From contig JAPLQI010000064.1 of assembly GCA_026399755.1 (NCBI GenBank), positions 1 through 61,939 on the forward strand: a DNA stretch of 61,939 nucleotides, read 5' to 3'. The notes under the pieces were generated by a model. The model did no database searches and was not told where the DNA came from. It saw only the letters and a list, made by a program, of their open reading frames with translations. Source of the stretch: Pseudomonadota bacterium (GTDB lineage: Bacteria > Pseudomonadota > Gammaproteobacteria > Burkholderiales > Chitinibacteraceae). The translations under genes were made by a program, and so were the position numbers. Positions 1-61,939 of this stretch are shown piece by piece. Within the stretch, counting starts at the first letter, position 1; each line of letters starts with the position of its first letter.

Positions 1-133
1 GGCACTGAATGAGCTATGCAAAGCAGTGATTTACTTCGACCCTCATGCAAAAAAAGATCGCCCCAAACACCCTAAGCCGCATGATTTTACAGCCTATAAA
101 TCAGGGGTTTGAGCTTAAGTTGATAGGATTGGG
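1..133. repeat. Left copy of a 133-bp terminal inverted repeat
   Basis: Bases 1-133 are the exact reverse complement of 61800-61932; identity stops at base 134. The inner end is the motif TTAAGTTGATAGGATTGGG, which recurs (variant) at about 164-182 and flanks a small element at 51648-51818. A multicopy element at both contig edges is the simplest reading. No transposase is encoded in the visible part. Confidence 0.9.
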
Positions 134-200
134 TTTCACCTGCCCTACGAAAAACATTGCGCTTAGATTGATAGGATTGGGGCGACCTCCCCTCGCCCCA

Positions 201-1886
201 TTAAATCTCTTCCTTCCCCGATATCCAAATCGACAGCACCAGCCAGATTGTATTTAATACGGCCAATACAAAGCCGATAAAACCCAATAGGGGTAAGCCA
301 AAAATAGTGGGCCCAGCCTGCACGGTCATGACAATAGACGAGCCAATAATTAAAGCACCCGTCACAATTCCCATCGTTAAGCGATTGGCACTGCGGGTAA
401 TTTGCAGGCCAAACTGATCTAGCCGTTTTAAATCCAAATCAATGCGTAAATTACCTCGCCGCGCCTGCTTAATCAGCTTGCCAATATCTTTGGGCAAGCC
501 GCTCAGTAATTGCACCGCTTCAAACACCCCCTCTTTACTTCGTTTCATTAAGGAACGCGGGCTATAGCGCGCCAGAATCACTTCTTTTACAAAGGGCGTT
601 AAATGCGTGACCATTTGAAAATTCGGATCAAGCTGCCTGCCTAATCCTTCCAAAGTAATCAAGGCTTTAAATAAGAGGGTTAAATCTGATGGCAGGGTAA
701 TTTGATGCTCGCGCATCATTTGCACCACATCATTTAATAAATTACCAAAACGAATATCTTTTAAGGCGAGGTTTTCGTAATCAAACATAAAGCCAGCAAT
801 ATCAGAGGTGAGCTTTTCCTCATCCACCACCGTGTCCCCCGTCCACTCCAAAAGCACATTTAAAATACCGTGCTCATCGCGCTGCGCGAGAGAAGCTAAT
901 AAATCAACGATTTGATCACGGCGCGGATGGGGAAGACGCCCTACCATACCAAAATCTAAAAAGGCGATTTGATTATCTGGCAAATACTTTACATTGCCCG
1001 GATGCGGGTCGGCATGAAAATAGCCATCGATCAACACCATTTTAAGCACTGCATCTGCACCGCGCGATGCCAAAATACAGCGATCTAACCCCGCAACATC
1101 CACGCCCAACAAATCATTCCCCGCCACACCGGCAATATAGCTTTGCACATTGAGGCTTTCTGACGTCCATTCCCAGTACACTTTTGGAATCACGATATCT
1201 AAATGGGCTTTAAAATTTTGCGCAAAGCGCTCTGAGTTTCTGGCCTCAGTCGAAAAGTTTAATTCGCGGCGTAAAGACTTAGAAAACTCTTCGGCAATTT
1301 TAACCGGCTGATAGCGACGAGATTCGGGAAATTCAAATTCCATTAATGAGGCAATATGCCGAAGAATACGTAAATCGGCTTCAATTTTAGGAATAATACC
1401 TGGGCGGCGAATTTTTAATACCACCTCGCTCCCATCTAATAATTTAGCTCTATGCACTTGTGCAATAGAGGCCGCACCAACGGGCCTAGGGTCTAGCTCA
1501 AGGAAAATATCGGTAGGATCTCTACCAAGCAGGGCGGTTAATTCAGGCAAAATCAGCGCAAAATCAACCGGCGGCACATTACTCTGTAATTTTTCAAATT
1601 CGGCAATCCATTCTGGTGGGAACATATCCACCCTTGTGGCCAGCACCTGCCCTAGCTTCACAAAAGCAGGCCCCAGCTCTTCAAGAGCGCGGCGTACCCG
1701 CACAGGGGAATCGAGCATCTCAGCCTCGTGATTACCCGGCAAATGCAGTAAATCGCTAGCGCGCTCTAGGCCTTTAGATAGGCCTAGCCTTTGCACTAAA
1801 TTACCCAAACCATGTCGCACCAGTACAGCCACAATTTCACGCACACGCGGCAAATCACGCATGACAGTAAACGTTTCCTTCAGCAT
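201..1886 (-). CDS. ABC1/AarF/UbiB-family kinase-like protein
   Basis: A 561-residue member of the UbiB/ABC1 atypical kinase family, which supports ubiquinone or other isoprenoid lipid metabolism at the inner membrane. Visible marks are the KxGQ motif (FVKLGQ, about residue 76), the Ala-rich nucleotide loop before SIAQVHRA, the catalytic-loop HADPHPGN and the metal-binding DFG. Two hydrophobic segments end the protein, as in UbiB (about 546 residues). The ubiE-ubiJ genes that usually accompany ubiB are absent, so this may be a second paralogue rather than ubiB itself. The family call is firm; the substrate is unknown. Confidence 0.9.
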   Translation of the reverse strand: MLKETFTVMRDLPRVREIVAVLVRHGLGNLVQRLGLSKGLERASDLLHLPGNHEAEMLDSPVRVRRALEELGPAFVKLGQVLATRVDMFPPEWIAEFEKLQSNVPPVDFALILPELTALLGRDPTDIFLELDPRPVGAASIAQVHRAKLLDGSEVVLKIRRPGIIPKIEADLRILRHIASLMEFEFPESRRYQPVKIAEEFSKSLRRELNFSTEARNSERFAQNFKAHLDIVIPKVYWEWTSESLNVQSYIAGVAGNDLLGVDVAGLDRCILASRGADAVLKMVLIDGYFHADPHPGNVKYLPDNQIAFLDFGMVGRLPHPRRDQIVDLLASLAQRDEHGILNVLLEWTGDTVVDEEKLTSDIAGFMFDYENLALKDIRFGNLLNDVVQMMREHQITLPSDLTLLFKALITLEGLGRQLDPNFQMVTHLTPFVKEVILARYSPRSLMKRSKEGVFEAVQLLSGLPKDIGKLIKQARRGNLRIDLDLKRLDQFGLQITRSANRLTMGIVTGALIIGSSIVMTVQAGPTIFGLPLLGFIGFVLAVLNTIWLVLSIWISGKEEI

Positions 1887-2141
1887 TTAAATCATCCGCA
1901 AAGAAGCAAAAGAGTTGGCTACTTTTATCATAAATGGGCGAGCCAGTCCGCTTACTCGGCCGAAATATAAAGCCAAACCAATAATTACCCCTTTTTTACG
2001 ACAAATTGGCATATTGATACAGCCTATTCCCTGAGGAATGCTTTAAATACTTACCAATATAAAATACACACAAGTATTCCAATTTTCCTACTTCTGTGAA
2101 CATGCTAGTATTAGCGCCTACTTTTTACCCCCAACAACCTA

Positions 2142-2161
2142 AAACTGGCCATGACCAGTTT
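2142..2161. promoter_or_regulatory. Short inverted repeat upstream of the NlpC/P60 gene
   Basis: AAACTGG, a six-base spacer and CCAGTTT form a perfect dyad ending 24 bases before the start codon at 2185. It could be an operator or a leader hairpin. Nothing else distinctive is visible in the 298-bp divergent gap 1887-2184. Confidence 0.3.
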
Positions 2162-2184
2162 GATGAAGAGCCCATATTCCGCAC

Positions 2185-3075
2185 ATGAAATGGATAGGAT
2201 TAATTAGCGCATTATTTGCGGGCGCTTGTGTTTTCTCGGCACATGCCGATGAGCTGCCCCAAATTGAGGTCGATCCCGCCGTTGAGCAAGCTGCTCCAGC
2301 GACGACCATTACCAACACCTCACGGACCCGTAAGGCCAAGTCAGAAGCAAAACCCGATTATGCCCCCGCCCAAGATATGCTTTTGCAAGCCATGAGCCTC
2401 ATTGGCGTGAAATATAAATGGGGTGGCGCCACGCCCGAAGCGGGCCTCGATTGCAGCGGTTTTGTGCGCTATGTGTTTCAAAACTCGATGAATATTGCCC
2501 TGCCGCACAATGCGCTGGGCATGGCGCAATCGGGCGCAAGCATTAATAAAGAAGAACTCAAGCCGGGTGATCTGGTGTTTTTCAACACCCTTGGGCGCAC
2601 GTTTTCGCACGTGGGCATTTATATGGGCGACAACCGCTTTATTCATTCGCCACGCGCCGGTAAGAGCGTTGAGATTACCAATTTAAATCAAAGCTATTGG
2701 ACATCACGCTTTAACGGCGCTCGCCGCTATGACGGCACAGGCGGTGCACCGATTAATATGGCAACGCTATTGGCGAGTGTTCCAAAAAACACCGGCTCCA
2801 CCAAAGGCAGCGCTATTGTAAGTAGCAAGCCTGCCTGCAAAACCGTCAAACGCAAAGGCAAAAAACAACAGGTTTGCGAAGCGCCTAGAGCCGTTCGAGA
2901 GAGCAGCAACACCAGTCGCCCTAAAGCCAAGGCCACCACCTACAAAAAGACCAGCAAGACGGCGAGCAAGGTCAGCAAAACCACAAAGGGCAAAAGTGCA
3001 GCGGGCAAATCAAGTAAAGCCGCGCCTAAAGCCAAGCGTAGCGCACCGCCTAGCAGTAAGAAAAAAGCCAAATAA
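2185..3075 (+). CDS. Secreted NlpC/P60 cell-wall endopeptidase with basic tail
   Basis: A 296-residue exported protein. An N-terminal signal peptide ends near the AHA-D junction at about residue 21. The NlpC/P60 (C40) papain-like fold covers about residues 55-180, with the catalytic Cys in DCSGF, the catalytic His in SHVGIY and the third polar residue in the FIHSP region. Such enzymes cleave peptidoglycan stem peptides in the periplasm. The last 100 or so residues are a Lys/Ser/Ala/Thr-rich low-complexity tail of high positive charge, which may bind anionic wall polymer or membrane. A strong terminator follows directly, so it is probably transcribed alone. Confidence 0.92.
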   Translation: MKWIGLISALFAGACVFSAHADELPQIEVDPAVEQAAPATTITNTSRTRKAKSEAKPDYAPAQDMLLQAMSLIGVKYKWGGATPEAGLDCSGFVRYVFQNSMNIALPHNALGMAQSGASINKEELKPGDLVFFNTLGRTFSHVGIYMGDNRFIHSPRAGKSVEITNLNQSYWTSRFNGARRYDGTGGAPINMATLLASVPKNTGSTKGSAIVSSKPACKTVKRKGKKQQVCEAPRAVRESSNTSRPKAKATTYKKTSKTASKVSKTTKGKSAAGKSSKAAPKAKRSAPPSSKKKAK

Positions 3076-3088
3076 TTTGCCCACCCCC

Positions 3089-3120
3089 AATCCACACCGC
3101 CATTAGCGGTGTGGATTTTT
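3089..3120 (+). terminator. Rho-independent terminator of the NlpC/P60 gene
   Basis: A perfect 12-bp stem (AATCCACACCGC with its complement) around a 5-base loop, followed by a T run, begins 14 bases after the stop codon. Confidence 0.9.
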
Positions 3121-3325
3121 GCGTCTGTTGCAAGCATGCACAGCCACGTTGACTGTCAACACAAGACAGCAAACACTATGATAGTCTGCAAAAAACACCC
3201 TAGAGGTGTGTGTGGGAAAAACAACCGGCACCCGCTCGACCTTGCTTCATATTCTTGTAAGTAAGCCAATGATACCCCTGCTTTTTAATTAGGGTTTTAG
3301 GTCAAAAACAATCATGCAGGCAAAT

Positions 3326-3820
3326 ATGAAAAAAAATATCGCCGCTATTTTGTTTGTCATCAGCACATCCGCCGCGGCGGGATTTCTGGATCTCTATAAT
3401 GGCGTCACGCTAGGCCTACCTTTGCCCGAGCATGATTTCCAATATTTATCACCGCCCCTAGCAACTAAAAACACCCCCTTACTTTTGATCGATTTCTGGG
3501 CCACGTGGTGCGAGCCTTGCCGAGTGTCCATCCCAAAATTAAACGCGCTACAACAAAAATTTTCGCCTCAAGGCCTGCAAATTATTGGCATCTCCCAAGA
3601 AACAAAAACAGAGGTATTACCTTTCTTAGCACGAATCCCAATGCACTACCCCACCGCGGTTGAAGGCAAACTGAATTTACATAAAGCCCTAGGCGTAAAA
3701 GCATTGCCCTATGCGATTTTTGTGGATAAGAAAGGAATTATTATTTGGCGAGGACAGCCATCAGAAATCAATGATGAATTGATTGAAGAATTACTGATTA
3801 AGCAAAAAACGCCAGGCTAA
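3326..3820 (+). CDS. TlpA/ResA-like periplasmic thioredoxin
   Basis: A thioredoxin-fold protein of about 164 residues with a signal peptide (MKKNIAAILFV...SAAA). The redox centre is the FWATWCEPC motif (CxxC), followed by the cis-Pro loop in KALPYAIFV. This matches the TlpA/ResA family, which reduces periplasmic thiols, for example in cytochrome c maturation. An ATG at 3314 would add four residues, but the AGG seven bases upstream of 3326 and the cleaner signal peptide favour the later start. No cytochrome maturation genes are nearby, so the partner is unknown. Confidence 0.88.
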   Translation: MKKNIAAILFVISTSAAAGFLDLYNGVTLGLPLPEHDFQYLSPPLATKNTPLLLIDFWATWCEPCRVSIPKLNALQQKFSPQGLQIIGISQETKTEVLPFLARIPMHYPTAVEGKLNLHKALGVKALPYAIFVDKKGIIIWRGQPSEINDELIEELLIKQKTPG

Positions 3821-3827
3821 TTCAAAC

Positions 3828-3893
3828 GTCATCCCAGAATGTTTTTATCAGGGATCCAGTTACATATTAGATTTCCTTCTGTGCGGAAATGAC
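3828..3893. repeat. Degenerate dispersed repeat with CGTCAT ends
   Basis: The segment starts CGTCATCCC and ends with GGAAATGACG, a short inverted repeat about 65 bp long containing GGGATCCAG. A related sequence (CGTCATTCC...GGGAATCCAG) lies near 26585. This resembles the common small palindromic elements of proteobacterial intergenic regions. Confidence 0.5.
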
Positions 3894-3961
3894 GAAGCCC
3901 TTACTCTATAAGAATCAATCATCATTTCTCTAAACTGCAATGATGAAATAGGAAGCGCCCC

Positions 3962-4091
3962 ATGCCTAATACTGCACGCCGTACTTTTCTACAAAGCAGT
4001 TTAATTGCATTACCGCCCCAGCTACCACCCTGCCGCAGCTCAGGATGGCTGGGAAATGATGCTGGATTGGTTTAAACGCTTTGGCGTTTGA
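3962..4091 (+). pseudogene. Dienelactone hydrolase remnant (internal deletion)
   Basis: An ATG at 3962 opens with a short start resembling a Tat-type leader (MPNTARRTFLQSSLIALP). From 4023, in a different frame, the DNA encodes YHPAAAQDGWEMMLDWFKRF and then a stop, which closely resembles the C-terminus of YsgA-type dienelactone hydrolases. About 200 codons of the alpha/beta-hydrolase core are missing between the two pieces. The frames do not join, so no functional enzyme is expected. The call rests on recognising the C-terminal motif. Confidence 0.7.
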
Positions 4092-4200
4092 TGTTTTATC
4101 AAGGACTGCCATTTAAGGGAAGGCGCCCTGCTGCGGCGTGGATTTTTACTTCTGCCTGTCGCCCCCCTTAAGCCTCATCCTGCCTGGACCCACCACCCGT

Positions 4201-4233
4201 TTGTCATTTACTTGTCACACACTGCACGCATAT
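4201..4233 (+). promoter_or_regulatory. Candidate Pho box and promoter for the telA operon
   Basis: Two TTGTCA half-sites at 4201 and 4212 are 11 bp apart, the spacing of PhoB direct repeats; 14 of 18 positions fit the enterobacterial Pho-box consensus by eye. A -10-like TATTCT begins about 10 bp after the box, where a PhoB-dependent -10 would lie. The call rests on pattern matching only. Confidence 0.45.
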
Positions 4234-4399
4234 TCTTCTCCATACTCACGCCAAATACCTACAATTACTGAAAGCCAATACGGCTTGAGCTTTAATTTAC
4301 TCGGCGAATCGTACGCCAACAGCAGCTGATGGCCTGTCTGGCTAAGACCCCATAGCTTGCTCGATACATATGTACATTCAATTTGGTAAAGGAGCAGTC

Positions 4400-5503
4400 T
4401 TGCGCAAGATTATTGGCCCCCTGTTGGCTGGCATTCTAGGAATAGCCGTTTTACTCGGGCTATTTTTTTCTGCTCACGATAAGCAAAAAACAGATGGCGC
4501 AGCGGCGCAGGCTAGCAAGCTAAGCCTGGCCCGCGGCTTAATTGGCTCTGAAAAAGAGCCGTTTTACCGCGACCCACGGGTGATCCAAGCCTTTGCCCGC
4601 TTGGGTTTGCAGGTGGAAGTGCAAAAAGCCGGCTCGCGCGAGATGGCCGTGCATCCTGATTTAAAAAGCTTTGATTTTGGCCACCCCGCAGGCAGCCCTG
4701 CGGCATTACGCCTAAAGCAAGTGATGAAGGCGCAAAAACTCTACACGCCTTTTTTTACCCCCATGGCCGTAGCCTCATGGCAAAAACTGATACCCATGCT
4801 GGAAAGCAACGGCCTAGTGCAGCGCCGGGATGGGGCTTACTACATTATTGATATGAAGCGCTTACTGGAGTTTATTAGCACGGGCAAACGCTGGCGCGAG
4901 CTAAAAAACAACACCGCTTACGACAGTGGCCGCTCTGTTTTGATTTCTAGCACCGACGTGCGTAAGTCTAACTCTGGGGCCATGTATTTGGCGCTGGCAA
5001 GCTACTTACTCAATGATAATAATGTGGTGCAATCCGATGCAGAAGTGCAAAAAGTTTTGCCCTTAGTCAGCCCACTATTTCTTAAGCAAGGGTTTCAAGA
5101 ATCCAGCTCCGCAGGGCCCTTTGATGATTACACCAGCATGGGCATCGGCAAAGCGCCGCTGGTGATGGTGTATGAATCACAGTTTTTAGAATTCCAATCT
5201 AAGCTTCCCCAAGCCAACCCGGACATGCTGCTGCTCTACCCGCAACCCACCGCATTTACCAAGCATGTGCTGGTGCCGTTTACCGAAGCGGGCAATCGGG
5301 TGGGTGAGGCGCTGGAGCACGATGCTGAGCTGCAAAAGCTCGCCGCCGAGTACGGCTATCGGGGTAGCGCGATTGCGCATTTTTCTGAGTTTTTAAAGCA
5401 GAAAAAGCTCTCCGCACCGACCACCCTTGTCGACGTGATCGACCCACCTAGCTTTGAAATGCTGGAGCGCATGATTGAAGGCATTGCTCAGCAGCTGAAG
5501 TAA
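4400..5503 (+). CDS. Membrane-anchored substrate-binding protein, first gene of telA operon
   Basis: About 367 residues with one N-terminal hydrophobic anchor (IIGPLLAGILGIAVLLGLFF) followed by a type-2 periplasmic-binding-like domain; no lipobox is visible. An AAAGGAG at 4391-4397 region precedes a TTG at 4400, which I prefer as start; an ATG at 4370 has no Shine-Dalgarno sequence. It lies 32 bp before telA and shares its strand. A binding protein without ABC permease genes suggests a sensing or capture role rather than ordinary import. The ligand is unknown; anions are a guess from the context. Confidence 0.7.
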   Translation: MRKIIGPLLAGILGIAVLLGLFFSAHDKQKTDGAAAQASKLSLARGLIGSEKEPFYRDPRVIQAFARLGLQVEVQKAGSREMAVHPDLKSFDFGHPAGSPAALRLKQVMKAQKLYTPFFTPMAVASWQKLIPMLESNGLVQRRDGAYYIIDMKRLLEFISTGKRWRELKNNTAYDSGRSVLISSTDVRKSNSGAMYLALASYLLNDNNVVQSDAEVQKVLPLVSPLFLKQGFQESSSAGPFDDYTSMGIGKAPLVMVYESQFLEFQSKLPQANPDMLLLYPQPTAFTKHVLVPFTEAGNRVGEALEHDAELQKLAAEYGYRGSAIAHFSEFLKQKKLSAPTTLVDVIDPPSFEMLERMIEGIAQQLK

Positions 5504-5535
5504 TCTCAAGCCCACACACCTAACAGGAGTACACC

Positions 5536-6735
5536 ATGAGCGATACCCTGCAGCCCCCAGAAGCCCTCGTTCTAACACCACCAGAAGTAGTGATTGCCGT
5601 GCCTGCAGAGCGTGCGCCAGAGATGGCACCGCTCAGCAGCGAGCTAAAAAGCAAGGTTGAAGAACAAGTTAACCGCTTTGTCAGCGCGCTGGTGGCTGAA
5701 GATATCAGCAGCGATAGCTTTAAGCAAAAACTCGATGCCGCGTTTCATCTGGGCAGGGAAGAAATATCACAAGCCGCGGGCTTGATGACGGGCCGGTTTA
5801 TGGATCGCAATCTGGCTGGGGTGGAAGATAGCGCGGCCTTTAAAGCCATCGGTGCATTACGCGGCCAGCTGGATGAGCTAAACCCGGGCAAGCAAGGCGA
5901 TTTATTATCCGAAAATAAAATCCTCGGCCTTATTCCCTTTGGTAACAAGCTCAAAGCTTATTTTCGCAAGTTTCAATCCGCAGGAACGCAGCTCAATACG
6001 GCATTACAGCAGGTGCACGCCGCCCGCGACGATATGCTGAAAGACGCCGCCGAGATTGAAACCATCAAGCAAAAGCTGTGGGATGCGATGCAAAAACTAG
6101 GGGCAGCGATTCACTTTGCCCGCGAGCTGGATCAGCGCCTTGCCGGTGAAGTGGACAGGCTTAAAACCAGCGATGCCGAGCGCGCCCGTGCGCTGGAACA
6201 AGAAGTGCTGTTTTATGCAAGGCAAAATGTCAGCGATATGCAAACGCAGATGGCCGTTACCGTGAACGGCTATATGGCGATGGAAGTCTTAAAAAAGACG
6301 GGCCGCGAAATGGCCAATGGCTGCAGCCGCGTAGCCACCACGGGGATGTCGGCACTGGCCGTTGCCACCACGGTGGCCCGCGCGACGGGCAATCAAATTG
6401 AAGTGATGAATATGCTGCAAGGCGTATCCGGCACCATTGGCGATTTAATCGAGCAAAGCGGCAAGGCACTTAATACCCATGTGCAAAAAACCGGTGAGTT
6501 TGCCAGCTCGCCACTGATAGGTATTGAGCGGATTCAATCTATGTTTGATCAATCCTTTGCCGCGATGGATGCGATGGATAAATTTCGCTCCGAAGCCATC
6601 GGTGTGATGGGCAAAAACAATGAGCTAATCCGCCAGCAAATTGAGCGCGCCCAAACCTATGTAGACCGTGCTCAGGGTGAAAGCGTGCGCCAATCGCTAA
6701 GCAGCAGCACCAACGATGGGCCGGTAAAGCTTTAA
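5536..6735 (+). CDS. telA: TelA/KlaA-family toxic anion resistance protein
   Basis: A 399-residue, largely helical protein of the TelA family, named for tellurite resistance on plasmids and also found in chromosomal stress operons. Supporting features are the full family length, the central segment PGKQGDLL followed by a LIPFGNKL motif, the long charged helices and the C-terminal NMLQGVSGTI region. No membrane segment or signal peptide is present, so it should be cytoplasmic. A good ribosome-binding site (ACAGGAG) precedes the ATG. Its biochemical function is not established for the family; the two binding proteins around it suggest anion or envelope stress. Confidence 0.88.
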   Translation: MSDTLQPPEALVLTPPEVVIAVPAERAPEMAPLSSELKSKVEEQVNRFVSALVAEDISSDSFKQKLDAAFHLGREEISQAAGLMTGRFMDRNLAGVEDSAAFKAIGALRGQLDELNPGKQGDLLSENKILGLIPFGNKLKAYFRKFQSAGTQLNTALQQVHAARDDMLKDAAEIETIKQKLWDAMQKLGAAIHFARELDQRLAGEVDRLKTSDAERARALEQEVLFYARQNVSDMQTQMAVTVNGYMAMEVLKKTGREMANGCSRVATTGMSALAVATTVARATGNQIEVMNMLQGVSGTIGDLIEQSGKALNTHVQKTGEFASSPLIGIERIQSMFDQSFAAMDAMDKFRSEAIGVMGKNNELIRQQIERAQTYVDRAQGESVRQSLSSSTNDGPVKL

Positions 6736-6754
6736 TCTATTTGATCGCCAGCTA

Positions 6755-8335
6755 ATGAGCCCCACTATGCGCAAAACGTTTGCCCTGCTGCTTGCCTCGC
6801 TACTTTTACTGACTGCTTGCGAGAAAACACCACAAACAGCCACCGATATGAACGACGGTGCTCTCACCGTTTTAGCGGGTTCTGAGCTTAAAGATATCGA
6901 GCCGCTTTTGCCGCAAATTGCGGCGGCAACCGGCATCAAGCTTAAGTTGAAATACGCGGGTACTTTAGATGCCGTAGAGCAAATCCAATCAGGGGCGGAG
7001 TACGATTTTGCTTGGCTGGCCAGCAATAAATATGCGCTGCTCACCCCTAGCGCCAAAGCCAGAATTAAGGCCAGCGAGCGCACCATGATTTCGCCGGTCG
7101 TGCTGGGGCTAAAAACCAACAAAGCCAAAGCGCTTGGCTGGGCAGATCCAAACAAAGCGCCAAGCTGGCGTGATATTGCCGATGCGGCAGGTGCGGGCAA
7201 GCTGCATTTTGCGATGAGCAGCCCCGCCAGCTCAAACACCGGCTTTGCGGCTATTTTAGGCTTAGCCTCGGCCGTGGCAGGCAAAGGCGATGCGCTAGAG
7301 CTAAAAGACATCGATTTTAAAACACTCACCGCCTTTGCTAAGGCGCAATCTCTTACCGCTGGATCGTCAGGCTGGCTGGCCGAAGTATATGAAAAAGAAG
7401 CGGCCAATCTGGATGGCATCGTCAATTACGCATCAGTATTGCATGGCATGAATAGCCGCTTAAAAGAGCCGCTGACGCTGATCTACCCTAAGGATGGCGT
7501 GATCACTGCCGATTATCCTTTTATGCTGCTTAAAGAATCACAGCGCGGCGCTTACGACAAACTCGTGGCCTACCTGAAAGGCGCAGAATTTCAGCAGGCC
7601 ATGAATAAAGCCAGCTATCGCCAGCCGGTGAATTCATCCGTCAAACCAACAATCGCCAGCCAAGATTATTTTGAGCTGGCCTTCCCTGCCAAGCTAGAAG
7701 TCGTGGATGGCCTGCTCGATGCCTACCTCAACACCCTGCGCCGCCCCGCCGATTCCACCTTTGTGGTGGATGTCAGCGGATCAATGCAAGGCCAGCGAAT
7801 TGAGCAACTTCGACAATCGCTAACGGGTTTGGCTGGCGGCGATAGCAGCCTGTCTGGCCGCTATACCAAGCTGCGTGATAGAGAACGCATCGCGCTGCTG
7901 CGCTTTTCAGATCATGTAGAAGACCAGCAGCTTTGGTCATTAAGTAGCGATAAAGCCAGCAATGCCAAACTACTGCTAGCCTTTAGTGATTACGCCAGCC
8001 AGCTGCAAACCACCGGTGGCACCGCCATTTATACCGCTGCGAAAGCCGCGTATCAGGCCGCACTGCTACGCCAGAGCAAAGACCCAGACCGCGTTTATTC
8101 CTTACTATTAATGACCGATGGCATCAATAATGACGGCATGACGCTAGAAGAATTCAAACAATGGTTTAGCACGCTGCAGCCCAAACAACAGCATATTCGT
8201 ATTTTTGCCATCCTCTTTGGCGAGGCAAAAAGTGAGGAACTGGAAGTGCTGACCCAAGCCAGCGGCGGCCGCGTTTTTGACGCCAACAAAGCCGGCCTGC
8301 AAGCGGCGTTTAAAGATATCCGGGGCTACCAGTAA
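6755..8335 (+). CDS. Lipoprotein with substrate-binding and von Willebrand factor A domains
   Basis: A 526-residue lipoprotein (lipobox LLTAC, about residue 19). Residues 35-310 resemble an extracellular solute-binding domain of the type that binds small anions or metals. Residues 330-526 form a VWA domain with a complete MIDAS: DVSGSMQ, a Thr in TGGTAIY and the Asp of LMTDGIND-like LLMTDGINND. The protein should face the periplasm on a lipid anchor. It starts 19 bp after telA and its stop codon overlaps the next start (TAATG). The fusion suggests that ligand binding is coupled to a metal-dependent protein contact; this is inference. Confidence 0.85.
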   Translation: MSPTMRKTFALLLASLLLLTACEKTPQTATDMNDGALTVLAGSELKDIEPLLPQIAAATGIKLKLKYAGTLDAVEQIQSGAEYDFAWLASNKYALLTPSAKARIKASERTMISPVVLGLKTNKAKALGWADPNKAPSWRDIADAAGAGKLHFAMSSPASSNTGFAAILGLASAVAGKGDALELKDIDFKTLTAFAKAQSLTAGSSGWLAEVYEKEAANLDGIVNYASVLHGMNSRLKEPLTLIYPKDGVITADYPFMLLKESQRGAYDKLVAYLKGAEFQQAMNKASYRQPVNSSVKPTIASQDYFELAFPAKLEVVDGLLDAYLNTLRRPADSTFVVDVSGSMQGQRIEQLRQSLTGLAGGDSSLSGRYTKLRDRERIALLRFSDHVEDQQLWSLSSDKASNAKLLLAFSDYASQLQTTGGTAIYTAAKAAYQAALLRQSKDPDRVYSLLLMTDGINNDGMTLEEFKQWFSTLQPKQQHIRIFAILFGEAKSEELEVLTQASGGRVFDANKAGLQAAFKDIRGYQ

Positions 8336-8940
8336 TGCCGACTCGCCTGATGCTCTTTATTTACAGCAATCGCAATATCACTGGCAGCATCTGCGCACTC
8401 CTGGTGCTGGCGCTGTTTTTTGGCGGGATTATCCACGCGTGGTGGCTGCCGCTCACGATCGGTGCCTATCTATTTGGCTGGCTTATTTTGCCCCCAAGCC
8501 GCCCGCCCATTTTAGAACAATTACCCCAAATGCCGGTTGATCAGGCCATCGACGCCATCTGTGCCGATTTTGGCCCACGCCTGCCCGCCGAGCCACGCGC
8601 GCGTCTTGGCCAGATTCAAGCACTGATTCATGAACTAGCCCCGCGCTTTGCCAACCCCGCTTTTCCTGCCACCGCCCGTATTGAGCTGGCCAATACCGTG
8701 AGCCGTGATTTGCCCGCCACCATCGGCAATTATCTGGCGCTGCCCGCCAGCTTTGCCAAAATACACACCCTGCGCGATGGCAAAACAGCACAAACGCTAC
8801 TCACCGAACAATTGGTGTTGCTGCACAATGAGCTAACAGAAATGGCCGCCGACCTATACAGCGAAGACGCCGATAAACTCATCAGCCACGGCGAATACCT
8901 GAAACAAAAATTTCAGCCCTATCAGTTTATTGATCACTAA
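8335..8940 (+). CDS. XpaC-like membrane protein, last gene of telA operon
   Basis: A 201-residue protein with two N-terminal membrane segments (about residues 17-52) and a soluble, mostly helical C-terminal part. This shape, and the linkage to telA, matches the XpaC (5-bromo-4-chloroindolyl phosphate hydrolysis) family, which commonly accompanies TelA. The start codon overlaps the preceding stop by one base, indicating translational coupling. Assignment to XpaC rests on topology and context more than on a signature motif. The start at 8335 has little room for an independent ribosome-binding site. Confidence 0.6.
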   Translation: MPTRLMLFIYSNRNITGSICALLVLALFFGGIIHAWWLPLTIGAYLFGWLILPPSRPPILEQLPQMPVDQAIDAICADFGPRLPAEPRARLGQIQALIHELAPRFANPAFPATARIELANTVSRDLPATIGNYLALPASFAKIHTLRDGKTAQTLLTEQLVLLHNELTEMAADLYSEDADKLISHGEYLKQKFQPYQFIDH

Positions 8941-9064
8941 ATCAACATTTCATTTGTATTTCAGTAAAATTACAATTTTATGAACTTATCTCTTTAAGTC
9001 CCATAGCTTCTTATGATGAAATAAAGGCACAACAACCGCACACAGCCTTTTTTAGGACAACATC

Positions 9065-10702
9065 ATGAGCAAGAAGTCAAAATCATCCGCACCAAGCGAT
9101 CCAAGCCGCCGCCGCTTACTGGGCGGGCTGGCCGCAATGGGCGCTGCATATACCCTGCCTGCTATGAGCGATGCCAAATCGCCCCCCGCTCAAAAGATTA
9201 GCCCAGCAGGCAAGCAGCATTTAAAAGATGAAGTAAAAAATATCGTCGTGATTTATTTAGAAAACCGCAGTTTTAATAATCTTTACGGCAATTTTCCCGG
9301 CGTGGCCGCGCCTTTAGCCAGCGCACAATACGCGCCCCAGCTGGACCGAGATGGCAAGCCATTCACGACCCTGCCTAAGATTTGGGGTGGGCTGGTGCAG
9401 CGCGGGCAGATGGTGGCAGGCAAGCGTTATTTTATTGATGAGCAGCAAATCAGCGGCCTGCCTAATGCGCCATTTGCACTCAAAGACGAGGCCGGGGCAC
9501 TGCTGCCAGAATCGGTGATTACCCGCGATCTGTGCCATTTGTTTTATCACAACCAGATGCAAATCAACGGTGGCAAGAATGATCAGTTTGTCGCATGGGG
9601 CGATTCTGGGGCGCTGGTCATGGGGCATTACAGCGAAGGAGCCAAAAACCTGAATCTTTGGCAAATTGCTCGCCAATACACGCTCTGCGATAACTTCTTT
9701 ATGGCGGCATTTGGTGGCTCCTACCTAAACCACCAATTTTTGATTTCTGGCCGCACCCCAGAATACTTCAACGCAGCCACCAGCCCCGCCAAAGAAAAAA
9801 TTGCCGTATTAAGCGATGGGCCACAGGGCGATCAACTGGCGCTCAGCCCCAAATCTCCCGCATCGGCCATGGATGGCAAGCCCAAATTTATCAATAGCGG
9901 CGCCATTACCCCCGATGGCTACGCAGTAAATACTATGGCCCCGCCTTTTCAACCCAGCTATGTGCCCCCTGCCCCTGGCGGTGACCCGCTTTTAGCCGAT
10001 CCGACAGACCCAAGCACACTGCCACCGCAAGATTACAACACCATTGGTGACCTACTTTCAGCCAAGAAAGTGAGCTGGGCTTGGTATGGCGGCGCATGGC
10101 AGGCGACGCTGGATGGCAAAGGCGGCGCAGATGCGCCTAATTTTCAATATCACCACCAGCCGTTTAATTATTTCAAACAATTTGCACCGGGCACCAAAGC
10201 ACGCGAAACGCATTTATTAGATGCAGGCATGGGCGACAGCCCGATTTCTAACCGCTTTATCGCCTCGGCCGTGGCAGGCACGCTGCCGCAAGTGGCTTTT
10301 TATAAGCCACAGGGCAATTTAAATATGCACGCGGGCTATTCAGATGTGCAATCGGGCGATCAGCACACAGCCAATGTGCTGCAACACTTAATGAGTGGGC
10401 CGCAGTGGAAAAACATGGTGGTGATCATTACCCATGATGAAAACGGCGGCTGGTGGGATCACGTTGCCCCACCTAAAGGCGATCGCTGGGGACCAGGCTC
10501 CCGCATCCCCGCCATTATTGTTTCGCCTTTTGCCAAAAAAGGCACGGTGGATCACACTCTCTATGACACCACTTCCATCATCCGCTTTATCAGTAAAGTG
10601 CATGATTTGCCCGAATTAGAAGGCATTCAATTGCGTAATGCCGCCTTTAAGTCTCGCGGCGCGCAGCCTCCGGGCGATTTAACCGCGGCGCTGGATTTAT
10701 AA
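9065..10702 (+). CDS. AcpA-type acid phosphatase/phosphoesterase with Tat signal
   Basis: A 545-residue secreted phosphoesterase. The twin-arginine leader SRRRLLGGLAA predicts Tat export. The family motif ENRSFNNLYG lies near residue 62 and the metal-binding HDENGGWWDH near residue 460, as in the AcpA/phospholipase C superfamily (PF04185). Such enzymes hydrolyse phosphomonoesters or phospholipids outside the cytoplasm. AGGA eight bases before the ATG supports the start. It follows the telA operon by 124 bp and has its own terminator. Acid phosphatase fits better than phospholipase C because the long C-terminal domains of the latter are absent. Confidence 0.85.
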   Translation: MSKKSKSSAPSDPSRRRLLGGLAAMGAAYTLPAMSDAKSPPAQKISPAGKQHLKDEVKNIVVIYLENRSFNNLYGNFPGVAAPLASAQYAPQLDRDGKPFTTLPKIWGGLVQRGQMVAGKRYFIDEQQISGLPNAPFALKDEAGALLPESVITRDLCHLFYHNQMQINGGKNDQFVAWGDSGALVMGHYSEGAKNLNLWQIARQYTLCDNFFMAAFGGSYLNHQFLISGRTPEYFNAATSPAKEKIAVLSDGPQGDQLALSPKSPASAMDGKPKFINSGAITPDGYAVNTMAPPFQPSYVPPAPGGDPLLADPTDPSTLPPQDYNTIGDLLSAKKVSWAWYGGAWQATLDGKGGADAPNFQYHHQPFNYFKQFAPGTKARETHLLDAGMGDSPISNRFIASAVAGTLPQVAFYKPQGNLNMHAGYSDVQSGDQHTANVLQHLMSGPQWKNMVVIITHDENGGWWDHVAPPKGDRWGPGSRIPAIIVSPFAKKGTVDHTLYDTTSIIRFISKVHDLPELEGIQLRNAAFKSRGAQPPGDLTAALDL

Positions 10703-10726
10703 AAAAACGCTCAATGAAAGGTGCAA

Positions 10727-10761
10727 AAAGCCCCTGTCGACTAAATCGGCAGGGGCTTTAT
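10727..10761. terminator. Bidirectional terminator between convergent genes
   Basis: AAAGCCCCTGTCGA pairs with TCGGCAGGGGCTTT around a 5-base loop, with A and T runs on both sides. It can serve the phosphatase gene on the plus strand and the Asr-like gene on the minus strand. Confidence 0.85.
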
Positions 10762-10795
10762 ATAAGTGTGGATTCAAGCCACCAAAGCTAAAACC

Positions 10796-11221
10796 TTATA
10801 CAGCAGATGCAGCTGAAGCATGTTTTTTCACAGGTGCTTTATGTGCTGCTGAGGCTGCAGAAGCTGCGTGCTTTTTCGCCTGAGCTTTTTGTACTGAAGA
10901 CGCTGCAGATGCTGCGTGTTTTTTAGCCTGAGCCTTTTGTACTGAAGACGCTGCAGAAGCGGCGTGCTTTTTCGCCTGAGCCTTTTGTACTGCGGATGCT
11001 GCAGAAGCGTGTGCTGGCGCTTTATGTACGCCGGATGCCGCTGATGCAGCAGTATGCTTTTTAGCATGCGCTTTCTTGCTTACATGCTTGCTTGCAGAAG
11101 CACTCACCTTAGCGGAGTGGGTTTCAGCCTTAGCAGGGGTAGAGGCTGTTTCTGCTGCCATACCAAAAGCGGTAGTCGCAACAAATACAGTAGCAGCAAG
11201 GGTTGTCAGCAGTTTGTTCAT
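10796..11221 (-). CDS. Asr-like Ala/Lys/His-rich repetitive secreted protein
   Basis: A 141-residue protein with a signal peptide (MNKLLTTLAATVF...AAE) and a mature part made almost only of Ala, Lys, Ser, His and Val. A 15-residue unit, VQKAQAKKHAASAAS, is repeated three times in tandem, with degenerate copies on both sides. The composition and the recurrent KAQAKKH motif resemble the periplasmic acid-shock protein Asr of enterobacteria, a basic, intrinsically disordered protein induced at low pH. The AGGAAG ribosome-binding site supports the start. The resemblance is compositional, so homology is uncertain. Confidence 0.6.
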   Translation of the reverse strand: MNKLLTTLAATVFVATTAFGMAAETASTPAKAETHSAKVSASASKHVSKKAHAKKHTAASAASGVHKAPAHASAASAVQKAQAKKHAASAASSVQKAQAKKHAASAASSVQKAQAKKHAASAASAAHKAPVKKHASAASAV

Positions 11222-11429
11222 GGTATTGCTTCCTAAAGTCGCTCGGTAGTGAGCGTGTAAATTCAGTATCTACCCCTTAAGTTGATAATTCGATGTGGGT
11301 TTGGTAGCGATCTGTAACGAACTGTCCGCAAAATGCAGAAAGCATACGCCAAGATCATAAGTACACTCATTTGCCCCTTCTGACCTCAGCCCTTATCAAA
11401 AAACCATCGCCACGAAGGCATAATGTAAG

Positions 11430-11849
11430 ATGCAAATTTTATGTCCGATTACAGAGCCGCCCATGAAGCCACTGCAATGCGCATGTCTGGTCGATGTACA
11501 AGACAACAAGTTACTGCTGGTTAGAGTTCGCCAAAATCAACACTGGTATCTACCCGGAGGCAAAGTAGAGCAAGGCGAATCAGCTGATCAGGCACTAAGC
11601 CGAGAATTGGCAGAAGAATTAGGCATTGCCATCCAAAATGCCCACTATCTATATACCGTGATTGCACCTGCCTATGGGCAGGCAGGCGATGTTGAGCTGA
11701 TTTGCTATCGTGCAGAATGGCAAGGAGTGCCGCGCGCCATGGGCGAGATCAGCGAAGTGGCATGGCTCCCCCTGCAAAACCTCGATCAATTTGCCCCTGC
11801 GGTGCAAGTGCTTTGTAAAGACTTTCTTACCAGTGAGCCAAGCACCTAA
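11430..11849 (+). CDS. Nudix hydrolase
   Basis: A protein of about 139 residues with a complete Nudix box: GGKVEQGE, then RELAEELGI in the GX5EX7REUXEEXGU pattern (about residues 43-66). Nudix enzymes hydrolyse nucleoside diphosphates linked to another group; the substrate cannot be told from sequence. An alternative ATG at 11463 would remove 11 residues and begin directly at the beta strand MKPLQCACLVDV, which may be the true start. It precedes the acyltransferase by a short gap, but no functional link is evident. Confidence 0.9.
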   Translation: MQILCPITEPPMKPLQCACLVDVQDNKLLLVRVRQNQHWYLPGGKVEQGESADQALSRELAEELGIAIQNAHYLYTVIAPAYGQAGDVELICYRAEWQGVPRAMGEISEVAWLPLQNLDQFAPAVQVLCKDFLTSEPST

Positions 11850-11909
11850 GGCACAGAATCGCCACATACCGCCATGCAATTCACTTTATGGTTTATGCAA
11901 AGGCCGCAA

Positions 11910-13082
11910 ATGATGCAGCAAGCACATCTTCCCCCGAAACGCTTTTATTCGCTTGATGCACTCAGAGGCATCGCCGCGCTCTGCGTGGTGTTTTGGCACT
12001 GGCAGCATTTCTTTTTTGCTGGCACCACAGCGGGGAAATTTGATCTTGAGCGGCTGCCTTTTTCTGATGGCTTATCGCTGCTTTATACTAAGGGCTGGCT
12101 GGCGGTTGATTTATTTTTTAGCCTGTCTGGCTTTATTTTTTATTGGCTCTATTCCAAAAAAATTGCCCTAAAGGAAATCTCTTCAAGTCAATTTTCCTTA
12201 TTGCGATTTTCCAGACTTTACCCCCTGCATCTTGCCAGCCTATTGATGGTGGCCATCGGCCAACTATGGGTCAACCATGCGCGAGGGGCTTACTTTGTTT
12301 ATCCCTATAATGATGTCAAACATTTTTTGCTTAATATTTTGTTTACGTCTTCTTGGGGCTTTGAGCAGGGCCACTCATTTAATGCCCCAATATGGTCTGT
12401 TTCTGTAGAAGTTCTTTTATATATTATTTTCTTTAGCTGCTGCCGCCTCTTGCCTGTTAGAGCGTTTATTTTAGCGGCGATATCCATCATGGGCTTTCAG
12501 CTTATTCAAGACTATTACCAGCCCATAGGCAGGGGCCTTGGCTCCTTCTTTTTGGGCGGTCTTGTGTTTATCGCTTACCAAACTGTGCTCAAATCAAAGC
12601 ACTCCGTATCACTGAGTAAATCAGTATTTTTAATTATGCTTTTTGCATGGTCCATTACTATCACCACCCTGCTACAAAAAATAGACTTCAATTCACTCTC
12701 TATTTTTCATTTTCACTTACCGCATAGGATGCTGGAGCTAATCGATTCATGGCCCGTGGTGGTGCTTTTTCCGCTTAGCATTTTATCGCTAGCGCTGTTT
12801 GAAACGCAGCATGGCCCATTGGCTAAGCGCATTGCGTTTCTAGGCGATATTTCATACTCATCCTATTTACTGCATTTTCCGCTGCAACTTTTATTTTCCA
12901 TGCTGCTGAGCTATTTCTCATTCGGCCAAGATATTTATTACTCCCCTTGGCTGATGTTGCTATTTTTCACCCTACTAATAACAATAAGCTTTATTAGCTT
13001 TAGAAATTTTGAAATGCCCGCCCAAAAGCGGTTACGGCAACTCAATATATCGAGAAAAAAAACAGTGCAAAGCCCTATATAG
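11910..13082 (+). CDS. Acyltransferase 3 family membrane protein (OafA/YrhL-like)
   Basis: About 390 residues with roughly ten membrane segments. The N-terminal RFYSLDALRGIAALCVVFWH carries the family Arg-Gly and His residues, and the later SISVEV-like SVSVEVLLY and SYSSYLLHFPL are typical of acyltransferase 3 proteins. These inner-membrane enzymes O-acetylate or acylate surface glycans. AAAGG seven bases upstream favours the ATG at 11910 over 11874. It is not inside a polysaccharide cluster, so the acceptor is unknown. The gene is more AT-rich than its neighbours. Confidence 0.87.
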   Translation: MMQQAHLPPKRFYSLDALRGIAALCVVFWHWQHFFFAGTTAGKFDLERLPFSDGLSLLYTKGWLAVDLFFSLSGFIFYWLYSKKIALKEISSSQFSLLRFSRLYPLHLASLLMVAIGQLWVNHARGAYFVYPYNDVKHFLLNILFTSSWGFEQGHSFNAPIWSVSVEVLLYIIFFSCCRLLPVRAFILAAISIMGFQLIQDYYQPIGRGLGSFFLGGLVFIAYQTVLKSKHSVSLSKSVFLIMLFAWSITITTLLQKIDFNSLSIFHFHLPHRMLELIDSWPVVVLFPLSILSLALFETQHGPLAKRIAFLGDISYSSYLLHFPLQLLFSMLLSYFSFGQDIYYSPWLMLLFFTLLITISFISFRNFEMPAQKRLRQLNISRKKTVQSPI

Positions 13083-13260
13083 CAGAGCCTTAAACCCGCC
13101 TCTTTCCATAAAAATAAAACGGCGTAAATCCATAGCAGCACAATAGCCACGGCCCTTTCCAGCACCGCCCTTTTGTCTTGCACCAACTTATTACTTTGAT
13201 TTAGCCGCCTATAGCACGCAGGATTGGGGCTTCGTCTAAATAAAGGCCACCCTCAGAATC

Positions 13261-14670
13261 ATGCTGCGCTATCTCTCCTTTCGCACGCTGCTGATTATTG
13301 GCTTTGCCTTAGTCGCTCTTACCCCTTCCGCCGCCTTGGTGCAGCTGCGTTACGGCTTGGCTGGGCTGACCATTCAGGCACAGCAGCAGCAGGAGCAGGC
13401 GAGCGCTTGGTCTAATGCTTCGCAGCAAACCCAAGAGCAGGCGCTGCATTTAGAGCGGGCCAGTCGACAGTTGCTGATCTTGCCTGAAACCACGTTTTTC
13501 AATGCCGCACACAGCGCCAATGCCAAGCTAGAAGCGGCCCAGAAAATCTTTATGCACGAGCCGCTGCTCAAAGAAAGCAGCGAGAGCATCAGCCAGCTAT
13601 TAGCTCAGATCGCCGCCAATACTCGCCAACACAAATCGCAAGTGAATCGCTTATTTAGCCAGCTCAATGAGCAGCTTAAAAATCAAGATCAATTAATCGA
13701 GCTGCAATTAGCAAAGCAGCGCCTACAGTGGCTAGAGAGCGTTCACAGCAAACAAAAGCAAGTAGATATGCTGGCCATTTTGTCGCCAATTGCCGCACTT
13801 AGCATGGCCATTATTATGGCGGTCATGTTTAGCAGACCCATTGCACGATTAAAACTAAAAATCACCCAACTAGCGCAAGGCCAGCGTGGGCAAGACTGGC
13901 AATTATCTGGCCCAGCCGATTTGCAAGGATTGGCTAAATCGCTGGCGGAGCTGGATTTACGCTTGGTGCAGCTAGAGGCGCAAAAAGCGCAGTTTTTCCG
14001 CCATGTGTCGCACGAATTAAAAACCCCTTTGGCGGTGATTCATGAAGCCTCGGCGCTGCTGCAAGAAGAAGTGCTGGGCAGCTTAAATACCCAGCAAAAA
14101 GAAATCAGCGCCATGGTGCAAAGCAATGTGCAGACCTTGCGTCAGCGTGTGGATGCGCTACTGGCACACGACGCAGGGCGCTGGCTTTCGGCCGAACTGG
14201 TGATTGCGCCTTTGCTGCTAGAGCCATTTTTAGCTCAGCGATTACAACAATGGCGCTTATTACTCACCAAAAAATCCCTGCGTATTTCGCTATCAGGGCT
14301 CGCCTCGCCCAGCTACGCCGATCACGCCAAACTTGGAATCATTCTGGACAACTTACTGGTCAACGCCATTCGCTTTAGTCCAGCCCATAGCGAAATTATC
14401 ATTCGCTATGGGCAAGATGGGCCACAAAGCTGGTTAGAAATCCAAGACCAAGGCCCTGGCGTAAATAGCGAAGATACAGAATCTATTTTTGAGCCTTTTC
14501 ACTGTGGCCCCGCCCCCAAAGGCGAGCCAGCAGGCTCTGGCATTGGCCTGACCATGGCCAGAAGCTTTGCCCAACTGATGCATGGTGATGTAGAACTTCT
14601 CCCCAGCAGCACAGGCGCTTGTTTTCGCCTGCATTGGCAGCTGGCACAGGGCCATATTGAGGGCGGGTGA
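13261..14670 (+). CDS. glrK: GlrK/QseE-like sensor histidine kinase
   Basis: A 469-residue membrane kinase: a membrane segment near the N-terminus, a periplasmic helical domain of about 150 residues, a second membrane segment near 180-200, HAMP-like linker, HisKA with the phospho-acceptor His at about 251 (FRHVSHELKTP), and HATPase with N (DNLLVNAIRFSP), G1 (DQGPGV) and G2 (GSGIGLTMA) boxes. The assignment to GlrK comes from the downstream qseG- and glrR-like genes in the usual order. The last codons and the stop lie inside a repeat that begins GGGCGGGTGA, so the natural C-terminus may have been altered. Confidence 0.8.
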   Translation: MLRYLSFRTLLIIGFALVALTPSAALVQLRYGLAGLTIQAQQQQEQASAWSNASQQTQEQALHLERASRQLLILPETTFFNAAHSANAKLEAAQKIFMHEPLLKESSESISQLLAQIAANTRQHKSQVNRLFSQLNEQLKNQDQLIELQLAKQRLQWLESVHSKQKQVDMLAILSPIAALSMAIIMAVMFSRPIARLKLKITQLAQGQRGQDWQLSGPADLQGLAKSLAELDLRLVQLEAQKAQFFRHVSHELKTPLAVIHEASALLQEEVLGSLNTQQKEISAMVQSNVQTLRQRVDALLAHDAGRWLSAELVIAPLLLEPFLAQRLQQWRLLLTKKSLRISLSGLASPSYADHAKLGIILDNLLVNAIRFSPAHSEIIIRYGQDGPQSWLEIQDQGPGVNSEDTESIFEPFHCGPAPKGEPAGSGIGLTMARSFAQLMHGDVELLPSSTGACFRLHWQLAQGHIEGG

Positions 14671-15046
14671 AACCCATGCGTGCTAAGCAAAGCCCAAAAG
14701 GTCTTTTTTGTGCCTTTGGCACGTTGATTTTGGTGCGGTATCCCCGCGGGGGACTCCCTTTCTTGAACGGCCAAGAAAGGAAGCAAAGAAGGCCGCCCCT
14801 CGAAACACGAAGGCTCCTCCACTGCGGACAATCGAGTCGGCGGCGGGCGAGACTCGCTCGTGCCTCGCTGCCTCTGGCCGAAACCCCGCCCCGCTTGTTT
14901 CAAGGGGACTTTAAAAAGCCCTATGCCAAGACCGTGGTTGTTATGCTTTTCGCTGTTTGCTAATGAAAAAACAATTTGCTTAGCAAGAATGGAGTGCACC
15001 CCGCGTGCAATACTAAAAAATACACAGCTTGCACCCGCCCTACGAT
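14656..15046. repeat. Dispersed repeat, copy 1, between glrK and qseG
   Basis: Starts GGGCGGGTGAAACCC at the glrK stop and ends CACCCGCCCTACGATGATTC. The core (about 14715-14960) contains TTTCTTGAACGGCCAAGAAA, GCGGACAATCGAG and CCCCGCCCCGCTTGTT. An inverted, diverged copy lies at 17186-17556 downstream of glrR. Open frames in this stretch on both strands look spurious. Confidence 0.8.
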
Positions 15047-15097
15047 GATTCAATGCTTGTGTGGTAGCCCCATGGCATCTGCCTAAGTTGTTAGAAA

Positions 15098-15166
15098 TGG
15101 GGTGAAACCCGCAGGTTTATATATCAAAAAGCGAATACACGGCGGGTAAGCCCCGCCCCAACACGA
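15098..15166. repeat. Palindromic REP-like element
   Basis: GGGGTGAAACCCGC near 15098 is partly mirrored by GCGGGTAAGCCCCGCCCC near 15148-15166. It is a diverged member of the GGGCGGGTGAAACCCGC family seen elsewhere in the window. Confidence 0.5.
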
Positions 15167-15248
15167 TTTACTTTGCATCACATAAACTTACGTGATGCGT
15201 ATTGGGCATAAAAACTTGCTCACCCTTATTGCTTGCACAAGGTCATTC

Positions 15249-15740
15249 ATGAAGCACCTTATTGATCGCTCTTCTTTAAAATACCTCCTTCTTTGCAGCA
15301 TCAGCCTTGTCGGCTGCGTCAGCTTGCCTCCTCCTCCTGCCGAGCCAGCCTTAGTACCACCACCCAAAGCCGTCGTCATTACCCCTGCATGTAATTTTGA
15401 TGAGGGGCTGGCTAAGCTGGCAACGCCCATCGCTACTTCTGAATGCAGCAGTGACAAACTACTGGCACTTGCCCAGCAGATGATGAGCAACCACGCCGAT
15501 ATTAATCGCGTGCAAAGCCAGCTCGATCAGCTGCAAGCCCAAGCGCTCAGCCCCGCCAGCCGCCAATTTGCTCAGCTCTTAGCCAGCCAGCTTGCCGAGC
15601 GCAAACGGCTAAATGCTCTGCTAGACAAACAAAATATCGCCACCAAAGAGCAGCAAAAACGTGCCAATGATCTAGCCGCCAAGCTCGATGCCTTTAAAGA
15701 TATGGAAAAAGAAATGCTGGCGAGGAATAAAAAACCATGA
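15249..15740 (+). CDS. qseG: QseG-like lipoprotein
   Basis: About 163 residues from the ATG at 15249, with a lipoprotein signal peptide ending in LVGC (about residue 22). A proline-rich linker and a long helical, Gln/Leu-rich coiled-coil region follow. In enterobacteria QseG is an outer-membrane lipoprotein that contacts the QseE/GlrK sensor. The position between a GlrK-like kinase and a GlrR-like regulator supports this role; sequence resemblance beyond the overall shape is weak. The start codon of glrR overlaps its stop (ATGA). An upstream start at 15192 would spoil the signal peptide. Confidence 0.65.
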   Translation: MKHLIDRSSLKYLLLCSISLVGCVSLPPPPAEPALVPPPKAVVITPACNFDEGLAKLATPIATSECSSDKLLALAQQMMSNHADINRVQSQLDQLQAQALSPASRQFAQLLASQLAERKRLNALLDKQNIATKEQQKRANDLAAKLDAFKDMEKEMLARNKKP

Positions 15741-17092
15741 CTGCAAAAATCCTACTGGTCGATGATGATCCCGATCTGCTACGCCTCGTTTCCATTCGCT
15801 TGATTGCCGCTGGCTATGAAGTCACCGAAGCCGCCAGCGCCGAGGCCGCTCTGAATGCACTGGCCGTGCATCGCGCCGATTTACTCCTCAGCGATTGGAA
15901 GCTCCCCGGCATGGATGGCATGGCGCTGTTTGAAGAAGTGCGTCGCCGTTATCCCGCCCTGCCGGTGATTATGCTCACCGCCCACGGCACCGTGCCAGAT
16001 GCGATTGAAGCCATCAGCCACGGCATGTTTGCCTATTTAATTAAGCCCTTTGATGGCAAAGCGCTGCTAGATAAAGTCAGCCAAGCGCTGCTCTTAAGCA
16101 GCCCGCCTAGCCTCAACCATCACGATGGAAATCAAACTTGGCGGCAAGGATTTATCAGCTGCAGCCCCGTAATGGACGAGCTATTGGCCGAAGCGCGGCT
16201 GGTAGCCGTCACCGATGCCAGCGTGCTGATTCGCGGCGAAAGCGGCACGGGTAAGGAGGTGCTGGCCCAAGCCATACACCGCGCCAGTCTGCGGGCCAAG
16301 CGCCCTTTTATCGCCGTAAATTGCGGTGCGATTCCAGACAATCTACTTGAAAGCGAATTATTCGGCCACGAAAAAGGCGCATTTACCGGCGCCAGCCAAA
16401 AGCAAAATGGCTTGTTTTTAGAGGCCGATGGCGGAACGATTTTCCTCGATGAAATTGGCGACATGCCGCTACCGCTGCAAGTTAAATTGCTGCGCGTCTT
16501 GCAAGAGCGCGAAGTGCGGCCTGTTGGCGCGGGCCGTGCCGTGCCGGTGAATGTGCGGGTGCTCTCGGCCACTCACCGCGATTTACAATCTTTGCTACTG
16601 AATGGCTCGTTTAGAGAAGATTTGTTTTATCGCCTGAATGTGGTGTCTTTAGCGCTGCCATCGCTGACCGAGCGGCGAGAAGATATTCCACTATTGGCGC
16701 GGTACTTTTTAGAGCAGGTGGTTGAGCGCTACGCCAAGACCGACTGCCACTTTGCCGCCGACGCGCTCAGCTTTTTAAGCACCGCCAACTGGCCAGGCAA
16801 TATTCGCCAGCTCTCGAACCTCGTTGAGCAATGCTGCGTACTGGCCACCGGCCCCATGATCACGCTGGCCCAAGTACAAAAAGCCATGGCCACCGAATCG
16901 GCCGCCATCTTGCCACTGGCCGAAGCCAAACGCCTATTTGAGCGCGATTACCTCGAACGCCTGCTGCGCCTCACCGGCGGCAATGTCAGCGACGCCGCAC
17001 GCCTAGCCGACCGCAACCGCACCGAATTCTACCGCCTCCTCCAAAAACACGACCTCGCCCCCGCCGCGTTTAAAGCGGATATCAGCGCCTAG
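15737..17092 (+). CDS. glrR: GlrR/QseF-like sigma54-dependent response regulator
   Basis: A 451-residue NtrC-family activator. Residues 1-120 are a receiver with the phospho-acceptor Asp in LLLSDWKLPG. The AAA+ domain has Walker A GESGTGKE (about 167), the sigma54-contact loop GAFTGA (about 214) and Walker B FLDEIGD. The C-terminus is a Fis-type helix-turn-helix (GGNVSDAARLADRNRTEFYR). It overlaps qseG by four bases. Two sigma54 promoters with GlrR-type binding sites lie within 2 kb downstream, which suggests local targets. No other sigma54 activator is encoded in the window. Confidence 0.88.
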   Translation: MTAKILLVDDDPDLLRLVSIRLIAAGYEVTEAASAEAALNALAVHRADLLLSDWKLPGMDGMALFEEVRRRYPALPVIMLTAHGTVPDAIEAISHGMFAYLIKPFDGKALLDKVSQALLLSSPPSLNHHDGNQTWRQGFISCSPVMDELLAEARLVAVTDASVLIRGESGTGKEVLAQAIHRASLRAKRPFIAVNCGAIPDNLLESELFGHEKGAFTGASQKQNGLFLEADGGTIFLDEIGDMPLPLQVKLLRVLQEREVRPVGAGRAVPVNVRVLSATHRDLQSLLLNGSFREDLFYRLNVVSLALPSLTERREDIPLLARYFLEQVVERYAKTDCHFAADALSFLSTANWPGNIRQLSNLVEQCCVLATGPMITLAQVQKAMATESAAILPLAEAKRLFERDYLERLLRLTGGNVSDAARLADRNRTEFYRLLQKHDLAPAAFKADISA

Positions 17093-17135
17093 GCAATATT
17101 TATTTAAAGCTCAACAACCCATGTTGCAGCGCAGA

Positions 17136-17159
17136 TAGATCCTGTGACGACAGGATCTA
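17136..17159 (+). terminator. Hairpin downstream of glrR
   Basis: TAGATCCTGT and ACAGGATCTA form a perfect 10-bp stem with a 4-base loop. It lies 44 bases after the glrR stop and lacks a clear T run, so it may be a terminator or a transcript-end stabiliser. Confidence 0.45.
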
Positions 17160-17185
17160 AATAAAGAGTAGAAGGCGTTTTTGTA

Positions 17186-17556
17186 TGGTGGGTGAAATTC
17201 CGAACGCGCTAACCACATAGTTTTTTCATTGGCAAACAACGAAAAATGTATTGGCCATGCTCTCTGCACGGGGCTTTAGAGTCCCCTTGAAGCACGCCGA
17301 AACGAGGAACAAGCGGGGCGGGGTTTCGGCGAGGACTGTTTGAGCGAGCGCAGCGAGCGAGTTCCGCAGCCGCCGCCTCGATTGTCCGCAGAGAGGGGCT
17401 TTCGTGCTGGCCGGGGCGGACTTCTTTGGCTTCGTTTCTTGGCCGTTCAAGAAAGGAAGGCCCCCGCGGTGGCTACCGCTCCAAAACTAACGTGCCGAAG
17501 GCACTAAAAAGATCTTTTTGCCTCTGCTTAGCATACAGAGGCGTACACCCGCCCAA
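17186..17556. repeat. Dispersed repeat, copy 2, inverted, downstream of glrR
   Basis: Read on the minus strand this follows copy 1 (14656-15046) from GGGCGGGTG through GGCACGTTAGTTTTGG, TTTCTTGAACGGCCAAGAAA and CCCCGCCCCGCTTGTT. The two copies face each other around qseG-glrR. They differ at many positions, so the duplication is not recent. Confidence 0.8.
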
Positions 17557-17674
17557 AGATGATTCAATATTTGTAATCGCACCATGCCACACCGCCTAAA
17601 TTAATAGGAGTAGAGGCAGTCCAACAATAGATGCAGCGCTTAAATCACAAGTCATAAAGCCGCCCCTCTTTATT

Positions 17675-17756
17675 CGTCGTGTTTTAGCAACAGCCTTTCC
17701 ATATACAAATCAAACACTTACAAAAACACCCCGAATCCTGTCGTGTATTAGCGACA
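17675..17756 (+). promoter_or_regulatory. Paired GlrR-type binding sites upstream of first secreted-protein gene
   Basis: TGTC-N10-GACA at 17739-17756 is an exact match to the GlrR/QseF recognition pattern known from the enterobacterial glmY promoter. A degenerate copy (CGTC-N10-AACA) begins at 17675, 64 bp upstream. The proximal site is centred about 74 bp before the -24 element. Confidence 0.75.
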
Positions 17757-17819
17757 GATACAAATCATCCCTGCTAAACGAAAAACAGTAAGTCATTGAA
17801 TAAAAAAGGATTTTAAAAC

Positions 17820-17834
17820 TGGCACGGTGCTTGC
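17820..17834 (+). promoter_or_regulatory. Sigma54 (-24/-12) promoter
   Basis: TGGCAC, five bases, then TTGC followed by T is a near-perfect sigma54 promoter. Transcription would begin about 12 bases after the -12 C, near 17846, leaving a leader of about 49 bases before the ATG at 17895. Confidence 0.88.
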
Positions 17835-17850
17835 TGTAGGTAGTGCATCG

Positions 17851-17864
17851 AACGAGAAATCGTT
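17851..17864 (+). promoter_or_regulatory. Conserved leader hairpin with GAAA loop
   Basis: AACGA-GAAA-TCGTT can fold into a small stem with a GNRA tetraloop immediately after the predicted transcription start. The same element occurs at 18921-18934 before the paralogous gene, with an A-U to G-U change in the stem. Confidence 0.5.
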
Positions 17865-17894
17865 TATCTGATTACCCACGCAAGGAAACACACC

Positions 17895-18275
17895 ATGAAA
17901 AAGAATCTACTGATCGCTGCCCTTTTTGCAACTTGCGCTGCTACTGCAGCGTGGGCTAGTTCCACAGATGCTTCTGCTCCTGCAAGTGTACGTGCTGATG
18001 CCAATGATGCATCTGTACCAACCCGTATCGTGGCCGATGCAAATGATGCTTCCGTACCTACAAATATCGTAGCCGATGCAAATGACGCTTCTACACCGAG
18101 CAGCTTGCGTGCGGATGCCAATGATGCTTCTGTGCCTGCCAGCATCGTAGCCGAGGCAACTGATGCTTCTGCTCCAAGCAGCTTACGTGCGGATGCCAAT
18201 GATGCTTCCGTGCCTACAAGTATCGTAGCCGATGCAACGGATGCTTCTACTCCAGCAAGCGCCAAAATCGTTTAA
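17895..18275 (+). CDS. Secreted Asp/Ala-rich 12-residue-repeat protein
   Basis: A 126-residue protein with a signal peptide ending TAAWA (about residue 21). The mature part is about eight tandem copies of a 12-13-residue unit of the form ADANDASVPTxIV; it is acidic, has no Cys and is probably disordered or a simple repeat fold. A strong AAGGA ribosome-binding site and a strong terminator show it is a real gene. The promoter is sigma54-type with GlrR sites. I do not recognise the family. A paralogue with the same leader and signal peptide lies at 18966. A periplasmic or surface role under envelope stress is inferred only. Confidence 0.85.
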   Translation: MKKNLLIAALFATCAATAAWASSTDASAPASVRADANDASVPTRIVADANDASVPTNIVADANDASTPSSLRADANDASVPASIVAEATDASAPSSLRADANDASVPTSIVADATDASTPASAKIV

Positions 18276-18303
18276 ACGCTCTTTCTGCAAAGCATAAGCA
18301 ATA

Positions 18304-18335
18304 AAAAAACCACGACGAAAGTCGTGGTTTTTTTT
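18304..18335 (+). terminator. Rho-independent terminator of the repeat-protein gene
   Basis: AAAAAACCACGAC and GTCGTGGTTTTTT form a long stem around a GAAA loop and end in eight T residues. Confidence 0.93.
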
Positions 18336-18429
18336 CGTCCTCTTTAAGCCCAAGCCCTCAGAAAAATAAAACACACCCACAGAGCATGAATACCTACACA
18401 ACTCCTAAGAAGAAAAAGGTCATCTTAGG

Positions 18430-18514
18430 ATGGGTTAGGCCGCTCTTGATGCTCATTAGGGCGCTAATCTATGTCGCGCATAACCCACCATGACACTGCA
18501 CTGCGGTGGGTTAT
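18430..18514. repeat. Dispersed TGGGTTA...TAACCCA palindromic repeat
   Basis: TGGGTTAGG near 18431 and two arms ATAACCCACC (18480) and GGTGGGTTAT (18505) make overlapping inverted repeats. This type of element is common between genes in proteobacteria. The reading frame over 18471-18680 has no ribosome-binding site and is probably not a gene. Confidence 0.55.
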
Positions 18515-18744
18515 GGCTAGGATACGGCAGCACACATATTTGATACATTTTCTAGCCCAGCCCACCCTAGGGATGTATTCCTTATTCATTTCAACTTGTG
18601 CAGATACTTTTACCCGCAGAGCCTTCCTACACATAAACGCCTTGGTTACAGGTGACTTAAACCATCTACTTAGTGATTAAAAACTTGCCCCATCCCAAGT
18701 CACTCGCTAAGCCCCTCTCTGCAGGACAATTACAAATCTCAAAC

Positions 18745-18826
18745 TGTCGTCAGCCAACAACGTAATTTACTCATTAAAATCAATGCCTTATAAAAAACAG
18801 CCGCTTTGTGTCGTGCAATAGAGACA
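18745..18826 (+). promoter_or_regulatory. Paired GlrR-type binding sites upstream of second secreted-protein gene
   Basis: An exact TGTC-N10-GACA lies at 18809-18826 and a degenerate site starting TGTC lies at 18745, again 64 bp upstream. The distance from the proximal site to the -24 element (about 74 bp) is the same as at the first gene. Confidence 0.75.
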
Positions 18827-18890
18827 GTCTGTCATTAGCTCACACCAAAAAAACACACCCAAGCCATTGAATATAAACGAATTTAAGTCA

Positions 18891-18905
18891 TGGCACGGCA
18901 ATTGC
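18891..18905 (+). promoter_or_regulatory. Sigma54 (-24/-12) promoter
   Basis: TGGCAC, five bases, TTGC followed by T: a second near-perfect sigma54 promoter, with a leader of about 49 bases that carries the conserved GAAA-loop hairpin at 18921-18934. Confidence 0.88.
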
Positions 18906-18965
18906 TACAGTAAGTGTGTAGACGAGAAATCGTTTGTACGTTTACCACACTAAAGGAAGTGCACC

Positions 18966-19223
18966 ATGAAAAAGCATTTACTGATTGCATCCATGATTGC
19001 CAGTTTCGCAGCCACAGCTGCTTGGGCAGATATTTCAAAATGGGTGGATAACTCAGATATCCCTAAGGTTGCAGAAATGCATGCCGATGCTCGCAGCACC
19101 ACTCCACCAGACATGATGACCGATACACCAAGAAAGCCTAACCAGGCAGACGACGCTTCCGCCCCCGACAGCCGCGATCATCGCCCACCTGCCCCGCAAA
19201 ATGATGATAGCTTCGGTGATTAA
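18966..19223 (+). CDS. Small secreted protein, paralogue of the repeat protein
   Basis: An 85-residue protein whose signal peptide (MKKHLLIASMIASFAATAAWA) closely matches that of the gene at 17895. The mature 64 residues are acidic and Pro/Asp-rich, and only a DDASAP fragment recalls the repeat unit of the neighbour. AAAGGAAG before the ATG and a terminator after the stop support a real single-gene unit. The promoter region is a duplicate of the neighbour's. The family is unknown to me. The conserved export signal with a diverged cargo suggests duplication followed by rapid change. Confidence 0.82.
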   Translation: MKKHLLIASMIASFAATAAWADISKWVDNSDIPKVAEMHADARSTTPPDMMTDTPRKPNQADDASAPDSRDHRPPAPQNDDSFGD

Positions 19224-19239
19224 GCCGTAACAAAAAATA

Positions 19240-19270
19240 AAAAAACCACGATTTTGATCGTGGTTTTTTT
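19240..19270 (+). terminator. Rho-independent terminator
   Basis: AAAAAACCACGAT and ATCGTGGTTTTTTT pair around a TTTG loop and end in a T run. It is similar to the terminator at 18304, so the whole transcription unit appears duplicated. Confidence 0.92.
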
Positions 19271-19654
19271 GTGGCTTGCGATATATAACAAAAAAATTTC
19301 ATTCTGCGATCACAAAAAATAGTCTTATCGCATAAAACAGCTTACTCACAAGCCTGCTATAAAAAATAACTCAATGATTTCGGCGCATCCGTTCTTATGG
19401 CAAAAGTACAACAACTCTATAAAGCACCTCATCGCATCAAGTCAGGCATTTAATCGTAATGCCGACCCCACCTTTGCAAACATCAAACTATGGTGGCGGG
19501 TGCAACCCGCGAGCAATGCTGAAAAAAATGTAATGCATATTATTGACTAAACTTGATACTTATAGAGTTATAAAGAATACTCCCCAAAAAACGACCGTCG
19601 TTTCTTGCGAGTAACAATAATAACCATCTACCACTTTAAACAAGGAAACATAAT
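19271..19654. other. Intergenic region with a half REP motif
   Basis: About 380 bp without a gene. GGCGGGTGCAACCCGCGAGC near 19493 is a REP-like palindrome half. A TTGACT or TTGATA -35-like element near 19543-19555 with an AT-rich -10 could be the promoter of the LprI-like gene. No sigma54 element was found here. Confidence 0.5.
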
Positions 19655-20026
19655 ATGAAAAAATTGCTCATCACCCTGCTGCTCTGCACTTCAAGCCTAA
19701 GCTATGCAAACTCCGCTTGCGATGTACCAAAAAATGATTTTGACGGTCTGTATTGCCTGAATAAGGTTTATCAAGAGGCAGACAAAGAGCTCAATGAAAA
19801 TTTTAATAAATTAAAAGCAAAACTCGACAACAATGGCAAAAGCAGCCTAAAACAAGGCCAATTAGGCTGGATGAAAGAGCGCAATAGCAATTGCTCCAGA
19901 AAAGACAGCAGCGGCTTTTACGTTAATCTAGATTGCGCCACCAGCACAACAATCCAACGCTCACAATTCCTGCAAGACCGAATTCGCGAATGCGCCAGCT
20001 CGGGCTGCCAAAATAGCAAGCTGTAA
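19655..20026 (+). CDS. LprI-like (DUF1311) secreted protein
   Basis: A 123-residue exported protein with a signal peptide ending SYANS. The mature part has six Cys residues and the DUF1311/LprI pattern: an N-terminal Cys, a YxEADKELNxxF helix, a QLGWMKERNSNC segment and terminal paired cysteines. LprI of Mycobacterium inhibits lysozyme; many homologues are uncharacterised. AAGGAAA before the ATG supports the start. The protein should be periplasmic and disulfide-bonded. It sits alone between a sigma54-driven gene and a tetR gene. Confidence 0.8.
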   Translation: MKKLLITLLLCTSSLSYANSACDVPKNDFDGLYCLNKVYQEADKELNENFNKLKAKLDNNGKSSLKQGQLGWMKERNSNCSRKDSSGFYVNLDCATSTTIQRSQFLQDRIRECASSGCQNSKL

Positions 20027-20041
20027 TCGGCCTTCATACGC

Positions 20042-20067
20042 AAAAGCCCGCTTATCTAGTGGGCTTA
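20042..20067 (-). terminator. Terminator of the tetR gene
   Basis: AAGCCCGCT and AGTGGGCTT pair around a 5-base loop, and on the minus strand the stem is followed by TTTTG. It may also end the LprI-like transcript on the plus strand. Confidence 0.6.
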
Positions 20068-20115
20068 CTGCAAATGGTCTTTATTAAAAATTCGGAATAT
20101 TTAAATAAAATCGAT

Positions 20116-20682
20116 CTAAGTCCTAATCAAAGTACTCAACATATGCAGCAATCCATTAATTGCCCTTTTAAAAGAGGCATCGCTATTTTCTGCCCTAGCC
20201 AGCACATAGCCGCCTTGTAGTGCCGAGACAATCATCGTGGCCAGATCGGTAGCGTTAAAATCAATCTGGAACTCTTGATTCTTCTGCCCTTGAAGTAGCA
20301 CTTCAGTCAGCCGCTGCTGCAAGTGAGTGAATGTGTTAGCTATTGGCAAGCTAAGCGCTTCATTAGCAATAATATCTGGGTCTTGCGCCAGCCTCCCCAT
20401 TCTGCAGCCACGTAATACCTCGCGCTCCCTCTGCAAATAGGCAGAGATCTGCGCAAGTGCACTGCCCTGCAAGCTCAGCTCAGAATCTGCCTGCGCCTGC
20501 ATTTCGGCGGCACTGCGCTCTATCGCCGCCAACGCCAGCGCCGCTTTACCGCTGAAGTGGTGATACATGCTGCCCTGCCCAGCACCGGCTTTTTGTTGAA
20601 TGGCCTTGGGGCTCATGCCCACATAGCCCCGCTCCCAAAGCAATTCTTGGGTACTCACGATTAAATTTTCTTTTGCATCCAT
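20116..20682 (-). CDS. TetR-family repressor of the divergent MFS gene
   Basis: About 188 residues from the ATG at 20682. The N-terminal helix-turn-helix (GYVGMSPKAIQQKAGAGQGSMYHHF) is typical of TetR regulators, and the C-terminal part is a helical ligand-binding domain. It is transcribed away from an MFS transporter gene. A TTG upstream at 20697 would overlap the operator at 20692-20709 and is unlikely. The usual logic is ligand-induced release of repression of the transporter. The ligand is unknown. Confidence 0.88.
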   Translation of the reverse strand: MDAKENLIVSTQELLWERGYVGMSPKAIQQKAGAGQGSMYHHFSGKAALALAAIERSAAEMQAQADSELSLQGSALAQISAYLQREREVLRGCRMGRLAQDPDIIANEALSLPIANTFTHLQQRLTEVLLQGQKNQEFQIDFNATDLATMIVSALQGGYVLARAENSDASFKRAINGLLHMLSTLIRT

Positions 20683-20691
20683 TGCGCCATA

Positions 20692-20709
20692 GTACAAAGC
20701 AGTAGGTAC
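20692..20709. promoter_or_regulatory. TetR operator half-match at the regulator gene
   Basis: GTACAAAGCAGTAGGTAC shares the GTAC outer arms and the AGTAxGTAC right half with the better palindrome at 20817. It overlaps the likely tetR leader, consistent with autoregulation. Confidence 0.5.
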
Positions 20710-20816
20710 AAATGCAAATCAACTCCCCCACCTTTAATTCATGTTCTGTCTAATCGTAGTTTTAGCACCCAAAGCGTGCGCACTGAAATAAAGTGGATTC
20801 ACTTACCCTTGTTTTT

Positions 20817-20834
20817 GTACCTACTAGTATGTAC
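20817..20834. promoter_or_regulatory. TetR operator at the MFS promoter
   Basis: GTACCTACTAGTATGTAC is an 18-bp palindrome with one mismatched pair, lying 32 bp before the MFS start codon. Size and symmetry fit a TetR-family operator. Confidence 0.65.
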
Positions 20835-20865
20835 CATTATTTCACACACAAAACAGGAGCAGGGA

Positions 20866-22077
20866 ATGAGTCATCCAAGCACGCAAGTATTTGGCCCCAA
20901 ACATCGCTGGGTCGTGCTCGCCACAGGCGCGGCAGCACAGGCTAGCTTCGCAGCGACCTTTGCTGGCTTCCCCGTTTTAGGCGTATTGATTCGAGCAGAA
21001 TATGGCTTGTCTAATACCCAGCTGGGCTTTGTTCTATCTTGCATGGCGCTGGGTGTGGGACTGTCAGAAATTTTATGGGGTCTGCTTACCGACAAGCTAG
21101 GTGATCGGCGGATTCTCTTAAGCGGGCTGCTTTCAATGAGCGCCATGCTGCTGCTAATGTCACAACTGCTTACGCCAGATAGGCATGTGTCTGTACAGGC
21201 TTTGGGGCTTAGCTTGATTTTGCTTGGGGCATTCGGCGCCAGTATTAACTCTGCATCAGGTAGAGCCATCATGACGTGGTTTAGTGATGGGAAACGAGGC
21301 TTTGCCATGAGTATCCGGCAAGCAGCCATTCCTATAGGAGGCGCACTAGGTGCGGCTTTGCTGCCTTGGCTGGCAAATCAATATGGCTTTGCTGCGGTTT
21401 ACAGCGTACTTGCGCTCTTTTGTTTTAGCAGCGCCCTCGCCACATGGCGATGGTTGCACGAAGCGCCAATCTCCCCCCAAGTCATCAGCACAAAATCACC
21501 TTTGCGCCGCTTGGATCTCTGGCGTTTGGCCATCGTCTGCGGCCTACTTACCGTACCCCAGATGGCCATACTGACTTTTGCCGGTGTTTTTTTGCATGAT
21601 GAAAAACACCTCAGCATCGCCAGTATTTCTATCTTGCTGCTATTCATTCAGCTTAGCGGCGCAGGCTTACGCGTGTGGAGTGGGCTCTATACCGATAAAC
21701 ACCAAAACCGCAGTCATGTGATTCGCTTAATCGGCCTATTCACTGGCATCAGCATGTTGATGCTTGCTAGCCAAACTGGCGCAATTATCGCCCTTATTTT
21801 TATCAGTGGTGTGTTTGCCCATGCTTGGCATGGCGTGGCGTATACAGAAATCGCCACAAGAGCAGGCGCCTCCTATGCAGGAAGTGCGATGGGCATGGCC
21901 GGCACAACAACCTTTGCTTCCGCCTTCTTCACGCCCCTTTTGCTGCCTTACTTACTCAGCGCTAGTTCTTGGAGCGGGGTATGGACTGCAGTTGCATTCG
22001 CTGCCTTTGTTGCATCGCTCCTGATGTCATCTGCTCGGCCATCCTCCCCTGCTTTAAAGCCACAAACTCAAGCATAG
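20866..22077 (+). CDS. MFS transporter
   Basis: About 403 residues with twelve predicted membrane segments. The loop LLTDKLGDRR between segments 2 and 3 is the MFS signature A motif. AGGAG at 20855 places the start at the ATG 20866; the frame extends 30 codons further upstream but without support. The gene diverges from a TetR regulator with a shared operator region, so it is probably an inducible drug or metabolite exporter. Specificity cannot be read from the sequence. Confidence 0.9.
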   Translation: MSHPSTQVFGPKHRWVVLATGAAAQASFAATFAGFPVLGVLIRAEYGLSNTQLGFVLSCMALGVGLSEILWGLLTDKLGDRRILLSGLLSMSAMLLLMSQLLTPDRHVSVQALGLSLILLGAFGASINSASGRAIMTWFSDGKRGFAMSIRQAAIPIGGALGAALLPWLANQYGFAAVYSVLALFCFSSALATWRWLHEAPISPQVISTKSPLRRLDLWRLAIVCGLLTVPQMAILTFAGVFLHDEKHLSIASISILLLFIQLSGAGLRVWSGLYTDKHQNRSHVIRLIGLFTGISMLMLASQTGAIIALIFISGVFAHAWHGVAYTEIATRAGASYAGSAMGMAGTTTFASAFFTPLLLPYLLSASSWSGVWTAVAFAAFVASLLMSSARPSSPALKPQTQA

Positions 22078-22132
22078 GAAAATCAAGCGGCCTTACCTTT
22101 CAGCGCAATTCAGTCAAGAGCTCTCACCTGCC

Positions 22133-22372
22133 ATGGAAAAAAACCTCGATGAACATTCAGCCAGCAGTTTTTATCTAAATATAAAAATCACCGCAGGCAG
22201 CAATACTCAGGAAGAAAAAGCGCACTATATCGCCTGCGTGTATCAAGCCATCGAAGAAATCATCGGCCCGCTGGCAAGGGCTAGCTATATCGTGATTGAT
22301 GAGGTTCCCGGTGATGCCAGGGGATATCAGGGGCAAACGCAGGCATTTAGGTATGGGCTGAAAGTAATTTAA
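22133..22372 (+). CDS. 4-oxalocrotonate tautomerase-like protein lacking the N-terminal Pro
   Basis: A 79-residue frame whose part from FYLNIKITAGSNTQEEKAHY to YIVIDEVPGDARGYQGQTQ matches 4-OT-family tautomerases. These enzymes use Pro as residue 1 after Met removal (MPYxNIKIT...). Here the Met-Pro is replaced by a 13-residue extension ending in Ser-Ser-Phe, so the catalytic nucleophile is missing. No clear ribosome-binding site precedes the ATG. It may be a decaying gene or a non-enzymatic homologue. A strong terminator follows. Confidence 0.6.
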   Translation: MEKNLDEHSASSFYLNIKITAGSNTQEEKAHYIACVYQAIEEIIGPLARASYIVIDEVPGDARGYQGQTQAFRYGLKVI

Positions 22373-22430
22373 AACCACCTAACCAGAGCAATTGATCCCC
22401 GCAGCCTACCGTTTTAAAGCTAAAAGGCAC

Positions 22431-22468
22431 AAAAACGCCCATGCTACAGAATCCATGGGCGTCTTTTT
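22431..22468 (+). terminator. Rho-independent terminator
   Basis: AAAAACGCCCATG and CATGGGCGTCTTTTT pair around a 10-base loop; the T run follows on the plus strand. Confidence 0.85.
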
Positions 22469-22595
22469 GTGTGAGCTAAAGCGTTAATGAAGGGGAGGCT
22501 AATCAGACAAGATTCAGCCCCCATAAGGCACAGGCTAAATCCTTATTCAAAAACAGTCACCATCCATCTTCGCTCAAATGTAAATCTGCAACGCT

Positions 22596-23126
22596 CTATC
22601 CCTTACACAAAAAGAAAAAACCCATCGGCAAAATCCCCCCCAAAAAAATAAAGCCCATCGGCCATGCCGCGTACCAAACGGGCTTACGTTTAAAGAGGCC
22701 CGCAATCGAGCTGAGTAAAATGGCAATTTGCAAGAAAAACCACTAAGCCAAAAGTCTTTGAATGACGCTGCGCCTGATCACGCTCTTCTTCTAGTGCCTT
22801 GGCTTTTTGCTGGATTTTCGCTTTTGCTTGCTCATACTTTGTTACTTTCTCGGTGCACTCGACCAGCACATGTTCATAGCGCTGTTTGATAGCTGGTGCA
22901 GCCTGTTCATGCAATGCCAGTAAATCCAAAGCCAGCTTTTCTTTTTGTAATTGATATAAATTTTCTTTCACACTTTTGGCTTGAAAAAACGCCCATTGAT
23001 CCGACGCCTGAGTTTGGCTGATGCTGCAGCCCCCCCTTTAAACGTCGATAAAGTGGCGCATACCACCAAAATAACCCTGCCTAGCGCAAGATAATTAAGC
23101 CAAGGATCTTTTTTTCTTCTGACATG
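22596..23126 (-). pseudogene. DUF4337 protein gene broken by frameshifts
   Basis: On the minus strand the translation is recognisable as a DUF4337 membrane protein across three frames. MSEEKK starts at 23126, KDPWLNYLALG and CATLSTFKGG follow in a second frame, then SDQWAFFQAKSVKENLYQLQ continues in a third. The C-terminal LQIAILLSSIAGLFKRK and the last membrane segment lie in yet another shift, ending at 22596. The breaks are at an A7 run (near 23113), a G run (near 23030) and near 22735. The coiled-coil middle is intact as a 93-residue frame. Decay or sequencing error at homopolymers could both explain it. Confidence 0.75.
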
Positions 23127-23365
23127 GATATTTACTCGTATATTTTCATGGCATATTCGCCGAAGGGGCGACAATGAACTTGAAAAATAGATACCTTTCA
23201 AGTTAGCCGATGCGCTGCCCTCGCCTTAGCAAAGAGAATCAAGCCCCTCGCCATCCATAGATCCCTACATACCGCCATATCTCCTTACAAAAACTCACCA
23301 TATTATCTTTCTGAAAAATAATATTTCACTAGCTAAACTACATAATCATCCCCCGGCTTGAGCTT

Positions 23366-26300
23366 ATGCTCCCTGTCAAACATTATGCCTACTGGCTGAT
23401 TCCACTTTATGCATTGAGTGGCTGGCTGGGTTTGGCGCTGGCGATTCCACCAGGCTATGCAACGGCTATTTTTCCGCCCGCGGGTATTGCGCTTGCAGCC
23501 TGCTTATTGTTGGGGCGCAAGGCGCTTGGCCCGATTTGGCTGGGTGCTTTTCTATTAAACAATTTCCTCGCGTGGAACAACGGACATTGGTCCGTCAGCA
23601 GTTTACAACTGGCCGCAATGATTGCCAGCGCCTCATCCCTACAAGCCTTGGCGGGGATGGTGCTGGTGCGGCGCGGGTTCGTAGAACCGCTTCAGCTGGA
23701 TGAGCCCAGCCATTTGCTCAAAGTGTTTTTACTCGGTGGGCTGGCCTGCTGTGTCGCCGCAACGCTCGCAATAGCCAGCCTAAGCTATATGGGCATCGTA
23801 CAGCCCGCCGATTTAGCCTACACCGCGTTTACTTGGTGGGTGGGAGACACGCTGGGGGTGGTTATTTTTGCCCCCTTAGTGCTGATCTGGTTTAACCCCG
23901 CTTACAACCGAAAAAGTATGCTTAAGTCGATTTTGCTGCCGATGGTGATTGTGCTCACCCTCTTAATCGCCTTGTTTTTTCAGGTGAGTAGCTGGCAAAA
24001 CCAAAGAATTCGAGCGCAATTTATTGAGCGCGCGGCAAGGGAAAGCGAGCAATTGCGCGAGCGCTTAAATAATTACCACGTTATTTTACAAGCAACAGCG
24101 CGCTTTATTGTCAGCAGTCCCAAGATGACACCAGAGCAGTTTTCTCGTTTTTCCTCCTCCTTTATTGAATCCGAGCCTGCTTTGCAGCGCTTAGAATGGG
24201 TACCCATTTTAAGCCGCGATCAGCTATCTGCCTTTACCCGTGAGCAAGGCGTTTATCACACTGATTTCACTATTTTCGAGACCAATAGAGCAGGCCAACG
24301 CGCCCCATTAAGCCCTCGTAAAAGCTATGCGCCAGTCAGCTATATTGAGCCGCTCTTAGGGCAAGAAGATCAAATTGGCTTTGATTTAATGTCCGTCCCC
24401 GAATCCGCCAGCTTACTTAAGCAAGCGGCAGAGCGCGGCGAAATGACCGCATCGGCCCGGCTACCACAGATTATTAACAAGAGTAACCGCATTTTTCTTG
24501 TGCAGCCCGTTTATGCCATTGATGCTAAGCGCGATAAACAAGAGCGCAAACCGCCATCGAGCTTTATTATCGCCGAAATGGCCATCGATAAATTGCTGCG
24601 CAAACCGGAAGGACGAACAAGCCTCTGCTTATTTGATGAGCATAAGGGCCAATCGCAGCAGCTCGATTTTCAGCCCCATTGCACAGGCATATTGCAGCAC
24701 GAAGTGCATTACCCAATCGGTGGGCGGCAATGGCGCATGGTATTTGCCGCCAATAATGATTACCTCATTGCACAGCGTAATTGGGCAGCTTGGATGATGC
24801 TGGTCGGCGGCTTGCTCATAGTGGCATTATTTGAGGTTTTCTTGCTGACCATGGTTGGGCGTAAGTCGCGGATTGAAGCATTGGTCGCCCAGCGCACAAC
24901 CGAGCTGGCACTGGCCACGGCCGCCGCAGAGGCTGCAGCGCTGGCCAAAGGCCAATTTCTGGCCACCATGAGCCATGAAATTCGCACCCCCATGAATGCG
25001 ATTATTGGCCTATCTTGGCTGGTGCAACAAACCGAATTAAGCGAAATCCAGCGCGATTATCTTCGCCATATCGAAGGCGCGGGGCAATCATTGCTCGGCG
25101 TAATCAACGATATTCTGGATTATTCAAAAATTGAAGCCGGCAAGCTCACCCTAGAGCGGGCTACTTTTGATTTAGCCTATGTGCTCGATGGCTTGGGCTG
25201 TGTAGCGGGCATGGCGGCATGTAATAAACCCATCAAACTCTGGTTTACGCTGGCCCCCAATGTGCCACGCGAATTAATCGGTGATTCGCTACGCCTGTCA
25301 CAGATTTTAATTAATTTATGCAATAACGCGATTAAATTCACCGAAACCGGCTCGGTACAGCTCTCCATTAGCGTTGCATCCTTAGAAACTAATTCTTGCA
25401 GCCTGCAATTTGCCGTACGTGACAGCGGCGTAGGCATGAGCGAAGAGCAGGTGGGTAAATTATTCCAATCGTTCAGCCAAGGTGATACTTCCACCACGCG
25501 CAAATATGGCGGATCAGGCTTAGGCCTTGCCATTAGTCAGCGTCTAGTCAATATGATGGGCGGGCAGATTACCGCCACTAGCACGCTAGGCAAGGGCAGC
25601 TGTTTTAGCTTTACCGTGCCCTTAGATTTGCACACCGACGAAATGCTCTCTTGGCACTGCGTGCCGCCCCTATTGCAAAACCTAAGCGTACTGATGCTTG
25701 ATGAGCAAGAAGGCGAGTTAGGAGACCAAAGCGGCATCCAAACCATGCTAAAAGACCTAGGCTGGCAAGTGCAGTGCAGCACCAACCTTGAAGCACTACC
25801 CAGCCTGCTGGCGAAAGGACAGATTGATGTGATATTACTGGGCGTTGACATGACACAAGCGCATGTTGAATACACCCTAGCCCAGATCAAGCCGCTGGCG
25901 AATCGCCCTATTGTTTTACGCACCAGTAATTACGGCTATCTACAGCGAGACCAAGCCGAGCTTGAGGCAGGCGTGTCATCGGTCTTACATCAACCCATAC
26001 TGCCTACCCATATACTCGATGCGGTTCTGACTTTATTGGTCAAAAAGAACGAAGGGATTGCTCCTGTTGCCGAGCCAGAATTGCTGCCTTTAAAAGGAAT
26101 GCATCTACTAGTGGTCGATGACAGCCCTTTAAATTTACGCGTTGCTAAAGGTATCTTACTAAAACACGGTGCCGATGTAGATACGGTGGAAAGTGGCGAA
26201 GCGGCCCTTGTAAAATTAGCCGAGAAGCCCGCCTATGCGGCCATTTTGATGGACGTTCAAATGCCAGGCATGGATGGTTATATGACCACCCAAGTGCTGC

Positions 26301-26470
26301 GTAAACAATACAGCAGCGAGCAACTCCCCATCATCGCCATGACCGCCAATGTTCAAGAAGAAGACCGCCAACTCGCCTTTGCCAGTGGCATGAACGATTT
26401 TCTCGCCAAACCCGTGCAAGTCAGCGCCATATTGGCGGCCTTGCTTAAAGTTAAAAATAAAACAAAGTAG
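23366..26470 (+). CDS. Hybrid histidine kinase (MASE1-CHASE-HisKA-HATPase-REC-REC)
   Basis: A 1034-residue membrane kinase. Residues 1-210 are a multi-pass MASE1 sensor; about 230-440 is a periplasmic CHASE domain, followed by a membrane segment near 475-495. HisKA carries the phospho-acceptor His at about 536 (SHEIRTPMN). HATPase boxes include NLCNNAIKF and GGSGLGLAIS. A first receiver (about 770-890) lacks an obvious phospho-acceptor motif, while the second has VDDSPLN and the Asp in LMDVQMPGMDG (about 963). CHASE domains often sense small organic ligands. No output regulator is adjacent, so its partner is elsewhere. Confidence 0.92.
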   Translation: MLPVKHYAYWLIPLYALSGWLGLALAIPPGYATAIFPPAGIALAACLLLGRKALGPIWLGAFLLNNFLAWNNGHWSVSSLQLAAMIASASSLQALAGMVLVRRGFVEPLQLDEPSHLLKVFLLGGLACCVAATLAIASLSYMGIVQPADLAYTAFTWWVGDTLGVVIFAPLVLIWFNPAYNRKSMLKSILLPMVIVLTLLIALFFQVSSWQNQRIRAQFIERAARESEQLRERLNNYHVILQATARFIVSSPKMTPEQFSRFSSSFIESEPALQRLEWVPILSRDQLSAFTREQGVYHTDFTIFETNRAGQRAPLSPRKSYAPVSYIEPLLGQEDQIGFDLMSVPESASLLKQAAERGEMTASARLPQIINKSNRIFLVQPVYAIDAKRDKQERKPPSSFIIAEMAIDKLLRKPEGRTSLCLFDEHKGQSQQLDFQPHCTGILQHEVHYPIGGRQWRMVFAANNDYLIAQRNWAAWMMLVGGLLIVALFEVFLLTMVGRKSRIEALVAQRTTELALATAAAEAAALAKGQFLATMSHEIRTPMNAIIGLSWLVQQTELSEIQRDYLRHIEGAGQSLLGVINDILDYSKIEAGKLTLERATFDLAYVLDGLGCVAGMAACNKPIKLWFTLAPNVPRELIGDSLRLSQILINLCNNAIKFTETGSVQLSISVASLETNSCSLQFAVRDSGVGMSEEQVGKLFQSFSQGDTSTTRKYGGSGLGLAISQRLVNMMGGQITATSTLGKGSCFSFTVPLDLHTDEMLSWHCVPPLLQNLSVLMLDEQEGELGDQSGIQTMLKDLGWQVQCSTNLEALPSLLAKGQIDVILLGVDMTQAHVEYTLAQIKPLANRPIVLRTSNYGYLQRDQAELEAGVSSVLHQPILPTHILDAVLTLLVKKNEGIAPVAEPELLPLKGMHLLVVDDSPLNLRVAKGILLKHGADVDTVESGEAALVKLAEKPAYAAILMDVQMPGMDGYMTTQVLRKQYSSEQLPIIAMTANVQEEDRQLAFASGMNDFLAKPVQVSAILAALLKVKNKTK

Positions 26471-26502
26471 CCACTGATATTAGCGAGTTAGAACCCAAAT
26501 AT

Positions 26503-26620
26503 TGAACCACAGAGGCCTCAGAGAAAACGGAGTTTCACGGAGAAAAACGGAAGGCTAGGCATTCATTTATCGCTACGAAACATCGTCATTCCAGCGTGAC
26601 TTTGGCGGGAATCCAGATGC
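26503..26620. repeat. Two degenerate dispersed repeat fragments
   Basis: ACCACAGAGGCCTCAGAG followed by an ACGGAG/CACGGAG direct repeat, then CGTCATTCC...GGGAATCCAG near 26585, related to the repeat at 3828. No gene is visible in 26471-26864. Confidence 0.45.
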
Positions 26621-26724
26621 GCTACGTATCCTCAATAAAAATACGGGTGGATGACGGTTTTTTTTGATAAGTCATTTCAAATTTATTTAGAGCCACATAC
26701 TGAAAAAAAATCAGAAGATACCTT

Positions 26725-26765
26725 ATTTCCTGATTATGCCTTTTGCTCAAGCTCATTATAAATAT
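26725..26765. repeat. Solo end of the GATTATGCCTCTTGCTCAAT element
   Basis: CTGATTATGCCTTTTGCTCA followed by AGCTCATTATAAATAT resembles the left end of the MITE-like element at 50424-50588. Only one end is recognisable. Confidence 0.5.
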
Positions 26766-26864
26766 AATAGAGCGGATTCGATTGCATCCACCTAAAACAG
26801 ACAAAAACTTGAATTTAAATGATAATTCTCCACCATTATCGATCCATCCTCGCTGAAGGAAACA

Positions 26865-27236
26865 ATGTCTGCTCGCTCCCTCTATTTTGCCATTGCGCTG
26901 ATTATTTTTTTAATTGAAATCACCATCGCCCGCGGGCTATTTGGCTATGGATTTATACGCGGCAGTGTGGGTGATATTCTGGTGATGGCCCTGATTTATA
27001 CACTGTTTCGCGCCAGCAACACCCTGCCTTTACGCAGCGCCCTATTCTCCATCGCCGCTGGCTTTGTGGTTGAAGGGCTGCAATATATTCATCTGGTGGA
27101 TTTACTTGGCTTGCAAAAAGGCAGCTTGCTTTATATTGTCATTGGCAATACTTTTAGCCCCCATGATTTACTGATGTATATCATTGGCGGCGTATTGGCT
27201 TTGGGCTTAGATCAGGCTATTTTACGAATGAAATAA
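26865..27236 (+). CDS. DUF2809 family membrane protein
   Basis: A 123-residue protein with four hydrophobic segments that matches the DUF2809 pattern (IARGLFGYGFIRGSVGDILV near residue 22, then VEGLQ and a C-terminal GNTFSPHDLLMYIIGG motif). AAGGAAA before the ATG supports the start. Function is unknown; it should be in the inner membrane. It stands alone and converges on the Hsp70-like gene. Confidence 0.8.
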   Translation: MSARSLYFAIALIIFLIEITIARGLFGYGFIRGSVGDILVMALIYTLFRASNTLPLRSALFSIAAGFVVEGLQYIHLVDLLGLQKGSLLYIVIGNTFSPHDLLMYIIGGVLALGLDQAILRMK

Positions 27237-27260
27237 CAGATTCAATCGCACTAAATTATT

Positions 27261-29942
27261 CTAAGCCAAAGCCAATTGCAATAAATGGCTAACTGGCTCT
27301 GGCTGCCCGCCATGGCTTAAATCATGCGCCAAACAAATCTCAATCAGATTAGGCGCAATCGCGCGGGAATAGACTTTTTGTCCTTCGCTGCATTGCGGAA
27401 AATCGATGCGTTTATAGCGCAAATCAGGATCGCTCCTATCCATGCGCTGATCGGTGCGCGCACGCGGTGAGTGGGTATAGGCCAAATTAAACACGCCATC
27501 CATAGGCCGCCCCACCTCGTGCCACAGACCATAAGCACCGTGCGCGGGCAGGCAGGGGTCGAACTCACCATTGAGCAACTTGCCTACCGAGAATAAAAAT
27601 GGCGCGTCGTCTTTAAGCAAGGATAGATTAATCACTTTCAGCGTCTCTCCTGGGCAAAGCCGCAGCAGGCCCAGCGCCACGCCGGTTTTGGCCGTCGGCC
27701 GCCATGGGTTGCTTGGGTCAGCAAGAAGTGGCGGATGCACTGCGATCTCTAACTGCTCAAACGCCATAATCGCGCCTATGGGCGAGCCTGTTAAGCCAAA
27801 CAACTCCATCACCCACGGCGATCGGCAGGCATTGCCCGCCAGTAACACATCCACAGCAGCGGGCATGCCGCCGTGGCTTTTAAATGCGGCTTGCATGGCG
27901 GCAAAAAAAGCCATTGCACCGCGCTCGATCCGTGCCCGCAAATAATCGCGCAGCTCGTTTTGCGGGATCTGAAACGCCACATCCACTTTTAGTCCGTCCC
28001 GATTTAACAGTGGCATTTTGCAAATATCGCCCTCCACTAGCCCTTCCAAATTGCCGGTTTCGCAAAAAGAGCGCAAACGCCCCATCATGACAATGCTATT
28101 GGTTTGCGCCGAGCGGGTTTTTTCTAAAAACATATCAGAGCCAGCAAAATCTTCGGCGTCTTGCGGCAATAGAAAAGCAATTTTATGCTCTCTGCATTGC
28201 GGCAGATTGTGGCGAAAGCTGATGTAAGCGAGGTTTTCTAACAATTGCTCCCCGCCTAACATCCTGTCCCCCGATGCGCCAAAGTGCTCTATCACCTCTT
28301 CCCAGCCTGCTTCGGCCTCGGCCTCATCGGGCAGGCGGTAATAGCCAAAATCAAAATCGGTGGTGCCCCCGCCAAAATCAAACACAGCAAATGCCCGCCC
28401 TACACCGGCCGCGCTGGGCGCCAACTGCAAGGCTTTTAGCGCGCACGCGGCATAGGCAGCAGGCTCTGAGCCGCGCTCTTCAACCCTAAATTGAGCAAAA
28501 TGAGGGCCGTAAACGAGGCTTTCGGGCAGGCTACGCTGTAAGCCATGATGAAATGCACTAAGAATCTTTTCCTTGGTGTCATGCGGAAAGCTCACCGGAA
28601 ACGTCATGTAATAGCGCAAAAAAATCCCGCGTTGCCGCCAATTAATAAACATTCCCAAAAACCAAGCGTATAGCTCTATCGGGTTGAAATCGGCATAAAC
28701 ATCGTCCACTTTTTTGCTTGGATACTGCTTAAATGGCGGCAGAATGCGCTCTTCCTGATGGATTTGATCGCTGATCAGGGTAGGAAACTCATCCAGCGCC
28801 CATTGCTTCATGCGGCTAAAAATACTGGCGATGCGTTTGGGATCGGTATGGTTATCGCGCAAATGATCGCGCGCCTCGTGGGCGCAATGGATATCTCGCC
28901 AATCCACCAAGGGGCGATACACCTCGGATGTCCATGCCGCCATCAGCGCCTGCCAATCCATGACTTCTAGCACCGTTGGGTTTTCGTAATCGCTGGCCTG
29001 CGGCTGCTCCCATAAATTACTTTCACCAATACGTAGCAGGCGGTCATGTGCGCCTTCTCTAAACGCCACCACCGTGCTGCTGGTGCCAAAATCAATCGCC
29101 ACATTGGCGTCTCGAATATCCAGCTCAGGGTTACGCGCCCGCATCTGCCCATCGTTGCTTAAAGCGATTCTTCTGGCGTGTTTGGCATCTGACACCGGCC
29201 ATAGCTCCCACAAGCCTTTGGCTGCGTCAGAAAAAGTACTGCTATCGATGTCCGGCAGGCGGGTGCTGATGTAATCTAACTTGCGCAATAAGCTAGGCCA
29301 ATCGGTGGCATTGCTATCCACGGCATGAAAGCCATCGTTTTCTGACGACGCTAAGGATCGCCATCTTTTCCACGCGGTGAGCGCCGCATCAAATTTGCTG
29401 GATTTTGGAAAACGCGCATTACTCGTCCATGCCCCCAACCAAGTCCAGCCCAGCTCAAATAGGCCCTGCGGATAGCTGCCCGGCCAATCTGCACAAAGGG
29501 TATCGTCCACCGCTATCATATTGGCCGCGCCATCCGGGCCCATAAATTCATCGGGTTGATCAAGGTACACACAGCCTTTGTCGTAAAGCCAGAGCGGGCA
29601 ATCAAACCAATCGTGTTCTTCACAAAGCGGAAAGCCCGGCGCGTAGGCAATATCGATCAGCTCGGCTCGAGTAGGCAAACGCCAATTGGCCAGCCCCGCC
29701 CATTCCAGCTGCCGCACTTTAGCGTGAGCGCGTGATGAATCCAGCTGCGGCCCTAGCTCGGTGATGTCTTGCCAGATCAAACCCGTTTGCGGGTTAAGAA
29801 TCACCCCCTCGCCATCGCGCCGATACATAAACCAGCCTATCCCCGATTGGCTAAACGCATGCCAAGCCTCGCGCCGCGTTTGCAAATGGTGCAGATATAA
29901 AAGCTGACAAGCCTTCGCGTGCGAGAAGTGCAGTTGATCCAT
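27261..29942 (-). CDS. DUF1566-Hsp70/actin-like ATPase fusion protein
   Basis: An 893-residue cytoplasmic protein without signal peptide. Residues about 40-250 look like a DUF1566/Lcl C-type-lectin-like domain (GLIWQDIT, NWRLPTRAELIDIAY, GLWELWPV). From about 278 the Hsp70/actin ATPase fold begins: phosphate-1 loop VAIDFGTSSTVV (284), phosphate-2 loop VFDFGGGTTDF (522) and adenosine loop LLAGNACRSP (700). There is no canonical Hsp70 substrate-binding domain or EEVD tail. DUF1566 is normally extracytoplasmic, so this fusion is unusual. No partner gene is adjacent. I do not know a characterised protein of this architecture. Confidence 0.8.
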   Translation of the reverse strand: MDQLHFSHAKACQLLYLHHLQTRREAWHAFSQSGIGWFMYRRDGEGVILNPQTGLIWQDITELGPQLDSSRAHAKVRQLEWAGLANWRLPTRAELIDIAYAPGFPLCEEHDWFDCPLWLYDKGCVYLDQPDEFMGPDGAANMIAVDDTLCADWPGSYPQGLFELGWTWLGAWTSNARFPKSSKFDAALTAWKRWRSLASSENDGFHAVDSNATDWPSLLRKLDYISTRLPDIDSSTFSDAAKGLWELWPVSDAKHARRIALSNDGQMRARNPELDIRDANVAIDFGTSSTVVAFREGAHDRLLRIGESNLWEQPQASDYENPTVLEVMDWQALMAAWTSEVYRPLVDWRDIHCAHEARDHLRDNHTDPKRIASIFSRMKQWALDEFPTLISDQIHQEERILPPFKQYPSKKVDDVYADFNPIELYAWFLGMFINWRQRGIFLRYYMTFPVSFPHDTKEKILSAFHHGLQRSLPESLVYGPHFAQFRVEERGSEPAAYAACALKALQLAPSAAGVGRAFAVFDFGGGTTDFDFGYYRLPDEAEAEAGWEEVIEHFGASGDRMLGGEQLLENLAYISFRHNLPQCREHKIAFLLPQDAEDFAGSDMFLEKTRSAQTNSIVMMGRLRSFCETGNLEGLVEGDICKMPLLNRDGLKVDVAFQIPQNELRDYLRARIERGAMAFFAAMQAAFKSHGGMPAAVDVLLAGNACRSPWVMELFGLTGSPIGAIMAFEQLEIAVHPPLLADPSNPWRPTAKTGVALGLLRLCPGETLKVINLSLLKDDAPFLFSVGKLLNGEFDPCLPAHGAYGLWHEVGRPMDGVFNLAYTHSPRARTDQRMDRSDPDLRYKRIDFPQCSEGQKVYSRAIAPNLIEICLAHDLSHGGQPEPVSHLLQLALA

Positions 29943-30566
29943 GCGTTTAATCCCAATCAGGCCATAGCATCCAGCCTAGGCAAAAATGTGGATGAATGAA
30001 GGTATTTTTATAAATTAAGCAAAAATATATTAGCTATTTATTTCTTATGATCTGGATCAGCATTACATTTAGCGATATGCCATCGCTATTTTCTTACATT
30101 AAATAGAGTCAATTTTTTTACAAATACAAAACACATACCCCAATATAGCGTCTTTGTTTATCCACAAGGCATAAAAACGCCTCATACTGTAAGAAAAAAG
30201 CACGCGTAAAAAGTAAGTTATCACGGGTTCAAGATTTGGGCTTCGCTCAATTAAATAGCGTCAGTTGAGAGGATTGGCATTTTACTCTTGTGGTAAAAAT
30301 AGCCTTTGCGCCTTGCCTTACACTTTTGTTTCATTTAATCTTGTTTTAGCATTTTATTATCGTTATTTATTTTAAATACAAATAAATATTTTACTAAAAA
30401 ACAATAAATTAAAACCCCAGCAAAAAGGCATTAATTACATCACATTATTCTAGCCGTTAAAATAAATGCATTAAATCATGCAAAGCCTGCAAGTAAGCGT
30501 AATTAGCCACCTCTTTACTGATGACTTTTCTCTGTTTCAATTGCATTTCTTTCTGGAGTTATTCGC
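29943..30566. other. AT-rich intergenic region
   Basis: About 620 bp that is clearly richer in A and T than the flanks, with no credible gene, tRNA or terminator. It must contain the promoters of the two diverging genes. The short frame starting at 30478 overlaps the following gene in another phase and is not supported. Confidence 0.6.
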
Positions 30567-31124
30567 ATGGCATTTACCCCCGCTCAATTTAATCGATTTA
30601 AGAACCACCCCGATTTGGATTGGCTGCGCCAGCACGCAGCTTCAAGCCGTGCAATTCATCAGAACACCATCAGACTAAAAATAGAGCAGGCAATTCGCTC
30701 TGCCTATCCCGACCGGGCTACAGAAGAAAATATCAGGTGGGTTGCCACTGAAGTTGACACCCCATGGGGAGAGGCTTATCGCGCGCCTGTGCAATATTTT
30801 GGGCAGGTTCACGCCCAAGCCGTTGCAGAAATCGAAGGGAGCACCCCCCAAATGGCCCAAGCAGTGCGCATGGTTTTTAACAACACTGCGGATGGACGCT
30901 CAGCCCCCGGCACCAGTGGCATCAACCATATCCACGTTGGCGGCAATGCCCAGCTTAATCTGCTATTTGATTCGGCCAACGGCACTATTCTGGGTATTGT
31001 TAACGGCCATATGGAGAGCCAGATGAAAGCCTCTTTACGCACAGAAGCCAATAAAGTCTCCAGCCGTAAAGGCGGAGCCACAGTTAAGATGAAAGTATCA
31101 GGCAATACAGTAAGCCAAGCCTGA
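30567..31124 (+). CDS. Protein of unknown function
   Basis: A 185-residue soluble protein without signal peptide or membrane segment. Its most notable stretch is INHIHVGGNAQLNLLFDSAN followed by GTILGIVNGHME, a His-rich beta region that could be catalytic or metal-binding. The C-terminus is basic (SSRKGGATVKMKVSG). GGAG before the ATG supports the start. I do not recognise a family. The AT-rich upstream gap and isolated position suggest horizontal acquisition. A stand-alone toxin or effector is possible, but nothing shows this directly. Confidence 0.65.
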   Translation: MAFTPAQFNRFKNHPDLDWLRQHAASSRAIHQNTIRLKIEQAIRSAYPDRATEENIRWVATEVDTPWGEAYRAPVQYFGQVHAQAVAEIEGSTPQMAQAVRMVFNNTADGRSAPGTSGINHIHVGGNAQLNLLFDSANGTILGIVNGHMESQMKASLRTEANKVSSRKGGATVKMKVSGNTVSQA

Positions 31125-31138
31125 TCAAGCCCCAAACT

Positions 31139-31163
31139 GGGTGAAGCCCACAACACTTCACCC
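31139..31163 (+). terminator. Hairpin after the unknown 185-residue gene
   Basis: GGGTGAAG and CTTCACCC form a perfect 8-bp stem with a 9-base loop, 15 bases after the stop codon. There is no T run, so termination is uncertain. Confidence 0.4.
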
Positions 31164-31355
31164 GACATGCCCCTTTCTGCCCACGCAAATCATCGACTTA
31201 CACTCAATCAATTGATTTGACCTGCTCACGCCCTGCCCCATCTCAATTTACGTCAAAAACTTACATAAAAAATCTTAAAAAACAAAGTAAACCATTCAAT
31301 TTACAAACAAATCCGTCAACTACAATTAAGATATTGTTATTGTGGGATTATTGCG

Positions 31356-33359
31356 ATGAAAGCACTTTTTAAACCCGTAGTTCACTTTGTATCCAAACTG
31401 CGCTTCGCCCAAAAATTTACTTTGATTGCTTTTGTTCTAGCCATCCCGACAATTTACATGCTGATCCTGATTGTACTGGGCTTTAACCGAGAACTCGCCA
31501 CCACCCGCACCGAGTATCTAGGCTTACAATATGCCTCTGCACTACGGGAAGTCATGACCTTGGCACAAAGCCATCGCGGCCTAAGCTCATCTTATTTGCA
31601 GGGCAAAACAGACTTTGGCCCTGATATTGAGGCCACCGAGCAAAAACTGACCACGGCCATTCAAAGCACGGATGCTTTAATCAAGCAAAACGATTTTCCT
31701 AGCTTAAGCAGCCCTTGGGCACAGCTAAAATCGCAATTAGAAGCGCTTATCAGCGGTTGGAAACAAAGTAAGCCCGCAGATAACTTTGCAAGCCATACCG
31801 AGGCGATCAATCAAACTATTAAAATTACGGGCGATCTAGCCCATACCTCCGGGCTAACACTCGACCCAGAGGCAGAGAGCTACTATCTGCAAGATGTGTA
31901 TTTCTCTCAGCTGATTCCTGCATCCGAAGCCCTCGCCAAGGCAAGGGGAATGGGTGCGCGCTTGGCCACGGCTAAGCTCGCAAAGGCAGAGGAGATCACG
32001 CAAATGAATACTCTGGGTGCCATCGTGGCACTCACGGCGACCCCAATGATAGAAAAACTGGCCCGCACCCGCTCAACCGTCCTTCAAACCGAGGGTCAGG
32101 CATTGGCCAAGCTGATGCACGCCGATCATGCCTATTTACTTAAAGAATTTTCAGGTAGCGAAATCCGTGTGGAGCCTAAAGCCCACTTTGCCCGCCTGAC
32201 CGCCTCCATTGAGCAAATGAACACCGTAACCACGCATATTTTCGAATCAATTAAAGCCTCATTAAGCAAACGCGAGCAAAGGATTCAATCCGATCGACAA
32301 ATAATTCTCGGCCTTGCGGCATTTATGCTGATTCTTGGAGTCTATCTTTTTATCGGCACTTATCTCTCTATTCACGGTGCGGTTAAACAACTGCGCCACG
32401 AGGCCGAATCTTTTGCTAGGGGTGATTTATCCCGTTTGGTGCAACTCGATGTAAAAGACGAGCTATCTGAAGTTGGGGACAGCTTTAACACCATGGCCAA
32501 AAGCCTGCGGCAGATTATTCAACATATCCACCACAATACGCAGGCCGTAGCGAGTGCCGCGCAGCAACTCAATGGCAACGCCAACGCCATGCTCGAAGCC
32601 TCGCTATCCCAAGCCAATGCCTCGGGAGAAATGGCTGCCGCCATCGAAGAAATGTCGGTCAGTATTTCTGCCGTATCAGAGCATGCCGCCTCATCCGAGC
32701 AGCAAGCACACACCGCCCAAGATGAAGTCAATCAGGGCCAGCTGCTGATGCAAGACGTCTTACACGAGATTATCGAGTTATCGGCCAACCTAGAAACGCT
32801 AGGCGGCAATGTGGACAGCATGAAAGTGCATTCAGGAGAAATCGGCAATATTGTGCAAGTAATTAAAGAAATTGCTGAACAAACCAATTTGCTAGCGCTT
32901 AATGCCGCGATTGAAGCTGCTCGAGCAGGGGAACAAGGCCGAGGCTTTGCCGTGGTGGCTGATGAAGTCAGAAAACTCGCCGAAAGAACCGCATCCTCCA
33001 CCGGCGAAATCACCACCCTTGTTGCCACAATCCGGCGCGACACCGATGCCGCCGCCAAAGGCATGGATGTTGCCCGTCAAGAAATGGAGCGCGGTAGCCA
33101 GCGCGTAGAAAAAGCCACCCTAGCCTTTGCTCATATTAAAGACAGCAGCAAGGCCGAGCTAGATGCCGCAGCTGAAATCAACACCGCCATGGCCGAGCAA
33201 AAAATAGCCAGCCAAACCGTCGCCCAAAGCGTTGAGCAAATCGCCCGCATGGCTGAAGACAACAGCGCCCGCGCCGACCAAAACGCGGCACTCTCAACCG
33301 ATCTGCAACGCAGCGCTGTTGAGCTAGACCGGCTTGTTTCGCAATTTAAATTGGAGTAA
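31356..33359 (+). CDS. Methyl-accepting chemotaxis protein
   Basis: A 667-residue chemoreceptor. A membrane segment at about 22-42 is followed by a helical periplasmic sensor of the nitrate/nitrite-sensing type ([15 protein letters not shown] near residue 65). A second membrane segment lies at about 310-330. HAMP and the cytoplasmic signalling domain follow, with the conserved hairpin tip [20 protein letters not shown] and [11 protein letters not shown]. It relays ligand signals to CheA/CheW. The C-terminus has no NWETF-like CheR-binding pentapeptide. The chemotaxis core genes are not in the window. Confidence 0.93.
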
Positions 33360-33371
33360 ACCAAGGCAGAA

Positions 33372-34163
33372 TCAGCGTGTATTCATATAATAACGACGCT
33401 GAATTTTCTTTAAAGCCCCATCTTTCATCATGCCATCGAGCGACTGCTGAAAAGCCTGAAATACCGGCTCGCCCACGCTGATGCGGCTAAAGACAAAGTG
33501 GGCATCTTGCGTGCGCCACTCCTGTGCCAAAGGCACAATCTGGTCGGCTAGCTTTAAATCATAAAGCGCCGCCTACGTCGCAAATAAATCGCCCAATACT
33601 AAATCAACACGTCCATGCTGAAGTTTACGTAAATTAATTTCCATCGTTGGCGCAATATCTAAGCTTACGTTAGGTGGAGGGGCGATCAGCCACTGATCTA
33701 GCACTGCACCAAAGCTATCCCCACGAGAAACACCAAGGGCCACACGCCCAAGCTTGCTTAAATCAGCCAAAGTATTAAAAGACCAGCGCCCTTCATTTTT
33801 TCGCGCAAAAAAATGCACGCTGCTTGGGCGATAAGCCCAAGAAAACCGAATCAGCCGCTCACGTTCTGGTGTTTTTAACACCTCCATCGCCAAATCAACC
33901 TTACCAGCGGAAAGCTCGCTCAAAGTGCGTTTCCAAGGCATTTGTACAAACTGCAAAGGACAATCTGCCCGCCTTGCCAGCTCTACCAACACTTCTACGG
34001 CCAGCCCCTGCATCTGACCCTTTTCATTCTTAAAATGATAAGGCGGCCAAGTATCCCACCCCACCATCAAGGGGCGCTGACAGGGGCTGGCAGCAAAGAG
34101 CTGAGTAGCAAAACCCAACGCTAGTCCACACAGCATGAGGGATATTTTGCATCTATAAGCCAT
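33372..34163 (-). pseudogene. Periplasmic amino-acid-binding-like protein gene with in-frame TAG
   Basis: The minus-strand frame from 34163 encodes a signal peptide and an SBP-bac-3 domain (VGWDTWPPYHFKNEKGQMQG, then VDLAMEVLKTPERERLI). It stops at a TAG (33575-33573) directly after DLVLGDLFAT. The same frame continues without further stops for about 66 codons (AALYDLKLADQIVPLAQEWR..., GMMKDGALKKIQRRYY) to TGA at 33372, exactly the expected C-terminal lobe. One nonsense change has therefore split an otherwise intact gene of about 263 codons. It converges on the chemoreceptor gene with a 12-bp gap. Confidence 0.82.
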
Positions 34164-34261
34164 TATTTAACTTGTTTGCGACATCAAACGCTCGCCCCAA
34201 ATATTTAACGTTTTTTAAAATCCACCTATAGCTACTTTAGTACACCACCAAAGTAACTTAT

Positions 34262-34295
34262 CAAAAAAACAGGCACCTATTGCTTTAGGTGGCCT
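34262..34295 (-). terminator. Terminator of the maltodextrin operon
   Basis: AGGCCACCTA pairs with TAGGTGCCT (one bulge) on the minus strand and is followed by seven T residues, about 95 bp after malG. Confidence 0.75.
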
Positions 34296-34389
34296 AATAA
34301 AACACAAATAACGAGGACTTTCAAATAGGGAAATAGAAAACGTCCCTACTCATAAGCTAGATAGGAACGATTGCACCACCCTGCCACAT

Positions 34390-35280
34390 CTAGCCCTTCA
34401 CCCCGCCCGAAGTCAGGCCGGATACCATCCAGCGCTGGGCAAATAGGAACAGCAAGCTGATGGGCAGGCCAGAAAGAATGGCGGCAGCGGCAAAATCACC
34501 CCATAGATAATTTTGGGTATATAGATAAAGCTTGGAGCCAACCGCCAGCGTCATTTTGTTTTGCTCGTGCAGCAGCACAGATGCGACTGGGTATTCGATA
34601 ATGCCGCTGATAAAGGCCAGCAAAAACACCACAAATAAAATCGGCACAGCCATCGGCAAGAGCACGTAGCGGAAAGATTGAAACGCGCTAGCGCCATCGA
34701 CTCTGGCGGCTTCTTCGATCTCGACCGGAATAGTGTCGAAATAACCTTTAATAGTCCAAATATGCAAGGCAATGCCACCGGCGTAAGCCAGCACTAAGCT
34801 ACCATGGGTGTCGATACCCAGCCACGGCACATAGTTGCCGATTTCATCAAAGATGGCGTAAATGGCGACTAGCGACAGCACGGCGGGGAACATTTGTAAG
34901 AGCAGCAGCGCATTCATGCCAAACACGCGGCCACGGAATTTAAGCCGGGCAAAAGCATAGGCGCAGCTGGTAGACAGCAGCAAAATAACCCCTGCGCTGA
35001 TAAAGGCCACTTTCACCGAGTTAAACAACCACAGCAGCACGGGGAACTGCGGCTTAACCAGCACGCCATCGCCATCCACATAGCTAAAACCCAGCGCCAG
35101 CTTCCAGTGCTCCAGACTAATCGTGTCAGGAATCAGGCTGCCAGCCGCAAAATTGCCCGGCCGCAGCGAAATAGAAATAATCATAAAAAACGGAAATAAA
35201 ATCAGTAACAAAAAGGCGATCAGCGCAAGATGCGCGCCCAGCACCCGCCATTTATGTGAGCGATCCAGCACCATGGCCAT
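34390..35280 (-). CDS. malG: Maltose/maltodextrin ABC permease MalG
   Basis: A 296-residue inner-membrane permease with six membrane segments and the EAA loop ([15 protein letters not shown], about residue 190) that docks on MalK. The length equals that of E. coli MalG (296). The start codon overlaps the malF stop (TAATG), so the pair is translationally coupled. With MalF, MalK and MalE it forms the importer for maltose and maltodextrins. Confidence 0.93.
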
Positions 35281-36806
35281 TATCGTTTCTCCTCTTGATT
35301 GACGCGGGTGAGCTTTAAGTTAATCAGCGACAACACCGCCACCAGCGCAAAAATCACCGTAGAAATAGCCGCGGCCAAACCAAAATTTTGCCCCGAATCC
35401 TGAAACGCCAAACGATAGGTGTATGAAACCAAAATATCGGTAGTACCGGCAGGCACTTTGCTGTCAATAAAATCCGGCCTGCCATCGGTGAGCAGGCTGA
35501 TCAGTACAAAGTTATTAAAGTTAAACGCGAAGGAGGCAATAAGCAGCGGCATCATCGGCTTAAGAATCAGCGGCAAGGTAATCTTAAATAAATTTGTCAG
35601 CGGGCCAGCGCCGTTGATGGCCGATGCTTCGTATAAATCGCTAGGAATCGATTTAATCAGCCCAGAGCACAGCAGCATAATGTAAGGGTAACCCAGCCAA
35701 GTGTTTACAATTAAGATCATCGCCTTGGCGTTAAACGGGTCTGAAAACCAAGCGGGCCGCAAGCCAAACAGGCCATTGAGCACCATGTTTATTTCACCAA
35801 AGCTTTCATTAAACAAGCCTCGAAACACCAGAATCGAAATAAAACCCGGCACGGCGTAAGGCAAAAACAGCAGCGTGCGATACACCCCACGAAAACGCAG
35901 CGCTTCCCAATTCAGCACCACCGCCAGCACCATGCCCACCACAAAGGTAAACACCACGGTTAGAAAAGCGAATAAGACCGTCCAGCCAAAGATTTTAAAC
36001 ATTGGCCCTTGGAAGTCGTCACTAGCAAAAATCCGTGTGAAATTACTAAAACCCACATTCACTTTAAAACCCGGAATCAAGTTTTCACCTGCAGCTGTTT
36101 CATAAAAGCCCGTTTTAAAATTAGGCTTAATTAGGCTGCCATCTTGGGTATTAAGCAATGTGCCGTCGGCGTTCTTTTGATATAAAAGCTGGGTGGGCGA
36201 AAACTGGCTCAGGCTGCTTAAACGCCAAGTTTGTGCTTGATTGGGCAAAGTCAGGCGCAGCGCTTTTAAAGCGGCTTGTTTAGCAATCACCGTTTTGATA
36301 GATTCTTTTTCGGGTAGGTTTTCAGTGCCCAGCGCTTGCAATTGCAGCGGCTGCGGCTTGTTGTCTTGTAATTTAATCGGTGGGGAAACCCAGCTCTGGC
36401 CCGCTTCATCGCTTAACTTAAGCCGATACTGCTCGCCAGATTGATGCAAAGAAAATCCCATGCCTTGGCCATCGGCGGTGGTGGTTTCGCTCAGCATATA
36501 GGCTGTTACCCGATCAAAACTCAGCAGATTGGTCGAGCTATAATTGGTAAAACCAATCCCTGCGGTATACACAGCAGGAAAAACAATAAACACCAGCACA
36601 GCCGCCACACCGGGATAAAGATAGCGGTAAGCGTAAGCCTTGGGCGATAAAAACACCCAGGCGCTTGCGGCCATCACTACCAAACCACCCACGGCGCTCA
36701 GCGTATGGCCAGATTGATAAACGCCCAGCAGCAGCCACAAACCAGCCAACAACAGTACCCCACCTAGCGTAACCAGCAGCCAGCGCATATTCAATCCGCC
36801 CATCAT
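35280..36806 (-). CDS. malF: Maltose/maltodextrin ABC permease MalF
   Basis: About 508 residues; E. coli MalF is 514. The N-terminal segments [11 protein letters not shown] and [12 protein letters not shown] match MalF closely, and the large periplasmic P2 loop (about residues 90-255) that contacts MalE is present. The EAA loop ([20 protein letters not shown]) lies near residue 395. AAGGA eight bases before the ATG at 36806 fixes the start. It follows malE after a gap carrying a palindromic repeat. Confidence 0.93.
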
Positions 36807-36861
36807 ATTTTTCCTTAGTCGCATAAACCGGCTGCGCCCTTGCTATTAAATATTTCAAACA

Positions 36862-36920
36862 TCGTAGGGCGGGTGAAACCCGCGTATTTACATTGCTCGC
36901 GGGTTTTACCCGCCCTACGA
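36862..36920. repeat. REP-like palindrome between malE and malF
   Basis: TCGTAGGGCGGGTGAAACCC at one end is mirrored at 36901-36920 (GGGTTTTACCCGCCCTACGA), with a spacer of about 17 bases. The element lies inside the mal transcript. Confidence 0.85.
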
Positions 36921-36962
36921 GTATCACTAGCAGTGCTCTACCTCATTTCAGCACAGCAAATT

Positions 36963-38162
36963 TTACTTACTGCTAATCCGTGCCGCTGCAGCATCCAAGC
37001 CCTGCTTAGGGGTTTGGCGGCCTTGCGTTACGTTTTGCAGCGCTGATTTTAATGAGGCCCAGAAGCGGCCCATTTCCGGGATATTAGGCATAGGCTGGCC
37101 CGCTTTGGCGGATTCCATCGAAGCTTTGATCGCCGGATCAGATTTCAGCTCATTAAAGAACGCTTTATTAGCGGGCACGCCCAAAGGCACATCGGTATTG
37201 ATGGTTTTAAGACCTTGCACGGTGAGCATATGGTTTTCTAAAAACTCTACCGCCAGCTCTTTATTCTTGGATGAGCGATTCAGCATGGCACCCAATACAC
37301 CCACAAACGGCGCGCCCGGCTTGCCATTAATCGATGGAATCGGCGCTACGCCCCAGTTGATTTTGCTCTTTTTCAGATTATCCCAAGCCCATGGGCCATT
37401 GATCATCATGGCGATTTTGCCCTGATTTACACCGGCTTCCATATCGGCGTAAGTCGCGCTTTTTGGCATCACACCGGTTTTAATCATTTTATTAATGGTT
37501 TCTAAGCCCGCAATCGCACCGGCATTGTTGACGCCCACATCTTTAGCATCGTAAGTGCCATCGCCTTTAGGCTTAAAGGCATACGCACCGCCTGCTGCCA
37601 GCAATGGCCAGCTAAAGTAAGGCTCGCCATAATCCCACAAAATGGCTTTTTTGCCCTGCGCGGCCAGTTTTTTATCCAGCGCCATTACATCATCAAAGCT
37701 CTTAGGCGGCACAGGCACGAGGTCTTTGTTATAAATCAGCGCCAGCGCTTCAATGGCGATTGGATAGCCCCATTGTTTACCATTTACGGTAAAGGCTTTC
37801 CAGGCCAGCGGATCGATCTCGCCCTGCACTTTTTTAGATGGGGTAATCGGGCTAAGTAAGCCCGCTGTCATCCATTCACCCAAGCGATCATGCGGCCAAA
37901 TCCAGATATCTGGGCCTTTGCCCGCAGCGGCCGCTTGCTGAAATTTAGAAGGCGCATCTTCCGGATGCTCCACCACCACCTCTACCCCAGTGGCCTTGGT
38001 AAAAGCCGCACCCACCTGCTCGATGCCCTTATAACCCTTATCGCCATTCACCCAAATCACCAGCTTATCTGCAGCAAACGCTGGCCCGGCAAAAGAAATC
38101 GCGACAGCTGCTGCGATGGTAGAAACTGCAAACTTGCCAAACTGGCGGCGTGTTGTATTCAT
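36963..38162 (-). CDS. malE: Periplasmic maltose/maltodextrin-binding protein MalE
   Basis: About 399 residues from the ATG at 38162, which follows a GGAGGG ribosome-binding site; a longer frame has no support. The leader [13 protein letters not shown] has a twin Arg and could be Sec or Tat. The mature part starts near [15 protein letters not shown], close to the start of E. coli MalE (KLVIWINGDKGYNG), and the conserved [12 protein letters not shown] is present. It delivers maltodextrins to MalFGK2. Confidence 0.94.
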
Positions 38163-38250
38163 AAACCCTCCAAAAAACCAAGCAAAGCCCTTGCCAGAGA
38201 AATACCCGGCGCAGGCAACATGAAGCTGCAATTTTTAATAAGCCAAATGA

Positions 38251-39360
38251 TTATTCGGCCAGTGGGTGAAGACGGCGCATTGCGCTGCCATCGGCTTTAA
38301 ACAAAAACCCGTGCTCCGGCTTAAAGTGCAGCACGCTGCGCTCGCCCGGTTTAGAGCTAAACAGCGCAGGCATACGGGCCACAAAGGTATCCCGCATACC
38401 GGGTACTTCTAAATACAACATCGATGCTTCGCCTAGTTGCTCCAGCGCCAGCGTGATACCGCTCAGCGCATTACTGCCCGCTGCGGGTGAAATTTTTAAA
38501 TGCTCAGGGCGCACGCCCAGTGTGACTTCGTCACCGATGTTTGCGCCTGCCGCATCCACCGTCACCGCAATCTGTGTGCCATCTTCTAAGGCAACCGTCA
38601 CGCTGCCTTCACCAATAGCAGCAACCTTGGCGCTTAAAGTATTCATTTTGGGCGAACCAATAAAGCCAGCTACAAACAGATTATCCGGCTGGTAATACAG
38701 CTCAATCGGTGTACCGACCTGCTCCACTTGCCCAGCACGCAGCACCACAATCCGATCGGCCAGCGTCATCGCTTCGGTCTGATCGTGGGTCACATAAATC
38801 ATGGTACTGCCCAGCTCGCGGTGCAAACGGGCGATTTCGATACGCATTTGCACCCGCAGCGAGGCATCCAGATTAGACAGCGGCTCGTCAAACAAAAACA
38901 CCTTAGGCTTTTGCACAATGGCACGGCCAATCGCCACCCGCTGCCGCTGCCCGCCCGACATATCACGCGGCTTGCGGCGTAAAAGTGGCTCAATTTGCAA
39001 TACCTTAGCCACCCGCTCTACCAGTGGCGTGTACTCTGCTTTTTTCATGCCTGCCAGCTTTAAGCCAAAAGCGAGGTTTTCAAACACATCCATATGCGGG
39101 TACAGCGCGTAGCTCTGAAACACCATAGAAATACCGCGTTTTACCGGCGGCAACTCGTTCACACGCAGACCGTCGATACACATTTCGCCATCGGTAATGT
39201 CTTCCAGTCCCGCAATCGTGCGCAGCAAGGTCGATTTACCGCAGCCCGATGGGCCGACAAACACAATAAATTCGCCATCTTTAATTTCTAAATCGATGCC
39301 GTGCAGGGTGTACACCGAAGAAAACGCTTTTTTAATGCCTTTTAATGAAACAGTAGCCAT
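38251..39360 (-). CDS. malK: ABC transporter ATPase MalK
   Basis: A 369-residue ATPase with Walker A GPSGCGKST, signature MSGGQRQRVAIGRA, Walker B VFLFDEP and switch His in THDQTEA. The C-terminal TOBE/regulatory domain (about 240-369) includes GVRPEHL, as in MalK/UgpC proteins. It begins three bases after the glucosidase gene and is 88 bp before malE. It powers maltodextrin uptake. Confidence 0.93.
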   Translation of the reverse strand: MATVSLKGIKKAFSSVYTLHGIDLEIKDGEFIVFVGPSGCGKSTLLRTIAGLEDITDGEMCIDGLRVNELPPVKRGISMVFQSYALYPHMDVFENLAFGLKLAGMKKAEYTPLVERVAKVLQIEPLLRRKPRDMSGGQRQRVAIGRAIVQKPKVFLFDEPLSNLDASLRVQMRIEIARLHRELGSTMIYVTHDQTEAMTLADRIVVLRAGQVEQVGTPIELYYQPDNLFVAGFIGSPKMNTLSAKVAAIGEGSVTVALEDGTQIAVTVDAAGANIGDEVTLGVRPEHLKISPAAGSNALSGITLALEQLGEASMLYLEVPGMRDTFVARMPALFSSKPGERSVLHFKPEHGFLFKADGSAMRRLHPLAE

Positions 39361-39363
39361 ACC

Positions 39364-40980
39364 TTACGCCTCTACGCGGGCAATCAGCGCGCCCCAATGA
39401 TCAAACTCAATCACGCCAGACTTAATACTTGCACCACTCAGGCCCGCATCGGCCAGTAGCGTGAGCTTGCCTTTACACGGCAGCGATTGCTTACTTTCAG
39501 ATAAATTAAATACGCATAGCCAGCGCTCACCATTGAGGCTGCGGCTAAAGGCCAGCAGCGGCTCTGGCGCATCCACAAACTGAATATCACCCAGCCAAAG
39601 CACAGCTTGCGTCTTACGCCAGCTAATAAAATGGCGATAAAAGTTTAAGATGGATTCAGGGTCATTCTCTTGTGTGCTGACGGCCAGCTGCTGATGTGAT
39701 TCAGGCACCGGCAACCAAGGAGCACCCGTGCTAAAGCCTGCAGCCGCCACATCATGCTGCCAAGGCATCGGTGTGCGGCAGCCATCGCGGCCTTTAAATT
39801 CTGGCCACATGGCGATACCGTAAGGATCTTGCAATAGCTCAAAGGGAATATCTGCCTCGGGCAGGCCCAGCTCGTCCCCCTGCCATAGGCAGGCCGAGCC
39901 TCTGAAACACAGCAGCATTGCCAGCATACTGCGCGAAAATCGTGGGTTCTGGCTGTTATTGCCCCAGCGGCTCAGCACGCGCATCACATCATGATTGCCG
40001 ATCGACCAGCAGCCCCAGCCGTCTCCTATGCGCTTTTCAAGGTCTTCGATTTGCTTGCGGATATACGCCGCGCTAAAGTCTTTAGTCAGCAAATTAAAGC
40101 TATACGCCATATTCAGCTTATCGCCGCCTGTGGTGTATTCGGCCATCACTTTCAGACTATCGTCGTCCCCCACTTCACCCACGCTCATTGCGCCGTATTC
40201 ATCCAGCAGCAGACGCACGCGTTTTAGAAAGTCGATATTTTCTGGCTGGGATTTATCATGCACATGCGCCTGAAAGCCGTAAGGATTATCAGGGCTAACC
40301 GTCTTAGTATCTTTACTTTTAGCGGGCGGATTATTACGCAGCTTGCGGTCATGAAAATGGAAATTGCACGCATCAAAGCGAAAACCATCTACGCCACGCG
40401 CTAGCCAGAAACGAATCGCTTCTAAAATGGCGTCTTGCACGGCAGGGCAATGGAAATTTAAATCCGGCTGGCTGCTTAAGAAATTATGCAAATAATACTG
40501 GCAACGGCGGGTATCCCAAGTCCAGGCTGGGCCACCAAATACAGATAACCAATTATTTGGCGCAGAGCCATCGGCCTTAGCATCGGCCCACACATACCAA
40601 TCAGCCTTATCCCCTGTGCGGCTTTGTCGGCTGTCAGCAAACCAAGTGTTTTGATCTGAAGTGTGCGAGAGCACCTGATCGATCATCACTTTTAAACCCA
40701 GGTCATGGGCCTTGGCCAGCACAGCATCAAAATCGGCCAGCGTGCCAAATAGCGGGTCAACCTGACAATAGTCGCTTACATCGTAGCCAAAATCTTTCAT
40801 CGGCGATTTAAAAAACGGACTGATCCAGACCGCATCCACCCCCAGCGCGGCGATATAGGGCAATTTGCCGAGCAAACCTTGCAAATCACCCACGCCATCG
40901 GCATTGGCATCTGCAAAGCTGCGTGGATAAACTTGATAGATGACAGCACCACGCCACCATTCACGATCGGTCTTGAGCAT
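39364..40980 (-). CDS. GH13 alpha-glucosidase of the maltodextrin operon
   Basis: A 538-residue cytoplasmic GH13 enzyme. The four conserved regions are visible: DQVLSHTS, GFRFDACNF with the nucleophile Asp, the acid/base Glu in SVGEVGDD and IGNHDVMR. The length and the N-terminal WWRGAVIYQVYPRSFADAN match alpha-glucosidases and oligo-1,6-glucosidases. It should release glucose from imported maltodextrins. No malQ or malP is present nearby, so this enzyme may be the main route for their breakdown. Confidence 0.92.
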   Translation of the reverse strand: MLKTDREWWRGAVIYQVYPRSFADANADGVGDLQGLLGKLPYIAALGVDAVWISPFFKSPMKDFGYDVSDYCQVDPLFGTLADFDAVLAKAHDLGLKVMIDQVLSHTSDQNTWFADSRQSRTGDKADWYVWADAKADGSAPNNWLSVFGGPAWTWDTRRCQYYLHNFLSSQPDLNFHCPAVQDAILEAIRFWLARGVDGFRFDACNFHFHDRKLRNNPPAKSKDTKTVSPDNPYGFQAHVHDKSQPENIDFLKRVRLLLDEYGAMSVGEVGDDDSLKVMAEYTTGGDKLNMAYSFNLLTKDFSAAYIRKQIEDLEKRIGDGWGCWSIGNHDVMRVLSRWGNNSQNPRFSRSMLAMLLCFRGSACLWQGDELGLPEADIPFELLQDPYGIAMWPEFKGRDGCRTPMPWQHDVAAAGFSTGAPWLPVPESHQQLAVSTQENDPESILNFYRHFISWRKTQAVLWLGDIQFVDAPEPLLAFSRSLNGERWLCVFNLSESKQSLPCKGKLTLLADAGLSGASIKSGVIEFDHWGALIARVEA

Positions 40981-41029
40981 GACTCAATCCATTTTAAAGT
41001 TTCGGGCCAGGCCCGGAGGGGTTCAACAC

Positions 41030-41068
41030 GCTAAGTCAGCCTGAACACACTGTTCGGGCTGACTTAGC
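41030..41068 (-). terminator. Long hairpin between lamB and the glucosidase gene
   Basis: An 18-bp stem (GCTAAGTCAGCCYGAACA with one wobble) around a 3-base loop. No T run follows, so it may cut down rather than end transcription, or protect the lamB message end. Confidence 0.7.
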
Positions 41069-41102
41069 ACTTAAATCTTATTTAAGACTGCACCAGCCCA
41101 AC

Positions 41103-42632
<1,530 letters not shown>

Positions 42633-42707
42633 TTAATGACCCTATTTACAACATTCATACATCATAAAAACGGCTATTTATTTATGCCATTGCCTACGCT
42701 CAAGACA

Positions 42708-42743
42708 ATAAAAATGCCCGCCCCCTTACAATGGTGACGGGCA
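42708..42743 (-). terminator. Terminator of the LacI-family gene
   Basis: On the minus strand TGCCCG and CGGGCA pair around a C/A-rich loop, followed by TTTTTATT. It separates the regulator gene from the lamB promoter region. Confidence 0.65.
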
Positions 42744-42877
42744 GACAATAAAACGGGGTTTACTTTACAAGTCGGGTAGAAACAAGGCGCAATTCCCCAA
42801 AAAACCACATTCCTTTAGCGATGCTAAAAAAACATTTTTTGAATCGCTCATTTCATCCAAGCCATATCAACTGACCT

Positions 42878-43006
42878 GATTATGCCTCTTGCTCAATACG
42901 CATCAACTCAAGCCAATCGCATGAGCGAGCATTTTTGTAGGGCGGGTGAAACCCGCCGCTTGTCTAGCGTTTCATATCAAAATCTGGCGGGTTTTACGCG
43001 CCCTGC
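42878..43006. repeat. MITE-like end plus REP palindrome
   Basis: GATTATGCCTCTTGCTCAAT at 42878 is followed, about 40 bp later, by GTAGGGCGGGTGAAACCCGC and its inverted partner ending at 43006. This is the same arrangement as at 50424-50588. The second outer end is not clear. Confidence 0.65.
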
Positions 43007-43166
43007 AAGGATTTCATGGCCTTGCCAGCCAAGCAGCCTTTAAAATCACTGCCAAGAAAATCCTTTGTTTTCTTAGTTTTCTGCTTTTTAACTCAGTGTG
43101 CTCTGTGTCTACAGATCTCAGGTTTTCTCGGCATTTTAAGATTTAGGCTTAACGACAGCAGCCCGA

Positions 43167-44180
43167 TTAAATCAAACAAGCCTGATCACTCGTACCCGGT
43201 TGCAATAGGGTAGGCCAAAGCACTTGTAGGGATGCAGGGTCTTCTCCCCGTAAGCGCGCCAGCATTAACGAGGCCAGCGTGACGCCTGCTTCGCGTGGAT
43301 CTGGTTGGCGGATGGCAGTGATGTTTTGCCCCATCGCCAGCTCTGGCGCTACGCCACCAAATACAATCAAGGAGATATCCGTGCCTGCCCTTAGTTCAGC
43401 TTGGCGCAAAGCGGCCAGCACGCCCATCGCGGCTAGATTATTATCGACCACCACGGCGGTGGGCCGCAGGCTTTGTTTAAGCAGACGGTGCATTAACGCC
43501 TCGCCCATTTGCGCAGTCAGCGCGCCTTCTTGCAATAAGCTGGCCTCTACCGTCACCCCTGCTGCCTGCATCGCCGCCACAAAGCCCTGCTTACGCTGCA
43601 TGGCAAAATTAAGCGCTAGGGGTGCAGAAATCAGGGCGATGCGTTTGTGGCCCAAGGCCAGCAAGCGCTCAACTGCAGCACGCGTGCCCGCATCATTATC
43701 GTAATCAAACCAAGGATAAGGTGTATCCATTTGCGAGCGGCCATGCGCTACAAAAGGGAACTGACACGATTGCAAATAGCGTAATCGCTCATCAAATACA
43801 CAGGTACGCGCCACAATCAGCCCATCTACCCTGTGCCCAGCGGTAATGCGTTGGTAGGTTTGTAGCTCATTGTGGTTATCTGCCGAAATCAGCATCAGAT
43901 CGATGCCTGCATCATTAAACTGATCGGTCATTCCGCCAACAATGGCGTGAAAAACAGGATCGTTTAAATCATTAGGTTGCAGCGGATAAATCATGCCTAC
44001 GCAATCGGTGCGACCCAGCGCCAGCTTTCTGGCCGTGCTATTGGGCTGATAACCATGCCGCTCCGCCGCTGCCGTCACCCGCTGCCGTGTCTTTTCGCTC
44101 ACATCAGAAAAGCCATTTAAGGCGCGGCTTACCGTTGTTGGCGATAAGTTCAATAGCAGAGCCAATTCCCGCAAATTCAT
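43167..44180 (-). CDS. LacI-family regulator of the maltodextrin operon
   Basis: A 337-residue repressor. The N-terminal HTH (MNLRELALLLNLSPTTVSRALNGF) and hinge are typical, and residues about 60-337 are a periplasmic-binding-like sugar domain. It lies immediately upstream of lamB on the same strand with its own terminator between. Candidate operators occur in front of lamB. A MalR-like role, with maltose or maltodextrin as effector, is inferred from position. Confidence 0.88.
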   Translation of the reverse strand: MNLRELALLLNLSPTTVSRALNGFSDVSEKTRQRVTAAAERHGYQPNSTARKLALGRTDCVGMIYPLQPNDLNDPVFHAIVGGMTDQFNDAGIDLMLISADNHNELQTYQRITAGHRVDGLIVARTCVFDERLRYLQSCQFPFVAHGRSQMDTPYPWFDYDNDAGTRAAVERLLALGHKRIALISAPLALNFAMQRKQGFVAAMQAAGVTVEASLLQEGALTAQMGEALMHRLLKQSLRPTAVVVDNNLAAMGVLAALRQAELRAGTDISLIVFGGVAPELAMGQNITAIRQPDPREAGVTLASLMLARLRGEDPASLQVLWPTLLQPGTSDQACLI

Positions 44181-44354
44181 TATGTTGACTGTAAGATCAT
44201 GATCATTGAGCTTATACCACGCTGCCCGCCAATTACGCCAGAATTCAAAGCTCTAAAGGAGCGCAAAAAGACACCTCCCCTCCAAAAGAAAACTGAATTA
44301 ATCCGTGCATATTTAAAATGAATTGATCAAACAAAGTAGGCTTTTAATAGCGCA

Positions 44355-45878
44355 CTAGTATTCCGTCAACCATTTTTTGAGCGTAACTTGCAGTGCCTCG
44401 ATATTAATAGGCTTGGCAAGAAAATCATCCATCCCTGCGTCTATGCACTGTTGGCGATCTTGCTCAAACACACCCGCGCTTAAGGCAATAATAGGGATGC
44501 GGGGGCGATGTTTCGCGATTTCCATTTGCCGAATCTGCCGTGTTGCCTCAAAGCCATCAATATCAGGCATCTGGCAATCCATAAAAATAAGAGCAGGCAT
44601 CACATCATCGGCAAGCAGCTGAATCGCTTCGCGGCCATTCTGAGCCAGCTCCAGCGCAAAGCCCAGCTTAGATAAAATCATTTTAATAACGGTTAAATTG
44701 AGTGGGTTATCGTCGACCACCAAAATAGGCAGCGAGCGCTTTGCAGCAGGGCTTTCATGGCCTGCCTTAGGGGATACGCAGGCTGGCTCGGTAAAATCCA
44801 GCGCCACTCGGATGCAAAACCAAAAACAAGAGCCCTTACCCAGCTCGCTTTCCACCCCTACCTCACCTTCCATTAACCTAGCCAATTCACGCACGATAGA
44901 TAGCCCCAGCCCGCTGCCACCGTATTTACGCGTATTGCTATTATCAATCTGAGAAAAAGGCAAAAATAGTGCCAATTGTTGCTCTGGGCTAATGCCAATA
45001 CCCGAGTCATAAACTTTAAACATCAGCATGGCGCGGTCGTTCTCGCGGCGGCTTTCGTAAGCCTCCACCGTCACCGTGCCAGACTCTGTAAATTTCACCG
45101 CATTACCCAGCAAATTAGCCAACATCTGCCGTAAACGTAATGCATCGCCCAGATAACGGGGCTTATCCTCTGGCGTAGTCCAGCTGCGGCTCACGCTGAT
45201 ATTTTTTTGTGTAAGGCTGTAGGCGAACAAAGACAATACATCGTCTATGAGCTTTTCTGGCTCAAAACAAGACATATTAAGCTCAAATTTACCCGCTTCT
45301 ACCTTAGATAAATCCAAAATATCGTTAAGTAGCGTTAATAAGCTTTGACCTGATTTTAAAATAATTTGCGCATAACTCAGCCGCTCATCTTTATCCAGAT
45401 CATCCAACAAAAGCAGCTGCGCCATCCCCAAAATACCGTTGAGTGGCGTGCGAATTTCATGGCTCATAGTGGCTAAAAACTGACTTTTTGCGTGGTTTGC
45501 CGCGTCAGACTCATTTTTGGCCCGCCGCAAAGCTTCTTCCTGACTAGCACGCTCGGCCACAATGGTATTGGACATTTGCATAGCAGCCGAGCGTAATAAA
45601 CTGGCTTGATCCACCGCCTGCACCCGGCTTAACCGTACCATGCGTACAAACAGGCCCTTGCTTGTTCGCTGCACATCGCCTTCTGCTAAAAACAAAGCAC
45701 TGGCGTAATAAAACGAGCCTAAATCACAAGATAAAACCGCAGCTTGGCACCCTGTAAGAATTGCATCAATACTCATGCCAGAGTGCAATGGTGCGGCGGC
45801 AAACTCTTCGGCAAACACAGTATTCCATTCCTGCAAATGCCCGGCTTTATCAAACAATGAATAGCTATGCAGAATCAC
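44355..45878 (-). CDS. Soluble hybrid histidine kinase with receiver
   Basis: A 507-residue protein without membrane segments. Residues 1-90 form a small PAS-like sensor, a coiled coil leads to HisKA ([15 protein letters not shown], His near 143) and HATPase ([18 protein letters not shown]). The receiver has VDDNPLN and Asp in [11 protein letters not shown]. The start is a GTG seven bases after the stop of the MetE-like gene, so the two genes are co-transcribed. The output is unknown; phosphotransfer to an Hpt protein is expected. Confidence 0.87.
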
Positions 45879-45885
45879 GATGGGC

Positions 45886-46956
45886 TCAGGCGTAGCCTAG
45901 CTGACGCGCCGCAAGTGCGGTGCCTTCAATACGGGCGGCAATTTTTGCGAAAGCGGTTTCGCGGCTGGTGCTGGTGTCATCGCAAAAAGGCGAAAAACCA
46001 CAATCATCGGTCGTTGCCAGATAAGGGTGCGGTATGTAGCGCGCAGCTTGCAAGACTCTGTCGCACACCAATTGAGCCGTTTCAATTTGCGGATCAATCA
46101 CATCGATCACCCCCACAAAAATCACTTGATCAGGCTTACGATACTGCTGAATAATTTTCAGCACCCTTTCTGGGTCTTTCTCACAAGCCAGCGCAATATA
46201 AAAACACCCCGCTTTAATTTCAAATAAGCTCGGCAGTAATTCGGCATAATCTACATCGGCGCTATGGGTGGAATCGTGATCACTACCGGCGCAGGTATGA
46301 ATGCCAATTTTTTTCCGCTCTTCAGGGCTAAACCGATCCAGCAGCATATTATTGATATCAATAAAGCTACGCAAAATATGCCCGCTAGGGTCCAGCTTTA
46401 CTGAGAGCCGCCCTTCTGTAAAATCGAGCTGCACTTTACTTGCGCCTTGGGCAAAACAACCGCGAATTTCTTTTTCTTGTTCTGCCAATAAATCGGCTAC
46501 AAATTCCTCGCGCGGATAATCAGCGAGCCCATGAGCAGGATAAAGCAGGCTCAATGCCGAAGCCGAAATAATGGCCTGTTTAAAAGGCTTATCCGTATAT
46601 TTACGCGCCAAGCCAATGGATTCATGCGCAAAACGCGCAAAACGAAAAGGCCCACTGGTTAAGCGTGGCAACTGGCGAATATGCCCATCATGAAAAGGAA
46701 TACACAAGCCATCTGGGGCCATATTTTCATTGCCCTCAACCCCGTATGTGGCAAAGCTATGCGTTTTACGCTGCTCGCCATCGCCCAACACCGGCGAGCC
46801 AATCGCCTCTAGCTTCGTTACTGTATCTTTGACGGCTTCATCGTAAAAGACCTCCATTTCGGCAGGGCTCAGCTCGCCTTGATCAAACAAAACTAAAGCA
46901 CGTTGTAATTTGGCTGAACGCGGAATACTGCCTATGGATTCAGTTGCCATACTCAT
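45886..46956 (-). CDS. MetE-like (cobalamin-independent methionine synthase C-domain) protein
   Basis: A 356-residue protein that corresponds to the catalytic barrel of MetE without its N-terminal domain. Likely zinc ligands are the His-Cys of GIHTCAG and the Cys of TTDDCGFSPF; QLDFTEG supplies an acidic residue. Such core-MetE proteins transfer methyl groups from varied donors. GGGAG before the ATG supports the start. It shares a transcript with a hybrid kinase, an unusual pairing. The true methyl donor cannot be told. Confidence 0.82.
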   Translation of the reverse strand: MSMATESIGSIPRSAKLQRALVLFDQGELSPAEMEVFYDEAVKDTVTKLEAIGSPVLGDGEQRKTHSFATYGVEGNENMAPDGLCIPFHDGHIRQLPRLTSGPFRFARFAHESIGLARKYTDKPFKQAIISASALSLLYPAHGLADYPREEFVADLLAEQEKEIRGCFAQGASKVQLDFTEGRLSVKLDPSGHILRSFIDINNMLLDRFSPEERKKIGIHTCAGSDHDSTHSADVDYAELLPSLFEIKAGCFYIALACEKDPERVLKIIQQYRKPDQVIFVGVIDVIDPQIETAQLVCDRVLQAARYIPHPYLATTDDCGFSPFCDDTSTSRETAFAKIAARIEGTALAARQLGYA

Positions 46957-47179
46957 AAAATAGCGCTCCCAGATTTAGTATCCTTTAGTTTATGTGAGAT
47001 ACCGCTACTTGCATAATTCTTTCCAAATAATTTCAAATCAAACAATCTACCCTGCATACAGTAGACAACATTGATTCAAACAGAGCGGTGCACCGCGAAG
47101 CATTTAAACGCCTATTCAAAAAAACAGTGGCAACATTGCTCCTTGCCCGCCCGCTCCTCATCTGCCAGACTACCCCGTC

Positions 47180-47373
47180 CCGTCATTGGGGAGTAGCTAT
47201 CCTTCGCGCAAAGCGAAGGAGGTGGCGTCAACAAACTTGCGGTCTGTGACTGCATGGCGTCATTAATTATCGGCCGGTATGGCGGATAATTCAGCGAGAC
47301 CTTTGGCCTCGATACGTTTGCCTGCCGGGCAAGCCGTGTCGTTGCGCCATTGGTTTAATTGCTTGCCCGGCAT
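47180..47373 (+). promoter_or_regulatory. yybP-ykoY-like manganese riboswitch and expression platform
   Basis: GGGGAGTAGC (47188) is followed by the stem CCTTCGC/GCGAAGG, and CGAGACCTTTGGCCTCG (47295) matches the second conserved loop of the yybP-ykoY class. Downstream, TGCCGGGCAAGC (47323) pairs perfectly with GCTTGCCCGGCA (47361), ending 12 bases before the ATG at 47385. This hairpin is a plausible terminator or start-site mask. The next gene is a cation exporter, as expected for this Mn2+ sensor. Confidence 0.75.
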
Positions 47374-47384
47374 TGTGATTTTGC

Positions 47385-48377
47385 ATGTTACTCACCCTAT
47401 TCCTGTTTTTCTCCTCGGCCATTGCCATCTATTTAGCCTGTAATTATTTCGTCAACGCCATTGAATGGTGTGGCAAACATATGAAGCTGGGCGCGACTGC
47501 CGTAGGCTCGGTGCTGGCGGCTTTTGGCACGGCGCTCCCCGAAAGCGCAGTCACTTTTACAGCGGTGGTATTTGGCACGACGCCCGAGCAAAAAGACATT
47601 GGCGTGGGCGCCGCGATGGGTGGCCCTTTGGTGCTGGCAACGATTGCCTATGCCGTAGTGGGCTTAGCGCTCTGGCGCAATCGTCAGCGTTTGGCCCGTA
47701 CAGATCATTTAGTGAAAGTAGATCAGGCGCGCCTCAGCCAAGATCAGCTGGCTTTTTTAGCCATCTTTATATTTAAAGTGGCGCTCGGCTTAGTCGCATT
47801 TGCGTTTAAGCCCTATCTGGGCCTGCTGTTTTTGCTGGCCTATGCCGTCTATGTTTGGCGGGAAATCAACACCGCCGAAACGGCCGCCGAGGAAGAAGAG
47901 CTGGAGCCATTAAAGCTGCGCCCAAGCAGCGACAATTGGCGCTGGGCCGCTTTGCAAGTGGGCTTAGCCCTCGCGGTAATTGCCCTTGCCTCGCATGTTT
48001 TTGTATCCCAACTCGAAAACTTAGGCGCGATGCTAGGCCTCGCTCCGCACTTGGTCGCCCTTTTACTCAGCCCTGTAGCGACGGAATTGCCTGAAATCAT
48101 GAATACCCTGATCTGGGTGCGACAAGGCAAAGAGCGTTTGGCGCTGGCTAATATATCGGGCGCGATGATGATTCAAGCCACTATCCCTAGTGCGCTGGGT
48201 ATTTTCTTCACCCCTTGGCTATTCGACGGCCCACTGCTCGCCTCCGGCATCATCACCACCGTGGCAATTATTGTGCTGTATTTGATGTTTAGGCGCGGCA
48301 AAGTCACAGGCAAGCAACTGAGCTGCATCGGCTTTCTTTACGCAGGCTTTGCGCTTTATTTAGGACTCTATCTTTAA
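47385..48377 (+). CDS. CaCA-family cation exporter, probably Mn2+ linked
   Basis: A 330-residue membrane protein of the Ca2+/cation antiporter superfamily with ten or so membrane segments. Both alpha repeats are visible: GSVLAAFGTALPESAVT (about residue 40) and SPVATELPEIMNT (about 228), each with the ion-binding Glu. A central acidic loop (TAAEEEELEPLK) is cytoplasmic. The upstream riboswitch suggests induction by Mn2+ and a role in Mn2+ export. CaCA proteins may move Ca2+ instead, so the ion is inferred. Confidence 0.85.
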   Translation: MLLTLFLFFSSAIAIYLACNYFVNAIEWCGKHMKLGATAVGSVLAAFGTALPESAVTFTAVVFGTTPEQKDIGVGAAMGGPLVLATIAYAVVGLALWRNRQRLARTDHLVKVDQARLSQDQLAFLAIFIFKVALGLVAFAFKPYLGLLFLLAYAVYVWREINTAETAAEEEELEPLKLRPSSDNWRWAALQVGLALAVIALASHVFVSQLENLGAMLGLAPHLVALLLSPVATELPEIMNTLIWVRQGKERLALANISGAMMIQATIPSALGIFFTPWLFDGPLLASGIITTVAIIVLYLMFRRGKVTGKQLSCIGFLYAGFALYLGLYL

Positions 48378-48408
48378 CAACTCATGTTACGCAGCCAAAC
48401 CCAAACCT

Positions 48409-48449
48409 TGGAACACGAATCAACGTGCCGAAGGCACTAAAAAGACGAT
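48409..48449. repeat. Fragment of the glrK-glrR dispersed repeat
   Basis: AACGTGCCGAAGGCACTAAA with flanking bases matches the outer end of the repeat at 17186-17556. Only about 40 bp are recognisable. Confidence 0.55.
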
Positions 48450-48553
48450 CACGGTGTAACATCAGTTCAACAAAAACAAACAACACTTCGGCCTTATTGA
48501 CGATAAAAAACCAGAATCAATCTCCATCTAGGGTGTAAATCCCTTTATCATCC

Positions 48554-48588
48554 GCCATCGGCGCTGTTGTAGCGCCGATGGCATTTAT
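48554..48588 (+). terminator. Hairpin upstream of the 48605 gene
   Basis: GCCATCGGCGCT and AGCGCCGATGGC form a perfect 12-bp stem around GTTGT, followed by ATTTATT. It may end readthrough or regulate the next gene as an attenuator. Confidence 0.65.
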
Positions 48589-48604
48589 TAATCAGGATTA
48601 CCCA

Positions 48605-49090
48605 ATGAATCAAACCCATATCACCGAACTCTTCACCATCATCGCCGATGGCGGCTTCGAGAAAAACGACATCGAAGCAATGAGCGCCGAAGTGCTCAAA
48701 GCGGCAAGCGATGCAGAAAGCTATTTAGCCAACGATAAAGACAGCGCTTACCCAGCCAACGCGGCTATTCCACTTTGGGAATGGGTACTGATCGAGCAGC
48801 TTGAAGACGGCCTGATTTTCCGCGCCAGCAAAGCCGATGCGCTTTACGCGCAGATTGAAGACGCTTTTGGTGAAGGGGAACTCAGCCTGACTTCTGCCGA
48901 GCTAGCCACACTGAGCAATAGCGATGCATTGCAACTCATCCAAACAGAGCTGGCCCCGACTTATACACTGGTAAATTTCAGCAAGCCGCTGAACGATGAA
49001 ATGCAAGTGCTGCTTGCACGCAGCAACAAGTTAGACCGCTTTTTGTCACTGTGCAAAACACTAGAACTGACAGCAAGCAGCGCCATCTAA
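48605..49090 (+). CDS. Conserved-looking acidic protein of unknown function
   Basis: About 161 residues, soluble and acidic, without signal peptide. AGGA before the ATG at 48605 sets the start; the frame continues nine codons upstream but through the terminator-like hairpin. The middle LWEWVLIEQLEDGLIFRAS is the best marked region. I do not recognise a family with confidence; a distant DUF6630-like relation is possible. A hairpin follows. Confidence 0.7.
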   Translation: MNQTHITELFTIIADGGFEKNDIEAMSAEVLKAASDAESYLANDKDSAYPANAAIPLWEWVLIEQLEDGLIFRASKADALYAQIEDAFGEGELSLTSAELATLSNSDALQLIQTELAPTYTLVNFSKPLNDEMQVLLARSNKLDRFLSLCKTLELTASSAI

Positions 49091-49118
49091 TACTGCATAG
49101 CGTCATTCATCCGTGCTC

Positions 49119-49158
49119 AGGCAGGCCCATTTAAATAGACTTAAATGACGGCCTGCCT
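49119..49158 (+). terminator. Hairpin downstream of the 48605 gene
   Basis: AGGCAGGCC and GGCCTGCCT are the outer arms, with ATTTAA/TTAAAT inside. It lacks a T run but lies at the expected place. Confidence 0.5.
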
Positions 49159-49194
49159 ACAATACTCATATCCAGATAGATAATAGAATTCGAT

Positions 49195-49545
49195 ATGCAA
49201 CACTTCAAATATATCTTCATCGCCCTCATCCTGAGCGCATGCGCCACATCCCCTCCCGCCAAAACAGCCCTGCCACTCAGCGCAGCACAAAACTGTGCCC
49301 AAGAAGGCGGGGAAATGAAGCAAGGCGGCATCATGGGCCACACCCTCTGTGTAAAACCCTATCCCGACGCCGGAAAAATCTGTCGTGATACCACAGACTG
49401 CCAAGGAAAATGCCTCTCCGAGCTAGGCACGCCCATCGTGGCAGACGGCAAGCAAACAGGGCATTGCCAAAGCAACACCATGCCCTTTGGCTGCTATGCC
49501 GAAGTCAAAAACGGCAATATCGGGCCGGGATTATGTGTGGATTAG
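49195..49545 (+). CDS. Small Cys-rich lipoprotein
   Basis: A 116-residue lipoprotein (lipobox LSAC, about residue 16) with seven further Cys residues in the mature part, in CAQEGG, CVKPYPDAGKICRDTTDCQG and C-terminal CYAE...GLCVD. It is probably disulfide-bonded in the periplasm. No function can be assigned. It converges on the Ada-like gene with a seven-base gap. Confidence 0.75.
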   Translation: MQHFKYIFIALILSACATSPPAKTALPLSAAQNCAQEGGEMKQGGIMGHTLCVKPYPDAGKICRDTTDCQGKCLSELGTPIVADGKQTGHCQSNTMPFGCYAEVKNGNIGPGLCVD

Positions 49546-49552
49546 TATCTAG

Positions 49553-50395
49553 CTAGTCAGGTAAAAGCAGCTCATGCCGCGCCGATTCCCAAGCATGAAT
49601 CGCATGCTTACGTGTTTCTCCCCAGTAATAGCCACCTAACTTACCGCCCTGCTGAATCACACGGTGGCAGGGGATTAAAAATGCAACAGGGTTTGAGCCT
49701 ATCGCCGTGCCCACCGCCCGCGCCGCACTGGGGCTGCCAATCGCATTCGCCACTTGGGAATAACTCACCACGGCTGCAGGCGGAATCTGTAACAAGGCTT
49801 TCCAAACACTGACTTGAAAATTCGTCCCCGCCACATGTAAAGAAATAGGCCGATCCGGCTTTTTTGCCCCGCCAAACATCCCATCTAAGACTTCAAGCGT
49901 GGCTTGCTGCTCTTCATGCACCACGGCATAGGGCCATTTTGTGCATAAATCAGCCAGATGCTCATCAATCGCCTCGCCCTGCAAGAAGGAAAACTTACAA
50001 ATTCCTCGTGGCGTAATCGCAATAAATGCTGGGCCAAATGGCGTGTTATGCACGCCGTAAGCAATGGACAAACCCGCCCCTTCCTTTTTGTACTCTCCTG
50101 GCGTTACCGCCTCCAGATGCACAAAATGATCATAAAGGCGCGAACCACTACTTAAACCCAGCGTATCAGAGACTTCAAGCAGCGATTTCGATTCGCGCAA
50201 TAATTGCTTGGCTCGCTCTAAGGTCAGCACTTGCAAAAACCGCTTCGGCGTTACCCCTGCCCAACGGCAAAATAGCCGCTGAAAATGAAAAGGACTTAAA
50301 TGTAAGTGAGCTGCAATTTCATCCAAGCTAGGCTGGCTATGCACGCGAGTAGAAATAAAATAAATCGCTTTGGCGATGCGTTCATAGTCCGACAT
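49553..50395 (-). CDS. AraC-type / O6-alkylguanine-DNA methyltransferase fusion (Ada-like)
   Basis: A 280-residue protein: AraC HTH domain (about 1-100, SPFHFQRLFCRWAGVTPKRF) followed by a ribonuclease-like linker and the methyltransferase domain with active-site IPCHRV (about 243). It lacks the Zn-binding N-terminal domain of E. coli Ada, so it cannot sense phosphotriesters that way. It repairs O6-methylguanine and may regulate genes. GGAGGG before the ATG supports the start. Confidence 0.9.
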   Translation of the reverse strand: MSDYERIAKAIYFISTRVHSQPSLDEIAAHLHLSPFHFQRLFCRWAGVTPKRFLQVLTLERAKQLLRESKSLLEVSDTLGLSSGSRLYDHFVHLEAVTPGEYKKEGAGLSIAYGVHNTPFGPAFIAITPRGICKFSFLQGEAIDEHLADLCTKWPYAVVHEEQQATLEVLDGMFGGAKKPDRPISLHVAGTNFQVSVWKALLQIPPAAVVSYSQVANAIGSPSAARAVGTAIGSNPVAFLIPCHRVIQQGGKLGGYYWGETRKHAIHAWESARHELLLPD

Positions 50396-50423
50396 TCGCC
50401 CTCCTTTATATAAGCAATTACCT

Positions 50424-50588
50424 GATTATGACTCTTGCCCAATTTCATTAGAAATATCGTAGGGCGGGTGAAACCCGCGTATTTATTCAGCCGTGCTCGC
50501 GGGTTTCACCCGCCCTACGAACTCATAAACCGACCCCACCCTCCAAAACATTCATCTATACAGAGCTCATTGAGCAAGAGGCATAAGC
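50424..50588. repeat. MITE-like element with nested REP palindrome
   Basis: Outer ends GATTATGACTCTTGCCCAAT and ATTGAGCAAGAGGCATAAGC are inverted repeats, 165 bp apart. Inside, TCGTAGGGCGGGTGAAACCC (50457) and GGGTTTCACCCGCCCTACGA (50501) belong to a perfect 23-bp inverted repeat. No coding capacity. Confidence 0.8.
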
Positions 50589-50596
50589 AAGAGCCA

Positions 50597-51355
50597 TTAA
50601 GTCCGATTAATCGAAACCCCACCATCCACCAGCAGCGCCGAGCCGGTCGTAAAGCTAGATGCATCGGAGGCAAGATAAAGCGCCGATTGCGCAATTTCAT
50701 CAGGCAAAGCCAGCCGCTTCATAGTATAAAGCCCCTGCACAAAGGCCAAGGCTTCTGGCGTGCTGGCAAAGGCACGGCCCATCGGGGTATCCGTGCCACC
50801 CGGCAACAGCGCATTGACGCGTACACCCAGAGCGCCAAACTCGGCCGCCAGCGCTTGCGTCAAACCAACCAACCCCGCCTTGCTCGCCGCATAAGCCGCC
50901 AGCCCTGGAAATCCCACGGTATAACCCACAAACGAAGAAGTAAAAATCAAAGAGCCACCGCCCCGTTTTAGCATGGCGGGAATTTGATGCTTGGCCCCTA
51001 GAAATGCACCTGTCAGATTGGTGTTCACCACCTCGTGCCATGCCGAAAGCGAGATATCAGGCGTCGCCCCCATTTCCCCAATCATACCGGCATTATTAAA
51101 CGCCACATCCAGCCCGCCAAAATGGCCAACGGCCAATTCAACCAGCGCCTTAGCAAAAGCTTCGTCCTTCACATCACCCGCCAGCGCAATCGCCCGCCCA
51201 CCTGCTTGAGTAATCTCATCGACCAACTCATCCAACTTTGCCTGACGCCTTGCCGCCAGCACCACACTCGCCCCTTGGCTTGCGAATAACTTTGCGCTGG
51301 CATAACCAATCCCAGAGCTCGCCCCAGTAATAATCGCTACTTTATTAGATAACAT
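50597..51355 (-). CDS. SDR-family oxidoreductase
   Basis: About 252 residues from the ATG at 51355, preceded by GGGAGG. Classical SDR features: TGASSGIG nucleotide loop (about residue 9), NNAG, the catalytic Ser in FTSSFVG and YAASK. It ends ALLVDGGVSI. NAD(P)H-dependent alcohol/ketone oxidoreduction is expected; the substrate is unknown. It ends nine bases from a MITE-like element. Confidence 0.9.
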   Translation of the reverse strand: MLSNKVAIITGASSGIGYASAKLFASQGASVVLAARRQAKLDELVDEITQAGGRAIALAGDVKDEAFAKALVELAVGHFGGLDVAFNNAGMIGEMGATPDISLSAWHEVVNTNLTGAFLGAKHQIPAMLKRGGGSLIFTSSFVGYTVGFPGLAAYAASKAGLVGLTQALAAEFGALGVRVNALLPGGTDTPMGRAFASTPEALAFVQGLYTMKRLALPDEIAQSALYLASDASSFTTGSALLVDGGVSINRT

Positions 51356-51527
51356 GCAAACCTCCCTCATTGAGTTTCTGCCCCAATTGCCTGGGCACAA
51401 ATACAGTGTGGAGATTTAAGCCCTAGATAACGACCCGAATCTTGCTCTATTAGGTGGTTCAATTAAAATAAATAGCCGCTTAACAAACCGCACAATAGCG
51501 CTATGAGTTCAAATTATGTATTTTCCC

Positions 51528-51868
51528 GATTTCGCCTCTTGCTCAATAATCTCTGTGTAAATGGATTACTTGAGTAAAGTGCGCGATTTTTGAATTTGTA
51601 GGGCGGGTGAAACCCGCGAGCAATGCCGAATAAACACGCGGGCTCCACCCTAATCCTATCAACTTAAGGCAAAAAAACAGGACCAAGTCTGGCTTTGCGT
51701 AGGGTGTGCAAGTCGTTTTTCTTGCGCACCGTTTTTGGTGCGCAACGACTACGTCGTTGTACACCCTACGAAATGCCGATTTAATCTTAAGAAAAACGCT
51801 TAAGTTGATAGGATTGGGTTTCTCCCGCCATAAGATATTTATAATGCGTTTGCACAAGAGGCATAATC
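51528..51868. repeat. MITE-like element interrupted by a second element
   Basis: The left end GATTTCGCCTCTTGCTCAAT and the right end CACAAGAGGCATAATC match the outer ends at 50424-50588. A REP half GTAGGGCGGGTGAAACCCGC lies at about 51599. The element is longer than its sister because another small element (51648-51818) sits inside. Confidence 0.65.
51648..51818. repeat. 171-bp inverted-repeat element sharing the contig-end motif
   Basis: AATCCTATCAACTTAAG and CTTAAGTTGATAGGATT are perfect 17-bp terminal inverted repeats. Between them GTAGGGTGTGCAAG and TGTACACCCTAC make an internal hairpin. The end motif is the same as at the inner edges of the contig-terminal repeat. Confidence 0.75.
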
Positions 51869-51870
51869 AA

Positions 51871-52422
51871 ATGAAGACTTATATCGCGCTTTTTAGAGCC
51901 ATAAATGTCGGCGGGAAAAACATATTAACGATGAAGGAGCTAATTGCCATTTTAGAAAACCTTGGCGCGCTAAAGGTAAAAACCTATATCCAAAGCGGCA
52001 ACGCCCTATTCCAGATTTCAGAAACAGACATTGCAGAATTCAAATCCAAACTCATTAGCCATATCAAACTACAACACGGCTTTGAGCCGCAGATTATAAT
52101 TATTGACCAAGAAACAATAGAAAAAGTAATCCTAGAAAATCCATACCCCGAAGCAGAATCAGACCCCAGCAGCCTGCACCTTGGCTTTCTCGCCACCCCG
52201 CCCAGCCATCCCCAATTAGCAGAGCTCAATGCCCTAAAAAAAGAAAGCGAGCGATTTCATTTAAGCCCTACCGTATTCTATCTACACACCCCTGAAGGAA
52301 TAGGCAGATCAAAACTCGCAGCAAAAGCAGAGAAACTACTAGGGGTTGCAATGACTTATCGTAATTGGAAAACGGTTTGTAAAATTAAAGAAATAGCGGA
52401 TGAGGAGCTTTATTTAAAATAA
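51871..52422 (+). CDS. DUF1697 family protein
   Basis: About 183 residues from the ATG at 51871. The start MKTYIALFRAINVGGKN and NILTMKELIAILENLG with TYIQSGNALF are typical of DUF1697. The protein is cytoplasmic and of unknown function. AAGAGGC, 11-17 bases upstream, is the only Shine-Dalgarno-like sequence and lies inside the end of the adjacent repeat. The longer frame back to 51706 is repeat sequence. Confidence 0.85.
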   Translation: MKTYIALFRAINVGGKNILTMKELIAILENLGALKVKTYIQSGNALFQISETDIAEFKSKLISHIKLQHGFEPQIIIIDQETIEKVILENPYPEAESDPSSLHLGFLATPPSHPQLAELNALKKESERFHLSPTVFYLHTPEGIGRSKLAAKAEKLLGVAMTYRNWKTVCKIKEIADEELYLK

Positions 52423-52450
52423 AAATGGTATCAGGCCAAGAGCGGTTTAG

Positions 52451-53176
52451 TTACCGCTTAGCTTGATTTTTTAGGTATGCAGCAATCGCTTTGATCAGAT
52501 TGTTGGGTTTAGCCATTTCGGACGTTAGCTGCCGACCCTCCCCATAGGTCTTGCGTGATAGCGCTTTCATAGCAAGTGACTTCTGTTTATAACCGTTGGG
52601 TATTGCATCCAAATTCGCAATATTGAATAGCGCAAAAGCCACGACCCAGTTCTGTTGCACGCCTTTACCTTCTACGTACCTCATTCCGAGGCTGAATTGC
52701 GCAAAGTTATCGCCTTGCTCCGCACCCTTGCGCAACCAGCTCAAAGCTTGGGCATCGTCCTTTGCTACGCCTATACCTTCTGCAAACATTAAGCCTATGC
52801 TGCCCTGCGCAGCGGCATCACCTTGTTCAGCTGCTTTGCGATACCAGTTAAAGGCTTGAGCATAGTCCGGTGGCACACCTTGCCCCATGAAGTATTGAAA
52901 ACCCATTGTTCTTTGCGCGTCGACATGTCCTTGTTCAGCGGCCTTGCGATACCAAGCAATGGCCTGAACATAATCTTGCAGCACACCTTGACCTTTGTCG
53001 TATATCACTCCGAGGTTGAATTGTGCTTGGGCATCACCTTGTTTAGCGAGCGGCGAAAAATTTTTAAATGCTAGTTTGTAGTTCCCTGCATTATATGACT
53101 CCAAGCCTTCATTAAATCCAGCATTTGCCATTGAAATAAAACCAGTCAGTAGTGCGACAAAAATAAAACTTTTCAC
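52451..53176 (-). CDS. Secreted Sel1-repeat (TPR-like) protein
   Basis: A 241-residue exported protein from a GTG start, with a signal peptide ending SMANA. Four Sel1-like repeats of 36 residues cover about 47-190 (AQFNLGVIYDKGQGVLQDY, AIAWYRKAAEQGHVDAQ and similar). These form an alpha-solenoid for protein contacts in the periplasm. The partner is unknown. The C-terminal 50 residues are basic. Confidence 0.87.
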   Translation of the reverse strand: MKSFIFVALLTGFISMANAGFNEGLESYNAGNYKLAFKNFSPLAKQGDAQAQFNLGVIYDKGQGVLQDYVQAIAWYRKAAEQGHVDAQRTMGFQYFMGQGVPPDYAQAFNWYRKAAEQGDAAAQGSIGLMFAEGIGVAKDDAQALSWLRKGAEQGDNFAQFSLGMRYVEGKGVQQNWVVAFALFNIANLDAIPNGYKQKSLAMKALSRKTYGEGRQLTSEMAKPNNLIKAIAAYLKNQAKR

Positions 53177-53393
53177 CTCAAGGAATCCTTTTATATTTTT
53201 CCGGATTGTAATATGGGTTGGCTCTAAACGCGAATTAAACGCTACTGCTAAGAATTTCGCCCAAATGGGTAGTTGGGTCAGGTATAAACATCCCCCAAAT
53301 TTTGTTAGAATATTAGATCAGCCCCCACTGCCTGCTCAATAGACTTCAACACCCTTTTTTAACCATTTTCATAACCTTAAATACAAAAAATTT

Positions 53394-53786
53394 ATGCAAA
53401 AGCTCGTAGCGCGACTCAATATTATGGTAATAATAATCTTCACATTATCTTGGATAGCCATTTGCACACTTCGCAATTCAGCAAGTGTAATTATCATCTC
53501 TACAATCTTTTTAGCCATTGTGCTGTCACCACTGGTTTTTGCAATATCGGTATTTAAGTCTCGACCTAATAAGCTAAAAATTGCATTTCGTACAAATGCA
53601 ATAGCTGTCTTTTGCTATACGGCGGGGCTAGCTTTAGTGCTAACGCTCCACTGGCGCGGCCAAGAACCAGAACAAAATTACATACCAATGCTATTGCTAT
53701 TACTCACACCGTCATTACTCAATGTATTTGCGCTTGTCCAGTTGCAGCAGCAGGTCCAAAGCACAGCAGAAAAAACAATCAACTAA
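53394..53786 (+). CDS. Small membrane protein of unknown function
   Basis: A 130-residue protein with four hydrophobic segments (about 10-27, 32-53, 67-87 and 96-114). No motif is recognised. The ribosome-binding site is weak and the DNA is AT-rich. It lies 145 bp upstream of the fic gene and on the same strand, but a separate promoter lies between. Confidence 0.6.
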   Translation: MQKLVARLNIMVIIIFTLSWIAICTLRNSASVIIISTIFLAIVLSPLVFAISVFKSRPNKLKIAFRTNAIAVFCYTAGLALVLTLHWRGQEPEQNYIPMLLLLLTPSLLNVFALVQLQQQVQSTAEKTIN

Positions 53787-53865
53787 ATTAACTGAGGTCC
53801 ACTCTTAATCCTTGATTTTCCTCATTACCAACAGTAAAAACAAACCCGACAGCCCCAAACCCCTC

Positions 53866-53874
53866 TGCTATAAT
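53866..53874 (+). promoter_or_regulatory. Extended -10 promoter of fic
   Basis: TGCTATAAT is a perfect extended -10 element, 58 bp before the fic start codon. No good -35 element was found. Confidence 0.55.
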
Positions 53875-53931
53875 CGTTTTTATTGAAAAACTTCAATTTA
53901 TAACTGTTTTTATGGCGGAGTAATCGATTTT

Positions 53932-55458
53932 ATGGCTGAGATTGGGTATCAATGGCTATCGCTCACTTACAATATCCATACAGTACATCCGCTGGCAGTA
54001 CAGAGTGAGATCGGGCGAAACCGCTCCACGTCAAATGATGGCGACATTCGTTTTGAGGTTTATCCAGAGTCATACCGCCCCCTTGATTCTTTTAGCGAGC
54101 AATTGGCTTTTGCCTTCAAATATGAAGGCATCCATCTAGAATTTTTGGCGCGGCTGTTTTCCCAAACTTTGGCCAAGCAAGAGCTGGAGCAATGGATAGC
54201 GCGTGAACCAACAGGAAGTTATTCCCGCCGCGCCTGCTTCTTGTATGAATGGCTACTGAATGACACGCTGGATGCGCCCAATCTAACGCGAGGCAACTAC
54301 ATTGCTGCACTCGACCCAGCACTATATCTGGTTGGCAAGGCCATCAATTGCCCACGCTGGCGCGTTCGTGACAATCTGCCGGGTAATCGCGATTACTGCC
54401 CTATCGTTCGCCGCACCGCCGCCATTCAAGCGGCTGAAACCTATGATTTGCCAGCCAAACTGGCCGAGTTAGAAACGGATTTTGGCGTAGATCTGATTTT
54501 GCGCAGCACGGTATGGCTAACTGTAAAAGAAAGCCGTGCCAGTTTTCTGATTGAGCGCGAACAAGATAAAGAAGACCGCATCCGCCGCTTTGCCGCCGTT
54601 ATGGAGAACGAATGCGGACAACACGAAAATCCATTCACCGCTGAAACCCTGAGCCTATTACAACGTGGCATTTTGGGCGATATGGCACTGCGTTACGGCC
54701 TGCGCCATTCCCCTGTTTATGTAGGTCACTCGGCTCACTACCAAGCGGTCGTCGATTACATCGCACCACATTGGGAACAAACAAACGCGCTACTTTCTGG
54801 GCTAGCGCATTTTCTTGAACGCAGCCAAGGCGCATCATCCATCGTGCGCGCTGCAGTAGCCTCTTTCGGCTTTGTCTATATTCACCCGATGGCGGATGGC
54901 AATGGCCGAATTTCGCGCTTTTTAATTAACGATATCTTGCGACGCGACGGCCTCGTCCCCGCACCGATTATTCTGCCCGTATCAGCCACCATTGCAGACA
55001 GCACGCAGGCGCGCGCCGCTTACGACAAAGTGCTCGAACGTTTTTCCCGCCGCCTGATGCGTAAATATGCCGATCAATACTATTTTGGCGAACCAGTCAT
55101 TGCCGAAGATGGCGTGGAATACAATCTTTATTTCAGCGCCTACGATGATGCACTACCCGCATGGCGCTACCCCGACCTTACCGCTCACGCCGAATATCTA
55201 GCCAAAATAATCGACACCACGCTAACGCAAGAAATGCGCAAAGAAGCCCGTTTCTTAAAAGCCAACGACCAAGCCCGCAGCGCCATCAAGCAATTCTTAG
55301 AAGCGCCAGATAATGAACTTGACGGGATTATTCGTAGTGTTCGGCAGAATGGGAATGCGCTGTCTAATCAGCTTTGTAAGAGATACCCAATCCTTGCCGA
55401 GAACGCAGGAATGGGTGTGAGGGTTGTTGATGCGGTGAAGCAGGCGTTTGGCGATTAG
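53932..55458 (+). CDS. Fic-domain protein
   Basis: A 508-residue protein. The Fic core lies at about 260-380 with the active-site motif HPMADGNGRISR (about 322). Most Fic proteins AMPylate target hydroxyls using the motif His. RASFLIERE (about 203) could be the auto-inhibitory helix of class II Fic proteins, though its final residue is not the usual Gly/Asn. GGAG before the ATG supports the start. The location beside an AAA/TOPRIM pair suggests a conflict or toxin role. A C-terminal winged-helix-like part follows residue 440. Confidence 0.87.
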   Translation: MAEIGYQWLSLTYNIHTVHPLAVQSEIGRNRSTSNDGDIRFEVYPESYRPLDSFSEQLAFAFKYEGIHLEFLARLFSQTLAKQELEQWIAREPTGSYSRRACFLYEWLLNDTLDAPNLTRGNYIAALDPALYLVGKAINCPRWRVRDNLPGNRDYCPIVRRTAAIQAAETYDLPAKLAELETDFGVDLILRSTVWLTVKESRASFLIEREQDKEDRIRRFAAVMENECGQHENPFTAETLSLLQRGILGDMALRYGLRHSPVYVGHSAHYQAVVDYIAPHWEQTNALLSGLAHFLERSQGASSIVRAAVASFGFVYIHPMADGNGRISRFLINDILRRDGLVPAPIILPVSATIADSTQARAAYDKVLERFSRRLMRKYADQYYFGEPVIAEDGVEYNLYFSAYDDALPAWRYPDLTAHAEYLAKIIDTTLTQEMRKEARFLKANDQARSAIKQFLEAPDNELDGIIRSVRQNGNALSNQLCKRYPILAENAGMGVRVVDAVKQAFGD

Positions 55459-55467
55459 AAGAATGGT

Positions 55468-55509
55468 GACCACAGTCAAAAACAAAGCGTCGCTGAATTA
55501 ACTGTGGTC
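55468..55509. repeat. Inverted repeat downstream of fic
   Basis: GACCACAGT and ACTGTGGTC flank 24 bases just after the fic stop. The motif TTAACTGTGGTC resembles TTAACTGAGGTC at 53787-53798 upstream of fic, so fic is bracketed by similar sequences. Confidence 0.5.
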
Positions 55510-55600
55510 TGCCCCCAATTGTTTTCCGATTGCTTTCCAGCTAAATAATTAACCATCGCTAGTCCCCAATTTCCGCGATGAAGGGGAGAACCACAAACTC

Positions 55601-56257
55601 TTAAGGAAACACCGCCTTCAACCACTGAACCAGTCCGATGTGGAGCTCAGCTTCAGAATTGAGTAAATCATCCTTCACTATGCAATAAAGTCCCTCTCCA
55701 GGTTGCTTTTGCCAGGCCAGCCAAGTCGCAACTTCCGCTTTACTCTGTCGGTTCGCTTTGAACTTAGGAACAACAAGATCGGCCACGGCACTTTGGGCTT
55801 GCGCCAAAAGGCCACTTTCAGCTGGCAATACAGATTGCTTAATCCAATCTTCCAACATACCCTCGGACGCATTATCAGGCATGACCCAAACCCCTAGATC
55901 AGGCAAACCATTGTTGTGCTTGTAAAGTAAACCACCTAAAGCAAGAGCCACAGGTGGGCTGTCATAACCCTGCAGAGCCACTTTGGTCGTAATTTGCAGA
56001 ATGGTCTTTGCAAAACCACCATCAGGGGCTCGGTCAGCATCGACAACAATAGCCAGTGCTTGCAAATGACCATCATTCAAATTTACGATCTGCGTTTCCA
56101 ATTGATTCAATACGCCTTGCTTTGAATCCCAGCTCCCACCAAGCCCTTTGGGAGGAGACACTTTAATAGCCTCGGCATCTACAGTGTATTTGCGACATAG
56201 TAGCTCAAAAAAAGCACGATCCGCCTCGCCCTCAACCAGTAACAAACGATCAGCCAT
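55601..56257 (-). CDS. DUF3226/TOPRIM-like nuclease partner
   Basis: A 218-residue protein with TOPRIM-type signatures: LLLVEGEADRAFFE (catalytic Glu) at the N-terminus, IVVDADRAPDG (DxD) near residue 72 and MPDNASEGMLEDWI near 125, the DUF3226 pattern. Its start overlaps the stop of the upstream AAA gene (TGATG), so the two are coupled. The pair resembles a split OLD-type nuclease, or the ATPase plus TOPRIM pairs of defence systems. Nuclease activity is not shown by sequence alone. Confidence 0.8.
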   Translation of the reverse strand: MADRLLLVEGEADRAFFELLCRKYTVDAEAIKVSPPKGLGGSWDSKQGVLNQLETQIVNLNDGHLQALAIVVDADRAPDGGFAKTILQITTKVALQGYDSPPVALALGGLLYKHNNGLPDLGVWVMPDNASEGMLEDWIKQSVLPAESGLLAQAQSAVADLVVPKFKANRQSKAEVATWLAWQKQPGEGLYCIVKDDLLNSEAELHIGLVQWLKAVFP

Positions 56258-57444
56258 CAGCGCACCTCAACATCTGACTGCGTGATATTGAATAGTTTCT
56301 GCTCGTCAAACACGGTCGCAATCACCTTACCCTTATCGCTGGTTCTCACGCTGCGGCCAACACGGAATAAAACGCCTTCAGTTGCCATTTTTTCAACTGC
56401 CACTTTTGCAAAGCTCTCGATGCAATCCCAGCTATGGGTCGTGGCAAAGATTTGAATATTCAACTTTTCGGCAAGATCAAACAAATGCCGCCATATTTTT
56501 TCCTGAACTGAGTAGTGCAACCCATTTTCGAATTCATCAATCAGCAAAAATCCTCCCTTCGCAGGAAAAATTTTCAAAAGCAGCTGCAAGACTCGCAACA
56601 TGCCGTCACCCATGCTGTTCAATGGAATGGGTTTATTCATGCTGCGTAATTTGACCATTGCTGTTCGCCGTAAATTGCTACTCATCGTCCTTGCAATCAG
56701 TCCTTGCGGCGCTCTTGATAAATCTGGTTCGGCCTTCACAAAAGCCAGATGCTCAAAATCATCCGCAATCAATTTCAAACCTTCACGCACAAAATCGCCA
56801 TGCTCTGAAAACTGAATTTGATCCCATAAATCAGCTAACTCGTCCATCGAAATAAACTGAGTCGGGATATAACTACTCGGCAACCCATCACTCGCCTCAA
56901 ACCATTGCCTCGGTCTACGACCAGTGAGTGAATCTAAATTTAATAATTTAGAATTTCCATTTTTGCTAACAATCAGTGCCTGCATATCATAATCAACACC
57001 ATCATGCGCTACTGCATATTTACTCAAGATAATTGGACGCTCAATCAAACGCGCTTCGCCATCCCGTTCGATATTTTCATGAGCCATGCCCATGAGAAAA
57101 TGTTTTATCTCGAGGGTTTTTTGCGGCTCATCATCCACCTCGCCAATTAAAATGGAGGATTCATCATCTAGTGGAAATAATCTTCCAGAAAAAAAATCAA
57201 CAAAGGGAATATCCGCATAATCAGCTAGCGCACCATCATTAACCCGATATTTCTCATCATGCCCAAATGCAATTTCTTCCAATAGATTAGGATTCGCATT
57301 CCCCGCATAAATCCGCAACGCTTCCAGCACCGAGCTTTTCCCGGAATTATTCTTACCGACGATCAGATTCACACGGCCAAGTTTGCTGACTTGGAAGTCT
57401 TCAAGTGTACGAAAATTCTTGATATGCAGTGATTTTAAATGCAT
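56257..57444 (-). CDS. AAA (OLD/RecF-like) ATPase
   Basis: A 395-residue ABC-type ATPase of the AAA15/21 group. Walker A is GKNNSGKSS (about residue 31), Walker B LLIDEFENGLH (about 302) and the H-loop ATTHSWD. The N-terminal LKSLHIKNFRTLEDFQV is typical of OLD and RecF relatives. It lies directly upstream of the TOPRIM gene with a one-base overlap. The predicted role is ATP-dependent control of the TOPRIM partner, perhaps in phage defence. GGGA precedes the ATG. Confidence 0.85.
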   Translation of the reverse strand: MHLKSLHIKNFRTLEDFQVSKLGRVNLIVGKNNSGKSSVLEALRIYAGNANPNLLEEIAFGHDEKYRVNDGALADYADIPFVDFFSGRLFPLDDESSILIGEVDDEPQKTLEIKHFLMGMAHENIERDGEARLIERPIILSKYAVAHDGVDYDMQALIVSKNGNSKLLNLDSLTGRRPRQWFEASDGLPSSYIPTQFISMDELADLWDQIQFSEHGDFVREGLKLIADDFEHLAFVKAEPDLSRAPQGLIARTMSSNLRRTAMVKLRSMNKPIPLNSMGDGMLRVLQLLLKIFPAKGGFLLIDEFENGLHYSVQEKIWRHLFDLAEKLNIQIFATTHSWDCIESFAKVAVEKMATEGVLFRVGRSVRTSDKGKVIATVFDEQKLFNITQSDVEVR

Positions 57445-57582
57445 TTTTGTCCCTTTTTTGACTGTGCTAAATCGTCTTAACCACCCATAATGGCTTTTAC
57501 AATTATCATGTAGATATCCGAATCTACCATAATTGACTTTGCAACTACTTTTCCATCCTAGAATTTGCCAAAAAGTACAAAC

Positions 57583-57614
57583 AATAAAGCCCGCATTGCA
57601 GCGGGCTTTATTGT
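57583..57614 (-). terminator. Terminator of guaA
   Basis: AATAAAGCCCGC and GCGGGCTTTATT form a perfect 12-bp stem with a 6-base loop; TTGTTTG follows on the minus strand. Confidence 0.85.
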
Positions 57615-57652
57615 TTACTGCTACTTACTACCTGTCATTACCAGACGTGGAA

Positions 57653-59230
57653 TCATTCCCACTCAATAGTAGCAGGTGGCTTACCACTAACATCGTAAAC
57701 AACGCGATTAATGCCTTTCACTTCGTTAATGATGCGATTGGATACTTTGCCGAGTAAGTCGTAAGGCAGCTCTGCCCATTTGGCGGTCATGAAGTCTGAG
57801 GTGACTACGGCACGTAGTGCGACCACGTAGTCGTAGGTGCGGCCATCACCCATTACGCCGACGGATTTTACTGGCAGGAAGACCACAAAGGCCTGGCTGG
57901 TGAGTTCGTACCAGTTTTTGCCGGTTTTTTCGTCTACCGCAGCGCGCAACTCTTCGATAAAGATGGCGTCGGCAAAGCGCAGTAGATCAGCAAATTCTTG
58001 CTTTACTTCGCCAAGGATACGCACACCTAGGCCTGGGCCTGGGAATGGGTGGCGGTAGACTAGCTCTGGGGCTAGGCCCAATGCCACGCCAAGTTCGCGC
58101 ACTTCATCTTTGAATAATTCGCGCAATGGCTCCAGCAAACTCAGCTTCATGGTTTCTGGCAGGCCGCCTACATTGTGGTGGCTCTTGATGGTGTGCGCTT
58201 TGCCGGTTTTTGCGCCAGCAGATTCGATCACATCAGGGTAGATGGTGCCTTGGGCTAGCCATTTTGCGCTTGGCAATTTAGCGGATTCGGCTTGGAATAC
58301 TTCTACGAATTCGCGGCCAATGATTTTGCGCTTGGCTTCTGGGTCGGTAACACCGGCAAGGTGGCCCATAAATTGCGCGGCGGCGTCAACGTGGATCACT
58401 TTTACGCCAAGGTGCTCGGCAAAGGTGTCCATCACTTGCTTGCCTTCGTTCAGGCGCAACAGGCCGTTGTCGACAAACACGCAAGTCAGTTGATCGCCAA
58501 TCGCACGGTGGATCAGCGCTGCGGCAACGGATGAATCCACGCCGCCAGATAGGCCCAAGATCACTTCATCTGTGCCGACTTGTTCGCGGATTTTTGCCAC
58601 GGCTACGTCGATGTAGTTAGGCATGGTCCAGCTTGGCTTTGCGCCGCAAATATCGAGCACAAAGCGGTTAATCATTTCACGCCCTTTTAGGGTGTGCGTT
58701 ACTTCTGGGTGGAATTGCACGGCGTAAAAACCACGCGCTTCGTCAGAAATAGCGGCAATCGGGCAGGCTTCGTTGCTGGCGATCACAGAGAAGCCGGTTG
58801 GCAGCGCGGTGACTTTGTCACCGTGGCTCATCCAAACTTCTAATACGCTTTGGCCTGCGCTATTTTTGCGATCTTCAAGGCCGCCGAATAATTTGCTGCT
58901 TGCTTGCGCGCCAATTTCGGCAAAGCCAAACTCGCGCACCGTGCCTGCTTCTACCTTGCCGCCTAGCGATTCGGCCATCCATTGCATGCCGTAGCAAATA
59001 CCGAGTACCGGCACGCCCAGCTCAAACAATTTAGGATCGGCTTGGTAATCGCTCTCGTAAACCGAGTTTGGGCCGCCAGAAAGGATGATGCCGGTCGGCT
59101 TAAATTCACGAATAAAATCAATCGATACATCAAAAGAATGCAGCTCAGAATACACATGCGCTTCGCGAACACGGCGGGCAATCAGCTGAGTCACTTGCGA
59201 GCCAAAGTCCAAAATCAGAATTTTATCCAT
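57653..59230 (-). CDS. guaA: GMP synthase (glutamine-hydrolysing)
   Basis: A 525-residue two-domain enzyme that aminates XMP to GMP in the cytoplasm. The class I glutaminase has its Cys in GICYGMQ (about residue 79) and His-Glu in FHPEV. The ATP-pyrophosphatase loop LSGGVDSSV lies near 227, and the C-terminal dimerisation domain ends IEWE, as in E. coli (525 residues). guaB is usually close but is not in the window. Confidence 0.97.
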
Positions 59231-59431
59231 GCTGTCAAAATCTTTGATGTTTAAATAATCGCCGAATTTTACCTTGCTCAGCCCATTGCGGCTAGCACGT
59301 ATTCTGCAAATAGGGGCTGCACGTGCAGATTTGGCTTATCGCAGCACGACAGCGGAATTTCTTTCCCGCAAAGCAAGCACAAGAAATGTCAAAAGGATAA
59401 ACTTGTAAGCACTATGCCAAGGAGTGCCGCC

Positions 59432-59860
59432 ATGCCCATCAGCGATTACCATATCAGTACCGATCAGCAGCGTTTTGATCTGGATGCTATTCATGCTTTT
59501 CTTAGCCAATCTTATTGGTCACCCGGTATTTCACGCGCTACGGTAGCAAAAGCCACACAAAATTCATTGGCATTTGGCGTGTTTCTGGGGGACAGCCAAA
59601 TTGGCTTTGCGCGGGTGATCACCGATAAGGCTAGCTTTGCTTATTTGGCCGATGTGTATATTTTGGACGCGCACCGCGGCCAAGGCTTAGCCAAGTATTT
59701 AATCGCCACCATTCTGGCCCACCCAGATTTGCAAGAGCTCAGGCGCTTTATGCTGGCAACCAAAGATGCACATACGCTTTACACCCAGTTTGGTTTTACT
59801 GAGCTGGCTAATTCATCGCGCTTTATGGAGATCCATAGCCCAAGTGTGTATCAGGCTTAG
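59432..59860 (+). CDS. GNAT-family N-acetyltransferase
   Basis: About 142 residues from the ATG at 59432, which follows GGAG. The acetyl-CoA loop is HRGQGLAKYL (about residue 90), preceded by LADVYILD. The substrate is unknown; small single-domain GNATs of this kind act on amino acids, amines or drugs. It diverges from guaA and converges on the oleate hydratase gene. Confidence 0.88.
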   Translation: MPISDYHISTDQQRFDLDAIHAFLSQSYWSPGISRATVAKATQNSLAFGVFLGDSQIGFARVITDKASFAYLADVYILDAHRGQGLAKYLIATILAHPDLQELRRFMLATKDAHTLYTQFGFTELANSSRFMEIHSPSVYQA

Positions 59861-59924
59861 ATTTGTGTAAGCCCGTCTATTGGGGTTGGATAGATACTCG
59901 CCTGTGGGTTGCGCTGGCAGTGTT

Positions 59925-59962
59925 TTAGCCAGACTAGCATGATCTCATGCCAGTCTGGCTAA
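59925..59962. terminator. Long hairpin between convergent genes
   Basis: TTAGCCAGACTAGCATGA and TCATGCCAGTCTGGCTAA are 18-bp arms with one mismatch and a 2-base loop. It is symmetrical and may end transcripts from both sides. Confidence 0.7.
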
Positions 59963-59964
59963 GC

Positions 59965-61542
59965 TTATTTCAGCGCTTTCAGCAATGCTTCAAACTGAAC
60001 TTTTACCGATTTATCATGCGCTGTAATCGGCGGCACCTCGTGATCTATTTTTAGCAATTGATACACCGCCAATTGCGCCACCCGCACGGAATATTCCACG
60101 GTAAACACCACATCCTCAGGAATTTCCACAAACTGGCTGATAAAAGCCAAGTTTTTGGATTCTGCTGGCACAGGCAGTGGCCGATCACCCAGCTGGCGCG
60201 GCATAAACATGCTGGTGATATAGGGCATGCGGCAGGGAATGCAGTTAGCGGTTTGCACCGTATCTAGATCAAAGCGCAAGTGGCCGCATAATTCACGCAG
60301 GATTTCTTCGCCATTGCAATCTGCCATCGGTTTGGCAACAAAATTACCGACCCGATCAGGGGATAGCGCATAACCCCAAAACACTTGCACATCTTCAGGC
60401 TGATTGGCGAAGTGCGGTTGATGCGGCAGAACGACAGACATCAACCAGTTGGAATCCTTAAACGTGACCAAGCCGCCCGTACCTGGCTGATTGCCGCTGA
60501 ACGCAATCATTTGATTGAAAAAAGCAGGATCGCTCAGTGTGACGGTAAACGATTCCCAGAGCGATTGAGCGATACGGCTATTAAACGTAGATGGATTACC
60601 GAATTCTGGCCGGCCAGTGGCAATTTTTTCCCACAAATCCCAACCGCCACTATGCGCTTTATTGCGTTTTTCAGGTGCGCTTTGCATTGAGCCAAGGCTG
60701 GATGCATCGGTCATGGACGCATTTTGGAAAAACACCAAATCGCCTGCGGCAATATCAATAAATCCGGTAGCGCCATCGTCTCTTTTGTAATGCAGGCCAG
60801 TGACGGTATGAGCGCCTTGCTTGGTTTGAATATCCATATCGGTAACGGTGCAATTCATTTCAAAATGCACGCCTTGATCTTGCAACCAGCGTTGCAGCGG
60901 CAGCACCAAGGAATCATATTGGTTGTAGATGGTGCGTTTCACGCCACCCAAGGTTTCAATGCGTGAGAATTCCATCATAAAACGATGCAGATAGCGCTTA
61001 AATTCAACCTCGCTGTGCCATGGCTGGAAGGCAAAGGTGGTGACCCACATAAACCAGAATTCAGACTCAAAAAACGCGGGTGACAGCCAATCGGTGATAC
61101 AGCTGGCACCCAGCTCCGCTTCATCGGCACTGCTTAATTTAAGCAACTCTAAGCGATCCTGCATGGAGAAACCCATGGAGCTGACGTGAGCTTTGGCGCG
61201 TCGGCAATCAACCAAACGCGCCATAGCATGCGATTTGAATATTTCATTGAATTCGAGGGTTTCTTGAAATACCGTTTTTTCTGGGCTAATGATGGAGGGA
61301 ATCGTTTTAAATAAATCCCAAGTGCATTCGTAATTATCGGTGGTGAGCATTCGCCCGCCGCGCAAGGAATAGCCTGCCCTGCCATCACCATCGGCGTCCA
61401 AACTGCCACCTAATCGCGGCAATGCTTCCAATATGCTGATGTTTTGTGCAGGAATGCCGCCATCACGAATCATAAAGGCAGCGGCTGCCAACGAGCCGAC
61501 TCCGCCACCGATCAGGGTGGCTTTGAGTGTTGTTCCCATCAT
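59965..61542 (-). CDS. ohyA: Oleate hydratase
   Basis: A 525-residue FAD-dependent fatty-acid double-bond hydratase, which converts oleate to 10-hydroxystearate. The FAD loop is GGGVGSLAAAAFMIRDG (about residue 12), and GGRMLTTDNYECTWDLF contains the catalytic Glu. WFMWVTTFAFQPWHS and QFVEIPEDVVFTVEYSVR are family blocks. AGGAG precedes two adjacent ATG codons; the second (61539) has better spacing. The role is probably detoxification of unsaturated fatty acids. Confidence 0.92.
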   Translation of the reverse strand: MMGTTLKATLIGGGVGSLAAAAFMIRDGGIPAQNISILEALPRLGGSLDADGDGRAGYSLRGGRMLTTDNYECTWDLFKTIPSIISPEKTVFQETLEFNEIFKSHAMARLVDCRRAKAHVSSMGFSMQDRLELLKLSSADEAELGASCITDWLSPAFFESEFWFMWVTTFAFQPWHSEVEFKRYLHRFMMEFSRIETLGGVKRTIYNQYDSLVLPLQRWLQDQGVHFEMNCTVTDMDIQTKQGAHTVTGLHYKRDDGATGFIDIAAGDLVFFQNASMTDASSLGSMQSAPEKRNKAHSGGWDLWEKIATGRPEFGNPSTFNSRIAQSLWESFTVTLSDPAFFNQMIAFSGNQPGTGGLVTFKDSNWLMSVVLPHQPHFANQPEDVQVFWGYALSPDRVGNFVAKPMADCNGEEILRELCGHLRFDLDTVQTANCIPCRMPYITSMFMPRQLGDRPLPVPAESKNLAFISQFVEIPEDVVFTVEYSVRVAQLAVYQLLKIDHEVPPITAHDKSVKVQFEALLKALK

Positions 61543-61799
61543 GTTCTCCTGAATGCGTTACCACAAATCCGCGATTCAATTTAATAACGCTTGAAGTACA
61601 GAGTGTCACGATGCCAAGGGGAGAAAATTGATATGAAACAAGATCTGGCAGAAGGTGTGCCGTCGCGCCGACCTACTTATTTACTACACTGAAGTGGAAA
61701 AAAACCCTTGTTTTCAGAATATTAGGCAAGGGCATCATGAATTCACCCTTATATAAATCAAACCCTAAGCGCCTCGTGCAGAGCGCTGGCGGGCTTCAG

Positions 61800-61932
61800 C
61801 CCAATCCTATCAACTTAAGCTCAAACCCCTGATTTATAGGCTGTAAAATCATGCGGCTTAGGGTGTTTGGGGCGATCTTTTTTTGCATGAGGGTCGAAGT
61901 AAATCACTGCTTTGCATAGCTCATTCAGTGCC
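61800..61932. repeat. Right copy of the 133-bp terminal inverted repeat
   Basis: Exact reverse complement of bases 1-133. Its inner edge is CCCAATCCTATCAACTTAAG. Between 61543 and 61799 no gene or clear signal is visible apart from the oleate hydratase promoter region. Confidence 0.9.
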
Positions 61933-61939
61933 AGTTTTA

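Follow-up and report, generated by a model that had tools for sequence, protein, structure and literature searches.

Two tandem genes for exported acidic proteins behind probable GlrR-type sigma54 promoters beside glrR, and the varying genes behind the same kind of promoter in related bacteria

Downstream of the genes of a GlrK-QseG-GlrR system in a member of the Chitinibacteraceae lie two tandem genes for small acidic proteins, each preceded by an exact TGTC-N10-GACA site and an exact sigma54 promoter. Judging from their sequences, the two genes are very probably direct local targets of GlrR, and they would represent the form that an older arrangement, with an output gene that can be exchanged between lineages, has taken in this genus. 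Within the order, a composite of such a site and such a promoter was found beside glrR in 33 of 37 families, at spacings that go in steps of a helical turn. GlrKR itself and its sigma54/IHF promoter are already known. Searches of the open-licence PMC literature turned up no account of a conserved promoter of this kind next to glrR whose envelope outputs differ between lineages, which is weak evidence of absence.

The regulatory genes and the two tandem units

The window, i.e., the whole stretch of 61,939 nucleotides of contig JAPLQI010000064.1 that was analysed, contains glrK, a lipoprotein gene, and glrR in this order (13261-17092; Table 1). A spacer of about 520 bp, which holds a dispersed repeat, separates glrK from the lipoprotein gene. 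The product of the latter was not matched by any QseG model in the profile search, which gave only weak matches far under the cut-off. GlrR is composed of a receiver domain, a sigma54-activator domain, and a Fis-type helix-turn-helix domain, the last of which (HTH_8) was matched with 21.9 bits, just under the cut-off of 22. Its score against NF011695 is 583 bits, under the equivalog cut-off of 763, although this is still the top family by 167 bits. The system is, therefore, called GlrKR-like by homology and not an NCBIfam equivalog. The recognition helix of the local GlrR, RNRTEFYRLLQKH, is the same helix as that of E. coli GlrR, RNRTEFYKLLSRH.

Table 1 Features of the glrK-qseG-glrR locus and of the two tandem units
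Feature	Position	Strand	Remarks
glrK (qseE), sensor histidine kinase	13261..14670	+	HisKA and HATPase_c; homologues upstream of glrR in the loci of relatives
qseG-like lipoprotein gene	15192..15740	+	internal Met start gives MKHLIDRSSLKYLLLCSISLVGC; lipobox LVGC (by eye); between glrK and glrR
glrR (qseF), sigma54-dependent response regulator	15737..17092	+	best match NF011695; Response_reg, Sigma54_activat, HTH_8
Unit 1 distal GlrR-like site	17675..17692	+	CGTCGTGTTTTAGCAACA, 2 mismatches; similar element upstream in loci of the genus
Unit 1 IHF consensus	17708..17720	+	AATCAAACACTTA, perfect; position conserved in relatives
Unit 1 proximal GlrR site (putative)	17739..17756	+	TGTCGTGTATTAGCGACA, exact TGTC-N10-GACA; conserved
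Unit 1 sigma54 -24/-12 promoter (predicted)	17820..17834	+	TGGCACGGTGCTTGC, exact TGGCAC-N5-TTGC; conserved
Unit 1 leader stem-loop	17851..17864	+	AACGA-GAAA-TCGTT; folding, and genus alignment with 2 double-sided changes
Unit 1 protein gene	17895..18275	+	126 aa with acidic repeats of 13 residues; signal peptide by eye; mature pI 4.05
Unit 1 intrinsic terminator	18303..18334	+	folding z -6.1
Unit 2 distal GlrR-like site	18745..18762	+	TGTCGTCAGCCAACAACG, 2 mismatches
Unit 2 IHF consensus	18778..18790	+	AATCAATGCCTTA, perfect
Unit 2 proximal GlrR site (putative)	18809..18826	+	TGTCGTGCAATAGAGACA, exact; exact sites also precede the second protein in G001, G003, and G008
Unit 2 sigma54 promoter (predicted)	18891..18905	+	TGGCACGGCAATTGC, exact TGGCAC-N5-TTGC
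Unit 2 leader stem-loop	18921..18934	+	GACGA-GAAA-TCGTT, core of a longer stem
Unit 2 protein gene	18966..19223	+	85 aa, acidic, with a single DDASAP motif; signal peptide by eye; mature pI 4.41
Unit 2 intrinsic terminator	19237..19272	+	folding z -5.3

An earlier note on this DNA had described two tandem genes for small exported acidic proteins, with their promoters, their exact sites, and the degenerate sites 64 bp further upstream. All of these were found again, and folding agrees with the GAAA-loop leader hairpins and the similar terminators that it had listed for the two units. Its equation of TGTC-N10-GACA with the known GlrR/QseF site matches the consensus given in passages of the published work on QseF (PMC8745638; PMC6075780). 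The distance between the proximal site and the -24 element is 63 bp in unit 1 and 64 bp in unit 2. The perfect IHF consensus, which had been missed earlier, sits as a consensus match between the distal and the proximal site in both units. From the distal site through the signal-peptide codons, 191 of the 299 ungapped columns (64 %) are identical between the units, which suggests that these arose by duplication.

The signal peptide of both proteins was judged by eye and, for the unit 1 protein, additionally by a crude hydrophobicity rule, rather than by a dedicated predictor. The repeat of the unit 1 protein, given as 12 residues in the earlier note, is actually 39 bp or 13 residues long and has a higher order of 78 bp (26 residues). 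A structure model of this protein (mean pLDDT 51.6, pTM 0.43) offers only a hint of one strand per 13-residue repeat. As a guess, the protein may bind cations or coat a surface. The repeat proteins of the genus gave no match to the BON domain in the domain search. In two other genera of the same family, g3 and g5, the product is an exported peptide of 42-48 amino acids with an ASAP motif. This peptide resembles one DASAP repeat unit and is too short to settle homology.

Occurrence in the genome and in the genus

Neither a lone palindrome nor a lone -24/-12 consensus was accepted as evidence, because neither occurs above chance. TGTC-N10-GACA alone is present at 15 places in the genome, as compared with 24 for the backwards-read control, and the window has four exact -24/-12 matches, two of which, at 38567 and 44960 on the minus strand, are located inside genes. 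The strict composite, defined as an exact site followed after 45-75 bp by TGGC-N7-TTGC, occurs exactly twice in the whole genome of 4.95 Mb, in units 1 and 2, with no matches in the control. The looser published consensus TGT-N12-ACA has six matches in the genome, two of which are units 1 and 2. The genome-wide search for the site pair with its promoter, which had been proposed earlier as a check, returns this locus only when the strict composite is used. In the earlier description of an "undescribed local GlrR regulon", the word "local" holds insofar as both strict composites of this genome are found here; it does not hold as a limit, as the promoter beside glrR spans a wider range of lineages (see below).

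The strict composite is present in eight of the nine genomes of the genus; in G005, the ninth, site and promoter have one mismatch each. Conservation of the sites in relatives that carry the genes, which the earlier note had set as a test of its reading, speaks for that reading. With at most one mismatch in each element, the unit 1 repeat protein is preceded by a sigma54 promoter and a site in all nine genomes, and in eight of them its -24 element starts 252 to 762 bp past the glrR stop. The exception is G003, where about 0.68 Mb separates glrR from both units. Relatives of the second protein were found in five of the nine genomes, four of which have an exact site and promoter before it, while in G005 the promoter is present and the site is absent. 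The 5-bp leader stem is kept in 13 leaders of the genus, with 96.9 % of the cells paired and two double-sided changes. Its score was matched by 15 of 500 shuffles, a figure that is not a probability as the sequences are related.

The layout beside glrR across the order

In a search for glrR, 34 of 61 relatives were positive, as were 120 of 300 genomes sampled from the same order. A total of 145 glrR loci were read, 33 in a first set and 112 that were fetched afterwards. To count as a downstream composite, site and promoter had to lie at most 900 bp past the glrR stop and to deviate by no more than one mismatch each; the layout was first noticed in the 33-locus set, and the exact rule was written afterwards. 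Such a composite follows glrR in 86 of the 145 loci (29/33 in the first set and 57/112 in the later one), counts that are not independent as the loci are related. Its -24 element starts at a median of 167 bp past the glrR stop. At least one downstream composite is present in 33 of the 37 families, the families f37, f5, f15, and f24 having none. Reversed sequences gave no composite in the 145 loci and Markov shuffles gave 1 in 2900. In a separate named set, only two of 11 GlrR-like loci (50-64 % identity) carry a downstream composite, those of Herbaspirillum (L221) and Chitinimonas (L222); the genome of the latter apparently figures in the counts above already.

The helix RNRTEFY[KR]LL is present in E. 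coli GlrR and in 82 of the 86 composite loci. It is also kept in 48 of the 59 loci without a composite, so that a changed helix does not account for the lack of the promoter. Among these 59 loci, 13 have sites with a two-mismatch promoter, one (L181) has a site that is too close, and 45 show no combination of the elements; their GlrR sites may lie elsewhere. A general 5' stem-loop was not upheld across the order, only 11 of the 86 leaders folding at p<=0.05 (mean p 0.31), and the leader stem stands for the genus only.

Distances between site and promoter go in steps of a helical turn. All 74 gaps of 45-100 bp measure 52-54, 62-66, 73-77, 83-86, or 94-95 bp, and when one gap per family is taken (n = 29) the vector R is 0.73, a value that 20,000 random sets never attained. 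Paired sites are 63-68 bp apart in 51 of 57 pairs. In 54 of 87 loci (7.6 expected), an IHF-like motif with at most one mismatch is present within 48 bp upstream of the proximal site, and in 45 of these 54 it is located at -30 to -33; between the site and the promoter, such a motif is present in 69 of 87 loci (12.5 expected). This pattern of spacings and IHF motifs is how an enhancer-bound activator that loops to sigma54 polymerase would be expected to look.

Genes behind the promoter

The gene behind the glrR-adjacent promoter varies by lineage and is often a cell-envelope gene. By a crude rule, the first open reading frame has a hydrophobic N-terminus in 62 of the 86 composite loci; among the 24 loci without an exported first open reading frame by this rule, seven have opgG or opgH. 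The domains of 76 downstream proteins were scanned, ten of the 86 loci being left out. The BON domain was found in 26 proteins, the glycine-zipper 2TM domain in eight, and the EF-hand, in some cases together with BON, in seven. One protein matches MdoG (OpgG) and two match a glycosyltransferase; NCBIfam identifies one of the latter, that of L126, as MdoH (OpgH). By sequence similarity, L116 and L142 also carry opgG, and L119, L121, L139, and L148 carry opgH. The proteins of L056 and L146 score best against the OsmY model of NCBIfam, albeit under its cut-off. A few loci fall outside the envelope theme and carry, for example, an acetyltransferase or a DUF3563 protein.

Promoters of the same kind also occur on the other side of the regulatory genes. 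In L054, L223, and L224 (Propionivibrio), they precede bactofilin genes that are divergent from glrK. In Neptuniibacter (L228), a gene upstream of glrK encodes an exported EF-hand protein and is preceded by a promoter of this kind with a single exact site. This is the same side of glrK as that of E. coli glmY.

Proposed mechanism and alternative explanations

From the anatomy of the units, their conservation, the controls, the spacing, and the identity of the helix, we infer the binding and activation by GlrR, the signal, and the role of the proteins as follows. An envelope signal sensed by GlrK together with the lipoprotein QseG would lead to phosphorylation of GlrR, which in this form would bind the paired TGTC-N10-GACA sites. 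Through a bend made by IHF, phosphorylated GlrR would reach sigma54-RNA polymerase at TGGCAC-N5-TTGC. The products would be short mRNAs, each with a 5' stem-loop and its own terminator, and the small acidic proteins would be exported to the periplasm or the envelope. Outputs of the older arrangement would comprise BON, EF-hand, glycine-zipper, OpgG/OpgH, and repeat proteins; the enterobacterial output would be the sRNA GlmY, encoded upstream of glrK.

Another enhancer-binding protein that recognizes a similar palindrome might drive the sigma54-dependent promoters, the adjacency of glrR being accidental. NtrC-family activators of sigma54 are numerous, a PrsR-like protein being one example, and composites are located away from glrR in G003 as well as on contig C3 of G046, in the latter before a gene for a WecG-family glycosyltransferase. 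This explanation is nevertheless very unlikely in view of the 33 of 37 families in which the composite adjoins glrR: the same rule applied to other NtrC-family regulators (37-45 % identity) gave no downstream composite in 69 loci and only two anywhere in these loci. In addition, the motif is the published GlrR/QseF site and the recognition helix is as in E. coli. It is extremely unlikely that the tandem sites mainly serve autoregulation of glrK-qseG-glrR, with the exported proteins as passengers. The promoters follow glrR and face away from this gene, and within 960 bp upstream of glrR none of the 145 loci has a composite (one has a composite inside the gene; the region before glrK was scanned in some of the loci), even though glmY and qseEGF of P. 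mirabilis are co-transcribed from the QseF-dependent glmY promoter, as stated in a passage of PMC8745638.

The RNA itself, rather than the protein, could be the product, in which case the units would specify GlmY-like sigma54-driven sRNAs consisting of the leader stem-loop and the terminator, and the open reading frames would be secondary. We consider this very unlikely, as the open reading frames are conserved as proteins, the folding of the leaders is weak beyond the genus, and no Rfam family, GlmY (RF00128) included, was matched at its gathering score over 12500-20500. The same result was obtained with seven relatives, while GlmY of E. coli, taken as a control, was detected with 146 bits. 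A search for a known RNA in the leader came back negative; matches under the threshold, several of them at terminators, were taken as chance. What speaks for an RNA product is the similar layout of the E. coli glmY promoter, the preservation of the leader hairpin in the genus with its double-sided changes, and two loci, L059 and L076, in which a terminator-like hairpin comes after the promoter and no convincing open reading frame was seen by eye.

GlrK-QseG-GlrR is, in conclusion, most likely an envelope-sensing system with an exchangeable adjacent output, of which glmY is the enterobacterial version. A further step, which we favour with some reserve, is that the system is old and has a built-in promoter cassette that takes lineage-specific envelope effectors: OsmY-like BON proteins, EF-hand and glycine-zipper proteins, proteins of periplasmic-glucan synthesis, bactofilin, acidic repeat proteins, and GlmY. 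On this view the sRNA is a derived output, one of many, and the ancestral task of GlrR would have been the direct control of periplasmic and surface proteins. With a conserved and readable promoter next to glrR in 33 families, likely direct targets of GlrR can be listed, and homeostasis of the envelope and of osmotic conditions is suggested as the core function of GlrKR. The promoter also makes it testable whether a regulator exchanges its output gene while the geometry of the enhancer stays, and its distances from the enhancer form a natural series in whole helical turns.

Comparison with known systems

GlrK-GlrR has been assigned to beta-proteobacteria by KEGG, and GlrR has been listed in Acidithiobacillia, according to passages of PMC8895600 and PMC12194929, respectively, those of PMC8895600 naming no target in beta-proteobacteria. 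The work consulted on GlrKR (QseEF) deals with enterobacteria, for which glmY and rpoE are the direct targets stated in passages of PMC6075780; QseF is described there as acting on envelope regulators and as binding three sites at glmY with the aid of IHF.

Behind the same promoter, relatives most often have BON-domain proteins of the OsmY/DolP type (26 of 76), whereas this genus has the repeat proteins described above, which lack a BON match. In E. coli, rpoE is not adjacent to glrR. Its QseF-activated P2 promoter resembles the promoters of the two units in its use of sigma54, in its QseF-like sites, and in the cell-envelope theme (as described in part of PMC6075780). The product of rpoE differs in being a sigma factor.

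The closest likeness is with E. coli glmY, which also has TGTC-N10-GACA sites and a -24/-12 promoter and also adjoins the glr genes (passages of PMC6075780 and PMC8745638). Our scan of this region placed exact sites at -230, -197, and -134, the IHF consensus at -177 and -58, and the promoter, with one mismatch, at -27; two of the sites are 63 bp apart and have the IHF consensus between them, an arrangement like that of the tandem units. Unlike these units, glmY specifies an sRNA, is located upstream of glrK, and has three sites, while the genes described here encode exported proteins, lie downstream of glrR, are duplicated, and have one exact and one degenerate site each.

GlrR-type promoters and neighbouring features

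The features in the window and in loci of relatives (L-numbers, own coordinates) are listed below. GlrR-type promoters are predicted sigma54 -24/-12 promoters with upstream TGTC-N10-GACA site(s).

Features around the glr genes and in relatives
Feature	Position	Strand	Context
Repeat protein, signal-peptide-like start	10796-11221	-	Ala/Lys/Ser-rich
Inverted part copy of dispersed repeat, 82 %	14735-14899		between glrK and qseG-like gene
Dispersed intergenic repeat, ~240 bp	17240-17480		between glrR and unit 1
Exported protein, LprI (lysozyme inhibitor) domain	19655-20026		immediately downstream of unit 2
Bactofilin gene promoter	L223 1731	-	
Bactofilin gene promoter	L224 1623	-	
Bactofilin gene promoter	L054 5813	+	
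Paired exact sites, sigma54 promoter	L053 5519	-	precede WecG-family glycosyltransferase gene
GlrR-type promoter upstream of glrK, directed away from it	L055 5346	-	precedes 470-aa protein gene
GlrR-type promoter downstream of glrR	L059 5563	-	terminator-like hairpin next
GlrR-type promoter downstream of glrR	L076 5750	+	terminator-like hairpin next

The ~240-bp repeat has at least 39 other long matches in the genome (81-93 % identity) and at least one short one, with 40 of 162 candidates scored. In a low-confidence AlphaFold model of the acidic exported unit 1 protein (17895-18275), each 13-residue repeat forms one beta strand, and the repeats might build a solenoid. The repeat protein upstream of glrK, with a period of 48 bp (16 residues), was judged by eye to be basic, whereas the unit 1 and unit 2 proteins are acidic. 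No -24/-12 match was found upstream of the LprI-domain gene with at most one mismatch allowed.

In relatives, promoters and sites of the same type precede bactofilin genes (Pfam) divergent from glrK in L054, L223 and L224 (Propionivibrio). The paired sites of L053 and glrR lie on different contigs. The 470-aa protein has a signal-peptide-like start and gave no match in a Pfam scan.

By eye, no convincing ORF follows the promoters of L059 and L076. An Rfam search gave no match reaching the gathering score; these two are candidate sigma54-driven sRNAs outside enterobacteria.
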